From assembly GCF_017696075.1 (NCBI RefSeq), contig NZ_JAAORI010000004.1:62001-126000 (forward strand): DNA of 64,000 bases, in the 5' to 3' direction. Shown in pieces: positions 1 to 64,000 of this stretch; within the stretch, counting starts at the first letter, position 1, and each line of letters starts with the position of its first letter. The DNA is from Prochlorococcus marinus XMU1411. GTDB taxonomy: Bacteria; Cyanobacteriota; Cyanobacteriia; PCC-6307; Cyanobiaceae. Below the pieces are notes generated by a model. That model saw only the letters and a list, made by a program, of their open reading frames with translations, did no database searches and was not told the DNA's origin. The position numbers were made by a program, and so were the translations under genes.

Positions 1-45
1 ATGGATTCTGGAGTAGTGGAAATCGATAATAGATTACCTGTCTAA
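1..45 (+). CDS. C-terminal tail of an upstream gene (partial)
   Basis: The first 45 bases form an open frame ending in TAA and encode 14 residues (MDSGVVEIDNRLPV). A hairpin-plus-T-run terminator on the same strand follows 21 bases later, which supports reading this as the 3' end of a plus-strand gene that starts outside the window. Too little is present to identify the product, and the leading ATG is probably an internal methionine. Confidence 0.4.
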   Translation: MDSGVVEIDNRLPV

Positions 46-66
46 TTTTAAAAATTGATCGTCATG

Positions 67-104
67 AGTGTTTGTCAATAGGGATACTGACAGGCACTTT
101 TTTT
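67..104 (+). terminator. Rho-independent terminator
   Basis: An 11-bp stem (AGTGTTTGTCA at 67-77 with TGACAGGCACT at 88-98) closes a 10-nt loop and is followed by a T-run to 104. Two T-G wobbles pair only in the plus-strand transcript, so it most likely ends the gene whose tail is at 1-45. Confidence 0.75.
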
Positions 105-116
105 ATGAGAAAAAAT

Positions 117-157
117 ATAAAAAAAAAGAGATTGTTTCTTAGCTAAAAACAATCTCT
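117..157 (-). terminator. Rho-independent terminator, minus strand
   Basis: AGAGATTGTTT (127-137) pairs with AAACAATCTCT (147-157). On the plus strand an A-run precedes the stem, so the minus-strand transcript has the hairpin followed by a U-run. It fits as the 3' end of the minus-strand small genes at 251-1115. Confidence 0.7.
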
Positions 158-250
158 CAATTACCTAATTCTTACATGAAAATTTCAAGTAAGCTCACAG
201 ATTTTAACTGATTTTTTTTTATAGTAAATACGCAAAAATACTTTTGTTAT

Positions 251-466
251 TTATCTTTTTAAACCACCTCTTTTTATCCATAGGAACCATGTAACCCAGA
301 TAGGAGGAAGGAATCTGATTAAAAAAGAAATTTTATATATATAAAATGGGGCATTTTCACTTTGAAAAAAATTCATCAAAAAGGAAGATATAGTTACCCA
401 AAGTAAAATTATTAATATATTTGCTCCCAACAAAGCGAACTTATTTTGTTTGAATATTTTTGGCAT
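251..466 (-). CDS. Small hypothetical membrane protein (71 aa)
   Basis: I do not recognise this protein. It has a basic N-terminus followed by two likely membrane segments at about residues 10-33 and 44-63, and a basic tail (IKRGGLKR). It is the last of three minus-strand small genes, and a clear terminator lies downstream at 117-157, which supports transcription. It starts with ATG. No catalytic motif is visible. Confidence 0.55.
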   Translation of the reverse strand: MPKIFKQNKFALLGANILIILLWVTISSFLMNFFQSENAPFYIYKISFLIRFLPPIWVTWFLWIKRGGLKR

Positions 467-525
467 AAGGTAGATTTATTCGTATTCTTAATTTTAAATA
501 ATCTCCGTCTATAAATTAATAATCT

Positions 526-777
526 TCAAAAAAACTTTAAATTTAAAATCCATATCCAAATAAAAAAAGTACTAAATTTTAATCCCTCTCCAAATAACAA
601 TCCAAAAGCGATAGGAGGAGAAAGTATTAAAAAAAGAATAGAGAATAAACTAAATAACGCAAATGAGCCTCTTAGAAAAAAATTCTTTCTTTTTGTTCTT
701 CTTAGATTTTTTAAAGTATTCCACTCCCATTTGATAAACCTATAGAACTTTTCTGATAATAAAAATAAATACTTCAT
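526..777 (-). CDS. Small hypothetical membrane protein (83 aa)
   Basis: Unrecognised. The first 35 residues are rich in Lys, Arg and Trp (including the stretch NLRRTKRKN). A strongly hydrophobic region spans about residues 36-80 and is likely two membrane segments. It lies between two other small membrane-type genes on the same strand, with 53-60 bp gaps. ATG start. It could be a lineage-specific membrane protein or a weakly conserved ORF. Confidence 0.45.
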   Translation of the reverse strand: MKYLFLLSEKFYRFIKWEWNTLKNLRRTKRKNFFLRGSFALFSLFSILFLILSPPIAFGLLFGEGLKFSTFFIWIWILNLKFF

Positions 778-830
778 TAATATTATTAATTTCTATCGAC
801 TTTTCTTATTTATAAAATTAATTTCACCAG

Positions 831-1115
831 TTAGCAATAAACCTTATCCCCTTCTTCCGAAATATAGTAAATTTTATTTTCTGAACTTACGAAGAAAGTT
901 AATCCCTTATATTGTGATCTTTTAAATTTATCTAATCTAAGTTTGTGTAAATCCCAATTCTCAGTACTTATGTCAGGATTAAATTCTTGTTCTTTTAAGA
1001 AAGGAATATAAGTTGGACTAGATTTTGTCTTTTTGGATAGCCTTTTAATTCGTTTTGAATAAAAAAATAATAAAAATAAAAGTACAAAAAAAAGAATTAA
1101 TAATATATTTTTCAT
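831..1115 (-). CDS. Hypothetical single-pass membrane protein (94 aa)
   Basis: Unrecognised. The open frame reaches a TTG at 1121, but an ATG two codons in, at 1115, gives MKNILL and is preferred. One N-terminal membrane anchor (about residues 2-20) is followed by a strongly basic stop-transfer stretch and a soluble C-terminal domain of about 70 residues that contains ENWDLHKLRLDKFKRSQYKG. It probably heads the run of three minus-strand small genes that ends at the 117-157 terminator. Confidence 0.5.
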   Translation of the reverse strand: MKNILLILFFVLLFLLFFYSKRIKRLSKKTKSSPTYIPFLKEQEFNPDISTENWDLHKLRLDKFKRSQYKGLTFFVSSENKIYYISEEGDKVYC

Positions 1116-1259
1116 TGTCAATTTTTCTAATTTGAAAAAACTTTATTTTGGAGAATCAAGAACTTTTTACAATAAATTTCTTAGTAAGTAAAAAATCCTA
1201 TTTTTATATTCTTGTATTTTTGAATACTTATCAAGGGTTTACCTAAATCAGATTATAAA

Positions 1260-1421
1260 ATGAGTCGCACTTTCAACATGACTCAAAATTCCATGAATAC
1301 TCCTTATGCAAAAAGAGTAGCTGAAAAATTTAGAGAGGCTCAAAACTATTTAAAAACAAATGGTTTTAGTAGATCAACTAAACATTTACTGGAAGATATT
1401 GAAAATTCTGTTGAAAAATAA
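1260..1421 (+). CDS. Small hypothetical protein (53 aa)
   Basis: This short ORF encodes a basic, hydrophilic peptide starting MSRTFNMTQNSMNTPYAKR and ending ENSVEK. The middle (AKRVAEKFREAQNYLKTNG) looks helical. Its stop codon overlaps the ATG of the next small ORF by one base (TAATG), an arrangement typical of translational coupling and the main reason to believe both are genes. ATG codons at codons 7 and 12 are alternative starts. Function unknown. Confidence 0.5.
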   Translation: MSRTFNMTQNSMNTPYAKRVAEKFREAQNYLKTNGFSRSTKHLLEDIENSVEK

Positions 1422-1579
1422 TGCCAATACCCCCTCACTTACCACAATTACAATATGGCTACGATGATGGCTTTACAACCATTGTTTTTGGGTTAATAGG
1501 AAGTTGCTTAGGATGTATCTTGATTTTGTTAATTTCATTTTTTGAATTTAAATTCAAAAAGCAAAATAGTAAGCCTTAA
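1421..1579 (+). CDS. Small membrane protein (52 aa)
   Basis: It begins inside the stop codon of the preceding ORF (TAATG) and encodes a proline-rich N-terminus (MPIPPHLPQLQYGYDDG), one transmembrane helix at about residues 20-42 with two cysteines, and a short basic tail (FKFKKQNSKP). It ends 8 bp before the stop of the convergent ychF. The layout resembles the small single-helix proteins common in marine picocyanobacteria. Function unknown. Confidence 0.5.
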   Translation: MPIPPHLPQLQYGYDDGFTTIVFGLIGSCLGCILILLISFFEFKFKKQNSKP

Positions 1580-1587
1580 GAGATTTA

Positions 1588-2679
1588 CTAAACATTAAAT
1601 AAGAACTCCATTACATCACCTTCATTAACAATATATTCCTTACCTTCACTTCTTAAAAGACCTTTGTTTTTTGCATTGGCAATTGAACCTGAATCAATTA
1701 AATTTTGATACGAAATAGTCTGAGCTCTTATGAATCCTTTTTCAAAATCAGTATGAATAACTCCTGCTGCCTGTGGCGCAGTCATCCCATCTTTTATGGT
1801 CCATGCTTTTGTCTCCTTTTCTCCGGTAGTGAAATAAGTTTTTAATCCCAATAATTTATATGTTGATCTAATTAAAGAACTTAATCCCCCTTCTTCTACT
1901 CCTAAACCAATAAGGTAGTCTTTTTTATCTTCTGGTTCTAACTCTATTAATTCAGATTCTACTTGCGCTGATATTTTTATACATTCTGTATTTTCATTGC
2001 TTGCAAAACTCTGAACTTTTGATGAGAAATCATTACCTTCAGCTAAATCATTTTCATTCAAATTTGTTGCGTAAATAATTGGTTTAGCAGTAAGGAAGCC
2101 TAGTTGCTTAATTATTAAATTTTCTTCTTCACTCAAAGATATTGATCTAACTGAAAGTCCTTTTTGTAGCTCTTCTTCAATCTTTTCTAGTAAATTATCT
2201 TCTTTTGCTGCCTCTTTGCTAGTTCTAACCTGTTTTTTAATTCTTTCTCTTCTTTTTTGGAGTTGGGATAAATCAGCTAAATTCAATTCCAGATTAATAA
2301 TCTCAATGTCATCCAAGGGATCTACCTTACCTGAAACATGAATTACATCACTATCTTCAAAGCATCTCACAACATGAACTATTGCATCAACCTCCCTAAT
2401 ATTTGATAAAAATTTATTTCCCAAACCCTCACCTTTACTGGCTCCTTTTACTAGTCCTGCAATATCTACAAATTCAATTTTTGTTGGGATAATATTTTGG
2501 CTAGAACTTAAATCACCTAACTCTTGTAACCTTTGATCTGGGACAGAAACTATACCTTTATTAGGTTCTATAGTACAAAAGGGAAAATTAGCCGCTTGAG
2601 CTTTAGCATTTTCTACAAGTGCATTAAATAAAGTTGATTTCCCAACATTTGGTAATCCAATAATACCGGCTTTTAACAT
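1588..2679 (-). CDS. ychF: Redox-regulated ATPase YchF (Obg-like ATPase)
   Basis: The protein is 363 aa, the normal length for YchF/OLA1, a translation-associated P-loop ATPase of the Obg family that binds ribosomes. The P-loop GLPNVGKST is at residues 8-16, the switch region DIAGLV at 72-77 followed by the glycine-rich KGASKGEGLGN, and the NxxE-type base-recognition element ATNLNEND near 205. A C-terminal TGS domain occupies about 275-360. The ATG start is 143 bp from the divergent HlyD-like gene, so the two could have separate promoters in that gap. Confidence 0.95.
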   Translation of the reverse strand: MLKAGIIGLPNVGKSTLFNALVENAKAQAANFPFCTIEPNKGIVSVPDQRLQELGDLSSSQNIIPTKIEFVDIAGLVKGASKGEGLGNKFLSNIREVDAIVHVVRCFEDSDVIHVSGKVDPLDDIEIINLELNLADLSQLQKRRERIKKQVRTSKEAAKEDNLLEKIEEELQKGLSVRSISLSEEENLIIKQLGFLTAKPIIYATNLNENDLAEGNDFSSKVQSFASNENTECIKISAQVESELIELEPEDKKDYLIGLGVEEGGLSSLIRSTYKLLGLKTYFTTGEKETKAWTIKDGMTAPQAAGVIHTDFEKGFIRAQTISYQNLIDSGSIANAKNKGLLRSEGKEYIVNEGDVMEFLFNV

Positions 2680-2822
2680 TTGAAAAAATTTATGGAAAAA
2701 TTATTCAGAAAACATCTTCTAGTAATATAGTATTTACTTAACCAATCTTGGATAAGTTAATTATAATCGACTTGATTATTTATTTAGTTCCAAAATATTC
2801 TCAATTACTTTTTTCAAAAGAA

Positions 2823-3884
2823 ATGCTTGATTTAATAAAAAAAAATATAAATCTAAGAAGTGGAATTATATTACTTTCTTTAACTATATTTTTCGTTTTC
2901 ATAACCAATTCCTTCAAGAAAAATAAATCAAAAGACATTTCTGATTTTGTAGTTCAAGTTGAAAAAGGAATCCTCTCAGATTCAATTAATACAAGTGGTG
3001 AAGTAAAAGCAATAAGGACAAGCAATATTGGGCCTCGGAAGCAAGGTGTAATTAAAGAAATCAAAGTAGATGAGGGCGATCTTGTAAAAAAAGATCAGGT
3101 TTTAGCTTCTCTCGATGATGAAGACTTTATATATAAAATTGAAGAACTTAAATTAAATGTAGAAAAACAAAAATCTGAGTTTTTAAGAAGGGAATATTTA
3201 TATCAAGAAGGTGCGGTGAGTAAAGAAGATTATGAAAATTATAAAAATAACTACAACATTAGTAGCGCCAAACTTAATGATGCAAAAGCTGAAAAAAGTT
3301 TCTATCTAATAAAAGCTCCTTATGGAGGAAAGATAACTGCAAAATATGCGGAGATAGGATCTTATGTCACACCAAGTACAAACTTAAGTTCAGACCCTAA
3401 AACCAAAAACTTCATTTTTGAATTATCAGAGGGCCTAGAAATCGTTGCCAAAGTTCCCGAGAGTGACATTGGCAGAATAAAAATAGGTCAAGAAGCCTCA
3501 GTAAGAATTGAGGCTTATCCCTCAAAAAAATATAGTGCCATAGTTAAAAAAATAGCCACAAGAGCTGTAAAAGATAATAATGTAACCTCATTCGAAGTAA
3601 CTTTAAATTTTAAAGATATTTCTGAAGAAATCAAAATTGGAATGACTGCAGATCTTGAATTTAGAGTCGAAGGTAATGAAGAAAAAATCCTAGTTCCAAC
3701 AGTTTCTATTGTCACAGAAAAAGGTGAAAAAGGAATTTTGAAAGTTGATAAAAACAATTCTCCCAAATTTGAAAAAATCGAAATTGGTATTAGTAGTGGA
3801 AATAAAACTTCAGTAATTGATGGATTAGAACCTGGAGAGCAAATCTTTATTGATATTCCACCTTGGGCTAAGAAGAGAAAATGA
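2823..3884 (+). CDS. HlyD-family membrane-fusion/adaptor protein
   Basis: A periplasmic adaptor of an efflux system, linking an inner-membrane pump to the outer membrane. An N-terminal helix (IILLSLTIFFVFIT) anchors it, the half-lipoyl motif GVIKEIKVDEGDLV follows, then a coiled-coil hairpin, the second lipoyl half (YLIKAPYGGKI) and a beta-barrel domain ending in a typical RND-adaptor C-terminus (VIDGLEPGEQIFI). The frame stays open to a TTG at 2748, but the ATG at 2823 gives a normal N-terminus and is preferred (353 aa). No pump gene is adjacent. Its stop overlaps the polA start by 4 bp, so polA is probably co-translated with it. Confidence 0.85.
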   Translation: MLDLIKKNINLRSGIILLSLTIFFVFITNSFKKNKSKDISDFVVQVEKGILSDSINTSGEVKAIRTSNIGPRKQGVIKEIKVDEGDLVKKDQVLASLDDEDFIYKIEELKLNVEKQKSEFLRREYLYQEGAVSKEDYENYKNNYNISSAKLNDAKAEKSFYLIKAPYGGKITAKYAEIGSYVTPSTNLSSDPKTKNFIFELSEGLEIVAKVPESDIGRIKIGQEASVRIEAYPSKKYSAIVKKIATRAVKDNNVTSFEVTLNFKDISEEIKIGMTADLEFRVEGNEEKILVPTVSIVTEKGEKGILKVDKNNSPKFEKIEIGISSGNKTSVIDGLEPGEQIFIDIPPWAKKRK

Positions 3885-6811
3885 GTTTAAAATCTGAAAA
3901 CTCTAAAAAACCAATTTTACTTTTAGTCGATGGACATTCACTTGCTTTTAGAAGCTTCTATGCATTTAGCAAAGGGATTGATGGAGGGTTAACAACTAAA
4001 GAAGGATTCCCAACAAGTGTTACTTATGGATTTCTAAAAAGTCTTCTGGATAATTGCAAAAATATTAGTCCTGAGGGTGTTTGTATTACGTTTGATACCG
4101 AAAAACCAACTTTCAGACATGAATTAGATCCAAATTATAAGGCCAATAGAGATGTAGCACCAGATGTTTTTTTTCAGGATATTGAACAACTAGAAATCAT
4201 ATTAGAAGAAAGCCTTAATTTACCAATTTTTAAATCTCCAGGATACGAAGCAGATGATCTCCTAGGCACAATTGCAAATGATGCTTCTTCTAAAGGATGG
4301 TGCGTGAATATTCTTTCTGGAGATAGGGACTTATTTCAATTAGTAGATGATCAAAAAGATATTTATGTACTTTATATGGGTGGTGGCCCATATGCGAAAA
4401 GTGGTAATCCAACTCTTATGAATGAAAATGGAGTAAAAGAAAAATTAGGAGTTGCGCCAGAAAGAGTTGTTGATCTTAAAGCTCTAACTGGTGATAGTTC
4501 TGATAATATTCCTGGTATTAAAGGGGTAGGTCCAAAAACTGCAATTAATCTACTAAAAGAAAACGATACACTTGATGGAATTTATCAGGCTTTGGACAAG
4601 ATTCAGCAGAATAATGATAAAAAATATAAAGGATTCATCAAAGGTTCGGTTATAGAAAAGCTCAGAAACGATAAGCATAATGCTTTTCTTTCCAGGGATT
4701 TAGCAAAAATAAATACTGAAGTGCCTTTGATATTAAGTGATGGTTATGAATTAAAAAATATAAATCAAGAACTCCTCTCAGAGTCACTGCAAAAACTTGA
4801 ATTATCAACACTACTCCGGCAAATTGATATTTTCAATTCAACTTTTAGTAAAGGTGGTTTTGACAAAAATAATGTGGCTAAAGAGGAGGAGAAAGATCCA
4901 AAGGTCTCTAGTAAAAGTGAATTACAAAATTATGAAGATAAAATTCCTAAAATCAAAGTAACTGTTGTAAATGATTTTGAATTACTTGATAAATTAATTC
5001 AAAGATTAGAAAAGACCAATGAGATAGTTTCTTTAGATACAGAGACTAATAGTTTAAATCCAATCGATGCGGAACTTGTTGGGATAGGGCTATGTCTTGG
5101 AGAAGAAACTGATGATTTATTTTATATACCTCTTGGTCATCAAACAAAAAAAGAGCCCCAAAATCAATTATCGATTGAAGATGTTTTCTCAAAACTAAGA
5201 ACTTGGATAGAAGATCCAAAAAAAGAAAAGGCACTCCAAAATTCTAAATTTGACAGGCAAATATTTTTTAATCATGGACTTGATCTTAAAGGCGTAACCT
5301 TTGACACCTTATTAGCAGACTATCTTCTAAATAATCAGGAGAAGCATGGGTTAAGTGAAATTAGTTTTAGATTATTTGGATTTAAACCTCCCTCATTTAA
5401 GGAAACAGTTGGAAAAAATAAAGACTTTTCATTTGTTGATATTGATGAAGCTAGTATTTACTGCGGTTATGATGTATTTCTAACTTTTAAGATTGTCAAA
5501 ATTTTTAAAGAAAGTTTTTCAAAGGAAAAAGATGAATTAATCAAATTGTTCGAAGAAATCGAGCTGCCCTTAGAGCCAGTATTGTCTCAAATGGAAATGA
5601 ATGGAATAACCATTGACATCCCTTATTTAGATAAACTCTCAAAAGAACTAAAAAGTACCTTAGAAGATATTGAAAGTAAAGTTTATGAATTAGCAGAGGA
5701 GACTTTTAATCTATCTTCACCAAAACAACTTGGTGAGATCTTGTTTGAAAAATTAAATTTGGATAAGAAAAAATCACGGAAAACAAAAACAGGATGGAGT
5801 ACAGATGCAGTAGTTCTTGAAAGATTAGTCGACGAACATGAAATAATCCAACATTTAATAAAACACAGAACTCTTAGCAAATTACTTAGCACCTATATTG
5901 ATGCTCTTCCAAATCTTATAAACGAAAAGACAGGAAGAGTTCATACAAACTTTAATCAAGCTGCTACAGCGACTGGGAGACTAAGTAGTAGCAATCCTAA
6001 TCTTCAAAATATCCCAGTTAGGACTGAATTTAGTAGGAGAATCAGAAAAGCATTCTTGCCTGAAAAAAATTGGAAACTTTTATCAGCTGATTATTCTCAG
6101 ATCGAATTAAGAATACTTGCTCACCTAGCGGATGAAGAAATACTAATTAATGCGTTTCATAAAAATGATGACATTCATTCTTTAACTGCAAGATTAATTT
6201 TCGAGAAAGAAGAAATATCATCCGAAGAAAGGAGAGTTGGGAAAACAATAAATTTCGGAGTTATCTATGGTATGGGTATAAAAAAGTTTGCTCGTTCAAC
6301 AGGAGTAAGTACTCCAGAGGCAAAAGAATTCCTAATAAAATACAAAGAAAGATATTCAAAAATTTTCAAATTTCTCGAACTCCAAGAAAGGCTAGCCTTA
6401 TCAAAAGGATATGTAAAAACAATTTTTGGTCGAAAAAGAGAATTTAAGTTTGATAAAAATGGACTTGGAAGATTAATAGGGAAAGATCCTTACGAAATTG
6501 ACCTGCAATCTGCAAGAAGGGCTGGCATGGAAGCACAGTCATTAAGAGCCGCAGCTAATGCACCAATTCAGGGTTCAAGTGCAGACATTATTAAAATTGC
6601 AATGGTTCAACTAAATAAAAAATTCATAGAAATGAATGTTCCAGCAAAAATGCTTTTACAAGTACATGATGAATTATTGTTTGAAGTTGAACCAGATTCT
6701 TTGGAAATTACGACGAAATTAGTAAAGAAGACTATGGAAGATTGTGTAAAATTAAATGTGCCTCTTTTAGTTGATATTGGGATTGGAGACAATTGGATGG
6801 AGACAAAATAA
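3881..6811 (+). CDS. polA: DNA polymerase I
   Basis: A repair and Okazaki-fragment-processing polymerase of 976 aa with three domains. The 5' nuclease spans about 1-310 (VDGHSLAFRSFYAF, EADDLLGT at 123-130, SSDNIPGIKGVGPKTA near 206-221). The 3'-5' exonuclease keeps its acidic residues (D386 and E388 in DTET, D458, D531 in YCGYD), so proofreading looks functional. The polymerase domain has motif A (SADYSQIELR, D737), motif B (KTINFGVIYG) and motif C (VHDE, D930). It overlaps the upstream adaptor gene by 4 bp and is followed by cysS after 24 bp. Confidence 0.97.
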   Translation: MSLKSENSKKPILLLVDGHSLAFRSFYAFSKGIDGGLTTKEGFPTSVTYGFLKSLLDNCKNISPEGVCITFDTEKPTFRHELDPNYKANRDVAPDVFFQDIEQLEIILEESLNLPIFKSPGYEADDLLGTIANDASSKGWCVNILSGDRDLFQLVDDQKDIYVLYMGGGPYAKSGNPTLMNENGVKEKLGVAPERVVDLKALTGDSSDNIPGIKGVGPKTAINLLKENDTLDGIYQALDKIQQNNDKKYKGFIKGSVIEKLRNDKHNAFLSRDLAKINTEVPLILSDGYELKNINQELLSESLQKLELSTLLRQIDIFNSTFSKGGFDKNNVAKEEEKDPKVSSKSELQNYEDKIPKIKVTVVNDFELLDKLIQRLEKTNEIVSLDTETNSLNPIDAELVGIGLCLGEETDDLFYIPLGHQTKKEPQNQLSIEDVFSKLRTWIEDPKKEKALQNSKFDRQIFFNHGLDLKGVTFDTLLADYLLNNQEKHGLSEISFRLFGFKPPSFKETVGKNKDFSFVDIDEASIYCGYDVFLTFKIVKIFKESFSKEKDELIKLFEEIELPLEPVLSQMEMNGITIDIPYLDKLSKELKSTLEDIESKVYELAEETFNLSSPKQLGEILFEKLNLDKKKSRKTKTGWSTDAVVLERLVDEHEIIQHLIKHRTLSKLLSTYIDALPNLINEKTGRVHTNFNQAATATGRLSSSNPNLQNIPVRTEFSRRIRKAFLPEKNWKLLSADYSQIELRILAHLADEEILINAFHKNDDIHSLTARLIFEKEEISSEERRVGKTINFGVIYGMGIKKFARSTGVSTPEAKEFLIKYKERYSKIFKFLELQERLALSKGYVKTIFGRKREFKFDKNGLGRLIGKDPYEIDLQSARRAGMEAQSLRAAANAPIQGSSADIIKIAMVQLNKKFIEMNVPAKMLLQVHDELLFEVEPDSLEITTKLVKKTMEDCVKLNVPLLVDIGIGDNWMETK

Positions 6812-6835
6812 ACCTTATGAAATACTTATTTTAAG

Positions 6836-8305
6836 ATGATCAAATTTTTTAATACTTTAAGCAAAAAAGTTGAGGTATTTAAGCCTATTGATGATGTAGT
6901 AAAAATTTATTGTTGTGGGGTAACTGTTTATGATTTATGTCATCTCGGTCATGCCAGAAGTTATATCGCTTGGGATGTTTTGAGAAGATTTTTAATTTAC
7001 AGTGATTTCAAAGTTAAGTATGTTCAAAATTTTACAGATATTGATGACAAGATCTTAAAAAGAGCAAAAGAAGAAAGCAGTTCAATGAAGGAAGTATCTG
7101 AAAAGAATATCATTGAATTTCATAAAGATATGGATTCTTTAGGGATAATGCGTCCGGATAGCATGCCAAGAGCAACGAATCATATATGCAATATCTGCTC
7201 CTTCATAACAATCCTTGAGGACAAAGGTTATGCATACTCTAGGGATGGAGACGTTTATTATTCTGTTTTCAAAAATAAAAATTATGGAAAGCTAAGTAAT
7301 CAAAACTTACAAGAACAAAATATCAATCAGCAAGGAAGAATGGTTAATAAGGAAAATAATAAAAAACTTAATCCTCAAGATTTTGCGCTATGGAAAAAAG
7401 CCAAAGATGATGAACCATTTTTTGATTCGCCATGGGGTAAAGGTAGGCCAGGATGGCATATTGAATGTTCGGCGATGGTTAAAGATGAATTAGGAGATAC
7501 TATCGATATACATTTAGGTGGTTCTGATTTGATTTTTCCACATCATGAGAATGAAATCGCCCAATCAGAAGCAGCCAATGGCAAAAAGCTAGCGAACTAT
7601 TGGTTACACAATGGGATGGTCAATGTAAATGGACAAAAGATGAGTAAATCCCTTAAAAATTTTAAAACTATCAGAGAGCTAATTAAGTCAGGTATAAGCC
7701 CTATGACTTTGCGATATTTTGTTATGACTGTGAATTATAGAAAACCACTTGATTTTACTGAAGAAGCTTTAAGGAGTGCTTCAGAAGCTTGGAAAAATAT
7801 TAATGTAGCCCTTTCTTTTATGGATCTTACAAAAGGTGTTTTTAGATCTATTGATAAAGATGAATCTATCGAAGTCGAATATAAAGAGAAAATAATTTTT
7901 GAATTATCTCAAAAAACGCTTAAATTTTCTGAGGCTCTGGGAAATGACCTCAATACAGCAGGTGCTATTGCAATTATTTACGATTTAGCGAAACCATTAA
8001 AAAATTTTTTAAACCAATTTCAAAGGGTTGAAGGTTTTAAAATAGACCTAAATCAAAAATTCTTTCTACTTGAAAATTTTAAAACTCTTGCAAAGTTGAC
8101 TGAGGTACTTGGTCTTAAAAAAGAAGTTTTAGTAAAAGAAAATAAAATAACAGAAGAAGAAATATCATCTCTTATTAATGAAAGATTGAAAGCAAAAATG
8201 GAAAAGAATTATGCGAAGGCCGATGAAATAAGAAATTTTTTAAAAGAAAAAGGTATTGAACTTATTGATCAATCAAAGGAAATAACAACATGGATAAGGG
8301 TCTAA
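6836..8305 (+). CDS. cysS: Cysteinyl-tRNA synthetase
   Basis: A class I aminoacyl-tRNA synthetase of 489 aa that charges tRNA-Cys. The HIGH-type motif HLGH is at 36-39 and the KMSKS loop at 268-272. Zinc-site residues include C27 in IYCCG, the cysteine of HIECSAM and the histidines of FPHHENE. The C-terminal part is helical, with KANYAKADEIRNFL-like tRNA-binding character near the end. ATG start, 24 bp after polA in the same direction. Confidence 0.97.
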   Translation: MIKFFNTLSKKVEVFKPIDDVVKIYCCGVTVYDLCHLGHARSYIAWDVLRRFLIYSDFKVKYVQNFTDIDDKILKRAKEESSSMKEVSEKNIIEFHKDMDSLGIMRPDSMPRATNHICNICSFITILEDKGYAYSRDGDVYYSVFKNKNYGKLSNQNLQEQNINQQGRMVNKENNKKLNPQDFALWKKAKDDEPFFDSPWGKGRPGWHIECSAMVKDELGDTIDIHLGGSDLIFPHHENEIAQSEAANGKKLANYWLHNGMVNVNGQKMSKSLKNFKTIRELIKSGISPMTLRYFVMTVNYRKPLDFTEEALRSASEAWKNINVALSFMDLTKGVFRSIDKDESIEVEYKEKIIFELSQKTLKFSEALGNDLNTAGAIAIIYDLAKPLKNFLNQFQRVEGFKIDLNQKFFLLENFKTLAKLTEVLGLKKEVLVKENKITEEEISSLINERLKAKMEKNYAKADEIRNFLKEKGIELIDQSKEITTWIRV

Positions 8306-8388
8306 ATTTTAAGAAAAAAACCAATTTGAAATTTTTTGTTTTTTAAATACACCTTTAAATGGGAAGATATTAGAAATATAAGAGAAAA

Positions 8389-9618
8389 TTGAAATACATT
8401 ACTGTGCTCGGTTCTACTGGTTCAATAGGGACTCAAACTCTCGAAATAGCTAGTGAGCAGCCTGATAAGTTTAAAGCCGTAGCTCTTTCTGCAGGAAGAA
8501 ATATTAATTTATTAACTCAACAAGTTAAAACACATAAACCAGAGGTAGTTGCAATTGAGGATGAAAGTCTTATAGAAGATTTAAAAGATAATATTAATAA
8601 CTTAGATTTGGATGATGCTCCCTTGGTTTTAGGTGGAAAGCAGGGGATTAACGCAGTTGCAGCATGGGATAAGGCAGATACTGTGGTAACAGGGATAGTA
8701 GGCTGTGCAGGCTTAATTCCAACAATGTCAGCAATTAATGCGGGGAAAAATATTGCACTTGCTAACAAAGAAACTTTAATTGCGGCAGGACCAATTGTTA
8801 TTCCTGCATTAAAGAAAAATAATAGTAGGCTATTACCTGCTGATTCAGAACACTCTGCTATCTTTCAATGTTTACAAGGATTACCTAATTATGAAAATGC
8901 AGATTTCTCAACAGGAGTGATGCCTAAAGGTTTAAAAGCCATACACTTAACAGCTTCTGGTGGTGCTTTCAGAGATTGGGCCGTTGAGGATTTAAAGCAT
9001 GTCACAGTGGAAGATGCGACTTCACATCCTAATTGGGATATGGGTAAAAAAATAACTGTAGATTCTGCAACTCTTATGAATAAAGGATTAGAAGTTATAG
9101 AAGCTCATTATTTATTTGGGACCTCTTACGAAAATATCGAAATAGTTATCCACCCTCAAAGTATTATTCATTCAATGATTGAGATGGAAGATTCTTCAGT
9201 ATTAGCTCAATTAGGTTGGCCAGATATGAAGCTACCCATTTTATATGCGATGAGTTGGCCTGAAAGATTTAAAACAAATTGGAAAAGATTAAACCTAAGT
9301 GAAATTGGAAAATTAACTTTTAAAGAGCCAGACAAGTTTAAATATCCATGCATGGGACTTGCCTATGCTGCAGGAAAATCTTCTGGGACTATGCCTGCAG
9401 TTTTAAATGCTGCTAATGAAATGGCTGTTGAACAATTCCTCAAAGAAAAAATTTCTTTTCAAGAAATTCCAACATTTATAAGTAAAGCTTGTGAATCACA
9501 TATGGAGAATTTGAATTTGAGTCCCGAATTGGAGGATATTCTTGAGGTAGACAATTGGGCCAGACTTTTTGTTAAGCAAGAAATTAAAAAAGGGAAAAAA
9601 TACGTAAGTATTGGATAA
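8389..9618 (+). CDS. dxr: 1-deoxy-D-xylulose 5-phosphate reductoisomerase
   Basis: It catalyses the second, committed step of the MEP isoprenoid pathway (DXP to MEP, NADPH-dependent), which feeds carotenoids, phytol and quinones. Visible are the NADPH-binding [12 protein letters not shown] at 8-19, [10 protein letters not shown], the catalytic segment LTASGGAFR and the substrate-binding run that includes [20 protein letters not shown]. Length 409 aa is slightly long but normal for cyanobacteria. The start is TTG (8389), preceded by a purine-rich AGAGAAAA. Confidence 0.96.
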
Positions 9619-9620
9619 AA

Positions 9621-9962
9621 GTGAATATTAAAAAGCACCTTCTACTATGTGCAACTCCCACAAAACAGAAATGCTTTAAAGGCAATGAAGGTCAAAAAGC
9701 ATGGGAATGTCTGAAAAAGACTTTAAAAAAATTTGAGAATGATCCCTCTACAAAAAACGTTCATATATTAAGATCAAAAGCTGACTGTTTAAGAGTATGT
9801 AAGAACGGCCCAATTCTTCTTGTCTGGCCTGATGGTATTTGGTATGAAAAAGTTTCTCCAGAAAAAATTTCTGAAATTTTTACCTCCCATATTATTAACG
9901 GTAAGCCAATAGAAAAATGGATTTTTAAAAAAACTCCATTTTTAAATAGTCCTAGATACTAA
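9621..9962 (+). CDS. Thioredoxin-like [2Fe-2S] ferredoxin
   Basis: A 113-aa protein with cysteines at 10, 18, 56 and 60, the pattern of thioredoxin-fold [2Fe-2S] proteins, including CLRVCKNGPILLVWPDG. Such proteins act as electron carriers or as NuoE/Shethna-type cluster proteins; the partner here is unknown. GTG start, 2 bp after the dxr stop, so probably co-transcribed with dxr. Its 3' end overlaps the convergent yheT-like gene by 11 bp. Confidence 0.8.
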   Translation: MNIKKHLLLCATPTKQKCFKGNEGQKAWECLKKTLKKFENDPSTKNVHILRSKADCLRVCKNGPILLVWPDGIWYEKVSPEKISEIFTSHIINGKPIEKWIFKKTPFLNSPRY

Positions 9963-11037
9963 TAAACCAGTTCTTTACAACTTCGTCTGACCAGCAGCCA
10001 TTAATCGAATGAAAACCATTATGACCTCCTTTTTCGGTTATAAAAATAGTGAATTTATCAATAGATTCTTTTCTTAAATTAAAAGTATCCTTATATGGAA
10101 CCCAGGGATCATCCTTGGCATGAATAAAAAGCATTGGAGGTAATTTTTTTATTGAGTTTTGGATTCTAAATATTGGAGAAGCTTTAATATAATAATCCTC
10201 TAAAGAATTAAATCCCCAACTAGGAGCTGTAAATTTCTGATCAAATTCTCTTATACTTTTTAAATTTCTAATTTTTATTCTTAATTTCTCGTTATCAAGG
10301 AGTTTGCCTTCATCATTAAATCCCTCCCATAACTGATTTTTTAAGCGGTGAAGTAACCATTTTTGGTATATAGAATTTCTAGATTTTTCGATACAGAGAC
10401 TGCATGAAGATAAATCTAAAGGGGTACTCACGCAGGCAAGGCCATCTAAAAGTTTTTCTCCTTTGTCTTCATCGTAATCTAAGCAGGCATTTAAAAGAAT
10501 TGTTCCGCCTAAAGATAATCCAACTCCGTAAATTGGAAGATTATTCATCTTAATGAGATCTTTAAACTCTAAATTAATGAATTTTTTAAAATAATTAATT
10601 GCTGAAATAACATCACTGGAGCATCTAGCACAATAATTTCCTTTAGCTAAATATCTCGCAGATCCAGATCCTCTTAGATTTAATTTAAGAACTCCAAAAC
10701 CATTATTTGCTAATTTCCTAGAGATTCTTCTTAAACCAAACCGTTTAGTTGAGCCCCCTAAACCATGTGTAACGATTACAAAACCCCTAAGTGAGTCTAA
10801 GTTTTCAGGTAATTCTAAAAAACCTAGAAGATAATCACCTTCAAATTTTTTAGAAAGAATTTTATTAATCGGAAAGAATATTTTTTTATTTTTTTTTGAT
10901 TTACCAAAATCAATAACAAAAGTATCTCTTAAAGTTTGTAAGTCGCCACCTATCCAAGGTAAAACTTCTCGAAATGGCTTATTTTTTAAGTAATCTGAAA
11001 AACCAAAAGATATACTATTATTTCTCTCCAACCCCAA
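9952..11037 (-). CDS. Alpha/beta hydrolase, YheT family
   Basis: An esterase-like hydrolase (COG0429/YheT type) of 361 aa. The oxyanion region VTHGLGGSTKR is at about 90-98, the nucleophile Ser175 in GVGLSLGG, the likely acid in HAKDDPWVP and the catalytic His in KGGHNGFHS near the end. The only start compatible with this length is TTG (11037), 20 bp inside the end of pntB, so it is probably translated by coupling as the last gene of the pnt operon. Physiological substrate unknown. Confidence 0.85.
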   Translation of the reverse strand: MGLERNNSISFGFSDYLKNKPFREVLPWIGGDLQTLRDTFVIDFGKSKKNKKIFFPINKILSKKFEGDYLLGFLELPENLDSLRGFVIVTHGLGGSTKRFGLRRISRKLANNGFGVLKLNLRGSGSARYLAKGNYCARCSSDVISAINYFKKFINLEFKDLIKMNNLPIYGVGLSLGGTILLNACLDYDEDKGEKLLDGLACVSTPLDLSSCSLCIEKSRNSIYQKWLLHRLKNQLWEGFNDEGKLLDNEKLRIKIRNLKSIREFDQKFTAPSWGFNSLEDYYIKASPIFRIQNSIKKLPPMLFIHAKDDPWVPYKDTFNLRKESIDKFTIFITEKGGHNGFHSINGCWSDEVVKNWFISI

Positions 11038-12457
11038 GATCCTTTAATTCTCCAATCAAATCATTCAGTACCTTTTTTGCATCACCAAAGACCATTGAAG
11101 TATTTGGCAAATCAAATAAATCATTTTTTATTCCGGAGTAACCTGCACTCATACCACGTTTAATTACAAATACCGTTCTTGCTTCCTGCACGTCAAGAAC
11201 TGGCATGCCATATAAAGGAGAAGAGCTATCATTTTTAGCTTGAGGATTAACCACATCATTTGCTCCTAAAACTAAAACAACATCCGTTGCTGGAAAATCA
11301 GGATTTACAACGTCCATCTCTTTAAGTTGTTCGTAAGGAACATCTGCTTCTGCTAAAAGTACATTCATATGTCCAGGCATCCTCCCTGCTACAGGATGAA
11401 TTGCGTAAACCACTTCAATACCATTTTGCTCTAGTTTTTTTGTCACTTCCCTTAAAGTATGTTGAGCTTGAGCTACTGCCAGACCATAACCAGGAACAAT
11501 AATTACCTTATTGGCTGCCTCTAAAGTCAATGCGCATTCTTCAACACTGCAAGAAGTTATATTTGTATATTCTCCTGAACCAGAAGAGGCTGTACTTTGT
11601 GCCGATAAAGATCCTCCAAAAAGAACTGAGACCAATGATCTATTCATACCCTTGCACATTACTTGAGTAAGTATTAGACCTGCCGCTCCAACCATTGCGC
11701 CTGCTACTATCAAAAGCTGACTATCTACAACGAAACCTGCTGCTGCTGCTGCAATCCCTGAATAGCTATTTAATAAAGATATAACGACTGGCATATCAGC
11801 TCCACCAATTGGCAAAGTAACTCCAATACCTAATAAAGAAGAAACTATAACTAAAAGCCAAATAGAACTTGCATTGCCGTTTATCAAATCAAAAAAGGCT
11901 ATCAAGGAAGCAACTGCAAATACAATATTTACAAAATGTCTAACTTTGCTCTGAGTCCAACCTGGAGTTGACAACCAACCCTGTAACTTTGCCATTGCCA
12001 CAATTGAACCTGTGAAAGTTATTGCACCAACAAATATAGAAACAGATATTGAAACTTCGTTAATGAGTGACTTAAAAAAATCAAGATTTTCTACACTATT
12101 AGAAATAGGGAAAATAGCTACTCCTAAGGCCACCAAAAGTGATGACATTCCTCCACAACCATTAAACAATGCAACTGTTTCGGGCATGGAGGTCATCGGT
12201 ACTTTTTTTGCAAGTATTGCTCCGAACAAACTACCTATGATTGATCCAATTATTATCCAAATCCAAGACTGAGTAGCAATTCCAGAAGTACCTAAATAAT
12301 AAGAAAGTAATCCTACTACTGATAGCGACATTGCAAATGCAGCTAATCTATTGGCATCCCTTGCCGATTTTACTTTTGACAATCCTTTTATGCCCAAAGC
12401 CAGTAAAAGTACTGCTAGAAGGTCAATAACGAATTTAATGATTACAGGTAGATTCAT
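11018..12457 (-). CDS. pntB: NAD(P) transhydrogenase subunit beta
   Basis: The membrane and NADP(H)-binding subunit of the proton-translocating transhydrogenase, which makes NADPH from NADH using the proton gradient. The first 280 residues hold multiple membrane helices (e.g. VSLLGIGVTLPIGGADMPVV). The C-terminal domain carries VIIVPGYGLAVAQAQH and the RMPGHMNVLLAEA and KRGMSAGYSG segments characteristic of the NADP site. At 479 aa it is full length. It follows pntA2 after 8 bp and overlaps the yheT-like gene at its 3' end. Confidence 0.95.
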   Translation of the reverse strand: MNLPVIIKFVIDLLAVLLLALGIKGLSKVKSARDANRLAAFAMSLSVVGLLSYYLGTSGIATQSWIWIIIGSIIGSLFGAILAKKVPMTSMPETVALFNGCGGMSSLLVALGVAIFPISNSVENLDFFKSLINEVSISVSIFVGAITFTGSIVAMAKLQGWLSTPGWTQSKVRHFVNIVFAVASLIAFFDLINGNASSIWLLVIVSSLLGIGVTLPIGGADMPVVISLLNSYSGIAAAAAGFVVDSQLLIVAGAMVGAAGLILTQVMCKGMNRSLVSVLFGGSLSAQSTASSGSGEYTNITSCSVEECALTLEAANKVIIVPGYGLAVAQAQHTLREVTKKLEQNGIEVVYAIHPVAGRMPGHMNVLLAEADVPYEQLKEMDVVNPDFPATDVVLVLGANDVVNPQAKNDSSSPLYGMPVLDVQEARTVFVIKRGMSAGYSGIKNDLFDLPNTSMVFGDAKKVLNDLIGELKDLGVGEK

Positions 12458-12465
12458 TTTAAAAA

Positions 12466-12759
12466 TTACTTCTTATTTGATGGTTTACGACTAAACATTG
12501 CAAGCATTCGATCAGTTACAAAGAAACCACCCACAACATTGAAAAGAGCAAATCCAAGAGAAACTGAGCCGATAATTAAAAGTGGAACATTTCCTTCTGC
12601 TTTAACAATTAAAGTCAATGCTGCCAGCATTGTTATTCCGGAAATTGCATTCGCTCCACTCATTAAAGGAGTATGAAGAGTAGGAGGAACTTTTCCTATT
12701 AACTCGAGGCCTAGCAAACTACCAAGTAAGAGGACCCAAAGAAGACTTATAAAAGACAT
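12466..12759 (-). CDS. pntA2: NAD(P) transhydrogenase subunit alpha, membrane part
   Basis: This 97-aa polypeptide corresponds to the C-terminal membrane portion of a standard PntA. It has three membrane helices with the conserved segment HTPLMSGANAISGITMLAA at about 30-48. A split alpha subunit is the usual form in cyanobacteria and is not a frameshift. ATG start, 12 bp after pntA1. Confidence 0.93.
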   Translation of the reverse strand: MSFISLLWVLLLGSLLGLELIGKVPPTLHTPLMSGANAISGITMLAALTLIVKAEGNVPLLIIGSVSLGFALFNVVGGFFVTDRMLAMFSRKPSNKK

Positions 12760-12771
12760 AATTTTAAAACC

Positions 12772-13902
12772 TCAATTTTCAAAAACTTTATTTTGAAGGA
12801 CAACTCCTTCATCGCTTAATAAGCATCCAGAAATAAGCTCATCCTCTTTATCTAATTTAATTACACCATCTTTTATAAATGGTGTAATCAAAGATGTTAA
12901 GTTCTTAGCATAAAGTGAACTTGCATCATAAGGAACTGATGAGGGTAATTCACCAGCCCCTATAAGTTTCACTCCATCTTTGATAATAGTCTCATTTGAT
13001 TGAGTTCCTTCGCAGTTACCTCCTTGAGTAACTGCTAAATCAATCACTACTGCACCAGACCTCATTTTTTTAATCATTGGAGCATCTATTAAAACAGGAG
13101 CTTTTTTACCTAGAACTTGCGCAGTACAAATAGCAACATCAGCTTCAGATAAATATTTAGTTAAAGTAGCTTTCTGTTTTGATAGGAATTCAGGAGTTAC
13201 AGCCTTTGCATAACCCCCTGCTTCGCCTGGTTTTTCGTCAACTTCAGGGAGTTCTATAAATCTTGCTCCTAGAGACTCTACTTGTTCTTTAACAGCAGGC
13301 CTTATATCGGATACAAAAACTATTGCACCAAGCCTTTTTGCAGTAGCAACTGCTTGCAATCCTGCGACTCCTCCACCAAGAACAACTACTTTGGCGGGTT
13401 GAACAGTTCCTGCTGCAGTCATTAGCATGGGAAAATATCTATCTAATTCACTTGCAGCCAAAAGGACCGCTTTATAACCAGCAATATTAGCTTGAGAAGA
13501 CAGAACATCAGAAGACTGAGCTCTACTAATCCTCGGAAGCAACTCTAGTGATAAAGCTGAAATCTTATTACTATTTATAATCTTGAGAAGCTCCTTATTA
13601 CCATATGGGTTAAGAAGACCGAGAAGAACAGCGCCTTTCTTTAATTTAGTTAAATTATCCTCAGATGGAGTCTGAACACAAAATATTAAGTCTGCTTCAC
13701 CCCAAATATTTTGATCTATTTTACTTATTATTGTTCCGCCCGATTCTTCATATGATAAGTCACTGAATCCTGATAATTTTCCTGCTGATTTTTCAATATA
13801 AACATCACAGCCTAGGCTTTTTAATTTCTTTACAGCTTCTGGTGTAGCTGAAACTCTCCTTTCACCAGAGCTTGTTTCGGAAGGAATAAGTATCTTTGTC
13901 AA
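12772..13902 (-). CDS. pntA1: NAD(P) transhydrogenase subunit alpha, NAD-binding part
   Basis: The soluble NAD(H)-binding domain I of transhydrogenase (376 aa), related to alanine dehydrogenase. The N-terminus shows ETSSGERRVSATPEAV; a Rossmann motif VVVLGGGVAGLQAVATAKR lies near 173-191; DVAICTAQVLGKKAPVLI and GAVVIDLAVTQGGNCEGT follow. The start is TTG at 13902. It heads the minus-strand pntA1-pntA2-pntB-yheT run, with a 127-bp gap to the divergent gene at 14030. Confidence 0.94.
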   Translation of the reverse strand: MTKILIPSETSSGERRVSATPEAVKKLKSLGCDVYIEKSAGKLSGFSDLSYEESGGTIISKIDQNIWGEADLIFCVQTPSEDNLTKLKKGAVLLGLLNPYGNKELLKIINSNKISALSLELLPRISRAQSSDVLSSQANIAGYKAVLLAASELDRYFPMLMTAAGTVQPAKVVVLGGGVAGLQAVATAKRLGAIVFVSDIRPAVKEQVESLGARFIELPEVDEKPGEAGGYAKAVTPEFLSKQKATLTKYLSEADVAICTAQVLGKKAPVLIDAPMIKKMRSGAVVIDLAVTQGGNCEGTQSNETIIKDGVKLIGAGELPSSVPYDASSLYAKNLTSLITPFIKDGVIKLDKEDELISGCLLSDEGVVLQNKVFEN

Positions 13903-14029
13903 TTTATTTATTTTTTTAACATACTAAATATAAATTGAAGAAAGTCAAAAGTCTTGGATTTTTGTTAAAAATATATTTTCTTTTTTCTAAAAAATAGCTA
14001 TCTAGAATATATAGGTACTAAATAATCCA

Positions 14030-14608
14030 ATGAGTATAAAAGCAATCGAATGTCCTGATGGGGTATGTCACAGCCATCATGGTGGTCATGCTGTTCCAAG
14101 GCAAGCCATGCAGAAAAATCTAGAAAAGCATGGTAAAGACTGGTGCGAAAAATTAGCAGAGAGAATTTATGAAATGTCAGTTGATACTTATTCACAGACA
14201 GTCATGCCAAGTCTCCACTCTGCAGGTTGGCAAAGAAGACATTTAGATTGGGAATTTAAGTTGGCAGAAAATGATTCTGAACCTGATGAAGCCCTTGTTG
14301 AAGGAATTATTAATGCCACAGAAAGTTTTTTAAGGAGTAGTGAGGTGCATAGATTATTTATTCAGGAATTAGTTCAGGGCACATTTGAGGAGGCAAATGA
14401 CAAAAAAATAATTTCTAAAGCAATAAAATCTATCATTGAAGAAGAAATTGTTATTTCACTAAGAGAAAAGAAAGAAACTCTTTTAAAGAAAATATCCGCA
14501 AAATTAATATTAGAAGAAAAAGTAAGCGAGGAACTTGCAATAAATTCAGCCAAAGAGGGTTTTGAAGAAGTTGAAAGGTTACTTGCAAATCATAGCGAGG
14601 CAGTTTAG
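14030..14608 (+). CDS. Conserved hypothetical protein with Cys/His-rich N-terminus
   Basis: A 192-aa protein I cannot name; it looks like a conserved picocyanobacterial protein. Residues 8-20 (CPDGVCHSHHGGH) have two cysteines and four histidines and could bind a metal. The middle (GWQRRHLDWEFKLAEND) is Trp-rich and the last 90 residues are strongly helical and acidic (SIIEEEIVISLREKKETLLKK). It is divergent from pntA1. ATG start. Confidence 0.7.
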   Translation: MSIKAIECPDGVCHSHHGGHAVPRQAMQKNLEKHGKDWCEKLAERIYEMSVDTYSQTVMPSLHSAGWQRRHLDWEFKLAENDSEPDEALVEGIINATESFLRSSEVHRLFIQELVQGTFEEANDKKIISKAIKSIIEEEIVISLREKKETLLKKISAKLILEEKVSEELAINSAKEGFEEVERLLANHSEAV

Positions 14609-14762
14609 CTCTATTTCTTTATATTTTCTTTATAATTAGCGCAAAAATCGGCTCAAATATAAATTAAAGATTAAATTATTGTTTGGAAGTACAAAGTTGT
14701 AACTTATTAGACAATACAACAGTTATCTGATGTGTTTACCTATATACAATATTTAAGTTTAG

Positions 14763-14987
14763 ATGGACAATTTCATTAGAAAAAGGATCGACATTGCGAC
14801 CTGTTGGGCTACCAACAGAATTTCTGCAATGGATACCTTAGAAAGATATGAAGACAGTTATGCAATCGCAGAAGAATTTAGAGAGTGGATATTACATATT
14901 GGAGAAAAGAACGAAAATTTAAAAGATTCTGTTTTAAACTTTCCAAAGGAATTAAAAAAATTATTAGACCAAAAAATTAACGATTAA
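14763..14987 (+). CDS. Small hypothetical protein (74 aa)
   Basis: Soluble, helical, charged protein with one cysteine (IATCWATNRISAMDTLERYED). No family recognised. It stands alone between the 192-aa gene and NTRC, with 154 bp upstream and 79 bp downstream. ATG start. The amino-acid composition is ordinary for a folded protein, and the codon pattern resembles its neighbours. Confidence 0.6.
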   Translation: MDNFIRKRIDIATCWATNRISAMDTLERYEDSYAIAEEFREWILHIGEKNENLKDSVLNFPKELKKLLDQKIND

Positions 14988-15066
14988 ATAATAAATCGAT
15001 CGAGTGAAATCCGCCCTACATTAATTGGGTTTCTTTATTATTATTAAAAGTGAATTTAGCTAATAA

Positions 15067-16443
15067 ATGGAAAATAAAGAAAAAAAATCTAACGTAGAAA
15101 ATGTTGTAATTATTGGTTCAGGACCTGCAGGTTATACAGCTGCAATATATGCAGCAAGAGCAAATCTTCAACCTTTGCTTGTAACAGGATTTAATTCTGG
15201 TGGAATTCCTGGTGGGCAATTAATGACTACAACATTTGTTGAGAATTTTCCAGGTTTCCCTGATGGAGTACTAGGTCCTGAATTGATGGATCTAATGAAA
15301 GCTCAAGCAGAAAGATGGGGTACTAATTTATACGAAAGTGATGTTGTTTCAATAAATACTGATTCACATCCCTTTGAATTAAAAACTTTAGAAGGAACTA
15401 TAAAAGCTAACTCAATCATTATTGCAACTGGAGCAAGTGCAAATAGATTAGGCGTTATAAATGAAGATAAATTCTGGAGTAAAGGAATAAGTGCTTGTGC
15501 AATTTGTGATGGAGCAACTCCACAATTCAGAGATGAAGAATTAGCTGTTATAGGAGGGGGCGACTCTGCATGTGAAGAAGCAGCATATCTCACAAAGTAT
15601 GGCAGCAAAGTGCATTTGATTGTTAGATCAGAAAAATTAAGGGCAAGCGCAGCAATGGTTGATAGAGTAAAAGCTAATCCAAAGATAGAAATCCATTGGA
15701 ACACAAAAGTTGATAAAGCTGATGGTTCTGAATGGCTTGAGAAAATAGAAACTATTGACTCTCAAGAAGGCAAAGGGGAAATCAATATAAAGGGTCTTTT
15801 TTATGCAATAGGACATACACCTAATACAAAGTTCCTTGGCAACAAAATTGATTTAGATAATAAAGGATATATTGCTTGCAAATCAGGAAGACCAGAAACA
15901 TCTATTGAAGGTATTTTTGCAGCAGGTGATGTTGTTGATTCTGAGTGGAGACAAGGAGTTACCGCTGCAGGAACTGGATGCATGGCAGCATTAGCTACCG
16001 AAAGATGGCTAGCCGAGAAAAACTTAGCAAAAACTATCGTCCGAGAAACACCAGAACCAGAAAAAAAACTTAATTCATCAGATTTTAACGAAGAAGAAGT
16101 TAATGAAGATACTTTCGATTCAAACTCTGAATGGCAAAAAGGCAGTTATGCATTAAGGAAACTTTATCACGAGAGTAAAAAACCTATCTTAGTAATTTTT
16201 AGTTCACCTAGCTGCGGCCCATGTCATGTTTTGAAACCTCAATTAAAAAGGGTAATTAAAGAACTTGATGGTGCAGTGCTGGGCGTTGAAATAGATATTG
16301 ATAAAGATCAAGATATTGCAAAACAAGCTGGTATTAATGGCACACCAACAGTTCAACTCTTTAAAGAAAAATTACTAAAAAAGCAATGGCAAGGTGTTAA
16401 ACAAAGAAGTGAGTTTAAAGAAGCTATAAAAAATATTATCTAA
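15067..16443 (+). CDS. trxB: NADPH-thioredoxin reductase C (reductase fused to thioredoxin)
   Basis: A bifunctional 458-aa protein. Residues 1-320 form a thioredoxin reductase with FAD motif GSGPAG at 17-22, redox pair C144-A-I-C147 and NADPH motif [11 protein letters not shown]. After an acidic linker (about 335-350) comes a thioredoxin domain with active site C383-G-P-C386 and TPTVQLF. This NTRC architecture is known from plants and cyanobacteria, where it reduces 2-Cys peroxiredoxins and tunes photosynthetic metabolism with NADPH. A peroxiredoxin-like gene lies at 37744 but is not linked. ATG start. Confidence 0.95.
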
Positions 16444-16452
16444 AGTAATTGT

Positions 16453-16722
16453 TTACTTATTATTCCTCTTAGGATTATTTTTATTAGTGGTAGGTCTGGG
16501 ACCACCACCTGCATTTCTCTCTCGATAGGTTATCCTCCCTCGAGAAAGATCATAGGGACTTATCTCAACTAACACTTTGTCGCCAGCTAATAATTTAATT
16601 CTAAATTTAGTTAATTTACCTGCAGCTCTGCATAAACATTGATGGCCTTCAGGTTGCTCTAAGGTAACCAAATAAAATCCATTTCCCTGCTCTTTTTCGA
16701 TTACCCCTGAAGTTTCAATCAT
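16453..16722 (-). CDS. infA: Translation initiation factor IF-1
   Basis: A small S1/OB-fold protein binding the ribosomal A site during initiation. The core is recognisable (IETSGVIEKEQGNGFYLVTL, GDKVLVEISPYDLSRGRITYRER). It is 89 aa, about 17 longer than the usual 72, because of a basic, Gly/Pro/Asn-rich C-terminal tail (NAGGGPRPTTNKNNPKRNNK) of a kind seen in picocyanobacterial IF-1. It converges with NTRC, 9 bp away. Confidence 0.93.
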   Translation of the reverse strand: MIETSGVIEKEQGNGFYLVTLEQPEGHQCLCRAAGKLTKFRIKLLAGDKVLVEISPYDLSRGRITYRERNAGGGPRPTTNKNNPKRNNK

Positions 16723-16813
16723 TAATTAATTTTTTTCTAAATTAATATTATCAGAAAAAGATTAGCCAAAATTGATTTTAAAAAATAACATAAGTAAAAA
16801 TATGTAATTTGAT

Positions 16814-17026
16814 TTAAATTGAAAACTTAATTTCGTTAATTATTTGAAGTTGACCATAGTAAAAATTAGCTTTCGCAATTTTTTGAGAATCTTCTAATTC
16901 ATCAAAAAATACAAAGCCAAGGCTTTCCCATAATGAAGATCCGCAAACATTATTTAATTCATTTTTTGCTTCTCTTGCAAAATTATCTAGTTTTCTTTCA
17001 AGATTTTTAGACTTCGAAACAGACAT
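16814..17026 (-). CDS. Small hypothetical protein (70 aa)
   Basis: An unrecognised soluble protein with a helical basic N-terminus (SKSKNLERKLDNFAREAKNE) and a C-terminal part with FVFFDELEDSQKIAKANFYY. It lies between infA (91 bp downstream) and ycf39 (54 bp upstream) on the same strand and may be transcribed with ycf39. ATG start. Likely a conserved small protein of this lineage; no functional clue. Confidence 0.55.
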   Translation of the reverse strand: MSVSKSKNLERKLDNFAREAKNELNNVCGSSLWESLGFVFFDELEDSQKIAKANFYYGQLQIINEIKFSI

Positions 17027-17080
17027 AAATAAATAAATAATTATAGTACAAATATACTATAAAATTCTAAAATTGCAATA

Positions 17081-18043
17081 TTAAAAAGGTAATCTCTTTT
17101 TTTCTTCAATATTTAAATCAGCTTCCATTTCCCTTAATCTCTTAAGTATTTGTTGATAGTACTCTTTGATATAGCTCTCAAGGGACGTCATATCTTCTTT
17201 TTTTAGATCCAATATTTCGTAGGTTTTGCTCATGTCAGCATCTAATGATTCTCCACTACTTGTTACTTCAGCGAAAGCCAATCTTTCAGCAACATTTAAA
17301 GAGTCTTGGAAAAAAGAAACTAATTTCTGAGTGACACTAATCAGAAAAGGGGAAACTCTAAAAATTTTAGCCTTCTTTTCACTAAATTTTTCACATAGGG
17401 AAATAACTTCGTTTGAATCCCATGCTTTGGGACCAACCAATGGTAATGTTGTTCTATGGGTTTTTGGATTATTAACTGCTGAGACAATAATTTTTGCCAT
17501 GTCTTGAGTATTCATATATGCGATTTTAGTTGGAGTTCCACTCATCCATACTGCTTGGCTATCTAAAATAGGGATAGCAAATTGACCTATAACGCCTTGC
17601 ATGAAAGCTGCACATTTGAAGATTGTATAATTTAGAGCAGATTTCTCAAGAAGTTTTTCAGTACAGTATTTAATGTCCATTAATGGAACATTTCTAAATT
17701 TTTCTGTTAGGAGGATTGAAAGGAATATGACTCTTTTCACATTTAAAGATTCACAAGCATTAAATAAATTAAGTTTTCCATCCCAATCTATTTCATAAAT
17801 ACTTTTAGGATCATCTGGTTTACTAGTAGCAGCATCAATAACAACTTCAATATCTTGTAATGCATATTCTATATCAGAAGAATTCAACAAATTACCTTTT
17901 GTTAATTCACAACCCCACTCTTGTAGAAAGGAAGCTTTTCTTGGGTTTCTAACAAAGCATCTAACCTCGTGTCCCTCTTCTATAGCTTGCTTAGCTATTT
18001 GCCTCCCAAGTGTCCCTGTTGCTCCTACTAAAAGAATCTTCAT
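17081..18043 (-). CDS. ycf39: Ycf39-like NAD(P)-binding photosystem II assembly protein
   Basis: An atypical short-chain reductase (NmrA-like) of 320 aa with the Rossmann motif GATGTLGRQ at 7-15 and dimer/NADP features VRNPRKASFL and GCELTKGNL. Overall it matches Ycf39, which in cyanobacteria joins chlorophyll delivery to early D1/D2 assembly. Position 58 bp from petM and close to psbDC fits a photosynthesis role, though no operon is implied. ATG start. It could also be annotated as a generic SDR. Confidence 0.88.
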   Translation of the reverse strand: MKILLVGATGTLGRQIAKQAIEEGHEVRCFVRNPRKASFLQEWGCELTKGNLLNSSDIEYALQDIEVVIDAATSKPDDPKSIYEIDWDGKLNLFNACESLNVKRVIFLSILLTEKFRNVPLMDIKYCTEKLLEKSALNYTIFKCAAFMQGVIGQFAIPILDSQAVWMSGTPTKIAYMNTQDMAKIIVSAVNNPKTHRTTLPLVGPKAWDSNEVISLCEKFSEKKAKIFRVSPFLISVTQKLVSFFQDSLNVAERLAFAEVTSSGESLDADMSKTYEILDLKKEDMTSLESYIKEYYQQILKRLREMEADLNIEEKKRLPF

Positions 18044-18101
18044 ATTTTAAGATTTGCTTGACCTGTAGACAATAACTCAATTTGTGATGTGTTCGCGAGA
18101 A

Positions 18102-18200
18102 TCAATCTCCCTGAAACTTTAATAATAATGCGCCACCAACCAATCCTATTGGTATAAGTATCCAAAAAACTGCCGCAATACTAAAAATTTCTTTAGCCAT
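18102..18200 (-). CDS. petM: Cytochrome b6f complex subunit PetM
   Basis: A 32-residue single-helix peptide beginning [17 protein letters not shown] and ending LLLKFQGD, matching PetM (subunit VII), a peripheral helix of the thylakoid cytochrome b6f complex. Length is as expected. It is on the minus strand upstream of ycf39 and divergent from the hydrolase gene at 18293. Confidence 0.9.
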
Positions 18201-18292
18201 AGTAAAATTTAATCATTATTATAATTTACATTCAATATACATTTATTTGTTAAAAAAGTAGATAATGCAAATATCTTGAAAATTTTGAATAT

Positions 18293-19237
18293 ATGAATAG
18301 TAATTTTAAAGAAAAAAATATTAATTTTCCTAATTATTGGAATTGGAACGGTATTAAAGTTTGTTGGAGTGTTTCAGGCGAAAACAATGAAATTCCAATT
18401 ATCTTTCTCCATGGATTTGGCGCCAGTCGAAAGCATTGGAGAAAAAATTTAGAATATTTCGCGAAAAGGAATTGTGCCTCATATTCTTTAGATTTAATAG
18501 GATTTGGAGATTCAGATCAACCTGGGATAAGACAAATTGGAAAATTAAATAATGAGATTTGGTGTAATCAAGTGAAAGACTTCATTACGCAGGTGATAAG
18601 ACCAAAGAATTCTGGGAAAGTAATTCTAATTGGAAATTCCCTTGGATCATTAGTGGCTTTAACATGTGCTGTTTCATTAGAGGATCAGATTGCAACGGTA
18701 ATAGCATCGCCTTTGCCAGATCAAATCCAAGAATATAAAAAGTCGGTAACAAAAAAATCATTATTTAAAAAATTTCAAGATAGATTAATAACAATATTTT
18801 TTATTTTTTTCCCTTTGGAGATTATTTTATTTTTAATAACCAAATTAGGGGTAATAAAATTGGGACTAAATTCTGCCTATTTCAAAAAAGACAACATAGA
18901 TCATGAACTTATAGATTTGGTGACAAAACCAGTTTTAAGGCGAACTGCAGCTAGATCATTAAGAGCGATGTGTATTGGAATGTCTTCAAGAGATGAAAAA
19001 TTTCAGGCTTCCTACCTTTTGGGAAAACTTAGCGCCTCAAAAAAAGTTCCTTTTTTATTAATTTGGGGAGAAAAAGATAATTTCATACCTTTGTTTGTTG
19101 GTAAAAAGATTGCAAATTTCCATAGATGGGTAAAATTAAAAATAGTATCCAATTCAGGGCATTGTATCCATGATGAAGATCCTTCAGTATTCAATAGAAT
19201 CTCTTATGAATGGATAAGAAATTTAAAAACTTTTTAA
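18293..19237 (+). CDS. Alpha/beta fold hydrolase
   Basis: A 314-aa hydrolase with oxyanion motif [12 protein letters not shown] at about 38-49, the DLIGFGDSD turn, nucleophile Ser116 in IGNSLGS, a lid-type hydrophobic helical insertion around 155-180 ([19 protein letters not shown]), the acid in WGEKDNF and the histidine in [11 protein letters not shown]. Cyanobacterial homologues are annotated loosely as MenH-like or chlorophyllase-like; the substrate cannot be told from sequence. It is followed 4 bp later by ilvH. ATG start. Confidence 0.82.
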
Positions 19238-19241
19238 AAAT

Positions 19242-19766
19242 ATGAAACATACATTATCAGTCCTTGTAGAAGACGAATCTGGAGCTTTGAGTAGAATCTC
19301 AGGTCTCTTCGCTAGAAGGGGATTCAACATAGATAGCCTTGCAGTAGGACCCGCTGAATCTAAAGGGATTTCAAGGTTAACAATGGTAGTAGAGGGTGAT
19401 GATGAAACTCTTCAACAAATGACTAAGCAACTTAATAAGTTATTTAATGTTCTGGGAGTTGTAGATTTTACTAATCTCGCGGCTGTAGAGAGGGAATTGA
19501 TGTTACTAAAAGTTTCCTCGAAAGAAGATACCAGGAGTAATATCCTTGATATAGTGCAGATTTTCCGTGCAAAAGTTGTTGATGTATCAGACATAGCATT
19601 AACTCTTGAAGTAGTTGGAGATCCTGGGAAGTTAGTTGCTCTAGAGAAATTACTCGAGCCATACGGCATCCTTGAAATAGCGAGGACTGGTAAGGTAGCT
19701 CTTAAACGCTCTTCAGGAGTTAATACAGAAATGTTGAAAATAAACAAATATTCTCTAGAAATTTAA
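19242..19766 (+). CDS. ilvH: Acetolactate synthase small (regulatory) subunit
   Basis: It activates the catalytic subunit IlvB and confers valine feedback inhibition in branched-chain amino-acid synthesis. The N-terminal ACT domain is clear ([20 protein letters not shown], then [10 protein letters not shown]), followed by the dimer-forming C-terminal domain ([19 protein letters not shown]). Length 174 aa is standard. Its stop overlaps the convergent cyclophilin gene stop by 4 bp. Confidence 0.95.
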
Positions 19767-20374
19767 TTAGATATCTGAACTGCCTTGATATAGTCTTCTT
19801 TATTTATTTTTTTGAGTACATCTAATCCTTTAATAATCTTTCCAAAAATCGAATATCTTCCATCGAGTTCTGGGATCTTACTAGTTACAAAAAAAAATTC
19901 AGTAGATGAAGACTTATTCTTACCACTCTTAACCATAGCGATTGAACCACTCTCAAAAGTATTAACTAAATTTTCAGTTTCACTAGGATTTTTTATTTGA
20001 TAATTATATCTTGGTTTTATTTCTTCTTTGAATTTTATTTCTAAAGGTATTGACGGACTTGTCTTATGCAAGTTTTGTTTTGGTTCGATATAAAGTTTAT
20101 TTTCTGGTTTAACACCACTTTGTATAAACCTTATTTGGGCAAAATTGATTATTTTATAAAATTTTTGATTTACGTAAATATTATTTTCTATGTTTTCTAT
20201 AAAGTTAGATACTGTTACTGGGTTATCTTTACCAAATAATTTAACCTCAAAATCACCTTTTGTAGTTTTGAAATACACCACTTTATTACTATTAATACAA
20301 GTAAATTTAAGTTTTTGGCAGTAATAATTTGAATCAATCTTATTTTTATAACCACAAGCTTGCACCAAAATCAA
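19763..20374 (-). CDS. Cyclophilin-type peptidyl-prolyl isomerase, probable lipoprotein
   Basis: The cyclophilin fold is visible ([31 protein letters not shown], split as [13 protein letters not shown] and [50 protein letters not shown]), probably a periplasmic or lumenal foldase. The only normal start is TTG at 20374, giving [11 protein letters not shown]. The open frame continues about 20 codons upstream and encodes a basic region plus a hydrophobic core ending at VQAC, a lipoprotein signal, but contains no ATG, GTG or TTG. The true start may be non-canonical (an ATA lies at 20419). It overlaps the 3' end of ycf4 if extended. Confidence 0.8.
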
Positions 20375-20415
20375 AACTTGTATAAAAGAAAATGTTTTTA
20401 AAAAATATTTCTTTT

Positions 20416-20973
20416 TTATTTTAAGCCCTCCAAATTAACATCCAAAAATTTAGCCAGACGAGCTCCTTCTTCTTCAACTTGCAGCAGTGGCTTAAGTTCA
20501 CCTGCTCCGCTTAGAGGGAGAGGTTTTTTCCTACCTTTTAAAACCAAAGCAATTCTTCTTCTAGGGTTAAAACCCTCACTAATATCTAACTTAACCGATT
20601 TAATTTCATCGAAATTTAATTTAACTTCAATATCTTTAAACAATCCTTTTCTTTTTATTTCTACAGATTTTGATGATTTATCAAAATAATTACTCCCTGA
20701 ACCAAAATTTATGTAAACCAAATACCACAAGTAAAAATTTAATAGATTGGCTATTACTCCGTATGCTCCCATTATGATTCCTTGAGGGATAAACAATAAA
20801 GTTGAAGGATTCCCTAAAGGTAATAAATCCCTTCCTGTGTAGCTAGATAAAGAGGCCAAAAGAAAACCAATACCTCCTATAGTTAGCATCCCTCCAATAA
20901 TATAATTTGAAATTTTTCTTGATCCACCAATTTTTTGTTCGATTTTATCGAAAGGCGTGAGGTCTGAATTCAT
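20416..20973 (-). CDS. ycf4: Photosystem I assembly protein Ycf4
   Basis: A thylakoid membrane protein of 185 aa needed for efficient PSI assembly. It has two adjacent transmembrane helices near 24-44 and 60-88 and a soluble C-terminal domain with the conserved EIKRKGLFKDIEVKLNF and LVLKGRKKPLPL. Divergent from psbD with 182 bp between start codons. ATG start. Confidence 0.93.
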   Translation of the reverse strand: MNSDLTPFDKIEQKIGGSRKISNYIIGGMLTIGGIGFLLASLSSYTGRDLLPLGNPSTLLFIPQGIIMGAYGVIANLLNFYLWYLVYINFGSGSNYFDKSSKSVEIKRKGLFKDIEVKLNFDEIKSVKLDISEGFNPRRRIALVLKGRKKPLPLSGAGELKPLLQVEEEGARLAKFLDVNLEGLK

Positions 20974-21155
20974 TTTTATCTTTTTTTAGAGCCTAATTCA
21001 GATAATTTAACAAACTAAGGGAGTATTCATACCTAATTTTTAATAAAAAAGTCAGGAAAGCTTTACAAGGCATTTCAGATATACAAATATTTCCCCACAT
21101 TACTCTCAATCTTTGTTACAGTCACTGCGTATCCCGAAGCTAAAAACGATTTCTC

Positions 21156-22232
21156 ATGACGATCGCAGTTGGTAGCGCCCCACAAAGAGGATGGTTTGAT
21201 ATCCTCGATGATTGGTTGAAGCGCGACCGCTTTGTATTTATTGGTTGGTCCGGACTACTTCTACTTCCTTGTGCATACCTTGCTATAGGAGGTTGGTTCG
21301 TCGGAACAACATTTGTTACCTCTTGGTACACACACGGAGTTGCAAGCTCATACCTTGAAGGTTGTAACTTTTTAACAGCAGCTGTAAGCACCCCTGGTGA
21401 TGCCATGGGACACAGTCTTCTATTTTTATGGGGTCCTGAAGCCCAAGGTAGTTTCGTAAGATGGCTACAACTTGGTGGTCTTTGGAACTTCGTTGCATTA
21501 CATGGAGTATTTGGCCTAATTGGTTTTATGCTTCGTCAGTTTGAAATTGCTGGCCTTGTTGGAATTAGACCATACAACGCATTAGCTTTCTCAGCAGTAA
21601 TCGCAGTATTCACAAGTATTTTCCTTATTTATCCTTTAGGACAGCATAGTTGGTTCTTCGCACCTTCATTCGGTGTTGCAGCAATCTTCCGTTACATCCT
21701 GTTCATTCAAGGTTTTCACAATATCACTTTAAATCCATTCCACATGATGGGAGTTGCTGGAATTCTTGGTGGTGCTCTACTTTGCGCTATCCATGGAGCT
21801 ACAGTACAAAATACTTTGTATGAAGATACAAGTATTTACACAGATGGTAAGGTTCAAAGTTCAACATTTAGAGCTTTTGACCCAACTCAAGAAGAAGAAA
21901 CTTATTCAATGATTACAGCGAATAGATTCTGGAGTCAAATCTTCGGTATTGCTTTCTCAAACAAGCGTTTCTTACATTTCTTGATGTTATTTGTACCTGT
22001 TATGGGTATGTGGACATCTTCAATTGGTATTGTAGGCTTAGCACTAAACTTAAGAGCTTATGATTTCGTAAGCCAAGAAATCCGTGCAGCAGAAGATCCA
22101 GAATTTGAAACTTTCTATACAAAAAATATACTTTTGAACGAAGGTATGCGAGCATGGATGTCTTCTGTGGATCAACCACACGAAAACTTTGTATTCCCTG
22201 AGGAGGTTCTTCCACGTGGAAACGCCCTTTAA
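21156..22232 (+). CDS. psbD: Photosystem II D2 protein
   Basis: A reaction-centre core subunit binding pheophytin, QA and part of P680. At 358 aa it is a few residues longer than the usual 352-353. Typical segments are present: [35 protein letters not shown] with the region of redox Tyr [19 protein letters not shown] with the QA/iron histidine, and the C-terminus [12 protein letters not shown] 182-bp leader separates it from divergent ycf4. It overlaps psbC by 17 bp from the psbC GTG start. No strong Shine-Dalgarno precedes its ATG. Confidence 0.98.
22198..22206 (+). promoter_or_regulatory. Shine-Dalgarno for psbC inside psbD
   Basis: CTGAGGAGG lies within the last codons of psbD, nine bases before the GTG at 22216. 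It fixes the psbC start at that GTG rather than the upstream in-frame TTG at 22189. Few genes in this window have so strong a ribosome site. Confidence 0.8.
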
Positions 22233-23598
22233 TAATCTATTAAGAGCTCCAAACCAAAGTATTGAGGAAACTGGTTATGCCTGGTATGTAGGCAACGCTA
22301 GATTAATCAATTTATCTGGACGTTTATTAGGAGCTCACATTGCTCACTCTGGACTAATAGTCTTTTGGGCGGGAGCAATGATGCTCTTTGAGGTTAATCA
22401 TTTCACTTTTGATAAACCAATGTGGGAGCAAGGTTTAATCTGTATGCCACACGTTGCAATGTTTGGTTATGGAATAGGCCCTGGTGGTGAAGTTACTGAT
22501 ATCATGCCTTTCTTCCAAGCAGGTGTGGTTCACTTGATAGCTTCCGCTGTTCTTGGTTTTGGTGGTATTTACCATTCATTAGCAGGTCCAGAAAAACTTG
22601 AAGAAGATTTTCCATTTTTCTCCACAGATTGGAGAGATAAAAATCAAATGACAAACATCCTTGGATATCATTTGATTGTTCTAGGTGTAGGTGCTCTAGC
22701 ATGGTCAGTAAACTGGTGTTTTATTGGCGGTGCATATGACACTTGGGCACCTGGTGGTGGTGAAGTTAGACTTGTAAACCCTACTTTAGACCCAAGAGTT
22801 ATTCTTGGTTATCTATTCAGATCTCCATGGGGAGGAGCTGGTTCAATAATCGGTGTTAACTCCATTGAAGATATTGTTGGTGGACATGTTTACGTGGGTA
22901 TTACTGCAATTATTGGAGGAATATTCCATATCTTTACCAAACCTTTTGGATGGGCAAGAAGAGCATTCATCTGGAATGGTGAAGGACTATTAAGTTATGC
23001 TCTTGGTGGAATTTGTGTAGCAAGTTTTATTGCTTCAACATTCATCTGGTTTAACAACACTGCTTACCCTTCAGAGTTTTATGGTCCAACAAATGCTGAA
23101 GCTTCACAGGCCCAAAGTTTTACTTTCCTAGTGAGAGATCAAAGAATTGGAGCTAACGTAGGTTCAACAATGGGACCAACAGGTCTAGGTAAGTATCTCA
23201 TGAGATCTCCTACTGGTGAAATTATATTTGGTGGTGAAACAATGAGATTTTGGGATTTCAGAGGTCCATGGTTAGAGCCTTTAAGGGGGCCTAACGGATT
23301 GAGCCTTGAGAAAATCCAGAATGATATTCAGCCTTGGCAGGTAAGAAGAGCTGCTGAATATATGACTCATGCTCCTAACGCTTCTATCAACTCCGTTGGT
23401 GGAATCATTACAGAGCCTAATGCTGTTAACTTCGTTAACTTAAGACAATGGTTAGCTGCTGCTCAATTCTTCCTAGGATGGTTTACATTCATCGGTCACC
23501 TTTGGCATGCTGGACGTGCTAGAGCAGCCGCTGCTGGTTTCGAAAAAGGAATCGACAGAAAGAGTGAACCAGCTCTAGAAATGCCTGATTTAGATTAA
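22216..23598 (+). CDS. psbC: Photosystem II CP43 core antenna
   Basis: A six-helix chlorophyll-a inner antenna also contributing a ligand to the Mn cluster. Starting at the GTG gives 460 aa with N-terminus [19 protein letters not shown]. Conserved features include [36 protein letters not shown] and the large lumenal loop with [20 protein letters not shown] and [18 protein letters not shown], which contains the Glu and Arg near the Mn cluster. The 17-bp overlap with psbD and the GTG start mirror the arrangement in chloroplasts and other cyanobacteria. Confidence 0.98.
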
Positions 23599-23611
23599 CT
23601 TCTATCTCAAA

Positions 23612-23646
23612 TAAAAAAGCCCTATCTTTTGATAGGGTTTTTTTTT
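23612..23646 (+). terminator. Rho-independent terminator after psbC
   Basis: CCCTATC (23620-23626), loop TTTT, GATAGGG (23631-23637), then nine T. The A-run before the stem means it could also stop the convergent maf transcript. Confidence 0.88.
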
Positions 23647-23657
23647 GGTCGATTTTA

Positions 23658-24269
23658 TTATCTATATAAATTTTCCCTGAGCCATGGCAGGCTTAAACCC
23701 ATTACATTACTAAAACAACCCTCTATTTTTTCTATATATTTACCGCCTATACCTTCCAAGGCGAAACCTCCGGCGCAATATAAAGGTTCATTTGTATCTA
23801 CATAACTCTTGATTTCCCAATCTTCCAACTTAGAAAAATAAACTCTTGAACTTACTGTTTTTTTTATTATTTCAGCGATTTTAAAAATTTTGGAAGTTGA
23901 ATCAAAATTCCCAATTATTAGAGTATGACCAGTATGTAAAAATCCAAATTCTCCAGACATTTTTTTCCATCTAATAAATGCCTCCTCTTTATTAGATGGT
24001 TTTCCATAAGCTTCTCCTTTAAATTCAAAAATTGAATCGCACCCAAGTATTTCCACTGGACCATAATTAAATTCTTCGGGAAATGATATGTTTTGAATAT
24101 TTTCAGATAAATTATTAGCCTTTTGAAAAGATAATTCCAAAGCTAAATTAAATATATTCTTTTCTTGAATAGTAGTTTCATCAAAGTCACTTGATTTTTG
24201 GATAAATTCAATTTGACAATTTTCTAGTAATTTCTTTCTAGATTGAGAAGCAGAGGCTAGAATTAACAC
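23658..24269 (-). CDS. maf: Maf family nucleotide pyrophosphatase
   Basis: A house-cleaning nucleoside triphosphate pyrophosphatase of 203 aa. The N-terminal [14 protein letters not shown] motif matches the Maf signature (ASxSxRR), followed by [23 protein letters not shown], where the conserved acidic residue lies, and HTGHTLI. GTG start at 24269. It converges on psbC with the shared terminator region between them. Confidence 0.9.
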
Positions 24270-24335
24270 AAATTTTTTTCCAAATTATAAATCAATTTAC
24301 TAATTAATAAATTTCAAAATTAATATAAATTACTA

Positions 24336-25865
24336 ATGGATTTAGAAGCAAAATTATATGAAATAAAGAAACCAATAATGGTCCTAGGCACTTCCAGTGG
24401 AGCAGGGAAATCTTTAACAGTTACTGCTATTTGCAGGATTCTTAAAAATTTAGGAGAAGAACCAATCCCTTTTAAAGGACAAAATATGAGCAACAACGCT
24501 TGGGTTGATTGGGAAGGTGGAGAGATGGCATATTCACAAGCTCTTCAAGCTTTTGCTTGTGGTGTTAATCCATCTGCTGAGATGAATCCCATTTTATTAA
24601 AACCACAGGGAAATTCAACAAGCGAGGTCATTCACCTTGGTAAAAGTATAGGAATAACAACCGCCAAAAATTACTACCAAGATTGGTTTATTCCTGGCTG
24701 GGAAGTAATTAAAAAAAGTCTAAATTCTATTTATAAAAAAAAACCAAATTGCCGTTTAATTATCGAAGGAGCTGGAAGTCCAGTAGAGATGAATTTGATT
24801 CATAGAGACCTCACAAATTTAAGAGTTGCTAAGTATTTAAATGCAAATTGCATTTTGGTTACTGATATTGAAAGGGGAGGAGTATTTGCACAAATAATCG
24901 GAACCCTTGAATTAATGAAACCTGAAGAAAAAAAACTTATTAAGGGAATAATTATAAATAGATTCAGAGGAGACCTTTCATTATTTGAAGAAGGGAAAAA
25001 ATGGATAGAAGATAAAACTCAAATACCAGTCATCGGAATTGTCCCATGGTTAAATGATTCATTCCCCCCAGAAGATTCTTTAGATTTACTAGAAAAAAAA
25101 TCACGTTTCACAAATCCTGATATCAAAGTTGGAATAATAAAATTACCATCCATAAGTAACTTCTCAGATTTTGATCCATTAGAAAATGAAGAATCAATAT
25201 TAATTGAATGGATTAGGGAATCGCAAAACTTGAGAAATTATGACTTTATTATTCTGCCTGGGAGTAAACAAACTATTAAAGATCAGATTTTTCTTGAAAA
25301 TTCTGGTTTAGCTCAAGATATAAGGGAATATTCCAATAACAAAGGAAATATTATTGGAATTTGTGGAGGTTTACAAATGTTAGGAACAACACTCGAAGAT
25401 CCTTATCTTAAAGAGGGTTCCAAAAATCATTCTGAACAAAAAATTAAAGGAATTGGATTACTACCATTAAAAACAACTTTCTTTGAAAAAAAATTAACAC
25501 GTCAAATTAACTCTGAATCTGTATGGCCATGCAAATCAAAAATTAATGGATTTGAAATTCATAATGGTCAAACCGAATTGAATAACATGCAAAGTGCCTT
25601 AAAAATTAACCCTATTTTTAAGGACTTAGATCTAGGTTGGTACAAAGAAAATAATGGGGGAGGGACTATTGCAGGAACATATATACATGGGATTTTTGAA
25701 AATGATAGCTGGAGAGATCAATATATTAATTTAATAAGAAAGAGTAAAAATTTACCAATATTAAGTAAAAAATCAATATCTTATAAAATAAAGAGAGAAT
25801 CTATTATTAATAATCTTGCTAACGAATTCGATAAACATTTAAATCTTAAACAATTTTTAAGTTGA
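24336..25865 (+). CDS. cobQ: Cobyric acid synthase
   Basis: Glutamine-dependent amidation of adenosylcobyrinic a,c-diamide in B12 (here pseudocobalamin) synthesis; 509 aa. The N-terminal domain carries the P-loop-like GTSSGAGKSLTV and FKGQNMSNNAWV. The C-terminal class I glutamine amidotransferase-like domain has IIGICGGLQMLG with nucleophile C343 and IHGIFEND with the histidine. Divergent from maf. Its TGA overlaps the TTG start of the following ferredoxin gene. Confidence 0.95.
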   Translation: MDLEAKLYEIKKPIMVLGTSSGAGKSLTVTAICRILKNLGEEPIPFKGQNMSNNAWVDWEGGEMAYSQALQAFACGVNPSAEMNPILLKPQGNSTSEVIHLGKSIGITTAKNYYQDWFIPGWEVIKKSLNSIYKKKPNCRLIIEGAGSPVEMNLIHRDLTNLRVAKYLNANCILVTDIERGGVFAQIIGTLELMKPEEKKLIKGIIINRFRGDLSLFEEGKKWIEDKTQIPVIGIVPWLNDSFPPEDSLDLLEKKSRFTNPDIKVGIIKLPSISNFSDFDPLENEESILIEWIRESQNLRNYDFIILPGSKQTIKDQIFLENSGLAQDIREYSNNKGNIIGICGGLQMLGTTLEDPYLKEGSKNHSEQKIKGIGLLPLKTTFFEKKLTRQINSESVWPCKSKINGFEIHNGQTELNNMQSALKINPIFKDLDLGWYKENNGGGTIAGTYIHGIFENDSWRDQYINLIRKSKNLPILSKKSISYKIKRESIINNLANEFDKHLNLKQFLS

Positions 25866-26113
25866 AAGGAAAAAAAATAAAAATTATTTGGCCAAATAAC
25901 AATGAAACATTTGTTTCAGAGGGAGATGATTGGTTCTCATCTGCTGAAAAAGCAGGTTTAGAAATCCCAACTGGCTGTCTCACTGGAAGTTGTGGAGCCT
26001 GTGAAATAGATGTAAATGGTGAAACAGTGAGGGCTTGTATAAGTGATATTAAAATTAAAAAAAAATGTACGTTAAAGGTTTCTCTAACTACAGATCCATT
26101 CTGGGAAAAATAA
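25862..26113 (+). CDS. Short [2Fe-2S] ferredoxin
   Basis: An 83-aa protein with C39, C44, C47 and C59. The C-x4-C-x2-C part is that of plant-type ferredoxins, but the last cysteine is only 11 residues further (not about 29), as in the first iron-sulfur domain of CoxS/xanthine dehydrogenase-type proteins. It starts with TTG overlapping the cobQ stop, so translational coupling to cobQ is likely. A role as electron donor, possibly linked to corrinoid reduction, is only inferred from position. Confidence 0.85.
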   Translation: MKGKKIKIIWPNNNETFVSEGDDWFSSAEKAGLEIPTGCLTGSCGACEIDVNGETVRACISDIKIKKKCTLKVSLTTDPFWEK

Positions 26114-26120
26114 CTTTTTT

Positions 26121-26669
26121 CTAAACATTACCAATTATTAGAAAAAGAAAAATATAGTAGAAAAGTGACCCTAAAAACGTGTTTAAGAATATTATCTTTT
26201 TCCTGATTTTTGAAGAGGCAATAATATAGCTTCCTAAAACATGGGGTAAGATTGGGAAAGATCTTATTATTAAAATAAAGAAAGATCTGAAAGTAACATT
26301 TTTAAAATATTTATACATATTATTGTTTTCTGGCTTTTTCAAAAACAACATATTTTTAGAAAATCTGAATTTAATTTTTCTCAAGATAAGAACTTGAATT
26401 ACACTTAAGATAGTTAATACGGGAGAAAAAAATAAAACATAATTAAACCCAAAAAGCTTTATTAATATAAAATCAAAAATAATTGATAGAGGAAGACCTA
26501 AAAATATAGAAATGATATTCAATAATATCAAAAGTTTATATTGCATATTATTAACTAACGACTCAATATCATAGGTATATTTAAAAATAAGCGCCAAAAA
26601 ATAAACTGCTAAGTAAGTAAAAAATATTTTAAAGATTACTGATTTGAAATCCAAATTTTTTCTGTACAT
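26121..26669 (-). CDS. VTT/DedA-like integral membrane protein
   Basis: A 182-aa protein with about five hydrophobic segments and a basic stretch in the middle (RKIKFRFSKN). The C-terminal half (SFFILIIRSFPILPHVLGSY, then KIRKKIIFLNTFLGSLF) resembles the SNARE-associated VTT domain with its R-x-P motif and G-S pair, but it is degenerate. ATG start. It converges with the ferredoxin gene (7 bp). Very AT-rich, as is the DNA upstream of it. Confidence 0.6.
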   Translation of the reverse strand: MYRKNLDFKSVIFKIFFTYLAVYFLALIFKYTYDIESLVNNMQYKLLILLNIISIFLGLPLSIIFDFILIKLFGFNYVLFFSPVLTILSVIQVLILRKIKFRFSKNMLFLKKPENNNMYKYFKNVTFRSFFILIIRSFPILPHVLGSYIIASSKIRKKIIFLNTFLGSLFYYIFLFLIIGNV

Positions 26670-26697
26670 ACTAAATCAAATATTTGAAATATCTTCA

Positions 26698-26723
26698 AAA
26701 AAATGATTTATAAATCATTTTTT
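26698..26723. repeat. 26-bp perfect palindrome
   Basis: A perfect self-complementary sequence centred between 26710 and 26711, with A-runs on the left and T-runs on the right. It sits 29 bp upstream of the VTT-like gene start and 121 bp left of the tRNA-Ser-end repeat. It could be a bidirectional terminator or a protein site; being made almost only of A/T, it carries limited specificity. Confidence 0.5.
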
Positions 26724-26843
26724 AAGTTAATACCCGACAAAATATAGATAATTAAGATAGCATCTTTTACCCATTTTTAGAACATACATAAGAATTAGAG
26801 AGTTAGTTACTTATTAAGTAAATAGCTCATTTAATATTAATAA

Positions 26844-26854
26844 CGGAGAGGGTG
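26844..26854. repeat. Distal copy of tRNA-Ser 3' end (att-like)
   Basis: CGGAGAGGGTG here is identical to 28284-28294, which is the discriminator base, acceptor arm and start of the T stem of tRNA-Ser. The bases on either side differ, so identity is exactly 11 bp. Candidate distal attachment-site remnant; 11 bp is short enough that chance is not excluded. Confidence 0.45.
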
Positions 26855-26900
26855 TCAGTTGAGATGGATACATGGGACACGCTCAGAAACTTGCTGACAC
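26852..26900. repeat. Inverted repeat GTGTCAG / CTGACAC
   Basis: GTGTCAG at 26852-26858 and CTGACAC at 26894-26900 are exact inverted copies separated by 35 bp, directly next to the distal tRNA-end repeat. The TGTCAG/CTGACA word recurs several times on the other side of the HNH gene (28144-28272), suggesting a common binding protein for both ends. Confidence 0.5.
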
Positions 26901-26920
26901 TGGTATTCTCGTAAATAAGT

Positions 26921-26935
26921 AAAATTCCACCAACA
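26921..26935 (+). repeat. 15-bp direct repeat, left copy
   Basis: AAAATTCCACCAACA here is repeated exactly at 28101-28115. The core CCACCAACA occurs twice more at 28087-28095 and 28119-28127. All four copies have the same orientation and flank the HNH gene. They look like recombinase arm sites or element-end repeats. Confidence 0.7.
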
Positions 26936-26940
26936 CTTTT

Positions 26941-28014
26941 CTAATTTGGGTTCATAGCATCAATTATCTTTTTCATAACTGCATCAAAACACTTCTTTTT
27001 AGAACCTTTTGGCGCTTGTAACCATTTTTGTTGGCAATTTAAATATTCCTTTTTTAAAGAATCTTCCCATTTACCCCTTGTGATGAAAGCATGAATTGAT
27101 GGAGTAATTGGAACAACATTTTCTTCGTCATAGATAAGTTCTGGATACTCTGCACGAGGTAGAAGGTGATGCAGTTCAGTAGGAATTGAATTTGTATAGA
27201 GACATTTAGTTGTATTAATATTTGGGAACTTCTTTTTAAATTTGCTTGAACTCCATCTTTCAGAATCTTCTAAATTATTATCGTTAAGACCAAGATCGTT
27301 GATAAATTTATTTGCTAATAATTTCTCCCAACTTTTAACTCCACCTTTTCTCTTTTGAATATTTGCACCCAAACCAAATCTTCCCCAGTCTCTTCTATCT
27401 AATAGATCATTATCATTATGTCTAACAATAAAAATCTTTTTTGCTAAGTCAATATCATCTTTAGATGAATCATTAGTTAAATTTTTTAGATGTTTTAACC
27501 AAATAATTTCCATCATAATTAAAACCTCTTGATCACTAAGATCAGATTGTTTAGTTTGAAAAAACATTTGAGGCAAAATTGATTTAGATTCGCACCATTC
27601 TTTGCCAGGAAAAATGTGAAAACATATAAAAGAAAATTGTGTATAACCTCTCTGCAACCAAGCATCATATTTATATCCAGTTTGACGAAGATAGTTTGCA
27701 TTAACAAATGATGACAAGGCATCATCTCTAGGGATTCTTTGAGATATTAATTTAGGAACTACGTCTATTGAATCTAATTGAATATTAAATTGATTAGTTA
27801 TTCTAAATTTCCAAACCGCTTCCAAAATTCTTCTCGCTTTATTTTTACTCATTCCAGACTTTGAAATTTTCCAATCTGATCTATTCAAATCTAATCTCAC
27901 GCTACTTTTTTTCTCCCAATTAGATAAATCGTATTCATCAAAATCGGGAAATCTTTCTTTTAAGAATCTTGGGGGTGCCCAAGGATTTTGGATTAGGAAA
28001 TCTTTCCAATCCAT
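26941..28014 (-). CDS. HNH endonuclease-like protein in tRNA-Ser flanked segment
   Basis: A 357-aa protein with an unrecognised N-terminal 270 residues and a C-terminal HNH-type motif: H282-H283 in ELHHLLPRAEYPE, N299 in DEENVVPITP and H308 in SIHAFI, the spacing of the betabetaalpha-metal fold. Only the C-terminal part suggests nuclease activity. The N-terminus (FLIQNPWAPPRFLKERFPDF) is Trp- and Arg-rich. It is the sole gene between copies of the tRNA-Ser 3' end and is bracketed by direct repeats. It could be element cargo, a defence nuclease, or a solitary HNH protein. ATG start. Confidence 0.75.
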   Translation of the reverse strand: MDWKDFLIQNPWAPPRFLKERFPDFDEYDLSNWEKKSSVRLDLNRSDWKISKSGMSKNKARRILEAVWKFRITNQFNIQLDSIDVVPKLISQRIPRDDALSSFVNANYLRQTGYKYDAWLQRGYTQFSFICFHIFPGKEWCESKSILPQMFFQTKQSDLSDQEVLIMMEIIWLKHLKNLTNDSSKDDIDLAKKIFIVRHNDNDLLDRRDWGRFGLGANIQKRKGGVKSWEKLLANKFINDLGLNDNNLEDSERWSSSKFKKKFPNINTTKCLYTNSIPTELHHLLPRAEYPELIYDEENVVPITPSIHAFITRGKWEDSLKKEYLNCQQKWLQAPKGSKKKCFDAVMKKIIDAMNPN

Positions 28015-28086
28015 AATTATTGGAGAAATTAAGTTTTAGTATCTTTTTATTTTACATTTAATTAATTAAATAGAATTGAACCCAAT

Positions 28087-28127
28087 CCACCAACATTCTA
28101 AAAATTCCACCAACATTTCCACCAACA
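28087..28127 (+). repeat. Three CCACCAACA repeats
   Basis: CCACCAACA at 28087-28095, 28107-28115 and 28119-28127, spaced 20 and 12 bp apart start to start. The middle copy belongs to the 15-bp repeat matched at 26921-26935. They lie 73 bp upstream of the HNH gene start. Too few and too short to be a CRISPR. Confidence 0.75.
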
Positions 28128-28143
28128 TTTTCTTTAAAAAAGG

Positions 28144-28272
28144 TCTGACATTGTCTGAATTCACCTGACATTATCAGACACCGTTTTTAAGAATAAAATA
28201 CAATAATTGTTGTTATAACATGTCTTTACAAAGATTTTGAATCTAAGAGAACACCTCTGACACCGTCAGACA
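28144..28272. repeat. Cluster of TCTGAC/GTCAGA inverted motifs
   Basis: TCTGACA (28144), TGTCTGA (28152), CTGA-n5-TCAG (28165-28177), TCAGACACCG (28174) and the palindrome TCTGAC-ACC-GTCAGA (28256-28270) all occur within 130 bp, ending 12 bp from the tRNA-Ser 3' end. The density and the match to the inverted repeat at 26852-26900 point to recombinase or repressor sites. Confidence 0.6.
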
Positions 28273-28283
28273 CTAAAAAAATC

Positions 28284-28368
28284 CGGAGAGGGTGGGATTC
28301 GAACCCACGAATAGTTTCCTATTAAACGATTTCGAATCGTTCGCTTTCGACCACTCAGCCACCTCTCC
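28284..28368 (-). tRNA. tRNA-Ser(CGA)
   Basis: An 85-nt class II tRNA. Acceptor stem GGAGAGG pairs with CCTCTCC, with discriminator G. The D arm contains TGGCTGAGTGG, the anticodon stem AACGA/TCGTT encloses loop TTCGAAA (anticodon CGA, reading UCG), a long variable arm follows, and the T arm has GGGTTCGAATCCC. CCA is not encoded. Its 3' end is the proposed integration target of the adjacent segment. Confidence 0.96.
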
Positions 28369-28431
28369 GCCTGTTTATAAGTATGCACAGAATCACAGAG
28401 AAAATTATTTTTTATCAAATTATCTTAATTT

Positions 28432-29454
28432 TCAATCCCACCCAGCATCTCTCATTAGTTTTATAGCAAGAGAATTATTTACCCCAAGGTCATCAACAGT
28501 AACCTTGTCAGGAGTAAATTCACCAAAGTTTTTTACGATAGGATTTTGATTGACTTCTTTTAATGGATGCTCAAAAGTAGGAGCTGCTAAGCCTTTACTC
28601 CCACTTGGAGATGCTAAATATTCAAGTAGCTTGATAGCGTTTGCTTTATTTTCTGCATATTTTGCTACCCCACCAGCACTTATATTTACATGTGCGGGAT
28701 TTGGGGTTATAACAGAAGTTCGTTTGGAATATAAAACATCTCTTCTTCCATTAACACCAGCCAACATTCTCGCGACATAATAATGATTAACAATTCCTAC
28801 TCCACATTTTTTTTGGGAAACTGCTCTAATAATTGCGATATCGCCAGGAAAGAAAGGTTGGGAAACATTTGCAATCATTCCGCTTAACCAAGCTTTAGTT
28901 TTTGATTCACCTTTGTTAACTAATTGATTAGCTACTAAAGATTGATTATATGGACTTTTTCTATTTCTTAAGCACACTTTTCCTTTAAAGGATGGATCAG
29001 CTAAATCTGTATAATCTTTAATCTTGCTAACATCTACAACTTTTGGATTAGCTACCATAACTCTTACTCTTCTTGTTAATGCATACCATTCCTTATTTTT
29101 ATCCTTTAGCCCCATTGGGACATCATTTTCTAATGATTTTGATTCTACACTTTGAAGTAATCCAGCTTTAGCCGCATTAGTAATTCTTGCAGCATCTACA
29201 AGTAATATTAAATCTGCTTGAGAATTCTTCCCCTCTCTTTTTAATCTTTCAATTAGTGATATTCCTGCCGCTTCGATAAGCCTAACTTTAATTCCTGTTT
29301 CTTCTGAAAACTTTTTGTAGACACTCCTATCAGTGTTGTAATGTCTACCTGAATAAACTCTGACTTCTTTTTCCGATGAATTGGCAGGTATATTAACGTT
29401 GAATAAAAACGTACATGTTAGTACTGAGTAAATTAGTTTTTTAAAATTTTGCAC
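28432..29454 (-). CDS. futA: Ferric iron ABC transporter substrate-binding protein (FutA/IdiA)
   Basis: A periplasmic Fe(III)-binding protein of 340 aa with a signal peptide (about residues 1-26, LIYSVLTCTFLFNV, ANSSEKE). Typical FutA/FbpA features are VYSGRHYNTD at 33-42 and the iron-ligand tyrosines in NHYYVARM (Y225, Y226). The permease and ATPase genes are not in the window. In cyanobacteria IdiA/FutA is induced by iron limitation and may also protect PSII. GTG start. Divergent from the PiuC-like gene, so one intergenic region of 102 bp could control both. Confidence 0.93.
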   Translation of the reverse strand: MQNFKKLIYSVLTCTFLFNVNIPANSSEKEVRVYSGRHYNTDRSVYKKFSEETGIKVRLIEAAGISLIERLKREGKNSQADLILLVDAARITNAAKAGLLQSVESKSLENDVPMGLKDKNKEWYALTRRVRVMVANPKVVDVSKIKDYTDLADPSFKGKVCLRNRKSPYNQSLVANQLVNKGESKTKAWLSGMIANVSQPFFPGDIAIIRAVSQKKCGVGIVNHYYVARMLAGVNGRRDVLYSKRTSVITPNPAHVNISAGGVAKYAENKANAIKLLEYLASPSGSKGLAAPTFEHPLKEVNQNPIVKNFGEFTPDKVTVDDLGVNNSLAIKLMRDAGWD

Positions 29455-29466
29455 TTTTCCAAAATA

Positions 29467-29489
29467 GTATATATGGTTACTTTATATAC
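29467..29489. promoter_or_regulatory. Inverted repeat between futA and the piuC-like gene
   Basis: GTATATA (29467-29473) and TATATAC (29483-29489) form an exact inverted repeat in the shared intergenic region of two divergent iron-related genes, 13 bp upstream of the futA start. It may be an operator. It is not a good match to the Fur consensus, so the regulator is uncertain. Confidence 0.35.
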
Positions 29490-29556
29490 AACTCCATAAC
29501 ACGGCCTCTGAAAGAGAATTTCTATACATCATTGTGTATCATTTTTTATATCAAAA

Positions 29557-30222
29557 ATGAATTATTTAACTCATCAACTATTGAATTCTGCAGATTTAGA
29601 ATTTCTTAGAAAAAATTTAGGCAAAAAGGGATTATTTTGGGAAGATGGTAAGCAAACTGCAGGGAAGCATGCCGCTAAGGTAAAAAATAATTTGCAACTA
29701 AGAAGAGATTCAGATTTATCGATAAAGCTTTCTGGATCGATTACAAAAAAGATCCTCAGTAATCAACTAATCAAAAGTTTCGCTTTACCCAAAAAGGTTC
29801 ATGGAACAATCTTCTCAAAATCTACATCTGGTATGAAATATGGGCGTCATATAGATAATGCTTATATGTCCTCTGGGAGAGCAGATTTATCATTCACTAT
29901 TTTTTTAAGCTCGACAGATAACTATGAAGGCGGAGCATTATCAATTGAAAACCTCAACTCTGAAAAAAATTTCAAATTAGAGGCTGGAGAAATAATAATT
30001 TATCCAAGTACATATTTACATTCAGTAGAGGAAGTTCATAATGGAGAAAGATTAGTATTTATTGGTTGGATTGAAAGCTATGTAAAAAGCATTGAAGAAA
30101 GAGAATATTTATTTGACCTAGATGCTGCTGCAAGATCATTACTAGCTAAATATGGGAGATCAAATGAGGTGGATCTTATCTTTAAATCATATTCAAACCT
30201 TTTAAGAAGATTAGGGAGTTGA
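29557..30222 (+). CDS. PiuC-like Fe(II)/2-oxoglutarate dioxygenase
   Basis: A 221-aa prolyl-4-hydroxylase-type oxygenase (PKHD/PiuC family, often linked to iron uptake). The metal triad H98-x-D100 (GRHIDNAY) and H155 (YLHSVEEV) and the 2-oxoglutarate arginine R165 (GERLVFIGW) are intact, so it is likely active. The target is unknown. It is divergent from futA, upstream of a small secreted protein and a porin, which supports an iron-acquisition context. ATG start. Confidence 0.9.
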   Translation: MNYLTHQLLNSADLEFLRKNLGKKGLFWEDGKQTAGKHAAKVKNNLQLRRDSDLSIKLSGSITKKILSNQLIKSFALPKKVHGTIFSKSTSGMKYGRHIDNAYMSSGRADLSFTIFLSSTDNYEGGALSIENLNSEKNFKLEAGEIIIYPSTYLHSVEEVHNGERLVFIGWIESYVKSIEEREYLFDLDAAARSLLAKYGRSNEVDLIFKSYSNLLRRLGS

Positions 30223-30262
30223 TTTGAATCATTTTATACATCAAAAAGAAAAAATATTTTTT

Positions 30263-30281
30263 GATAATTAAAATGATTATT
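30263..30281 (+). promoter_or_regulatory. Fur-box-like sequence
   Basis: GATAATTAAAATGATTATT matches 15 of 19 positions of the classic Fur consensus (GATAATGATAATCATTATC). It lies 14 bp before the start codon of the small secreted protein and within a cluster of iron-related genes. The background is very AT-rich, which makes partial matches easier, so the call is tentative. Confidence 0.45.
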
Positions 30282-30295
30282 ATTAGTAAAATTTC

Positions 30296-30535
30296 ATGAA
30301 AAAGAGAAGCTCAATAGCATTATTCCTTGCTGCTACAAGTGCACTAGCAATAACATCAACTGAAGAATTTTCCTTAAAAGCAGGAGAAAATGAATTAGGT
30401 GGATTAAAGGAGTGGAATACCGATATGCCATTAGAAGCTGATTTTATTCTCGATGAGGAAGCACAAAAATTAGCTGATGAAGCGGCAGCCTCCAGTACGT
30501 GTATACCTATTGGAGAAGGTGAAAATTGTTGGTAA
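30296..30535 (+). CDS. Small secreted protein in iron cluster (79 aa)
   Basis: Unrecognised. A signal peptide is clear (MKKRSSIALFLAATSALAIT). The mature part is acidic, contains EEFSLKAGENELGGLKEW and ends with two cysteines (STCIPIGEGENCW) that could form a disulfide. A Fur-like sequence precedes it and a strong terminator follows. The position between the PiuC-like oxygenase and the porin suggests a periplasmic role in iron stress, but this is inference. Confidence 0.7.
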   Translation: MKKRSSIALFLAATSALAITSTEEFSLKAGENELGGLKEWNTDMPLEADFILDEEAQKLADEAAASSTCIPIGEGENCW

Positions 30536-30560
30536 TAAATTTATAAATTCTATGCAATAA

Positions 30561-30590
30561 AAAAAGGCCTCTTGCTGAGGCCTTTTTTTA
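30561..30590. terminator. Bidirectional rho-independent terminator
   Basis: AAAAAGGCCTC (30561-30571) and GAGGCCTTTTT (30577-30587) form an 11-bp stem with a 5-nt loop and T-runs on both strands. It lies between the convergent small secreted protein and porin genes and can serve both. Confidence 0.93.
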
Positions 30591-30606
30591 TTTATAAATT
30601 CTATTT

Positions 30607-31899
30607 TTAGAATTTAAATGTTGTTGTTACAACTGCACCGAAGAGATCCTCATCTGTATTTTCATACACATCAGTACCTCCAAAAATTGCTGGTGTAACT
30701 TCAATTGAGTCATTAGGTCTGAATGAGTAATAAAACTCCCATATGAAAGGATCAACCTCCGTAAGGGTATTTCCAGCTGTTGCTGAAGTTGCCTTCATTG
30801 GTTGTCCAACAGCCAGTCCAACTTTATCTTCTGGTTGGAACATATCAGCCCAATTAAGACCAACAAAATAGCCACTACCTTCAGCAACTCCATTGGAATG
30901 AGTTAAACCAAAGTCGATAATGTCATAACCAACAGAAATTGAAGGGGTAGCTGTACCTGCTTCCTCTGGTCTCCACCAAGCTCTCAAAGCTACTGAATCA
31001 GATTTTGCTGCACTTGCACCAGTTGTACTTGCACCATTTGCAAGATCCTTAGTTGAGTAATATGACCAAGAATTCCATCCTCTTTGCTTAGAGAAGGTAG
31101 CTGAAACATGATAATTATCAGTTGTATAAGCAGTTTGAAGGTTTATTTTAGTCTGGTCTCCCTTTGTGAATAAACCTGTTGCAGTTTTAGCCTGTTTGGA
31201 GTTGAAGGTTAAACTAGAAGCAAAACCATTATCGGCTTTATATGTTAAGCCGGCACCAGTCGAAGTACTAGCTCCAAAAGCTGACGAATGACTACCTAAC
31301 TTAAATGCTTTTAAAGCACCAGGCTTATAAACAGATGGTGCTGCTGCAAGCATGTAGTAGTTTTCAATTTTTGGACCTACTGTTGCAGTAAACTTTTCAC
31401 CAAGAGGGAAGGTGTACCACATTTTGTCAACAGATAGGGTATCGGTATAGCTTGTTCCTTCTATATGGTACAAAGGCTTTTGGATCCAATCTGCCCATCC
31501 AGCACCTGTTTTGAGTCTTACATATAAATTATCGTCACCTGTGAAACTTGTATTTAAGTTCATCTGGTAGACATAAGGAGTAGTAATTGCCTCTCCTAAA
31601 CCGAGAGTATCATTACCGTCAATTGCACCAATAGCAAAAACTGCTTTACCATCTAAGGTGGTTGTATCTGAGAAGCTACCCGCTTCTAATCCTTGCAGTG
31701 CTTCAAAACTATTGATGTCTGCTTTGTCTTCATTAATACTGTTAATGAATGTTTTGTTATCAAATCTTGCGGTTTTTGAATCGCTACGGGAATAGCTATT
31801 AATTTCCTCAAGATTCACATATTCGGAAGCCTGAACAGTCATTGGAGCTAATAAGCTCATAGATGCTCCTGCTACCAACATTTGTTGGAAGAGTTTCAT
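30607..31899 (-). CDS. Outer-membrane porin (cyanobacterial iron-uptake porin type)
   Basis: A 430-aa protein with signal peptide (MKLFQQMLVAGASMSLLAPM, cleaved near VQAS), a beta-rich body with repeated Trp/Tyr strands and a C-terminal phenylalanine (VVTTTFKF) typical of outer-membrane barrels. It resembles the OprB-like porins of picocyanobacteria. The usual cyanobacterial N-terminal SLH domain is not visible: only a short linker (YVNLEEINSYSRSDSKTAR) precedes the barrel. ATG start with GAGG six bases upstream, and a perfect hairpin in the leader. It is a convergent neighbour of the iron genes. Confidence 0.88.
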   Translation of the reverse strand: MKLFQQMLVAGASMSLLAPMTVQASEYVNLEEINSYSRSDSKTARFDNKTFINSINEDKADINSFEALQGLEAGSFSDTTTLDGKAVFAIGAIDGNDTLGLGEAITTPYVYQMNLNTSFTGDDNLYVRLKTGAGWADWIQKPLYHIEGTSYTDTLSVDKMWYTFPLGEKFTATVGPKIENYYMLAAAPSVYKPGALKAFKLGSHSSAFGASTSTGAGLTYKADNGFASSLTFNSKQAKTATGLFTKGDQTKINLQTAYTTDNYHVSATFSKQRGWNSWSYYSTKDLANGASTTGASAAKSDSVALRAWWRPEEAGTATPSISVGYDIIDFGLTHSNGVAEGSGYFVGLNWADMFQPEDKVGLAVGQPMKATSATAGNTLTEVDPFIWEFYYSFRPNDSIEVTPAIFGGTDVYENTDEDLFGAVVTTTFKF

Positions 31900-31916
31900 T
31901 TTGCCTCACACTAAAA

Positions 31917-31937
31917 TTACCCAACAGAATTGGGTAA
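31917..31937 (-). promoter_or_regulatory. Hairpin in the porin 5' leader
   Basis: TTACCCAA (31917-31924), loop of five, TTGGGTAA (31930-31937): a perfect 8-bp stem 18 bp upstream of the porin ATG and just upstream of its Shine-Dalgarno. No T-run follows, so it is not a terminator. It could shape translation or mRNA stability. Confidence 0.5.
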
Positions 31938-31976
31938 CTATACTGTATCGTTAGCGTCCAAAAATGAAAGAAATAA

Positions 31977-32007
31977 AAGTATCAAAAGCATGTATCTTTT
32001 GATACTT
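31977..32007 (-). terminator. Probable terminator of glyQ
   Basis: AAGTATCAAAAG (31977-31988) pairs with CTTTTGATACTT (31996-32007) as a perfect 12-bp stem with a 7-nt loop, 30 bp downstream of the glyQ stop. Only a weak T-rich tract follows on the minus strand, so read-through into the porin leader is possible. Confidence 0.65.
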
Positions 32008-32036
32008 AAAGTCTTTTTTTGTAAGTAAATTTTTTT

Positions 32037-32909
32037 TTAGTATTTTTTATTAAGGGGGAATTCCAGCAATTCTCTTTCCTCCATCCAAGACAATGCAACT
32101 TCTCTCGCTAATTTTCGAATCTTTTCAATATATTGCGCACGGTCTGTAACTGAAATTACTCCCCTTGCATCAAGCAAATTAAAGGTATGACTACATTTTA
32201 GAACAAAATCTAAAGCAGGATAAGTTAATTTTTTATTTATTAAGGTATTTGCCTCATCTTGGTAAATTTCAAATAATTTCCTGAGATTATCAGGACTTGA
32301 TTCATTAAAGTTAAATGCGCATTGACTTTTTTCAAATTGAAGCCAAATGTCCCTATATTTCAAATCTTTGTTCCAATTTAAGTCCCAGATACTTTCCTTA
32401 TCCTGCAAAAACATTGCAATCCTCTCTAATCCATAAGTTATTTCAATTGGGATTGGATTACAGTCTATCCCCCCGCATTGTTGGAAATAAGTAAATTGTG
32501 TAACTTCCATTCCATCTAACCAAACTTCCCAACCTACACCCCAAGCTCCAAGTGTTGGCGATTCCCAATTATCTTCCACAAATCTTATATCATGATTTCT
32601 AGGATTAATTCCAAGAGATTCTAGTGATGTTAAATATTTTTCTTGTATACCATCTGGTGAAGGTTTAATTATTACTTGATATTGAAAGTAATGTTGGGCC
32701 CTATTTGGATTGTCACCAAAACGCCCATCAGTTGGTCTTCTACATGGCTCTACATATGCTACACTCCAATGCTCTGGTCCAATAGCCCTTAAAAAGGTAT
32801 GTGGATTCATTGTTCCAGCACCCTTTTCTGTGTCATATGGTTGCATTATTAAGCATCCTTCTTCTGACCAAAAATTATTTAAATTTTTAACTATATCCTG
32901 AAAAAACAT
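32037..32909 (-). CDS. glyQ: Glycyl-tRNA synthetase alpha subunit
   Basis: The catalytic alpha chain of the bacterial alpha2beta2 GlyRS; 290 aa, standard. Conserved stretches include [40 protein letters not shown] and [20 protein letters not shown]. The beta subunit is not in the window, as is common when glyQ and glyS are unlinked. ATG start. Confidence 0.97.
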
Positions 32910-33068
32910 TAAATTATATTAGTGAAAAAAACTAGATCAATACCATAAGACATAATAACAAAACTTTAAAGTAAAAAATATTTTGAAATCCAATTTCTCA
33001 AAAATATCATCAGATAAAAAGCTGTCATTAAATAAGATCCTTGATAAAAAAAATAAATGAGAAATTAA

Positions 33069-33455
33069 TTATGTAAAAAAATCTAATGGCAATGGACCAA
33101 AAGTATTAAATTCTTTAGCACCTTCGTCATACTGACATGTTATTAAAATTCCTTCTCCAAGACCATTTTCAGATCTAACAAAAACATTACCAGTTTTTTG
33201 ATTAGCTTTTAAAAAAACTCCTCCATAAGCATGAAGGGGACCAAGATTCTCAAATTTAATTGAGGAATATTTCTTAGAAATTGTTTGTAATGCTTCAATA
33301 GCTTTATTGTCACTAGGAGCCATTATTCCTATCGTTATCCAATCGGCATTAAAAATATTTGCTTCTAATTCCTCTAAAAGTTTTTTTGCTTGCCCATCAC
33401 TTAATTGAGGTGCAGTTCTAAAATTATTTAAATCAAATAATTTATTTATTTCCAT
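33069..33455 (-). CDS. DUF1824 family protein
   Basis: A 128-aa conserved cyanobacterial protein of unknown function (DUF1824), with RTAPQLSDGQAKKLLEELEA, ADWITIGIMAPSDNKAIEAL and GLGEGILITCQY. The frame extends to an ATG at 33509, but the ATG at 33455, preceded by AGGTATAAAGCTA, avoids a 31-bp overlap and gives the expected N-terminus MEINKLFDLNNF. It follows the MIF-like gene on the same strand. Confidence 0.8.
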   Translation of the reverse strand: MEINKLFDLNNFRTAPQLSDGQAKKLLEELEANIFNADWITIGIMAPSDNKAIEALQTISKKYSSIKFENLGPLHAYGGVFLKANQKTGNVFVRSENGLGEGILITCQYDEGAKEFNTFGPLPLDFFT

Positions 33456-33478
33456 TAGCTTTATACCTAAAAAAATTC

Positions 33479-33811
33479 TTAACCAAAGGTCCTTCCATTC
33501 CAAGCCCATAATGAAGCTGGCACATCTTCAAAAGAAATATAAATCCTATCTATTGGGACCCCCATTTTCTGATATACAAAATCGGATATGGGCTTTGTCA
33601 TTTCTGAAGGATTTAGAGAACCTATTGATTTAATTTCTAAAAAGCAAGAAGGTGATTCATCATCAAAATACATTTGGCAATTATCATCTATTTTTGCCAT
33701 AACAAATCTTCTTGATTTGTTAGTTAAAGATGAAATTAGAATTGAAATTTCTTCAAGTAATTTACTTTTATCATTTACTTTTGCTGAAGTCGAAACATTA
33801 ATATAAGGCAT
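33479..33811 (-). CDS. MIF-like tautomerase
   Basis: A 110-aa member of the macrophage migration inhibitory factor/phenylpyruvate tautomerase family. After Met removal, Pro1 (PYINVSTSA) is the catalytic base; K32-like and C-terminal features such as CFLEIKSIGSLN, PIDRIYISFEDVPASLWAWNG and GRTFG match MIF. A Prochlorococcus MIF homologue has been characterised in the literature; its physiological role remains unclear. The gene lies 2 bp after a 57-aa ORF and is followed by DUF1824, suggesting a three-gene unit. Confidence 0.92.
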   Translation of the reverse strand: MPYINVSTSAKVNDKSKLLEEISILISSLTNKSRRFVMAKIDDNCQMYFDDESPSCFLEIKSIGSLNPSEMTKPISDFVYQKMGVPIDRIYISFEDVPASLWAWNGRTFG

Positions 33812-33813
33812 CT

Positions 33814-33987
33814 CTATGCAGCAAGATAATCTTTCTTAGAATCATTTTTTAGATAAACGGTTTTATTTTTTAAATTTTTTTTTGATGAAAGATATGCCAT
33901 ATCATATGTACTTATTCCGTTTTTATAGGGATTAAAAAGAGCATTTTTAGACCTATTTTTTTTGCTCCTTTTGAACTCAATCATCAT
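33814..33987 (-). CDS. Small basic hypothetical protein (57 aa)
   Basis: A short ORF starting MMIEFKRSKKNRSKNALFN and ending NDSKKDYLAA, very rich in Lys, Asn and Ser. Its TAG is 2 bp before the MIF-like ATG, a spacing that suggests translational coupling. A GGTTTAAT sequence precedes the start. No family recognised. It fills most of an otherwise unusually long gap in this compact genome. Confidence 0.5.
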   Translation of the reverse strand: MMIEFKRSKKNRSKNALFNPYKNGISTYDMAYLSSKKNLKNKTVYLKNDSKKDYLAA

Positions 33988-34138
33988 TATTAAACCATTA
34001 ATTAATAATTTAACTTTTTTTGAATATATGTCTAGTTTTTTTGAATATTTTTAATATGATTAAATGAAAATAAATTCTTAATACGCAATTAGAATTTCAA
34101 TTTACTAGATTTGCTATATAGTTCGTAAATCAGTTGTT

Positions 34139-34777
34139 TTGGAAGTTTTAAATAATTATCAAAGAAAAAAACTTGATGAGAGTAATGATGAAGAATTTTA
34201 TTCTGATCCAAAATTTGTTTATCATCTAGATGCGAATTTCAGGCAAGCTCTATCAGATTTATATGAAAAAGAAATTGATAATTATTCCACTGTCCTTGAT
34301 TTAATGTCCAGTTGGGATAGTTATTTACCTAAAAGGAAAAAATATAAAAAAGTTATTGGACATGGTTTAAACAAACAAGAACTTGAAAAAAATAAAATTT
34401 TTGATTCTTATTGGATACAAAATTTTAATTTAAATCAACAAATTCCGTTAGATAAAGAAAGCATTGATTATTGCTTGATGGTGGCCGCTTGGCAATATTT
34501 ACAATATCCAGAGAATTTAACCAAAGAAATTGCAAGAATATTAAGTAGACAGGGCAAGTTTATTATTGCTTTTTCAAACAGAGCATTTTGGCATAAAGCT
34601 CCTAACGTATGGACTTCATCTACTGAAGAAGATAGGGTCAAATACGTAAGAAAAGTATTAATCTCAAATGGATTTAATGAACCCAAAATTATCAAAAAGT
34701 TTAGTGAACCAGCACTTAATATTTTTAATTTTTTAAATAAAGACCCATTTTATTGTTTAATCGCGACCAAAGAGTAA
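34139..34777 (+). CDS. SAM-dependent methyltransferase-like protein
   Basis: A 212-aa protein with a class I methyltransferase layout: a motif I-like STVLDLMSSWDSYLP at about 50-64, where the usual glycine-rich loop is replaced by SSWDS, IDYCLMVAAWQYLQYPE (motif IV region) and EIARILSRQGKFIIAFSNR (motifs V-VI). Conserved in cyanobacteria with unknown substrate. The start is TTG at 34139. Divergent from the MIF unit, with about 150 bp between. Confidence 0.75.
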   Translation: MEVLNNYQRKKLDESNDEEFYSDPKFVYHLDANFRQALSDLYEKEIDNYSTVLDLMSSWDSYLPKRKKYKKVIGHGLNKQELEKNKIFDSYWIQNFNLNQQIPLDKESIDYCLMVAAWQYLQYPENLTKEIARILSRQGKFIIAFSNRAFWHKAPNVWTSSTEEDRVKYVRKVLISNGFNEPKIIKKFSEPALNIFNFLNKDPFYCLIATKE

Positions 34778-34887
34778 AGTGTTAAATTGCATTGCACTAA
34801 TCAACAACTCTATGAAAAAGTTATCAACTATTTTTTATAGCCATAGTTGTAAATTGTTACTAATATTGGGTAGTTGAATTTAATCAT

Positions 34888-35133
34888 ATGGGTTCTAAAA
34901 GAGAAAAATATCCTGAAAAATGTCCTTGGGATCTTGGACCTAATCAACATTTAGCCAAAGAAGAGAACTGGACTTTAAGATTAGGTGAAGCAAATGTATG
35001 CTTTAGCAAAAATAAATTAGATAATAATTATTTTCATGTAATTAGTAATGAAAATGAAGAACAAATACTAGCTTTTAGAGCAAGACTTCTTTACCAAAAA
35101 CTTCTTGATAAAGGGTTTAGGCTGGTTGAATAA
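34888..35133 (+). CDS. Small hypothetical protein (81 aa)
   Basis: Soluble protein with KYPEKCPWDLGPNQHLAKEE near the N-terminus and a helical C-terminus (ILAFRARLLYQKLLDKGFRL). Two cysteines. Not recognised; probably a conserved picocyanobacterial protein. It follows the methyltransferase-like gene by 110 bp and converges with the DUF3386 gene 7 bp away. ATG start. Confidence 0.65.
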   Translation: MGSKREKYPEKCPWDLGPNQHLAKEENWTLRLGEANVCFSKNKLDNNYFHVISNENEEQILAFRARLLYQKLLDKGFRLVE

Positions 35134-35140
35134 AAAAATT

Positions 35141-35794
35141 CTAATTTAATAAACATAGATCCTCGAAAACAAACTTTTGTATTTCTTCTTCTTGATTTTG
35201 GTTTAAATATTTAATTTTCCTCGATTTTAATATCCAATAATCGTCTTTTCCTACATTTACGAATTCATCCTCGTATTCCAATTTTTCGGAATTTGTCTCA
35301 AGTGTATCTGGATTAATTTGTTGACTACTATATTTTTTACTAAGGAAACCGATTCCTGTATCAAAGAATTCTTCAACAAAAATTTCAATTATAATTCCAT
35401 GAATTTTTCTATAGACCATATTAATACAGTTATTTTTAACTCTATATTTATCACCTTTATTCTTACCTGAAACACTCATTTCAAAACCACTTTCAGAATT
35501 TTTGAGTAAATTAAAATTATTTTCTGAGTGTACTGTTTCGAATTCTCTTTTTACCCTATGTATACATACTTCAAATAACTGAGAAGCAATACTTTTAACA
35601 ATATTCTCATCTTCTATATTTTGAATATTTGGTTTAAAGTCTTTACCTAATGAGAAGTTACCTTGTTGAGTATTATTATTAGTCAAAAAAATACATTTAC
35701 CTTGGTAACCATTAAAATCATTCTTCCAGGTGTACCGATTTTCATAAGCCTTTCTAAAAATCTCCTTACAGTTAATTTCTTTTAGATTATCCAT
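35141..35794 (-). CDS. DUF3386 family protein
   Basis: A 217-aa soluble protein with FRKAYENRYTWKNDFNGYQG near the N-terminus, matching the DUF3386 family of cyanobacteria and plants as I recall it. Further features are FEVCIHRVKREFETVHSENN and KDDYWILKSRKIKY. No signal peptide or catalytic motif is evident. ATG start; it lies 33 bp downstream of the terminator of the pcb/isiA gene, so it is transcribed separately. Confidence 0.7.
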   Translation of the reverse strand: MDNLKEINCKEIFRKAYENRYTWKNDFNGYQGKCIFLTNNNTQQGNFSLGKDFKPNIQNIEDENIVKSIASQLFEVCIHRVKREFETVHSENNFNLLKNSESGFEMSVSGKNKGDKYRVKNNCINMVYRKIHGIIIEIFVEEFFDTGIGFLSKKYSSQQINPDTLETNSEKLEYEDEFVNVGKDDYWILKSRKIKYLNQNQEEEIQKFVFEDLCLLN

Positions 35795-35826
35795 TAATTT
35801 TTTAAATTAGTGAAGTAATTATACAA

Positions 35827-35859
35827 AAAAAACCCCCCCTGTTAGAGGAGAGGTTTTTT
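35827..35859 (-). terminator. Rho-independent terminator of the pcb/isiA gene
   Basis: On the minus strand AAAAAACCTCTCC pairs with GGGGGGGTTTTTT around the loop TCTAACA; two T-G wobbles pair only in this orientation, and a T-run follows. It lies 12 bp after the antenna gene stop. Confidence 0.88.
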
Positions 35860-35870
35860 ATTAGATTAAA

Positions 35871-36929
35871 CTAATTTTGAGTAATTTTTGTATTTTCAAT
35901 ATTGTCAAAAGCTTGACCAATTTTCTTAAAGTCAAATCCCATTGCTCTTAGTGCGTGCCAAAGATGACCTTGTAAGAAAAAGAAACCCAAATAAAAATGA
36001 GTATTAGCAAGCCAAGCTCTTGAGCTATATGCCCCTGAACCTAAATCTACCGTATCAGTAAAATAAGGTGCGAATTCAAATTGAAGCTTTAAGGGCTCTC
36101 CATATAAATCAACTGGATATATAGTTGTGTTTGAAGCACACCAAAAAGCCGCAACGAAAGCCATATAAGATACACCAACTACTGAGTATGACAAAATAGC
36201 CTCAGCACCAAGTAATCCTTTTCCTTTAAATTCTGTATATTCTCCAAATTGTTTAGTACAAATATGGAAAACTCCTCCAATTATTTCGAGGAAAGCTAAG
36301 AAAGCATGTCCTCCCATGACATCTTCCAGACTATCTATTTTTAAAAAATCAAATTGATGATTCCAGATAGCGGCAATATCTAAATTGTAAATAACTTGTC
36401 TTGTAGATCCTATTGCTGGGTCGTAAATTCCATGAATACGAGCCCATTCAACAAACATTATTGCTCCAAGTCCAAGAAAAATTAGATGATGACCAAGAAT
36501 AAAAGTTAATTTATCTGGATCATCCCATTCAAAATCAAATTTTTGTGGCTTACTATTTTCTGGATAGTCTCCAAGATCGCCTGCAAATTTATTGGAGTGT
36601 AGTAATCCCCCAGCACCCAGCACTGCTGAGAATATTAGATGTAATGTGCAAATTACAACAATTCCATATGGTTCTGTAATAACACCATTTTCAATACCGC
36701 CAATTCCTATACCCGCTAGATGAGGTAAAACAATTGCTTTTTGTGCACCCATTGGAATACTGGAGTCATAACGAGCCAATTCGAATAATCCAAAAGCTCC
36801 TGCCCAGAACATCATTAGACCTGCATGGGCAGCATGAGCAGCTATGAATTTACCTGAACGGCCAACAACACCAGAATTCCCTGCATACCAGTCATAGGTG
36901 ACATCAGATTTTCCGTAAGTTTGTAACAC
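35871..36929 (-). CDS. Chlorophyll-binding antenna protein, Pcb/IsiA family
   Basis: A six-helix CP43-like protein of 352 aa lacking the large lumenal loop of CP43, as expected for Pcb/IsiA. Features include MLQTYGKSDVTYDWYAGNS, GKFIAAHAAHAGLMMFWAGA, FILGHHLIFLGLGAI, LEDVMGGHAFLAFLEIIGGV and HFYLGFFFLQGHLWHALRAM with chlorophyll-ligand histidines. GTG start. It lies 148 bp downstream of flavodoxin isiB on the same strand, the reverse of the usual isiA-isiB order. The pairing suggests an iron-stress antenna rather than the constitutive Pcb. It has its own terminator. Confidence 0.93.
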   Translation of the reverse strand: MLQTYGKSDVTYDWYAGNSGVVGRSGKFIAAHAAHAGLMMFWAGAFGLFELARYDSSIPMGAQKAIVLPHLAGIGIGGIENGVITEPYGIVVICTLHLIFSAVLGAGGLLHSNKFAGDLGDYPENSKPQKFDFEWDDPDKLTFILGHHLIFLGLGAIMFVEWARIHGIYDPAIGSTRQVIYNLDIAAIWNHQFDFLKIDSLEDVMGGHAFLAFLEIIGGVFHICTKQFGEYTEFKGKGLLGAEAILSYSVVGVSYMAFVAAFWCASNTTIYPVDLYGEPLKLQFEFAPYFTDTVDLGSGAYSSRAWLANTHFYLGFFFLQGHLWHALRAMGFDFKKIGQAFDNIENTKITQN

Positions 36930-37077
36930 TTGATTTAAGTAAACAGCAAATTGAGCATATTGCTAATCACTATTGTTTTTTAAATGTTCTTCACACATTT
37001 AATTACTTATGTAAAAAAAACATATCGTGAAAGAACAAATGTTACAAATTTAGGCGGTAATATCTGTAAAAGATTGA

Positions 37078-37602
37078 TTATGCCAATGAAGGGATTTCGC
37101 CTTTAAGCTGAGAAGCCCATGTTTCTAAACGTGAATCAGTCAAATCAGATTCACTGTCCTCATCAAGAGGTAATCCACAAAAGCTTTCTCCAATAACACT
37201 TTTAGACTCATCAAATGTATAAGAAGATTTATCTACGTAACCGACCATTTCCGCTCCTGCTTTCGTGAAGTAGCTGTGAAGTTCTTCCATTGCATCACAA
37301 TAGTTTTCTGTATAGGTAGAAGAATCTCCTAAACCAAAAATTGCAACTTTTTTTCCTGATAAACTTAGTTCTCCAATATCCTCTAAGATTGAATCCCATG
37401 CAGTTCCAGATCTTTCTTCATCAGCGCCAGTATTCCAAGTAGGTATCCCACAGATAATTCCATCAAGACCTTCAAATTCCGAAAGATCATCCACATCAGA
37501 TACATCTTTAGGAGCCTCTGCTGAAGAGATAAAGTTGTGAAGACGATCAGCCACGTCTTCAGTTTTTCCAGTTGTAGTTGCGTAATAAATTCCTACAGTC
37601 AT
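37078..37602 (-). CDS. isiB: Flavodoxin
   Basis: A long-chain FMN flavodoxin of 174 aa that replaces ferredoxin under iron limitation. The phosphate loop TTTGKT is at 9-14, the FMN-stacking segment around IPTWNTGADEERSGTAWD (Trp-containing) and GLGDSSTYTENYCDAMEEL are conserved. ATG start. It is followed on the same strand by the Pcb/IsiA-type gene and is divergent from the peroxiredoxin-like gene. Iron-dependent control is likely but I could not identify a convincing operator. Confidence 0.96.
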   Translation of the reverse strand: MTVGIYYATTTGKTEDVADRLHNFISSAEAPKDVSDVDDLSEFEGLDGIICGIPTWNTGADEERSGTAWDSILEDIGELSLSGKKVAIFGLGDSSTYTENYCDAMEELHSYFTKAGAEMVGYVDKSSYTFDESKSVIGESFCGLPLDEDSESDLTDSRLETWASQLKGEIPSLA

Positions 37603-37743
37603 AACTTCAAAATGTTTACATTAAGATAATAAAATCTAAAAACGTTAAATTAATTTCTTTAAAAACTTTTTCACGTAAAATTTTATACTAATCAAGGTAA
37701 AAAAATTTTTTTTGAGAATAATTTATAAATCATTTAAAACATC

Positions 37744-38478
37744 GTGACTGACAAATTTCAAAATAACATCAAAAAACTTGTTGAAGAATTCAACTTTAAT
37801 GGGCAGAAAAAATTCAAATTAATTATTTTATTTGGTTTGTTAGGAGATTTTGATAGCTTTGAATATGCAATAAATTTGAAAAGTTTTATCGATAAAAATT
37901 TAGATAAAAATTTAGATATTTTTGCAATTGCTATTGGAAACCAAAATGGAAAAGAAAAATTCTGTAAATTTACTGGCTTTCGTAAAGAAAATCTAATAGT
38001 TGTTTCTAATAACAAAATTCATAACAATCTTGAAGTTTCAAGAGGATTAAATATAGGTTTAGGAGGATGGATAAATATGCTTTTGATGCTATCAGGAATA
38101 AATTCTTTTAAAACAATAAAAGAAGTTTTTAGAGGTTACACCGGCGACCGAAAAGCAAAGCAAATCTATTCAGAATTTGACAAAATTGACGTTTTAAAAT
38201 TTCTAAAATTTTCAGGTAGCTCTTTTAAACAGGTTTTCGGAGATGGTTATTTGAGACCATTTGAATTAGCAACATTTAGATTAAACAATATGAATGAAAT
38301 AATCCAAAATTGGAGTGATTATATTCTTAATGAAGAATATCTTCCCCAAAGAGGAGCTTCCTTTTTATTAAATGATCAAAATCAAGTTATTTATAAGTTT
38401 TTTTCAAGTGATGTTCTTGGATATTCATCAAACATGAGAGATCCTTTAGGATTTTTATCTGATTCAATTAAAGAATAA
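37744..38478 (+). CDS. Peroxiredoxin-like (AhpC/TSA-related) protein
   Basis: A 244-aa cyanobacterial protein of the AhpC/TSA-like family with a thioredoxin-fold core (IILFGLLGDFDSFEYAINLK, FAIAIGNQNGKEKFCKF) and the C-terminal RGASFLLNDQNQVIYKFFSS typical of the family. The canonical peroxidatic Cys motif is not seen in its usual place (LLGDFDS instead of PxxxTxxC), so peroxidase activity is doubtful. GTG start. It may be co-transcribed with the SemiSWEET gene 18 bp downstream. Confidence 0.72.
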   Translation: MTDKFQNNIKKLVEEFNFNGQKKFKLIILFGLLGDFDSFEYAINLKSFIDKNLDKNLDIFAIAIGNQNGKEKFCKFTGFRKENLIVVSNNKIHNNLEVSRGLNIGLGGWINMLLMLSGINSFKTIKEVFRGYTGDRKAKQIYSEFDKIDVLKFLKFSGSSFKQVFGDGYLRPFELATFRLNNMNEIIQNWSDYILNEEYLPQRGASFLLNDQNQVIYKFFSSDVLGYSSNMRDPLGFLSDSIKE

Positions 38479-38496
38479 TTTTTTAAAAATATTATT

Positions 38497-38754
38497 ATGA
38501 ATGTAGATATATTTGGATATTTTGCAGCGATTTTAACAACAGCGGCATTTCTACCTCAATTGATAAAAACTTTAAAAACAAAAAAGGCAGATGATGTTTC
38601 TTTGACAACATTAATAATGTTTATTATCGGTGTTTTGTCTTGGATTATATACGGTTATAAAATTTCGTCATTACCAATATTGATAGCAAATTTTATTACC
38701 TTGATCTTAAATCTATTGATACTAATATCCAAAGTATATTTTTCAAAAACCTAA
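38497..38754 (+). CDS. SemiSWEET sugar transporter
   Basis: An 85-aa three-helix protein with the PQ-loop signature (AFLPQLIKTLKTKKADDVSL, P20-Q21), followed by MFIIGVLSWIIYGYK and a third helix. This is the bacterial SemiSWEET pattern, a dimer that forms a sugar transport pore. Substrate unknown (other SemiSWEETs move sucrose or glucose). It follows the peroxiredoxin-like gene by 18 bp. ATG start. Confidence 0.9.
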   Translation: MNVDIFGYFAAILTTAAFLPQLIKTLKTKKADDVSLTTLIMFIIGVLSWIIYGYKISSLPILIANFITLILNLLILISKVYFSKT

Positions 38755-38803
38755 AACAAGTAAAAAAAATTTATAAGTAATAAATTTATGATTTATTTAA
38801 ATC

Positions 38804-39058
38804 TTGTTTAAAATAGAAAAAAATTTGCTGATCTTGAAAACTTCAAAATGCTGGGTTTGGTTTAAAGGTAGCCTTAATAATGGTGGGTATTGGAAAGAAG
38901 GTTTTACTTGTACTTTTGATGAGAAACCAGGAGTTTTAATAGAAAGTCCTGCTTACGTAGCCTGTAGGGTCCCTACTTGGAGAGTTTTGACTAAAGAACC
39001 AGAAAATTTATATAAATCTCCTCTAATTCCTGACAAAGCAATCTGGAAGATAATTTAA
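38804..39058 (+). CDS. Small hypothetical protein (84 aa)
   Basis: Unrecognised soluble protein with CWVWFKGSLNNGGYWKEGF, CTFDEKPGVLIESPAYVACR and VPTWRVL; three cysteines and five tryptophans. The start is uncertain: TTG at 38804 gives MFKIEKN, but TTG at 38825 would drop seven residues. The composition (Trp, Cys, Gly) argues that it is a real protein. It stands alone between SemiSWEET and the AEC permease. Confidence 0.6.
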   Translation: MFKIEKNLLILKTSKCWVWFKGSLNNGGYWKEGFTCTFDEKPGVLIESPAYVACRVPTWRVLTKEPENLYKSPLIPDKAIWKII

Positions 39059-39261
39059 ATTCTAAAAAAAACAAAAAACTTTTTGACTGCACTTCGGCAA
39101 GTTAATATTGCTTACATAAATATTTAATTAATGCCATCTACTCTCTTTTCATAAATATTATCCCTTTCTTATTCTTTGGTTTTCTTCTCGGGAAAAATAA
39201 TCCAAAGATTTCAAAATATATTGCAAGACCTCTAATAAGATTTGGCATTCCATTAAGTGTA

Positions 39262-40047
39262 ATGGGTCTCCTATTAAAGGAAGGAATAGATATAAACCTA
39301 ATTAAAAGTGCATTTTTAGCATTTTCCGCAATTGGATTTTTAATATCTTTAATAAATATTATCCCAATATTTAAAAAGAGGCTTCCAAATTACACATTGC
39401 AGCTGGCTGGCCTAATAGGTAATACATCATTTCTTGGAATACCGATTGCGCTAGCTATTCTACCCTCAACAACTATAAATTTCACTATTGGATTTGATTT
39501 AGGAACAACACTTTTCGCTTGGATATTTGGACCTTTTTTTCTCCAGGGAAAATCTAACAGCAATAATACCCCAAACATCAAAGGGCTATTAAATGCATTG
39601 ATAAATAGTCCTGCATTGAGAGGGATTATTGGTGTACTTCTTGCATATCTTTTCCAAGCAGATGAAATCTTAGGCGATTATCTTTGGATTCCTTCAAGAA
39701 TAGTTATTGCTTTAGCAATAGTAATTGTGGGAACAAGACTTGGAATAATCACAAATCAAAAGGGAAGGATTTTAGATCTAAATGAAGAAATTAAATTTTC
39801 AATTTTATTAAAATTATTTATTCTTCCTTTTATTATTTTTTTTATATCCATCTCTTTAAATTTTAATTTCTATCAATCATCAGCATTAATTATTCAGGCA
39901 GGAACCCCAACAGCAATATCCACAATACTAATGGCAGAGGCTTATGGTGTAAAACAACAAATCGCTTCAAAAATTCTTTTTACTACAACTTTAATTTCAA
40001 TAATTACAATTCCTCTATTTAAATTGTTTATGAATTTATTTATTTAA
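39262..40047 (+). CDS. AEC-family permease, N-terminus uncertain
   Basis: An auxin-efflux-carrier/AEC family transporter with about nine membrane helices and family signatures (LAGLIGNTSFLGIPIALAIL; IQAGTPTAISTILMAEAYG). From the ATG at 39262 it is 261 aa, short for the family. The frame is open back to 39106 and encodes a typical first helix (INIIPFLFFGFLLGKNNP), but this stretch has no ATG, GTG or TTG. An out-of-frame ATG at 39131 would connect to it if one base were restored near the T-run at about 39145. Either a non-ATG start or a recent one-base deletion is possible. Confidence 0.72.
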   Translation: MGLLLKEGIDINLIKSAFLAFSAIGFLISLINIIPIFKKRLPNYTLQLAGLIGNTSFLGIPIALAILPSTTINFTIGFDLGTTLFAWIFGPFFLQGKSNSNNTPNIKGLLNALINSPALRGIIGVLLAYLFQADEILGDYLWIPSRIVIALAIVIVGTRLGIITNQKGRILDLNEEIKFSILLKLFILPFIIFFISISLNFNFYQSSALIIQAGTPTAISTILMAEAYGVKQQIASKILFTTTLISIITIPLFKLFMNLFI

Positions 40048-40141
40048 GCAATTTCGCAAGAGTTCACTCTTCAAAGGCATGATTAATGAATATTGTAAAG
40101 ATTATATCCTGATAACTAAATAATGTCTTAAGATTTAGGTT

Positions 40142-40393
40142 ATGAAGTCAGCAAACCCTGAAAATGAATATATCCCTTTAGACCTTAGGATTTCTGTAAG
40201 GAGAGATACCTTAAGACTTATCTCAGAGATGGCTCAAGATATGGGAATAAGCATTAATGAAGTTTTTAGTTTTTTAGCCGAAGATTCTGTCATTGATCTC
40301 GAATTGATGGAAGATTTGAATAATATCGATATACCTAGCAAGTGCAGCCTTGATGATCTAAAAAACGCTCTTCTTAAAAAAAGACTTTGTTAA
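40142..40393 (+). CDS. Small hypothetical protein, possible ribbon-helix-helix type
   Basis: An 83-aa protein. Residues 12-50 (PLDLRISVRRDTLRLISEMA then QDMGISINEVFSFLAED) resemble a beta-strand followed by two helices, as in ribbon-helix-helix regulators, but the match is loose. The C-terminal part includes KCSLDDLKNALLKKRLC with two cysteines. It converges with the glycosyltransferase gene with a 4-bp overlap. ATG start. Confidence 0.6.
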   Translation: MKSANPENEYIPLDLRISVRRDTLRLISEMAQDMGISINEVFSFLAEDSVIDLELMEDLNNIDIPSKCSLDDLKNALLKKRLC

Positions 40394-42195
40394 AATTTTT
40401 CAACTTTTCTATTTTTCCAGTCAGATTTATAACCACTATTCACTAGAAATTTTGAATACTTATTTAAATCGCTTTTTTGAATTCGCCATAAATTATAAAT
40501 CCCAAATTTGCCTAATTTTTGATGATTAATTTTTGACCATTGCTTCCCGCGGGAGGAGTATTCATCTATTACGACCAATAGAGTTTTGTATTCAAAATCG
40601 GGTTGATCCTCATAATTTTTTCTCCTATCAGTATTTAGCCTGTCTGACAGATTAATTAATCCAACTTCAGTGTTTGGTTCATAAAAAACTATTTGCCTAG
40701 AATAATAATGTAATGATGGTTTTCTTATCCCGATCATTGCTAAAGTTTCCCTCCCCTCTCGAATATCTAAAATTAATTTTGAGATATGCCTTAAGGGTAA
40801 TTGTCTTGAAGTATCTGCTAATTTTCTAATTGGGAACATCAAAAAAGATTGTCCAATTAAAAGTAAAATTTGAAGATAAAGAAGGATATATTTGGATTTT
40901 AAAGAAAATAAAATTAATGAAAGAATTGTAAATGAAGAAAAGAATAATTTGGCTTTGAAAATTATCCCAGAGCTTATTAGTTCAGACGCAAGATTAGGCA
41001 TTTCAGGATCATTAATTGAACTTAACCAATTATTTGAGAAAAAGAATGCCATTGAAACACCAAACAAAATTAAAATATTAAAAAACCATAAATATAGATA
41101 ACTTTTACTGGAATTTTTTAAGTTTATAAAGCTATTACTAATTAAGATTGCCGCTGCTGGAATTGCTGGCAGCCAATAGCTTGGTAGTTTTGTAGCAGAA
41201 AGGCTAAAGAAAATTAAAACCGATGTTAACCAACATAGAGAATAGGTATTAAGGGTCTCAGTGACATTGCAACTTTCTTTTGAACTTTTCAATAAATTCT
41301 TAATAGCTTTGAATATCCCGTGATACAAAAAAGGAGTGAATGGTAACGAAGCCAATATCATTATGTAAAGAAAAAACCAGAATGGTTCTGCATGATTATT
41401 TACAACTGAGGTATATCTTTGAAAATTATGGTAACCAAAAAAATTGTCCCAAAAAGGCTTTCCCTCTTTTATGAGTTCTAATATGTACCATGGAACACTT
41501 ATAAGTATTGTTATTAAAAAACCTTTCTTAGGATTTATTTTACAGAGCAACGGTTTCCAATTCTTCTGACTAAACAAGAACGATGTAATAGTCAATAATG
41601 CCAGAACAAATGCAACTGGTCCTTTAGTTAAAATTGCAAAACCTAAAAATACCCACGCTGAAATACATTGGTCATTATTTTCACTTGCCATTCTTCTCCA
41701 AAATAAAAGCAGGCTAATCCCTAAGGTTCCAGTTAAAAGGGCATCACTCACCGCAGTTCTACTCCAGATAATTATTAGTGGAGACAAAGCAAAGGCTAAT
41801 GATGCAACTATTGGAGTGAGGAATTGCCTATCACTCTTCTGTGGCCAACAAAACAAAGTATCTCCAATCATCAACATTAAAAATAATGATCCCAAGGCCG
41901 AAGGAAGTCTTGCTGAGAGTGTCCCAAAACTATCCCAGATCTCGTTTTTCGGTAATGAGTAAAAAAAACCCATTAGCCAATATATTAATGGAGGCTTATC
42001 AAAGCGGAACATTCCATTGACCTTTGGAGTTATCCAATCACCAGATTCACTCATTGCCCTTGCCGCAGCTGCAAATAAAGGTGGCGTTTCATCCACCAGT
42101 CCTGTAGTACCTAAACCTAAAATAAATATAATGATTCCTGAAATTAAAACTATTGTTGAGTTTAAAAGCCTTTTTTTTGAGTTCAGAAAAATCAT
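40390..42195 (-). CDS. GT39/ArnT-like membrane glycosyltransferase
   Basis: A 601-aa integral membrane protein with about 11 helices of the PMT/ArnT superfamily, which uses lipid-linked sugars to glycosylate proteins or lipids. The first lumenal loop has the acidic pair D35-E36 (GLVDETPPLFA) and the DKPPLIYWLMG motif that marks this group. The C-terminal soluble part contains PSLHYYSRQIVFYEP. ATG start. It is 24 bp downstream of a GT4 glycosyltransferase on the same strand. Confidence 0.9.
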   Translation of the reverse strand: MIFLNSKKRLLNSTIVLISGIIIFILGLGTTGLVDETPPLFAAAARAMSESGDWITPKVNGMFRFDKPPLIYWLMGFFYSLPKNEIWDSFGTLSARLPSALGSLFLMLMIGDTLFCWPQKSDRQFLTPIVASLAFALSPLIIIWSRTAVSDALLTGTLGISLLLFWRRMASENNDQCISAWVFLGFAILTKGPVAFVLALLTITSFLFSQKNWKPLLCKINPKKGFLITILISVPWYILELIKEGKPFWDNFFGYHNFQRYTSVVNNHAEPFWFFLYIMILASLPFTPFLYHGIFKAIKNLLKSSKESCNVTETLNTYSLCWLTSVLIFFSLSATKLPSYWLPAIPAAAILISNSFINLKNSSKSYLYLWFFNILILFGVSMAFFFSNNWLSSINDPEMPNLASELISSGIIFKAKLFFSSFTILSLILFSLKSKYILLYLQILLLIGQSFLMFPIRKLADTSRQLPLRHISKLILDIREGRETLAMIGIRKPSLHYYSRQIVFYEPNTEVGLINLSDRLNTDRRKNYEDQPDFEYKTLLVVIDEYSSRGKQWSKINHQKLGKFGIYNLWRIQKSDLNKYSKFLVNSGYKSDWKNRKVEKF

Positions 42196-42219
42196 TAATA
42201 TATTAATTAATTTATTTAT

Positions 42220-43296
42220 TTATTTATATTCAATGATTACCTTATTAAGCCAGTTCACAACCTTGTTAGCAAATATATCTGTAGAGGCATTTTTTTCTAC
42301 CCATTCTCTACATTTCTTACGCTTTATTTTTTCAATAATCTTTACATAGGAAAGCATATTTTTTTTATCATCAGGATCAGCAAGATACCCTGTTTGCCCA
42401 TGTTTAATAATTTCACTTGGTCCACCCCTTTTATATGCTACAACTGGCACCCCACAGGCTAAAGCTTCAACGACTACGTTCCCATATGCCTCATTCCACT
42501 TAGGTGTATTTAGTAAAACCCTACATTTGCCAAGTTCTTTTTGTAATTCATTAGTTGGTAAAAAACCCTTCCAATCTATAGTTCCTTTAGGAAAAGATTG
42601 TTCTATCTTTGAGGCATAGGTCTCATCTTCTTTAACTCCCCAAACTTTTAGATTTTCGCCAAGTTCTTTTGCAACATAAACAGCATCCTCTAAACCTTTC
42701 TCTGGTGCTACTCTTCCAACCCACCCCAAGGGTCCCTTTACTGAATCTTGAAAAATATAATTATCTAATTTAAAACCATTACCAATAATTATTGGTTTAT
42801 TTATAAATGGATAATCATCAGCTTGTATTTTTGAATGAAAAGCAAAATTATATGGAAATTTAGAATGTACCTTTGAGATTAAATTACATATTGCTGAACT
42901 CTCAGTACCCATACTAATAATGTGCGCAATTGGTATCTCTACATTTAAAGTCATCCAAATAGGCAACCAATCATAAGACATGTTTAATAAAACATCTGCC
43001 TTTTTAGCAATATCTAATCCTTTTTCAAGCATGCCAGCTAGAAGTGAATTATCTGGGATACTTACGGGAGAATTATAATTTTGATGCTGCCAACTAATTT
43101 GATCTTCACCATCGATGAGATGTAATTTTGCTTTTTCATTACTTTCATATAATTTAGAATTTTTAGGTGCTATCACCTCAACGGAGTGTCCCAAAGAAAG
43201 CAAGCCTGAAACCAAGGAGTTTAAAGTTAATTCAACGCCTCCACCTTTGCCGCTTCCCAAAAAACCTATTGGAGTACTAATCAGAACTATTCGCAT
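42220..43296 (-). CDS. Glycosyltransferase family 4 (GT-B)
   Basis: A 358-aa GT-B enzyme with N-terminal glycine-rich STPIGFLGSGKGGGVELTLN, linker LGWVGRVAPEKGLEDAVYVA and the C-terminal donor-binding signature EAYGNVVVEALACGVPVVAY. It transfers an activated sugar, probably in envelope or glycolipid synthesis; the acceptor is unknown. It heads a two-gene minus-strand set with the GT39 enzyme and is preceded by an EamA transporter 29 bp away. ATG start. Confidence 0.92.
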   Translation of the reverse strand: MRIVLISTPIGFLGSGKGGGVELTLNSLVSGLLSLGHSVEVIAPKNSKLYESNEKAKLHLIDGEDQISWQHQNYNSPVSIPDNSLLAGMLEKGLDIAKKADVLLNMSYDWLPIWMTLNVEIPIAHIISMGTESSAICNLISKVHSKFPYNFAFHSKIQADDYPFINKPIIIGNGFKLDNYIFQDSVKGPLGWVGRVAPEKGLEDAVYVAKELGENLKVWGVKEDETYASKIEQSFPKGTIDWKGFLPTNELQKELGKCRVLLNTPKWNEAYGNVVVEALACGVPVVAYKRGGPSEIIKHGQTGYLADPDDKKNMLSYVKIIEKIKRKKCREWVEKNASTDIFANKVVNWLNKVIIEYK

Positions 43297-43325
43297 TATT
43301 TAGACTTTTTAAACTAATAAACTAT

Positions 43326-44267
43326 TTAAATTGTATTGTCGGTGAATTTATCTTCCCATAGAGACCTTCTTTGGCTTACGAAAAATACCGAGATAAGAAC
43401 AAAAACAACCCCTATCCATTGAACAAAAGTAAGTCTTTCATTTAACCAAACGCCTCCACTCAGAAGAGCAAATACAGGAGTTAAAAATGCAAGAGTACTA
43501 AATCCAGTTATTTCTTTATTATTAGCAAAGTAGAAAAACAATCCATAAGCTATTGCTCCCCCGAAAATACTTGCAAATGACATAAGTCCCCAATCAAATA
43601 TTGACCAATCTGGAATTATTTGAAAATTTGATTGCAAGCAATGTTTAATAATCAAGGGGATGCTCCCTAAAATCATGTGCCAACCTGTGACTGCAACTGG
43701 ATCACTTTTGGTACAGGTGAATCTAATTAAAATAGTCCCAAGGGCCATAGCAAGAGAAGCTGCAAGCATCCAGAGCTCTCCAAAGTTAAAAGACACATCA
43801 GTTATTGAAGTATCTGACATTAACCACCAATTGCTTAGAAATTCTTGTGGAACTCCTAAGAATACTATTCCTCCTAAGCCAAAAAGAAAGCCCAACCATC
43901 CTATTGGATTTATTATATTCCCAAAAATTACCCTTGCCAAAATAGCTACCAAAAGCGGTTGAGAATCAATCAATACAGAGCCTAGACCTGCACCAGTTTT
44001 TTCAATCCCATAAGTTAAAAACAACTGAAAAAAAGTAGCATCTACAATTGTAAAAACAAAAAACCACTTCAAATCGCACCTATAAATTTTCGGATCTCTT
44101 TTTAACAAATATGTTGTAATTAGAACAAGAATTCCTGCAGGGAGTAATCTTAAAGAAGCCACAAACTCTGGTCCAGCACTAGATACTAAGGGAGTCATAG
44201 CCGCCATAGAAGTACCCCAAAGTGCAAAAGGGAGTATCATTAAAAACCAATTTAGGATTGAATTCAT
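43326..44267 (-). CDS. EamA/DMT-family transporter
   Basis: A 313-aa protein with ten hydrophobic helices in two repeats: LILPFALWGTSMAAMTPLV in the first and FGGAIAYGLFFYFANNKE plus FLTPVFALLSGGVWLNERLT in the second. The last segment is the EamA repeat signature. Likely exports or takes up a small metabolite. It is upstream of the glycosyltransferases and divergent from sppA with 52 bp between. Confidence 0.9.
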   Translation of the reverse strand: MNSILNWFLMILPFALWGTSMAAMTPLVSSAGPEFVASLRLLPAGILVLITTYLLKRDPKIYRCDLKWFFVFTIVDATFFQLFLTYGIEKTGAGLGSVLIDSQPLLVAILARVIFGNIINPIGWLGFLFGLGGIVFLGVPQEFLSNWWLMSDTSITDVSFNFGELWMLAASLAMALGTILIRFTCTKSDPVAVTGWHMILGSIPLIIKHCLQSNFQIIPDWSIFDWGLMSFASIFGGAIAYGLFFYFANNKEITGFSTLAFLTPVFALLSGGVWLNERLTFVQWIGVVFVLISVFFVSQRRSLWEDKFTDNTI

Positions 44268-44319
44268 TAGGTCTGCTGATAATCTTTTTAAAGTAGTTTT
44301 ATGAATTTACTTTAAAAGA

Positions 44320-45129
44320 ATGATTTGGCCTTTTAGACGAAAGTCAAAAAAAAGAATGGCTCGTATTGTAATTGATGAGCCGATTACAAGTTCAACAAGA
44401 GTTTCTGTCCTTAAAGCTCTTAAACAAATTGAGGATAGAGAATTTCCTGCTTTAATCGTGAGAATTGATTCGCCAGGAGGTACTGTTGGGGATAGCCAAG
44501 AAATATACTCTGCTATTAAAAGATTAAAAGATAAAGGATGTAAAGTTATTGCAAGTTTTGGGAACATATCAGCTTCTGGAGGTGTTTACATTGGTGTAGC
44601 ATCTGACAAAATAGTTGCTAATCCTGGAACAATTACAGGATCTATTGGTGTGATTATAAGAGGTAATAATTTATCTGAATTATTAGATAAAGTTGGGATA
44701 AAATTTGAGACTGTCAAAAGCGGTGTATTTAAAGATATACTTTCTCCAGATAAAGCTCTAAGCGAAGAAGGTAGAGAACTTCTTCAAGGGCTTATAGATG
44801 AAAGCTACAAACAATTTACCGAAGCTGTTGCTGAAGGAAGAAATTTACCTGTTCAAGAAGTAAAGAAATTTGCCGACGGAAGGATTTTTACAGGGACGCA
44901 AGCGAAAGAATTAGGACTCGTTGATGAAGTTGGAGATGAGGTTGATGCAAGGCTACTTGCAGCAAAAATGGTTAAAATTGATCCTAAAATTGAACCCTTG
45001 ACATTTGGAAAGAAAAAAAAGAAGATTCTTGGACTAATCCCTGGAAGTAGAATTATTGAAAAAGTTATCAATAATATCTTGTTTGAGCTAGATTCTTCTA
45101 ATAAAATACTTTGGTTATATAAGCCCTAA
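44320..45129 (+). CDS. sppA: Signal peptide peptidase SppA, short form
   Basis: A serine protease of family S49 cleaving remnant signal peptides; 269 aa, a one-domain form. S86 in ISASGGVYIG and K138 in SGVFKDILSP are 52 residues apart, the dyad spacing of Bacillus SppA. SPGGTVGDSQEIYSAI and GSIGVI are also conserved. The N-terminus (MIWPFRRKSKKRMARI) lacks an obvious membrane anchor. ATG start; aroH follows after 9 bp. Confidence 0.93.
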   Translation: MIWPFRRKSKKRMARIVIDEPITSSTRVSVLKALKQIEDREFPALIVRIDSPGGTVGDSQEIYSAIKRLKDKGCKVIASFGNISASGGVYIGVASDKIVANPGTITGSIGVIIRGNNLSELLDKVGIKFETVKSGVFKDILSPDKALSEEGRELLQGLIDESYKQFTEAVAEGRNLPVQEVKKFADGRIFTGTQAKELGLVDEVGDEVDARLLAAKMVKIDPKIEPLTFGKKKKKILGLIPGSRIIEKVINNILFELDSSNKILWLYKP

Positions 45130-45138
45130 AAAAATAGA

Positions 45139-45510
45139 ATGCAAGTTGATTATAAAACTACATTTATTCGAGGAGCGACAACTGCATCTGGGAATTCCGT
45201 TAAGGAAATAGAAGTTGCTGTGGTGGAATTAATGGATGAATTAATTTTACGCAACAATTTAATAAAGACAAACATATTATCTATAACATTCACTTCAACA
45301 AAAGATTTGGATGCATGTTTCCCTGCTTCAATTGCGAGGAGATTTAATGGACTAGATTCAGTAGCATTTCTAGATTGTCAACAAATGTATGTTTTTAATG
45401 ATGTCGATTTTTGTATAAGAATAATGGCTCAAGTTTTATTACCTCCAAATTATCCTGTCAAACATCCTTATTTAAGGGGTGCTTCAAAATTAAGGCCAGA
45501 TAGATGTTAA
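45139..45510 (+). CDS. aroH: Chorismate mutase, AroH type
   Basis: It converts chorismate to prephenate for Phe/Tyr synthesis. The 123-aa trimeric AroH fold is recognisable from the N-terminal RGATTASGNSVKEI with its active-site arginine, the loop ACFPASIARRFNG and the basic C-terminus (PYLRGASKLRPD). Length is normal. ATG start. Confidence 0.95.
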   Translation: MQVDYKTTFIRGATTASGNSVKEIEVAVVELMDELILRNNLIKTNILSITFTSTKDLDACFPASIARRFNGLDSVAFLDCQQMYVFNDVDFCIRIMAQVLLPPNYPVKHPYLRGASKLRPDRC

Positions 45511-45580
45511 CCTTGGTAAAATTATTAAACCCTTAATAAGTTTGTATAGGCTTAATCGATCCCTTTAAATTAATTAATCA

Positions 45581-46159
45581 ATGTTAAAAAAAACTAAGAA
45601 AACTGCATTAAATTTTAAAACTTTAAAATTTCTCCTTATTCCAGCAATTTTATTCTCAACGCCAATTTTCAATATTATCCAAGATGCTAAGGCAGGTTTA
45701 GAATTTCAATGGAACCAAGACTCTGGCTTCAGAAGGTTAAAGTGGCTTCAAAGAGATGGAAGAAAAGGATTTAGAAATAAAATATATTTTTTCTTGAAAC
45801 CATCTGATAGACAAACTGATCTTTTAAAAATAAATCTGGCCATCCCGAAACCCTTTAAGTCAACATTAAAAAAAGAAAAAATAAGTTTATGTAAGGTAAG
45901 AATTGGAGGTTTTGAAAGTCGTACTAAATGCTTAGAAGATATTCCAGCTGATATTGAAATTAATACTGATGAATCATCCTTACGTTCAGTAAACATATAC
46001 CCCTATAGCCCAATTCCCTCAAATAAAGAAAGTTATGCAATTCTCTTAAAAGTCTTTAATCCAAAAAAATCAGGCCTCTATCAATTCCATTCATATGGTC
46101 AACCAAAAGGGGAATCAGTTTCAACTTATTTAGGAAGCTGGACTATAGTGATAGATTAA
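45581..46159 (+). CDS. DUF2808 family secreted protein
   Basis: A 192-aa protein with a long basic N-region and signal peptide (about residues 1-38, ending DAKAG), followed by a beta-rich domain matching the cyanobacterial DUF2808 family (NKIYFFLKPSDRQTDLLKI, LAIPKPFKSTL, CKVRIGGFESRTKCLED with a probable disulfide). Probably periplasmic. Function unknown. It precedes rpmH in the same direction, 30 bp away. Confidence 0.82.
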   Translation: MLKKTKKTALNFKTLKFLLIPAILFSTPIFNIIQDAKAGLEFQWNQDSGFRRLKWLQRDGRKGFRNKIYFFLKPSDRQTDLLKINLAIPKPFKSTLKKEKISLCKVRIGGFESRTKCLEDIPADIEINTDESSLRSVNIYPYSPIPSNKESYAILLKVFNPKKSGLYQFHSYGQPKGESVSTYLGSWTIVID

Positions 46160-46189
46160 GTGATAGATTAATTACGGGTAATTAAAAAA

Positions 46190-46327
46190 ATGACTAAAAG
46201 AACTTTTGGCGGAACTTCAAGAAAAAGAAAACGTGTATCTGGTTTTAGAGTAAGAATGCGTTCTCATACTGGTAGAAGAGTTATTAAAAGTAGAAGACAA
46301 AAAGGTAGAGAAAGAATAGCGGTTTAA
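46190..46327 (+). CDS. rpmH: Ribosomal protein L34
   Basis: A 45-aa basic protein beginning [19 protein letters not shown] and containing [19 protein letters not shown], the L34 signature. ATG at 46190 and TAA at 46325-46327. It heads the conserved rpmH-rnpA-yidC gene order, here with a PH-domain gene inserted before yidC. Confidence 0.97.
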
Positions 46328-46340
46328 TTTTTAAATTTAA

Positions 46341-46727
46341 ATGGCCCTACCTAAAAGTATGCGCTTAAAAGGTCATCGGACTTTTAATTATATTCATAAA
46401 AATTCCACAAAATTACATGGGAATTTAATGACTTTTAAGTTAGCAATATCAAATCCAGAAATACTCTTATCTCATAAACTCACAAATTCATCAAATAATT
46501 TGAGAGTAGCAATTGCCATTAGTAAAAAATTTTCAAAAAAAGCTGTAGTAAGAAATAAAGTGAGAAGAATCTTGCAAGAGTGGCTATTAACAAACATTCA
46601 AAAAATTAATACTCACAAACCTTATTGGTTACTTGTTAACCTTAAAGTTGGAAATTCCTGCGATGATAAAAATAGACTTTTGGAGGAATTTCAAAATTTA
46701 ATGTTCAAATCTAATCTAATAAAATGA
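46341..46727 (+). CDS. rnpA: Ribonuclease P protein component
   Basis: The protein cofactor of RNase P for tRNA 5' maturation; 128 aa. The basic RNR motif region KFSKKAVVRNKVRRILQEW is present. It is 13 bp after rpmH and overlaps the PH-domain gene by 4 bp (ATGA). The RNA component gene rnpB is not seen in the window. Confidence 0.94.
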   Translation: MALPKSMRLKGHRTFNYIHKNSTKLHGNLMTFKLAISNPEILLSHKLTNSSNNLRVAIAISKKFSKKAVVRNKVRRILQEWLLTNIQKINTHKPYWLLVNLKVGNSCDDKNRLLEEFQNLMFKSNLIK

Positions 46728-47137
46728 ATAATATGAGTGAAGAAACCTTTTACGAAGGTGGTCCTGCAAAAAGTGATTTAATCATAAATCTTTTAGCGGG
46801 GATAACTATTCTTGGTTTGCCATTTACCTTCGCTGCAATAGTCAGAGCATTGTGGTTAAGGTATAGAATCACAAATAAGAGAATTACTATAGATGGTGGA
46901 TGGTTTGGCAAAAACAAAACTCAAGTATCATTAAGCAACATAGAAGAAATTAGATCCATTCCAAGAGGATTTGGATCATATGGTGATATGGTCCTTATAC
47001 TTAACGATGGATCAAAGGTTGAAATGAAATCATTACCACTATTCAGAGAAAAGCAAAAATTTATTGAAGAAAATATAATCAAAAGATCACAATCTCTTAA
47101 TTTTAAAGAGGTAGAAGGATTTGCTACTAAATCCTAA
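46724..47137 (+). CDS. PH-domain (YdbS-like) membrane protein
   Basis: A 137-aa protein with one or two N-terminal membrane helices (LIINLLAGITILGLPFTFAA) followed by a bacterial PH domain (LRYRITNKRITIDGGWFGK, SLNSIEEIRSI-like element, DMVLILNDGSKVEMKSLP). It starts inside the rnpA stop (4-bp overlap) and precedes yidC, a cyanobacterial gene order. Possible helper in membrane insertion, from position only. Confidence 0.85.
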   Translation: MNNMSEETFYEGGPAKSDLIINLLAGITILGLPFTFAAIVRALWLRYRITNKRITIDGGWFGKNKTQVSLSNIEEIRSIPRGFGSYGDMVLILNDGSKVEMKSLPLFREKQKFIEENIIKRSQSLNFKEVEGFATKS

Positions 47138-47209
47138 ATAAATTAATTACAAAAACCTTTTTTTCCTGTAAAATGAAATGTCTAATAAAATTACACTCTT
47201 TTTAATATC

Positions 47210-48352
47210 GTGATAGGGTTCATTTCTGAAAAACTACTTATCCCGATCCTAGACTTTTTCTACGGTTTAGTTCCAAGTTATGGTTTAGCAATTGTTGCAT
47301 TAACAGTTGTAATAAGAATTGCACTTTTCCCATTAAGCGCTGGTTCCATAAGAAGTGCAAGAAGGATGAAGATTGCCCAACCAGTAATGCAAAAAAAACA
47401 AGCAGAAATTAAATCTAAGTTCTCAGGTGATCCAAAGAAACAGCAAGAAGAATTAGGAAAACTAATGAATGAGTTTGGCAGCCCCCTCGCTGGTTGTCTG
47501 CCTTTAATAGTACAGATGCCTGTTCTATTTGCATTATTCGCAACATTAAGAGGTTCGCCTTTCGCTGATGTACCTTATAACATAAACTTAAAGGTTGTTC
47601 CACAGGAGCAAGTTGCAGCTATTGATCCAAAACCTTATAAATCTCCAAGACACTCAATATTTATAACGGAAAAATCCCATTTCCCTGTCATAGCGACTAT
47701 ACCTAACGGTACAAAATTAGGGACAGAAGAATCAATAAAAATAAATTTGCAAACAACAAATGGTACTAGCTACTCAGAAGTTTTATCCAAATACGATAAT
47801 GGATCAAAATTTCTTCCTACTTGGAAGGTTTCAAAAGGATCAGAAAATCTAAAAATTTCCCAAGACGGTACAGTAACTGCAATTAAACCAGGGGATGCAA
47901 CAATTGAAGCAAAAATCCCAGGTCTAGCGGCAAAAAGTGGTTTTCTTTTTATTAAAGCTCTTGGACAAGTTGGTTTTTATGTTGATGGATCTATCAACTG
48001 GGATATTGCTACATTAGTTGGTGCTTTTGGATTAACCCTACTTCTCTCTCAAGTTTTGTCTAGTCAGGGGATGCCTGCAAACCCTCAGCAATCTACCGCT
48101 AACAAAATCACACCTGTCATGATAACTGGAATGTTTTTGTTTTTCCCTCTTCCAGCAGGCGTATTACTATATATGGTTGTTGCTAATATATTTCAGGCAT
48201 TTCAGACCTTCCTTCTTAATAAAGAAGCTCTTCCTGATAATCTTCAGAAAATTTTGGACCAACAATTATTGGCAAAAGATGAAGTAATAACAACTTCTGC
48301 TTCAACTATCTCAGAGAAAAGACTGCCTTTTGAACCTAACAGTAAAAAATAG
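47210..48352 (+). CDS. yidC: Membrane protein insertase YidC with Big2-like insertion
   Basis: A 380-aa YidC/Alb3/Oxa1 insertase for plasma and thylakoid membranes. The conserved core begins at [20 protein letters not shown] (about 24-43, with the hydrophilic-groove Arg) followed by the [13 protein letters not shown] loop and [16 protein letters not shown]. Between this helix (about 95-115) and the next (about 266-285) lies a loop of roughly 145 residues; residues 200-250 ([37 protein letters not shown]) look like a bacterial Ig-like Big2 repeat. GTG start. ycf46 follows after 15 bp. Confidence 0.93.
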
Positions 48353-48367
48353 CCTCAATCTCAAATA

Positions 48368-49834
48368 ATGAATTCTTGGTGTAAAAATTTAGAATTACTT
48401 ATAAAATCAAGAACTTCATTAATATGGATAAGGACTAAAGAAGAGGAAAGATTAGAAAAGTTAATTAATTTTTCTTGTGAAAGATTAAATATAAAAAGAT
48501 TCGTTTGCTGGGATTGTGTAAACGGTATTAAAGGATTAGTTAATGAAGATGGAAAATTTTCTAACAACCCCCTAGGAGTACTTGACTGGCTGAGAAGGCA
48601 AAGTCCTGAAGTTTCAACAGTTTTATTAGTAAAGGATTTTCATAAATTTTATGATGATCCATCCATTAATAGAACTATTAAAGAACTATCTTCAGAGCTT
48701 AAGCAAACTAGTCATAATTTAATTATTAGTTCCCATCTCTTTCCATCATCAGAAGATCTGGATGAATTGATGACAATAATCAACTTACCTTTACCTGATC
48801 AAAAAGAACTGAAAAATCTAATAAAAAAAATTGCTATTAATACCAATTCAGATCTTGAGGAACAAGACTTGAACGAACTTTCTATAGCTTCAAGTGGATT
48901 AACCGAAATAAAAGTAAAGCAAGTCACTGCTAAGGCTCTTGCTCAAAGAGGAAAAATAAGTAAAAAGGATATTAAAGATATTCTTGAAGAAAAAAAACAA
49001 GTTATCGCCCGAAGTGAAATTTTAGAATTCTTTGAAGCCAAGTCAAGTCAAGATGATATTGGTGGTTTAAATGTTTTAAAAGTTTGGCTTAATCAAAGAT
49101 TTAGGGCTTTTTCTAAGGAAGCAAGAGACTATGGACTACCAATTCCTAAGGGAGTCTTGCTTGTTGGAGCTCAAGGAACAGGGAAATCACTTACTGCAAA
49201 ATCAATTTCCAAAAGTTGGTCGATGCCACTTCTTAGGTTAGATGTAGGAAGACTATTTTCTAGTCTTGTTGGTTCAAGTGAGGCAAGAACAAGAGAAACA
49301 ATATCAAGAGCTGAGGCCATGTCTCCCTGCATCCTTTGGATCGATGAGATTGATAAAGGTTTTGGTGGCGATGCCAGAAGTGATGGAGGGACAAGTCAGA
49401 GGGTTTTAGCAAGTTTATTAACTTGGATGGCCGAAAAAGAATCCGCTGTATTCGTAATTGCTACTGCTAATGCTATAGATAAGCTTCCTGCTGAATTATT
49501 AAGGAAAGGTAGATTTGATGAAATATTTTTTCTTGATTTGCCAAATTCAAAAGAAAGATTAAGCATCCTTGATTTGCACTTAAAAAAAAGAAGGCCAAGT
49601 TACAATTTCCCTCTCTCTACGATTGTGGACAGAACAGATGGATTCTCTGGCGCAGAACTTGAACAAGCTGTTATAGAGGGGATGCACATTTCATTCTCTG
49701 AAAATAGAGAGCTTATGGAAAAAGATTTAATAAAGGCAGTTTCTGAATTAGTGCCCTTATCCAGAACGGCTAAAGAGCAAATTGATCTACTAAAAGAATG
49801 GTCATCTACAGGGAGGGCTCGTTCAGCATCATAA
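48368..49834 (+). CDS. ycf46: AAA ATPase Ycf46
   Basis: A 488-aa protein with a degenerate N-terminal half and a C-terminal AAA module: Walker A G267-AQGTGKS, Walker B ILWIDEIDKGFGG, sensor ATANAIDKLPAELLRKGRFD. This matches plastid/cyanobacterial Ycf46. Suggested roles in photosynthesis or carbon uptake regulation are tentative in the literature. ATG start, 15 bp after yidC. Confidence 0.93.
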   Translation: MNSWCKNLELLIKSRTSLIWIRTKEEERLEKLINFSCERLNIKRFVCWDCVNGIKGLVNEDGKFSNNPLGVLDWLRRQSPEVSTVLLVKDFHKFYDDPSINRTIKELSSELKQTSHNLIISSHLFPSSEDLDELMTIINLPLPDQKELKNLIKKIAINTNSDLEEQDLNELSIASSGLTEIKVKQVTAKALAQRGKISKKDIKDILEEKKQVIARSEILEFFEAKSSQDDIGGLNVLKVWLNQRFRAFSKEARDYGLPIPKGVLLVGAQGTGKSLTAKSISKSWSMPLLRLDVGRLFSSLVGSSEARTRETISRAEAMSPCILWIDEIDKGFGGDARSDGGTSQRVLASLLTWMAEKESAVFVIATANAIDKLPAELLRKGRFDEIFFLDLPNSKERLSILDLHLKKRRPSYNFPLSTIVDRTDGFSGAELEQAVIEGMHISFSENRELMEKDLIKAVSELVPLSRTAKEQIDLLKEWSSTGRARSAS

Positions 49835-49958
49835 TTAAAATTAAATTAAATAAAAATACTGCATAAGTAAGAAATCATTAATTAAGTTAATTTTTCATCA
49901 AAAATCCCAAATAATGAATTGGGATTAACTATCTTAATTAAGGTATAAAAAAAAAAGA

Positions 49959-51236
49959 GTGTTAGATCAAAAATTAATAAGAGAAAATCCAACTTCTGTT
50001 GAGGAGAATTTATCCTCAAGAGGAAAGGTGTATAACATTTCAGAGATTCACAAATTAACAGTCCAAAAAAAAGAAATTGATATAGAAATATCGTGCCTTC
50101 AATCCGAGAGTAAAAAATTAAGCAAATTAATCGGACAAGTTATTGGGAAATCAAAAAAAACTACTTCACAAGAAATAAATGATTTAAAGAAAAGAGGAAA
50201 TGAATACAGAATCAAAATTTCTGAACTCGAAGAAAAGCAAAGAATATTGGATAAAAAAGTAGATGATGAGATTAATAATTTGCCAAATTTTCCTAGTAAA
50301 GATGCCCCTATTGGAAAAGATGAAAGTGATAATGTGCAAATAAAAACTTGGGGAGATCCTTTAATAAAAGAGAGTCTTAAATCTCACTGGGAAATTGGAG
50401 AAAGTCTTAATCTTTTTGACACTATAAAATCAACAAAAATTTCAAAAAGTCGTTTTATTACCCTTATTGGAAATGGCGCCAGGTTAGAGAGAGCCTTAAT
50501 AAATTTTATGCTCGATATGCATACAAAAAATGGTTATTTAGAATTAATGCCCCCAGCTTTAGTAAATTCTGAAAGCCTTAAGGGTTCTGGACAATTACCA
50601 AAATTCTCAAATGAAAGTTTTAAGTGTTCAAATGACGATTTATGGCTTTCTCCAACAGCTGAAGTTCCCATAACTGCTTTTCATAGAAATGAGCTTATTG
50701 ATCCAAAGCAATTGCCTATTAAGTATGTTGCATATAGCCCATGTTTCAGGAGAGAAGCTGGAAGTTATGGGAGGGATACTAAAGGATTAATTAGACTCCA
50801 TCAATTTAATAAGGTGGAACTTTATTGGTTTTGCGATCCAAGTAATTCTTTAGAGGCTCATAAAAAGATCACTCTTGATGCAGAAAGCATTTTACAAAAG
50901 CTCAACCTACCCTATAGGTTAGTAGATATTTGTACTGGAGACTTAGGTTTTTCATCTAGTAGAACGTTTGATCTTGAAGTCTGGCTTCCAAGTAGTAAAA
51001 GTTATAGAGAAATTTCAAGTTGCAGCAATTGTCTAGACTTTCAAGCTCGCAGATCATCCATAAGGACAAAAATTGATAAAAAGAATACGTATATACATAC
51101 CTTAAATGGAAGTGGCCTAGCAATTGGAAGAACCATGGCTGCTATTCTTGAAAACGGTCAACAACCAGATGGAAGTGTTAAGGTTCCAAATGCTCTAGTT
51201 CCATATTTTGGTTCAAATTTCATAAAAACTGCTTAG
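49959..51236 (+). CDS. serS: Seryl-tRNA synthetase
   Basis: A class II synthetase of 425 aa. The N-terminal coiled-coil arm (about 30-100) is followed by the catalytic motifs: motif 2 [22 protein letters not shown] (split as [12 protein letters not shown] and [12 protein letters not shown]), the serine-binding [15 protein letters not shown] and motif 3 [18 protein letters not shown]. The start is GTG at 49959. A 124-bp spacer precedes it. It would charge the tRNA-Ser(CGA) found at 28284. Confidence 0.97.
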
Positions 51237-51245
51237 TATAAATAA

Positions 51246-52325
51246 ATGAATGTTTTAACCTCAATAACAGTTCTAGGATTTCTTATTTTTTTTCACGAGA
51301 TGGGTCATTTCCTAGCCGCGATTTTGCAAGGAATCTACGTTGATGGATTTTCCATAGGATTTGGACCTTCAATAATTAAAAAAAAATACAAAAATATCAC
51401 TTATTCATTTAGGGCCTTCCCTTTAGGAGGATTTGTTTCCTTTCCTGATGAAGAAATAAATAATATTGACCCTAAAGATCCAAATCTCCTAAAGAATAGA
51501 CCAATAATTCAAAGAGTTATTGTGATTTCAGCTGGGGTATTCGCTAATTTGATTCTTGCCTACACTATATTAGTTTTAAATGTAACAACTATTGGGATCC
51601 CCTTTGATCCTGAACCAGGTATCTTAGTTTTGGCTACCCAGCCTGATAAGGCTGCTTCCATAGCTGGTCTACAGGCGGGAGATAAAATCATAAAAATTGA
51701 AACCAATCCTTTAGGTATTGGAGATCAAGCTGTTTCTACTTTAGTAGAGAACATACAGAACTCATCAGAAAAACCAATTTCACTAGAAATTGATAGAGAT
51801 GGAGTATTTAAAGAAATAACCTTGGTACCAAAAAATATCAATGGCAAAGGTACAATAGGTGCTCAATTACAGCCAAATCTTAGAAAAGAAACAAAAAAAA
51901 CAAAAAATTTCTTCGAAATTATTAAATACTCCAACAACGAGTTTACATCGCTTTTAATAAAAACAATTCAAGGCTACAAAGGGTTAATAACAAATTTTGC
52001 TTCTACTGCTCAACAATTAAGCGGCCCAGTAAAAATAGTTGAAATCGGAGCACAATTATCAGAACAAGGAGGAACAGGGATATTATTATTTGCTGCTTTA
52101 ATTTCTATTAATTTAGCAGTTCTCAATTCTTTGCCTTTACCATTATTAGATGGAGGACAACTTGTTTTCACTCTTATTGAAGGATTTAGGGGCAAACCAG
52201 TTCCTGTCAAAGTACAAATGGCTGTTACTCAATCAAGTTTTTTCCTCTTAGTTGGCTTAAGTGTTCTTCTTATAATTAGAGACACTAGCCAACTTTTAAT
52301 TGTACAAAGATTACTAAACCAATAA
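51246..52325 (+). CDS. rseP: Site-2 metalloprotease RseP
   Basis: An intramembrane zinc protease of 359 aa. The zinc site H17-E18-M-G-H21 is in the first helix and the third ligand D302 in LPLPLLDGGQ. One PDZ domain occupies about 105-200 (GILVLATQPDKAASIAGLQA). It probably cleaves anti-sigma or other membrane regulators. ATG start 9 bp after serS; rpsN follows. Confidence 0.95.
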   Translation: MNVLTSITVLGFLIFFHEMGHFLAAILQGIYVDGFSIGFGPSIIKKKYKNITYSFRAFPLGGFVSFPDEEINNIDPKDPNLLKNRPIIQRVIVISAGVFANLILAYTILVLNVTTIGIPFDPEPGILVLATQPDKAASIAGLQAGDKIIKIETNPLGIGDQAVSTLVENIQNSSEKPISLEIDRDGVFKEITLVPKNINGKGTIGAQLQPNLRKETKKTKNFFEIIKYSNNEFTSLLIKTIQGYKGLITNFASTAQQLSGPVKIVEIGAQLSEQGGTGILLFAALISINLAVLNSLPLPLLDGGQLVFTLIEGFRGKPVPVKVQMAVTQSSFFLLVGLSVLLIIRDTSQLLIVQRLLNQ

Positions 52326-52384
52326 TTAAATTTCGAGATTTGCCAGTCCAGCTGTTAAAATAAAACAAATTCAGTTATTATTCG

Positions 52385-52687
52385 ATGGCGAAAAAGTCCA
52401 TGATTGCGAGAGAGGTGAAACGCAAAAAACTTGTGAAAAAATATGCTGCAAAAAGAAAATCTTTATTAGACGAATTTAATGCCGCTAAAGATCCTATGGA
52501 AAGGTTAGAAATTCATAGAAAAATTCAGGGTCTACCAAGAAATTCAGCTCCAAACCGAGTTAGAAACAGGTGTTGGGCTACTGGCAAACCAAGAGGGGTT
52601 TATAGAGATTTTGGGTTATGTAGAAACCAATTAAGGCAAAGAGCTCATAATGGTGAACTACCTGGCGTTGTTAAATCCAGTTGGTAA
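52385..52687 (+). CDS. rpsN: Ribosomal protein S14
   Basis: A 100-aa S14 of the long, zinc-free type (no CxxC...CxxC). The conserved [19 protein letters not shown] and [18 protein letters not shown] segments are intact. It is isolated from the main ribosomal cluster, as in other cyanobacteria. ATG start. Confidence 0.97.
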
Positions 52688-52871
52688 TTTTTAGCTTTAA
52701 TCACTTTTAATTAATTTCTTTAACTTATTTCCTTTAAAAAAAAAATAATTTATGATTTAAGCTTAATTTATTACTTTGTTTTTAAAAAATTTACACCTTA
52801 TTTAAATATTTTACTCAATATGTCCCTAAAAAATGTAAGAATAAATTATGTATAGATTTATAATTTAAAAA

Positions 52872-55037
52872 GTGGAAGGACAAAATAAGTCGATCACGTT
52901 TGACGGACGAGAGATACGACTAACTACAGGACTATATGCTCCTCAAGCAAGTGGATCAGTAATGATCGAGTGTGGAGACACATCTTTATTAGTTACAGCT
53001 ACAAAAACTACCAAAAAAGAAGCCGCTGACTTTCTACCTCTAATTTGTGATTATGAGGAAAAACTATATGCTGCTGGTAGAATTCCAGGCGGTTTCATGA
53101 GAAGAGAAGGTCGTCCACCAGAAAGAGCGACTTTAATCTCAAGATTGATTGATAGACCAATGAGGCCTCTTTTCCCTTCGTGGATGAGAGATGAAATTCA
53201 AATAGTTGCCTCTTGCCTTTCTCTTGATGAGAGAGTTCCTGCAGATGTTCTTGCTGTTACTGGAGCATCAATAGCAACATTGCTTGGTGAAATTCCATTT
53301 TATGGTCCAATGGCAGCTGTTAGAGTTGGACTAATAGGTGATGATTTCATTCTAAATCCAAGCTACAGAGAAATAGAAAAAGGTGATTTAGACATTGTTG
53401 TAGCAGGTTCTCCTGATGGGATTGTAATGATCGAGGCTGGGGCTAATGAATTATCCGAGCAAGATACTATTGAAGCTATAGATTTTGGTTACGAAGCTGT
53501 TACTGAACTTATTAAATCTCAAGAAGATTTACTAAAAGACTTAGGTATTAAACAGATAAAACCATCTTTACCAGAAGAAGATAAAACATTACCTTCTTAT
53601 TTAGAGAAGAATTGTACAAAAGCCATTGAGTTAGTTTTAAAGAAATTTGATCTGTCAAAAGAGGAAAGAGATCTTGAACTAGACAAAATAAAAGTTGAAA
53701 CTCAAAGTAAAATTGAATCTTTGAAAGATGACAACCAATTAAAAGTTCTACTTTCCGAAAATGAAAAGTTATTAAGTTCCGATTTTAAAAAACTTATAAA
53801 GAAATTAATGAGATCACAAATCATTAATGATGGCAAAAGAGTTGATGGAAGAACATTAGATGAAGTAAGAAAAATTTCTGCAAGTGCAGGAATCCTTCCA
53901 AAAAGAGTTCATGGTTCAGCCTTATTTCAAAGGGGTTTAACTCAGGTTTTATCTACTACCACACTAGGGACACCTAGTGATGCTCAAGAAATGGATGATC
54001 TAAACCCAAGCACAGAAAAAACTTATTTGCATCACTACAATTTCCCTCCATTTTCTGTTGGTGAGACTAGGCCAATGAGAACTCCAGGAAGAAGGGAGAT
54101 AGGGCATGGAGCCTTGGCAGAAAGAGCATTAATACCTGTACTCCCTGGGAAAGAGAAATTCCCATACGTACTTAGAGTAGTTAGTGAAGTATTAAGTTCT
54201 AATGGATCAACTTCTATGGGATCAGTCTGCGGAAGCACTCTTTCACTTCTTGATGCAGGAGTGCCTTTAAAAGCGCTTGTTAGTGGTACCGCTATGGGAT
54301 TAATTAAAGAAGAAAAGGAAGTTCGAATTCTTACCGATATTCAAGGAATTGAAGATTTCCTAGGAGATATGGACTTTAAGGTAGCTGGTACTGAAAAAGG
54401 GATAACAGCTTTGCAAATGGATATGAAAATCACTGGCTTACCAGTAAATGTAATTTCTGATGCTATTAAAAAAGCCCGTCCTGCAAGGTTACATATCTTA
54501 GAAAAAATGCAGGAAGCTATTGATAAACCTCAAGAATCCCTATCTCCTCATGCCCCAAGACTTTTAAGCTTCAGAATTGATCCTGAGCTTATTGGAACAG
54601 TTATTGGCCCAGGAGGAAGAACAATTAAAGGTATTACAGAAAGAACTAATACAAAAATAGATATCGAAGATGGAGGAATCGTTACTATTGCTTCCCATGA
54701 TGGTGCTGCTGCAGAAGAAGCTCAAAAGATAATTGAAGGATTAACAAGGAAAGTTCATGAAGGAGAAATCTTTTCTGGAGTCGTAACTAGAATCATCCCA
54801 ATAGGAGCATTTGTTGAAATTCTTCCAGGGAAAGAGGGAATGGTTCATATTTCTCAATTATCTGAAGCAAGAGTAGAGAGAGTTGAGGATGTAGTCAGAC
54901 AAGGTGATGACGTCACAGTAAGAGTTCGAGAAATTGATAGCAGAGGTAGAATTAACCTAACACTGAGAGGCGTAGCCCAAAATGGAGGAATGTCTTACCC
55001 TGAACCAACTCCAACTCCAGTGGCTCCTCTAAATTAA
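52872..55037 (+). CDS. pnp: Polynucleotide phosphorylase
   Basis: A 3'-5' phosphorolytic exoribonuclease of 721 aa. Two RNase PH domains ([14 protein letters not shown]-type start near 35-50, [16 protein letters not shown]; and second core [20 protein letters not shown]), a KH domain ([16 protein letters not shown]) and an S1 domain ([20 protein letters not shown]) are in order. GTG start. A 184-bp AT-rich leader precedes it, but I see no strong hairpin of the E. coli autoregulatory type. It overlaps convergent cysQ by 4 bp. Confidence 0.97.
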
Positions 55038-55936
55038 AGAGAGCAAATATTATATTTATCAATAATTCTTTTTATCTCTAGGCATAAACTTTTATGCTTA
55101 CTGATATTATTTGAAGCGACTAATATTCCTCTTTGTTCAAAATTTGGATTTCCATAAGATAGATTCTGATTATACACATTTGTAATCGCTCCTCCAGCTG
55201 CATTTAAAATCGCTTCTGGTGCTGCAAAGTCCCAATCTTTTGGAGAACTTCCTCCGGACACAGTAGATGTAATATATAAATCACTTTCTCCTCTAACAAT
55301 AGAAGCCAACTTACACCCTATACTTCCCATTATGATTCTTTTTTTAAAACCAATTTTTTCTATTAAATTTTCCAATATATTATTTCTATGATTTTTACTG
55401 GTAACTAAAGTCATATCTACAAGTTTTTTATCATTTTGAATAAATGTTTTTTTCTTTGAACCATTTCTTTTTTCACACCAAACTTTATTATCATACGCAA
55501 TCCATAATTCTTCTCGTTCTGGAATCAAAATAATGCCAAGAATAGGCTTCTGGTTATAATTTAAAGCAAGATGCATTGCATAGTCATTTGTCCCATCGAC
55601 AAAATCTTTCGTCCCATCTAGAGGGTCAAGGACCCAAAGCCAATCTGAACTTTTATCTAATTTAAACGATTCTAGCTTTGCATTTTCCTCGCTCAAAATT
55701 CCCCAAGATACATTACTATACTTTTCACTAATTCCTTGAATAATTAACTCATTAACTTTTAAATCAGCTATTGTTACTGGATCATCGTTATTTTTATTTT
55801 GTAAAATTTTATCTTTGTTATCTAAATCTTTTAATAGATTAGAATAATAAAGCATGATATCTGCAGCTTCCCAACTTAAAGTCCTTATATCATCAATAAG
55901 ACTATTTATATTTACGCCGAATGGTAATTTAAGCAC
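55034..55936 (-). CDS. cysQ: 3'(2'),5'-bisphosphate nucleotidase (CysQ-like)
   Basis: An inositol-monophosphatase-fold Mg-dependent phosphatase of 300 aa that hydrolyses PAP, a by-product of sulfate activation. Metal motifs are visible: [29 protein letters not shown] and [22 protein letters not shown] start at 55936. It is divergent from rsmI with only three bases between the start codons, so each promoter must overlap the other coding region. It could also act on inositol phosphates. Confidence 0.9.
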
Positions 55937-55939
55937 GAA

Positions 55940-56803
55940 ATGAGTACGAAAACTTCATTGTCTCATAGAAACCAAGAACCTGAAAATAGTGTTCTTTATC
56001 TCGTTGGTACACCTATAGGTAATCTAGATGATATCTCCTTAAGAGCAATCAAAATACTTAAAAACGTTTCTTTAATTGCATGTGAGGATACAAGGCAAAC
56101 TATTAAGTTAATGAATAAATTAGGAATTAAAAATAAATTAATTAGTTTTAACGACCATAACTCTTGTAAAAAAATTCCTAAATTAATAAATGATCTTAAA
56201 GAAGGTAAATCTATAGCTTTGGTTAGTGATGCAGGTATGCCAATAATTTGTGACCCTGGAGAGGATCTTGTCAAAAATGTAAAATCTAATGGGATTGATG
56301 TTATTTGCATTCCTGGGCCATCTGCTGCTTTAACAGCTCTTGTTTCAAGTGGGATGGCCTCTTCAAGTTTTAACTTTGAAGGATTCTTACCAAAAAAAAA
56401 GAATGAAAGGGAAAAAATTCTTTTTAAAATTTGTGAAAGTGAAAAAACAACAGTCTTATTTGAATCCCCTCATCGACTAAATAGACTTTTAGAAGAATTA
56501 AAAGAATTTTGTGGCGGAGACAGAGAAATACAAGTTTCTAGAGAATTAACAAAAAAATTTGAAGAGAATATTTATGACAATATTTACGGTTTAATAGAAA
56601 CTTTTAGAGGAAGAGAAATAATTGGGGAAATAACAGTAGTTATTAAGGCTAGAAATAAATTAAAAAATTCAAAAATTAATGAATTTGTTTTAAAAAAAGA
56701 GTTAAATGAATTAATAACTGCAGGTCTAAGTTTATCTGCCGCTTCAAGTTATTTAGCAAAAAAGAAAAATCTTAAAAAAAGCATAATTTATAATTTGCAT
56801 TAA
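55940..56803 (+). CDS. rsmI: 16S rRNA 2'-O-ribose methyltransferase RsmI
   Basis: A tetrapyrrole-methylase-fold enzyme modifying C1402 of 16S rRNA; 287 aa. YLVGTPIGNLDDISLRAIK, LIACEDTRQTIKLM, ALVSDAGMPIICDPGEDLV and CIPGPSAALTALVSSG are all RsmI signatures. ATG start, three bases from the divergent cysQ start. The C-terminal HTH-like region (LSLSAASSYLAKKKNLKKS) is normal for RsmI. Confidence 0.96.
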   Translation: MSTKTSLSHRNQEPENSVLYLVGTPIGNLDDISLRAIKILKNVSLIACEDTRQTIKLMNKLGIKNKLISFNDHNSCKKIPKLINDLKEGKSIALVSDAGMPIICDPGEDLVKNVKSNGIDVICIPGPSAALTALVSSGMASSSFNFEGFLPKKKNEREKILFKICESEKTTVLFESPHRLNRLLEELKEFCGGDREIQVSRELTKKFEENIYDNIYGLIETFRGREIIGEITVVIKARNKLKNSKINEFVLKKELNELITAGLSLSAASSYLAKKKNLKKSIIYNLH

Positions 56804-56830
56804 AATAAATAATGAGTTTGCAAGCAAAAT

Positions 56831-57049
56831 TTGTATAATTTCAAGAGGTTATTTTTAAATTTTTTTTTAAATACTTTTTTATTTTTAATATTAATCATAG
56901 TTATTCAAAATAGCTCAACTAAAGAAAGAGTAAATTTATTAATAGATGAAACAATTGAATTACCTCTAAGTTTCATCATTGGAACAAGCTTTATAACAGG
57001 TACTATGTTAGGGCAACTAATTACTCCACTTGATAATAAAAATCACTAA
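56831..57049 (+). CDS. Small membrane protein, LapA-like (72 aa)
   Basis: Two hydrophobic helices (about 9-27 and 45-64) separated by a short charged loop (NSSTKERVNLLIDETIELP), with the pattern of LapA/DUF1049 proteins (helix, IQNSSTKERVNLLID, helix). Start is TTG at 56831. It overlaps the convergent gene at 57046 by 4 bp. The assignment to DUF1049 is by shape, not by a firm motif. Confidence 0.6.
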   Translation: MYNFKRLFLNFFLNTFLFLILIIVIQNSSTKERVNLLIDETIELPLSFIIGTSFITGTMLGQLITPLDNKNH

Positions 57050-57696
57050 AGAGCAATTAATTTATCAGGACTAACTATCCGAGATATCCCTCGAGATCTT
57101 AATAAAGGGGCGACAATTTTTAATACATCGGGATTCGGGACCTTTATCACTTTTTGTTCTTTATTACAATCTCTTTTTGCATTTTTCTGATCATCATATA
57201 TTCTTAGAGTTTTTCTATTCAAATCCTCTTTTGATAAGAAATTCCATTCAGGGTAATCATTTAAAATTTTAACCTCTAATTCTGTTTTATTATCCACAAT
57301 CATGTAAATAACTTTTGGGAAATTAATCTCTGACACAGGAATAGAGGATAAATCTTTTTGATTTTGATTATCTATTTCATAATCTAAAGGAATAATTTCA
57401 ACAAATGATGTTTGATCATTTGATCCGATATTAAATTCATTGTTAGTTCTAACATTATCAGCAACTTCTTGAATTACCAATTCTTGGTTCTCTTTCTTTT
57501 TATCAAAAAACTTTTTATTTGATCTATTAGTTTTAATTAAATCCTTATAAATTTGTTCTCCAAGTATTTTCTTTAAATTCCTTGAGATAGTAAGTTTTGA
57601 AAAATTATAAGTTTCTGATAACTCATCAAGACTTATACCTTTGGTAAAGCTTTTTGTTATTTCTTTCTTTTGATCTTCTGAAAGTTTTTTTGCCAA
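57046..57696 (-). CDS. Conserved protein with N-terminal helix-turn-helix
   Basis: A 216-aa protein. The first 50 residues (LSEDQKKEITKSFTKGISLD then ELSETYNFSKLTISRNLKKI) look like a helix-turn-helix of the recombinase/transposase type. A poorly ordered middle is followed by a C-terminal domain with KVIYMIVDNKTELEVKILND and WNFLSKEDLNRKTLRIYDD. I recall similar picocyanobacterial proteins without known function. TTG start. It converges with the small membrane protein and lies 138 bp from tRNA-Arg. Confidence 0.72.
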   Translation of the reverse strand: MAKKLSEDQKKEITKSFTKGISLDELSETYNFSKLTISRNLKKILGEQIYKDLIKTNRSNKKFFDKKKENQELVIQEVADNVRTNNEFNIGSNDQTSFVEIIPLDYEIDNQNQKDLSSIPVSEINFPKVIYMIVDNKTELEVKILNDYPEWNFLSKEDLNRKTLRIYDDQKNAKRDCNKEQKVIKVPNPDVLKIVAPLLRSRGISRIVSPDKLIAL

Positions 57697-57834
57697 AATA
57701 TTTTAATGTTAATTAATCCTATAATATATCTTTAAAAGAAATTTATATAATTCAAATATTTTTAGCTGGTTAAAAACTTTTAAAAAACTTATCTTAATTG
57801 TTTAGGTAATAACTAACAGATATAATGATGAGGT

Positions 57835-57908
<74 letters not shown>

Positions 57909-57984
57909 TAGCAATATTAATAAGAAATTGATGGTGAATTCAATTAATTTTATCCAATAAAATTTTTTATAAATCATTCTACGA

Positions 57985-59301
57985 ATGCAAAACAATCCAA
58001 AACTCTTCAATATAGGAAGATCCTTTTTTTTATTGGGAGCTTTTACTATTGCTTCAGCTCCATTTATATCATCAATCCTTTTTCTGTTAAGTTTTCCAAT
58101 TAGTTTTTATTTGCAATCAACAAAAATATTTAAGGATAGATGGAACCAGCTGCTTATTGCTTCAACATTCATACTCTTAATTATCGCTTTCATACAAAAC
58201 AATACCTACCCAAATATAGAAGTAGAGATTCAAGAAAGGCAAATGCTGTGGACACCCTCAGCTTCATTGATTGGTTTGGCAAATTGGATCCCATTATTTT
58301 TATGCTTTATTGGAGCAAGAACCTTTTTATCTTCAAAGAAAGATAGAAAGTATTTTGCAAATTTTCTTGTCGCAGGCTCAATACCTGTATTAGTAACTGG
58401 ATTTGGGCAATATTTTTTTAATTGGCATGGGCCATTTAATATTTTAAATAACCTGATCATATGGTTCCAAAAACCTCTTGATGCTGATCAAGGTTTGTCT
58501 GGTTTATTTAATAATGAAAACTATGCAGGATGCTGGCTAAATATAATATGGCCATTTTCAATAGCTTTATTATTTGAAAAATCATTAAATTTATTTAAAA
58601 AAGGAATTATAGTTTCATTTTTAATTTCAATTTCTACTGCAATTTTCCTAACTTCTTCTAGGAATGCATGGGGAGGATTAATAATTACCTTATCGCTATT
58701 GTTAGGAAATAATATCATTTTTTCATTTTTTATTTTATTCATTTCGATATTTGTTTTAGTAAATTTTAGTAATCAACTACCCGAATTACTAGATAAAATT
58801 TTTCCTTTTTTGCCAGAAAGATTGATCTATATTATTAACAACTTCGACACATCAAGTTATGAGATAAAAGCTTACAACAGATCTTTCATATTCCTTTTTA
58901 CTGCAAAGATGATAAAGGATAGGCTTCTTCTTGGCTGGGGGGCTTCTGCCTTCCCGATTTACTATTTCATGGAAAATGGAATCTATTTAGGTCACACCCA
59001 TAACTTCTTTCTTGAATTAGCTTTTAGCTATGGAATAATTCCATTGTCACTAATAGCTGCGACAATTTTACCTATTTGTTTTATTTCCTTTAAAAAAGTT
59101 TTTCTTAATCAAAATAATACATCATTCATCGATTTACTTTTTGATAAAGCATGGTGCGCATCCTTCTTCGTCTTGCTAATAAGTCAGATGTTTGATCTTC
59201 AATATTTTGATGGGAGAATAAGTTTTACCTTTTGGGTTCTCTTAGCAGGGGTAAAAGAAATAATTTCAGAAAAAAAATATAATAATGAAATATTGAATTA
59301 A
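57985..59301 (+). CDS. O-antigen ligase/polymerase family membrane protein
   Basis: A 438-aa protein with about 10-12 membrane helices. Late in the chain LTSSRNAWGGLIITL and GHTHNFFLELAFSYG match the Wzy/WaaL (O-antigen ligase) family pattern, including the conserved histidine of the large loop. It likely polymerises or transfers a surface glycan, although cyanobacterial members (IctB-like) have also been linked to other functions. ATG start, 77 bp after tRNA-Arg. Confidence 0.88.
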   Translation: MQNNPKLFNIGRSFFLLGAFTIASAPFISSILFLLSFPISFYLQSTKIFKDRWNQLLIASTFILLIIAFIQNNTYPNIEVEIQERQMLWTPSASLIGLANWIPLFLCFIGARTFLSSKKDRKYFANFLVAGSIPVLVTGFGQYFFNWHGPFNILNNLIIWFQKPLDADQGLSGLFNNENYAGCWLNIIWPFSIALLFEKSLNLFKKGIIVSFLISISTAIFLTSSRNAWGGLIITLSLLLGNNIIFSFFILFISIFVLVNFSNQLPELLDKIFPFLPERLIYIINNFDTSSYEIKAYNRSFIFLFTAKMIKDRLLLGWGASAFPIYYFMENGIYLGHTHNFFLELAFSYGIIPLSLIAATILPICFISFKKVFLNQNNTSFIDLLFDKAWCASFFVLLISQMFDLQYFDGRISFTFWVLLAGVKEIISEKKYNNEILN

Positions 59302-59334
59302 AAAATTCTTTATTAGTGTAAATTCAACAAATCT

Positions 59335-60414
59335 CTATTTCGAATTTCCTTCTAAAAACTTTTTTAAAAAATTTATAGAAACTATTAAAATACCGTAAAA
59401 AGTTAATGAATATAAGATCAACTCATTTTTTGAGAATATCAAATACGTGCTAAATACGGCTATTGCATTTAATAGCAAAATTATTAAAATTGTTAATTTA
59501 TAATTAATCCCAAATTCTAATAATCTATGATGAAGGTGATTTCTATCAGGGTAGAATGGGGATTTTAAGTTATAAATTCGAACTAATATTACAAAAAACA
59601 TATCTAATACCGGTACGCTCAATAAAATCAATGGGAATAAAGATGCAAATATAGAACTATTAATAGTATCTCTAATAATAAGATTATTACTTGCAATCAG
59701 ACTTAATGCTGCCAAGTTAAAACCAAGAAAGTAAGACCCCCCATCACCCATTAAAATTGAAGCGGGTTTATAGTTATGGATAAGAAATCCATAACAGGCT
59801 CCGGCTATTGCTAAGGAATACAAAGAATATTGATATAAATTTAGAGAGAGAAACACAAAAAATAAACCAGAATATAAAATTACAGATACCCCTCCAGCTA
59901 ATCCATCCAAACCGTCAATCCAATTAAAGGCATTAGTTACACCTGGTATCCAAAGAATTGTTATTAGTAACCCTATAACTAAAAAAAGAATATTAAAACT
60001 ATCTAATGTTCTAGCAAATTGAAAAAATGGGAATAACAGATTTTCTAGAAATGTTAATGCAAACAATGTTGATGAAGCCTGCAGAAACAGCCTTGGAATA
60101 GGTTTTATTGTAAATAAATCATCAAAAAAACCTATTAAAAAAAATAAAAGAGAAACAGAAAAAAGATATATAAGTTGATTATCAAATTGAATATTAAAAA
60201 GATTCGCAATTAATAATAAAGAAATGGAACAACCAATGATAATGGATAATCCACCTATCCTTACGATTGTCCCTTTGAAATCTTTTCTTTTTTCATATCG
60301 ATCAATAACTCCATACTTTAATCCAATTCTACGTATAGGCGATATTGCAAAATTTGAAATAATGATAGAGAAAATAAATACAATTAAATTTTTATTTTCA
60401 AAAAATTCAGACAT
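59335..60414 (-). CDS. Undecaprenyl-phosphate sugar-1-phosphate transferase (WecA/MraY type)
   Basis: A polyprenyl-phosphate N-acetylhexosamine-1-phosphate transferase of 359 aa with about 10 helices. Motifs: IGFFDDLFTIKPIPRLFLQ (DD), TNAFNWIDGLDGLAGG (NxxNxxDGxDG type) and DRNHLHHRLLEFG (HHR/HxH motif). It starts lipid-linked surface glycan synthesis. The MraY proper is probably elsewhere. ATG start. Divergent from manC with 190 bp between, which contains tandem repeats. Confidence 0.92.
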   Translation of the reverse strand: MSEFFENKNLIVFIFSIIISNFAISPIRRIGLKYGVIDRYEKRKDFKGTIVRIGGLSIIIGCSISLLLIANLFNIQFDNQLIYLFSVSLLFFLIGFFDDLFTIKPIPRLFLQASSTLFALTFLENLLFPFFQFARTLDSFNILFLVIGLLITILWIPGVTNAFNWIDGLDGLAGGVSVILYSGLFFVFLSLNLYQYSLYSLAIAGACYGFLIHNYKPASILMGDGGSYFLGFNLAALSLIASNNLIIRDTINSSIFASLFPLILLSVPVLDMFFVILVRIYNLKSPFYPDRNHLHHRLLEFGINYKLTILIILLLNAIAVFSTYLIFSKNELILYSLTFYGILIVSINFLKKFLEGNSK

Positions 60415-60450
60415 TTAAAAAATATATATTTAGATAATATCAAAAATAAT

Positions 60451-60488
60451 AAAAGAAATATTTAAAAGAAATATTTAAAAGAAATATT
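60451..60488 (+). repeat. Tandem repeat, 13-bp unit x 2.9
   Basis: The unit AAAAGAAATATTT occurs at 60451-60463 and 60464-60476, and its first 12 bases again at 60477-60488, with no mismatch. It lies 37 bp upstream of the WecA-type gene start in the spacer shared with manC. Perfect short tandem arrays can change copy number by slippage. Confidence 0.9.
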
Positions 60489-60570
60489 GTTAAGCAAGTT
60501 ATTTAGTTCTTCGTTATTAAGGCTAACCAAAATTATTAAGCCATCATTCTCAATACATGATTCTCAAGAT

Positions 60571-60594
60571 AAATTAAGAATTAAATTAAGAATT
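60571..60594 (+). repeat. Tandem repeat, 12-bp unit x 2
   Basis: AAATTAAGAATT occurs twice head to tail (60571-60582, 60583-60594), ending 10 bp before the manC ATG. It occupies the expected ribosome-binding and spacer region, so copy number could affect translation initiation distance. Confidence 0.85.
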
Positions 60595-60604
60595 AATGTA
60601 AAAG

Positions 60605-62044
60605 ATGAGTGAAAATGAAATTTTTCCTGTAATTTTATGCGGAGGTAAAGGCTCAAGATTGTGGCCGTTATCTAGACAAAGTTTTCCAAAACAGTTCTTA
60701 TCAATTTGCTCAGAAGATAGGAAATCTCTTCTTCAGCAAACATATGAAAGAATTTCAACCTTTGAGAATATAAAACCACCAATAATTATTTGTAATGAAG
60801 AGCATAGATTTATTGTTGCAGAACAAATGAGAGAAATAAATATTGTTCCAAGTGCAATTATCCTTGAGCCATATGGGAGGAATACAGCTCCTGCAATAGC
60901 AATTTCCACATTGTTCTCCTTAAAGTTAGCAAAGAACCCAACGCTTCTTGTATTGTCATCAGATCATATTATTAAAAACGAAATGAAATTTAGAGAGGCT
61001 ATAAAGGTTGCGTTGAAATTTTCCCAAGAAAACAAGATAGTTACTTTTGGTGTCATCCCAACATCCCCTGAGACAGGCTACGGATATATAAAATCTAAAG
61101 AGCCATTTAACTTAAACAAAATAAATGGGATTGATATTATGGAATTCATCGAAAAACCAACATTAAATAAAGCTAAAGCCCTAATTAAAGATAAATTTTT
61201 TACTTGGAATAGTGGAATTTTTGTATCTCAGGCTATAACCATGATTAATGAAATGTCCTTACATTGCCCTGAATTATTAGATTATTGCAAAGAATCTGTA
61301 TATAAAAGCGAAAAAGATCTTGACTTCATTAGATTAAATAAAGAATCCTTCGAAAAATGTCCTAACATTTCCATAGACATTGCAGTAATGGAAAAAACAA
61401 AAATTGGGACTGTTATTCCATTAAATGCAGGTTGGAGTGACATTGGTAGTTGGGACACAGTTTTAGAAAACGCTAAAAAAGATTCTTTTGGAAACTTTAG
61501 CGAAGGTAGAACATTAATCAGAAAAACAAAAAATTCTTATTTAAGCAGCAATAGCAGATTACTAGTATCACTTGGCCTAGAAGATACAATAGTGATTGAA
61601 ACCACAGACGCAATTTTGGTTGCCAACCGAAATTTTTCCCAAGATATAAAAAATATAGTTGAAGAACTTTGTGAAAAAAATATGCCTGAAGGACAAGCAA
61701 ATAAAAAAGTTTATAGACCGTGGGGGTCCTTCATTTCTCTTGAGGAACATCCTAATTGGCAAGTAAAGTTATTAACTATAAAGCCAGGAGAAAAACTATC
61801 CTTGCAAATGCATCAATTTCGTTCTGAACATTGGATTGTTGTAGAGGGTCAAGCACGTATTGAGATAGGAGATAAATCATTACTTCTTAGTAAGAATCAA
61901 AGCACATATATTCCAAAAAAAACCAAGCATAGAATTCACAACGCCGGCAAGGTGGCTCTTAATGTTATAGAAGTTCAAAGTGGGACCTATCTTGGGGAGG
62001 ATGACATCATTAGATTTGAAGATAATTACGGACGTAATAGTTAA
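60605..62044 (+). CDS. manC: Mannose-1-phosphate guanylyltransferase / mannose-6-phosphate isomerase
   Basis: A 479-aa bifunctional enzyme making GDP-mannose. N-terminal nucleotidyltransferase signature VILCGGKGSRLWPLSRQSFP at about 8-27 with SDHIIKN; C-terminal cupin PMI-II domain with VYRPWGSFISLEEH, KPGEKLSLQMHQFRSEHWIV and WIVVEGQARIEIGDK. It feeds gmd and fcl downstream. ATG start at 60605; 190 bp upstream region with tandem repeats. Confidence 0.96.
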   Translation: MSENEIFPVILCGGKGSRLWPLSRQSFPKQFLSICSEDRKSLLQQTYERISTFENIKPPIIICNEEHRFIVAEQMREINIVPSAIILEPYGRNTAPAIAISTLFSLKLAKNPTLLVLSSDHIIKNEMKFREAIKVALKFSQENKIVTFGVIPTSPETGYGYIKSKEPFNLNKINGIDIMEFIEKPTLNKAKALIKDKFFTWNSGIFVSQAITMINEMSLHCPELLDYCKESVYKSEKDLDFIRLNKESFEKCPNISIDIAVMEKTKIGTVIPLNAGWSDIGSWDTVLENAKKDSFGNFSEGRTLIRKTKNSYLSSNSRLLVSLGLEDTIVIETTDAILVANRNFSQDIKNIVEELCEKNMPEGQANKKVYRPWGSFISLEEHPNWQVKLLTIKPGEKLSLQMHQFRSEHWIVVEGQARIEIGDKSLLLSKNQSTYIPKKTKHRIHNAGKVALNVIEVQSGTYLGEDDIIRFEDNYGRNS

Positions 62045-62239
62045 AGTTATTGCACTCTCCAAAAATTACCAAATTAGATTAAATTTTCACAAATTATTTA
62101 TTCTTTTTGAATAAATTTGATTAAAAATTAAATTTTGAAATTTATTTAAATTGAAGATTTTTTAAATATAAAATTTGACTAAAGATTTTTCACTATAATA
62201 TAAATTGAAGTCTACAAACAAAATCAATATTTTCACTTA

Positions 62240-63361
62240 ATGTCTAAACGAAAGAAAGCTTTAATAACTGGAATAACTGGTCAAGATGGTAGTTACTTAT
62301 CAGAATTTTTATTAAACAAAAACTATGAAGTGCATGGAATTAAAAGAAGGTCAAGTAGTTTTAATACTTCAAGGATTGACCATCTTTATCAAGATCCCCA
62401 TAATAATGAACAATCATTCATACTCCATTATGGAGATTTAACTGATAGCACAAATCTAATAAGAATTATTCAACAAGTTCAGCCTGATGAAATATACAAT
62501 TTAGGAGCTCAAAGTCATGTAGCAGTTAGTTTTGAGACTCCAGAATATACTGCAAATTGTGACGCTTTAGGTACCTTAAGAATTCTTGAAGCGATAAGAA
62601 TTCTCCGTCTTACAGAGAAAACAAAGATCTATCAAGCAAGTACCAGCGAACTATATGGACTTATTCAAGAGAGTCCACAAAGTGAGCAAACTCCTTTTTA
62701 TCCTAGGAGCCCATACGGTGTAGCCAAACTTTATGCTTACTGGATAACTGTTAATTATAGAGAAGCTTACAACATGTTTGCTTGTAATGGAATCTTATTC
62801 AATCATGAAAGTCCTAGAAGGGGTGAAACTTTTATAACAAGAAAAATTACAAGAGGATTAACAAGAATAAATGCAAATTTAGATAAGTTTTTATATTTGG
62901 GTAATCTTGATGCCAAAAGAGATTGGGGTCACGCAAAGGATTATGTTGCAATGCAATGGCTAATGCTGCAGCAGGATAAACCTGATGACTTTGTGATTGC
63001 AACTGGTCGAACAGAAACGGTAAGGAAATTTGTTGAAATGAGTGCCAAAGAACTGGGATGGGGCAAAAATAATAATGATCCTGCAATAATATGGGAAGGT
63101 GAAGGAATAAATGAGATCGGGAAAAGAGCTGATAATGGTGAAATAGTGATTAAAGTTGATCCTAAATATTTTCGTCCTACTGAGGTAGATCAATTAATGG
63201 GTAACCCCAAAAAGGCCTACGAAATACTTGGTTGGGTTCCTGAAACTAGTTTAGAAGAATTAGTCAAAGAAATGATTGCTTTTGATAAAGAAGAGGCCTT
63301 AAAAGAATCATTATTAAGAAAAAAAGGTTTCAAGGTTGCCAGTTTCAATGAGACGCCTTAG
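62240..63361 (+). CDS. gmd: GDP-mannose 4,6-dehydratase
   Basis: An extended SDR of 373 aa converting GDP-mannose to GDP-4-keto-6-deoxymannose. [20 protein letters not shown] binds [24 protein letters not shown], the catalytic ASTSELYG threonine and the YxxxK in [15 protein letters not shown] are conserved. ATG start, 195 bp after manC with no visible terminator. The end overlaps a possible early start of the next gene. Confidence 0.97.
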
Positions 63362-63401
63362 TCGCGGCAAGTCTCAAAGAAATTTTAAGTTTAAAACTGA
63401 T

Positions 63402-64000
63402 ATGGAAAAAAAGATTTCACTAAAAGAAAAAATTTTAGTAGCTGGTGCAAAAGGTATGGTTGGCAGCGCAATATGCAGGGCTTTAAAAAAATCTAATTAT
63501 GGGAATCCTAATAATGGAGGTTCTATTCTTAGTCCCTCTAAAAAGGAATTAAATTATCTGGACTTTTCCACATTGCAAGACTGGTTTAAAAAAAATAAAC
63601 CTTCAATAGTAATTATTGCAGCGGCAAAAGTTGGAGGGATCCTAGCAAACTCATCTAAACCAGCTGATTTTATTATTGAAAATCTCAAAATACAAAATAA
63701 TCTTATAGAAACATCTTGGAAAAATGGCGTGAAAAGACTTTTATTTCTTGGTAGCAGTTGTATCTATCCCAAGCATGCTTCTCAACCTTTAAAAGAAGAA
63801 TATCTTTTAACTGGTGCTTTGGAATCTACAAACGAATTTTATGCAATTTCAAAAATTAGTGGAATTAAGCTTTGTCAAGCACTTAATATTCAATATGGTT
63901 TTGATGCAATAAGTTTAATGCCAACAAACTTATATGGGACTGGAGATAATTATGATATAAACAATAGTCATGTATTACCCGCTTTGATAAGAAAATTTTC
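63402..64000 (+). CDS. fcl: GDP-L-fucose synthase (partial, runs off window)
   Basis: An SDR epimerase/reductase completing GDP-fucose synthesis. From the ATG at 63402 the protein reads MEKKISLKEKILVAGAKGMV, then GSAICRALKK, the AAAKVGGILANSSKPADFI segment, FLGSSCIYPKHASQP and catalytic YAISKISG. An in-frame ATG at 63348 would overlap gmd by 14 bp and add 18 basic residues, less typical of the family. The gene is cut at the window edge after about 199 codons. Confidence 0.93.
   Translation, partial: MEKKISLKEKILVAGAKGMVGSAICRALKKSNYGNPNNGGSILSPSKKELNYLDFSTLQDWFKKNKPSIVIIAAAKVGGILANSSKPADFIIENLKIQNNLIETSWKNGVKRLLFLGSSCIYPKHASQPLKEEYLLTGALESTNEFYAISKISGIKLCQALNIQYGFDAISLMPTNLYGTGDNYDINNSHVLPALIRKF

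What the first reader, a model, noticed from the sequence alone, without database searches (positions are those of the whole stretch)
26844..28294. Integrase-less 1.4-kb segment bounded by tRNA-Ser 3'-end copies, carrying one HNH-type protein
Seen: CGGAGAGGGTG at both ends, one copy being the true tRNA-Ser(CGA) 3' end; a 15-bp direct repeat closely flanking the only gene; extra CCACCAACA copies; TGTCAG/CTGACA motifs near both ends; and a protein with an H-H-N-H motif at its C-terminus. Known: tRNA 3' ends are classic integration sites, and Prochlorococcus carries tRNA-associated elements (tycheposons). Inference: this is a satellite-like mini element moved in trans by a helper recombinase, with the HNH protein as cargo or packaging/defence function.
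Basis: partly seen in the sequence, partly recalled or inferred. Interest (0 to 1): 0.75.

Follow-up and report, generated by a model that had tools for sequence, protein, structure and literature searches.

The report
Hitchhiking defence cassette at tRNA-Ser gene
A 1.4-kb piece of DNA in the ocean cyanobacterium Prochlorococcus, holding one nuclease-like gene between copies of a tRNA end, belongs to a family of tiny elements that carry no integration enzyme of their own yet have moved between species, most likely with a borrowed enzyme.

Summary
CGGAGAGGGTG occurs exactly twice in the 1.67-Mb genome, both at this locus. The 1.44-kb unit carries one 357-aa HNH-type ORF and no recombinase. The gene is in 1 of 266 genus genomes (own only), but the unit's ends recur at the same tRNA-Ser elsewhere. 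In the loci I fetched, 31 units with such ends lie in 29 genomes, 258-6051 bp long; 9 hold no ORF of 70 aa or more, and a recombinase profile hit none. Of 22 cargo-bearing units, 10 carry nuclease-type or candidate defence genes. A sister unit of 1,919 bp is 99.6-99.8% identical in three species whose neighbouring gene is 81.5-92.6% identical; similarity is lost at the left core. At a second tRNA-Ser the cores follow that tRNA's variant. So integrase-less units have moved site-specifically, presumably in trans. Integrase-bearing elements use the same cores with a similar attachment layout, but none found has these arm motifs: the helper is inferred. Inner repeats bound cargo that comes and goes. 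New variant of a known kind (CIME, additive-island cassette, tycheposon).

The parts
26844..26854 (+). left core: displaced copy of the tRNA-Ser 3' end, CGGAGAGGGTG
   Evidence: one of only two copies in the genome
26855..26920 (+). left arm with spaced GACAC/CTGACA-type motifs (TGTCAG 26853, CTGACA 26894)
   Evidence: left end 26844-26940 matched in 24 of 266 genus genomes at E<=0.001; alignment; positions
26921..26938 (+). left inner direct repeat AAAATTCCACCAACACTT; CCACCAACA starts at offset 84 from the core (a single copy here; most related units have a second copy at offset 96)
   Evidence: family D1
26941..28014 (-). cargo gene: 357-aa HNH-type protein
   Evidence: own genome only among 266 genus genomes; relatives in 2 further genomes of 400 in the family
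28084..28132 (+). right inner direct repeats: CCACCAACA at 28087, 28107 and 28119 (spacing 20 and 12)
   Evidence: the same spacing in other cargo-bearing units
28133..28283 (+). right arm with CTGACA at 28145, 28165, 28257 and AGACAC at 28176, 28268
   Evidence: right end 28075-28294 matched in 52 of 266 genus genomes at E<=1e-6 (hand count of the listing); alignment
28284..28294 (+). right core, inside the intact tRNA-Ser(CGA)
28283..28369 (-). tRNA-Ser(CGA), the presumed integration target, intact
   Evidence: ARAGORN; Rfam tRNA 28284-28368
26121..26669 (-). left flanking gene (weak VTT-domain hit below cut-off); in L052 it ends 32 bp from the tRNA
28432..29454 (-). right flanking gene, 340 aa; the name futA-like (iron-binding) is recalled, not from a call
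   Evidence: a query covering tRNA and this gene matched 99 of 101 genus genomes, some only in the tRNA part

Best explanation
The segment is one unit of a family of very small integrative elements without an integrase. Each unit is little more than an attachment site (right arm, 11-bp core, left arm) holding no gene, one gene or a few genes between inner direct repeats. It entered the tRNA-Ser(CGA) 3' end by site-specific recombination within the 11-bp core, rebuilding the tRNA and leaving the second core at 26844. The recombinase acted in trans, most likely a P4-type tyrosine integrase with an arm-binding domain (plus its excision factor), encoded by an autonomous element that uses the same tRNA core and a similar attachment layout. 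The AGACAC/CTGACA motifs would be integrase arm sites; the CCMCCAACA pairs would be excision-factor or cargo-exchange sites. The HNH protein is cargo, probably a stand-alone restriction-like or other anti-invader nuclease. Shown by comparison: conserved ends and core, cargo turnover, no recombinase in the units, unit-precise transfer of a sister unit between species. Inferred: helper identity, assignment of proteins to sites, HNH activity, mobility of this very copy.
For: Core occurs only twice in the genome. In 48 arm-selected tRNA-Ser(CGA) loci (219 kb, window included) there are 47 exact forward cores in 35 loci, 0 reverse, 0 in shuffles; in 19 genomes not chosen for arms, 5 forward in 3 genomes, 0 reverse. 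31 units in 29 genomes, 258-6051 bp, 9 without an ORF of 70 aa or more inside, no recombinase-profile hit in any. A 1,919-bp unit differs by 3-7 bases among L042, L043 and L123, while the futA-like gene is 81.5-92.6% and the left 300 bp 48.8-50.1% identical. Over 247 unit pairs unit identity does not follow host-gene identity (Spearman -0.06, p 0.36; pairs not independent). At tRNA-Ser(TGA) the right core is CGGAGGGGGTG in 3 of 3 units. Integrases of 5 genomes lie beside such a core within the 1.5 kb looked at; those of G104 and G202 have Pfam Arm-DNA-bind_3 and Phage_integrase domains, and tRNA-Ser(CGA) bounds the elements of G104, G202 and G081. 4 of these 5 have a direct-repeat pair at offset 70-84 with 11-12 bp spacing, in G147 reading TCACCAACA. 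Cargo: HSDR_N-type, GIY-YIG, MrcB_N/NOV_C, HNH_2, EcsC/PDC-S29.
Against: No integrase-bearing element with these AGACAC/CTGACA arms was found in the loci examined. The window's genome shows only the 389-aa chromosomal recombinase at PF00589 E<=0.001. This gene with these ends is known from one genome. In the 19-genome census 16 had no extra exact core. Of 13 integrase-less cores only 5 had an exact pair of 10 bp or more at offset 82-84, and the window's own left arm has one copy. G189's integrase element shows no such pair. 12 of 22 cargo-bearing units carry other or unknown genes. HNH similarity is weak, and the structure model (pLDDT 69) matched nothing in PDB at E<=0.001.
Confidence: 0.75

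Rival explanations
1. The 389-aa chromosomal tyrosine recombinase, present at this length in much of the genus, moves the units; that would make this an integron-like resident system.
For: It is the only PF00589 match in 11 of the 24 genomes searched, the window's genome included, and it passes the Pfam cut-off. In the window's genome it stands among housekeeping-type genes (names recalled).
Against: Integrase-bearing elements at the same cores have a similar attachment layout. The chromosomal gene is not beside these tRNAs. End families with different arm motifs in the same arrays suggest several enzymes.
Confidence: 0.12
2. The helpers are the 384-430-aa integrases on the 5' side of tRNA-Ser(TGA), acting in trans on both tRNA-Ser genes.
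For: In 18 of 18 fetched loci that include this tRNA, such integrases lie on its 5' side on the opposite strand, 19 of 20 copies within 0.4 kb. G150 has units with this family's ends at both tRNA-Ser genes and such an integrase.
Against: Of 10 genomes with a close (58% or more) member only G127 and G229 are among the 29 unit-bearing genomes. In the 20 fetched stretches CCACCAACA occurs singly in 3 and an arm match (E 0.004) in 1.
Confidence: 0.15
3. The units are dead relics of old integrations, exchanged only by homologous recombination of the region.
For: 5 of 31 units have an imperfect left core and one lacks a clear right core; relic arrays at tRNA genes are expected under the CIME concept (PMC5704250). 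In L037 and L123 the copies of the 1,919-bp unit both follow another unit's right end (left 300 bp 70% identical).
Against: In the other three comparisons among L042, L043 and L123 the left flanks are unrelated (48.8-50.1%) while the unit differs by 3-7 bases. The core variant follows the target tRNA.
Confidence: 0.08
4. The repeats are chance, or an assembly or duplication artefact of the tRNA end.
For: An 11-bp repeat alone is short.
Against: Two copies in the genome, both here; ends conserved in many genomes; 47 forward and 0 reverse cores.
Confidence: 0.01

Closest known systems
CIME (cis-mobilizable element; PMC5704250, passages seen)
   Same: Keeps attachment ends, lacks integration and transfer genes, sits in tandem with other elements at one target gene.
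   Different: A sister unit has moved with no integrase element beside it in the fetched loci; nine units are gene-less (258-294 bp); conjugative relatives were not looked for.
Additive flexible genomic island with tRNA-end repeats (fGI-2 of 'Ca. Methylopumilus'; PMC10872708, section 13 part 1 read)
   Same: Recurring copies of a tRNA 3' end beside variable DNA (330 bp-42 kb there).
   Different: Here conserved arms, inner cargo-bounding repeats, gene-less units and integrase-bearing neighbours of the same site are resolved.
Tycheposons of Prochlorococcus (original paper not held; features from passages of PMC10872708 and PMC10187409)
   Same: tRNA-bordered mobile DNA in Prochlorococcus with cargo.
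   Different: Described there as 4-200 kb with a tyrosine recombinase; this unit is 1.4 kb with none.
MITEs and CALINs (review PMC11389934, passages seen)
   Same: Enzyme-less, helper-dependent derivatives; gene-less units are in the MITE size range (about 300 nt).
   Different: Bounded by a tRNA core and attachment arms, not by inverted repeats; fixed target; attC was not tested.
Picocyanobacterial integrases upstream of tRNA-Phe or tRNA-Cys (PMC10187409, preprint, passages seen)
   Same: Integrase at a tRNA, island with variable genes, small serine recombinase often nearby.
   Different: Other tRNAs; the window unit has no integrase.

Membership tests
Tycheposon | tRNA gene at the border | tested here: met
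Tycheposon | encodes a tyrosine recombinase | tested here: not met
   one HNH ORF in the window unit; no profile hit in any of 31 related units
Tycheposon | size 4-200 kb | tested here: not met
   1.44 kb; family 0.26-6.05 kb; range quoted from PMC10872708
Tycheposon | integration at one of the seven tRNA genes of the original paper | not testable with these tools
   original paper not held
CIME | attachment ends kept, integration and transfer genes absent | tested here: met
   function of the ends is inferred from comparison
CIME | arose by decay of an ICE or IME | tested here: inconclusive
   integrase-bearing elements with a similar attachment layout exist, none with the same arms; conjugation genes not searched
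CIME | moved in cis after accretion with an integrase element | tested here: inconclusive
   G104 has an integrase element directly beside a right end of this family, but the 1,919-bp unit seems to have moved alone
Additive flexible genomic island | variable cassettes gained and lost at one site beside recurring tRNA-end repeats | tested here: met
MITE | terminal inverted repeats | tested here: not met
   longest exact inverted match between the two 110-bp ends is 8 bp
Integron cassette / CALIN | attC sites recognised by IntI | not tested
   no attC search was made
HNH restriction-like nuclease | catalytic H-H-N-H motif | tested here: met
   LHHL...ENVV...HAF kept in the G523 and G483 relatives; no Pfam hit for the window protein or the G523 relative
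HNH restriction-like nuclease | partner methyltransferase | tested here: not met
   single gene in the unit

The most novel reading that the evidence does not exclude
Prochlorococcus has a two-level, integron-like exchange system for defence genes. Bare attachment-site elements (258-294 bp, no gene) and their cargo-bearing forms pile up at tRNA-Ser genes and spread between species with whatever suitable integrase is present, while single genes enter and leave the units between the inner CCMCCAACA repeats. Examples: L038 holds an EcsC gene alone, and L113 the same gene plus a second one with a further repeat set 442 bp on; gene cluster c46 alone in L114, the related c60 alone in L118, both in L121.
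Probability: 0.35. Interest if true: 0.85.

Novelty: new variant of a known kind. Interest (0 to 1): 0.64.

Why it matters
Enzyme-less hitchers are known for transposons (MITEs), integrons (CALINs) and conjugative elements (CIMEs). Here is a tRNA/tyrosine-integrase version resolved down to a gene-less attachment site of about 260 bp, in a very abundant ocean phototroph, with cargo that in 10 of 22 units is a nuclease-type or candidate anti-phage gene. It suggests how streamlined cells that rarely carry integrases could still trade defence genes, and it can be tested with a 260-bp substrate.

Tried and rejected
Chance or artefact: rejected. Purely vertical inheritance: rejected. Phage origin of the gene: no match to the HNH protein in phage records at E 1e-5; the search for related loci gave no relative in genome contigs (70 stretches matched a pattern) or viral contigs (13 stretches). 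Right end against phage records: one weak hit, E 0.7. Virome pattern scans hit 4 contigs in all; three look unrelated by composition or context; the fourth (L228) is a host-array piece joined to T4-like phage genes, real or chimeric not decided. The pattern had an extra N that excludes the window's own sequence, so it tests a subset; one search found 5 contigs, all titled Prochlorococcus.

Structure: single-sequence model pLDDT 38; with 4 sequences pLDDT 69, no PDB match at E<=0.001. No PDB sequence match at E<=10.

Limits of the counts. passes 162 of 266 genomes at E 0.001, but many rows are one 28-bp match to query 46-75, which I set aside; 52 pass 1e-6 by my hand count, some by short pieces. 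Not all of these were fetched, so 31 units is a lower bound. Units were picked by eye; dropped were the cut-off second unit of L037 and one-ended remains. Left core exact in 26 of 31, right core in 30 of 31. 'No ORF' means none of 70 aa or more inside the unit after removal of overlapping ORFs. L249 was not used. Inner repeats on both sides in 14 of 22 cargo-bearing units: L044 and L130 lack the right set, L122 the left, and L046, L127, L128, L133 and L136 show none in the arms with the pattern used. The recombinase profile was built from 8 sequences I chose by eye, one of which (L219, 415 aa) has no Pfam hit and may not be a recombinase. Integrases were checked for cores only within 1.5 kb, plus four wider stretches; no tRNA was found in the stretches of G147 and G189.

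Papers: the tycheposon paper could not be read. I make no claim that this is absent from print. Passages only were seen of PMC5217437 and PMC2784084.

Full report
Observation. The core CGGAGAGGGTG is at 26844 and 28284, the latter being the 3' end of tRNA-Ser(CGA); the whole 1.67-Mb genome has no other copy. The unit contains one ORF (26941-28014, minus, 357 aa) flanked by AAAATTCCACCAACA direct repeats, all four forward CCACCAACA copies of the window, and an excess of CTGACA/TGTCAG in its ends (5 in 377 bp; P 2.3e-8, motif chosen after the fact). The genus is unnamed by the genome tool; related contigs titled Prochlorococcus carry a variant of the right end.

The gene. The ORF has no Pfam hit, weak HNH hits and an LHHL...ENVV...HAF motif kept in relatives. 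It is in the own genome only of 266 genus genomes. Among 400 family genomes two others have it: G523 (53% identity; another genus) and G483 (38%, split over two frames). The G523 stretch also holds a 415-aa ORF that looked to me like a tyrosine recombinase, but it has no Pfam hit. A restriction-like role is inference; there is no methyltransferase partner.

The ends are a family. The left end is found in 24 of 266 genus genomes, the right end in 52 at E<=1e-6 (hand count). At the fetched loci these ends enclose different cargo or none. One search lists 31 units in 29 genomes, 258-6051 bp, 9 of them without an ORF of 70 aa or more inside. A recombinase profile (built from sequences I chose, see Tried and rejected) finds none in any unit; over all arm-selected and census loci it finds three, in L129, L135 and, outside the units, L122. 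Ten gene-poor units align end to end with the window's two ends joined: they are what a bare attachment site would be.

Arrays. Exact cores stand in one orientation only: 47 forward and 0 reverse in 48 arm-selected loci (219 kb), none in shuffles. In 19 genomes not selected for arms there were 5 forward in 3 genomes and 0 reverse, and the gap between conserved neighbour and tRNA ranged from about 30 bp to 8.3 kb. L114 shows seven cores in a row, tRNA included, one with a mismatch. Other end families with other arm motifs share the arrays.

Movement. A 1,919-bp unit (HSDR_N-type nuclease plus a 76-aa ORF) differs by 3-7 bases among L042, L043 and L123, while the gene next to the tRNA is 81.5-92.6% identical and the 300 bp left of the left core 48.8-50.1% identical. 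A cut-off fourth copy in L037 is 99% identical; its left neighbour resembles that of L123 (70%), because both follow another unit's right end. Each genome stands for a different species (tool description). Over 247 unit pairs there is no correlation with host-gene identity (Spearman -0.06; pairs not independent), and 89 of the 247 exceed it by 5 points or more. At tRNA-Ser(TGA), 3 of 3 units have that tRNA's core variant CGGAGGGGGTG on the right, 2 of 3 exactly on the left. These are the marks of site-specific integration of DNA that has no integrase of its own.

Helper. Relatives of the G104 integrase occur in 23 of 266 genomes. Five of the 26 matches lie beside a core within 1.5 kb: G104, G202, G081, G189 (CGGAGAGGGTG) and G147 (CGGAGGGGGTG). 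tRNA-Ser(CGA) is at the other end in G104, G202 and G081; the stretches of G147 and G189 hold no tRNA. All five integrases that were tested, together with G202's, have PF00589 hits, G189's below cut-off; those of G104 and G202 also have an Arm-DNA-bind_3 domain. 'P4-type' is a recalled label. G104 and G202 share GGCAC and ACATGTGT motifs with one integrase-less end family, and G081 shares TGTCCA motifs with another. Four of the five (not G189) have a direct-repeat pair at offset 70-84 with 11-12 bp spacing; in G147 it reads TCACCAACA at 83/95, close to the CCACCAACA pair at 84/96 of most units of the window's family. Of 13 integrase-less cores, 5 show an exact pair of 10 bp or more at 82-84; the window's own left arm keeps one copy. 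No integrase element with the AGACAC/CTGACA arms themselves was found. I infer such a helper by analogy. Alternatives are the 389-aa chromosomal recombinase (only PF00589 match in 11 of 24 genomes) and the integrases beside tRNA-Ser(TGA), on its 5' side in 18 of 18 loci that include the tRNA.

Cargo exchange. In 14 of 22 cargo-bearing units the CCMCCAACA repeats stand on both sides, mostly at fixed offsets (84 and 96 from the left core; copies spaced 20 and 12 bp near the right arm). L113 matches L038 at 98.6% over the EcsC part (1,038 bp) and then carries one more small gene with a further repeat set 442 bp on. L121 holds two small genes whose relatives L114 and L118 hold singly (94% and 73% DNA identity). 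So cargo seems to enter and leave at these repeats, by homologous or site-specific recombination; not resolved. Of the 22 cargo-bearing units I count 8 with nuclease-type cargo (window, L042, L043, L123, L114b, L046, L136, and L127 by similarity clustering) and 2 with EcsC/PDC-S29 (L038, L113). The calls for L114b (MTES_1575, below its cut-off) and the window are weak; the other 12 units carry other or unknown genes.

What is known. CIMEs, additive flexible islands, tycheposons, MITEs and CALINs each cover part of this (PMC5704250, PMC10872708, PMC11389934, PMC10187409; passages, and one section part of PMC10872708). The original tycheposon paper is not held, so I cannot say how much of it describes such units; hence 'new variant of a known kind' and a moderate to high interest score.

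Noticed in passing
L228 (IMGVR_UViG_3300026203_000135) 549-1010: A virome contig carries this family's left end and a cargo ORF, then at a CGGAGAGGGTG switches into T4-like phage structural genes (phage hits). Insertion into a phage or a chimeric contig: undecided.
   Followed up: partly
L194-L213 (20 loci): Tyrosine recombinases of about 384-430 aa lie on the 5' side of tRNA-Ser(TGA), on the opposite strand, in 18 of 18 loci that include the tRNA.
   Followed up: partly
L152 5940-7109 (own genome): A 389-aa tyrosine recombinase is the only PF00589 match of this genome; frames of about this length recur in many genus genomes; function unknown.
   Followed up: partly
L038 and L039 (G165): Here tRNA-Ser(CGA), with a unit of this family nearby, lies close to a tRNA-Ala, while the stretch with the futA-like gene has no tRNA: the tRNA seems to have moved.
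   Followed up: no
window 22630-22813 (-) and 36356-36527 (+): Two Rfam IsrR hits (154 and 56 bits), possibly only the antisense of pcb/isiA-type coding sequence (recalled).
   Followed up: no
L219 (G523) 4560-8341: A 53% relative of the HNH protein sits in another genus near several small ORFs and a 415-aa ORF of recombinase-like look without a Pfam hit.
   Followed up: partly
L135 8162-11571 oriented (G081), tRNA at L279 4424-4508: Element between a core and tRNA-Ser(CGA) with an integrase (444-aa ORF) followed by an ORF that reads like a small serine recombinase (recalled).
   Followed up: partly
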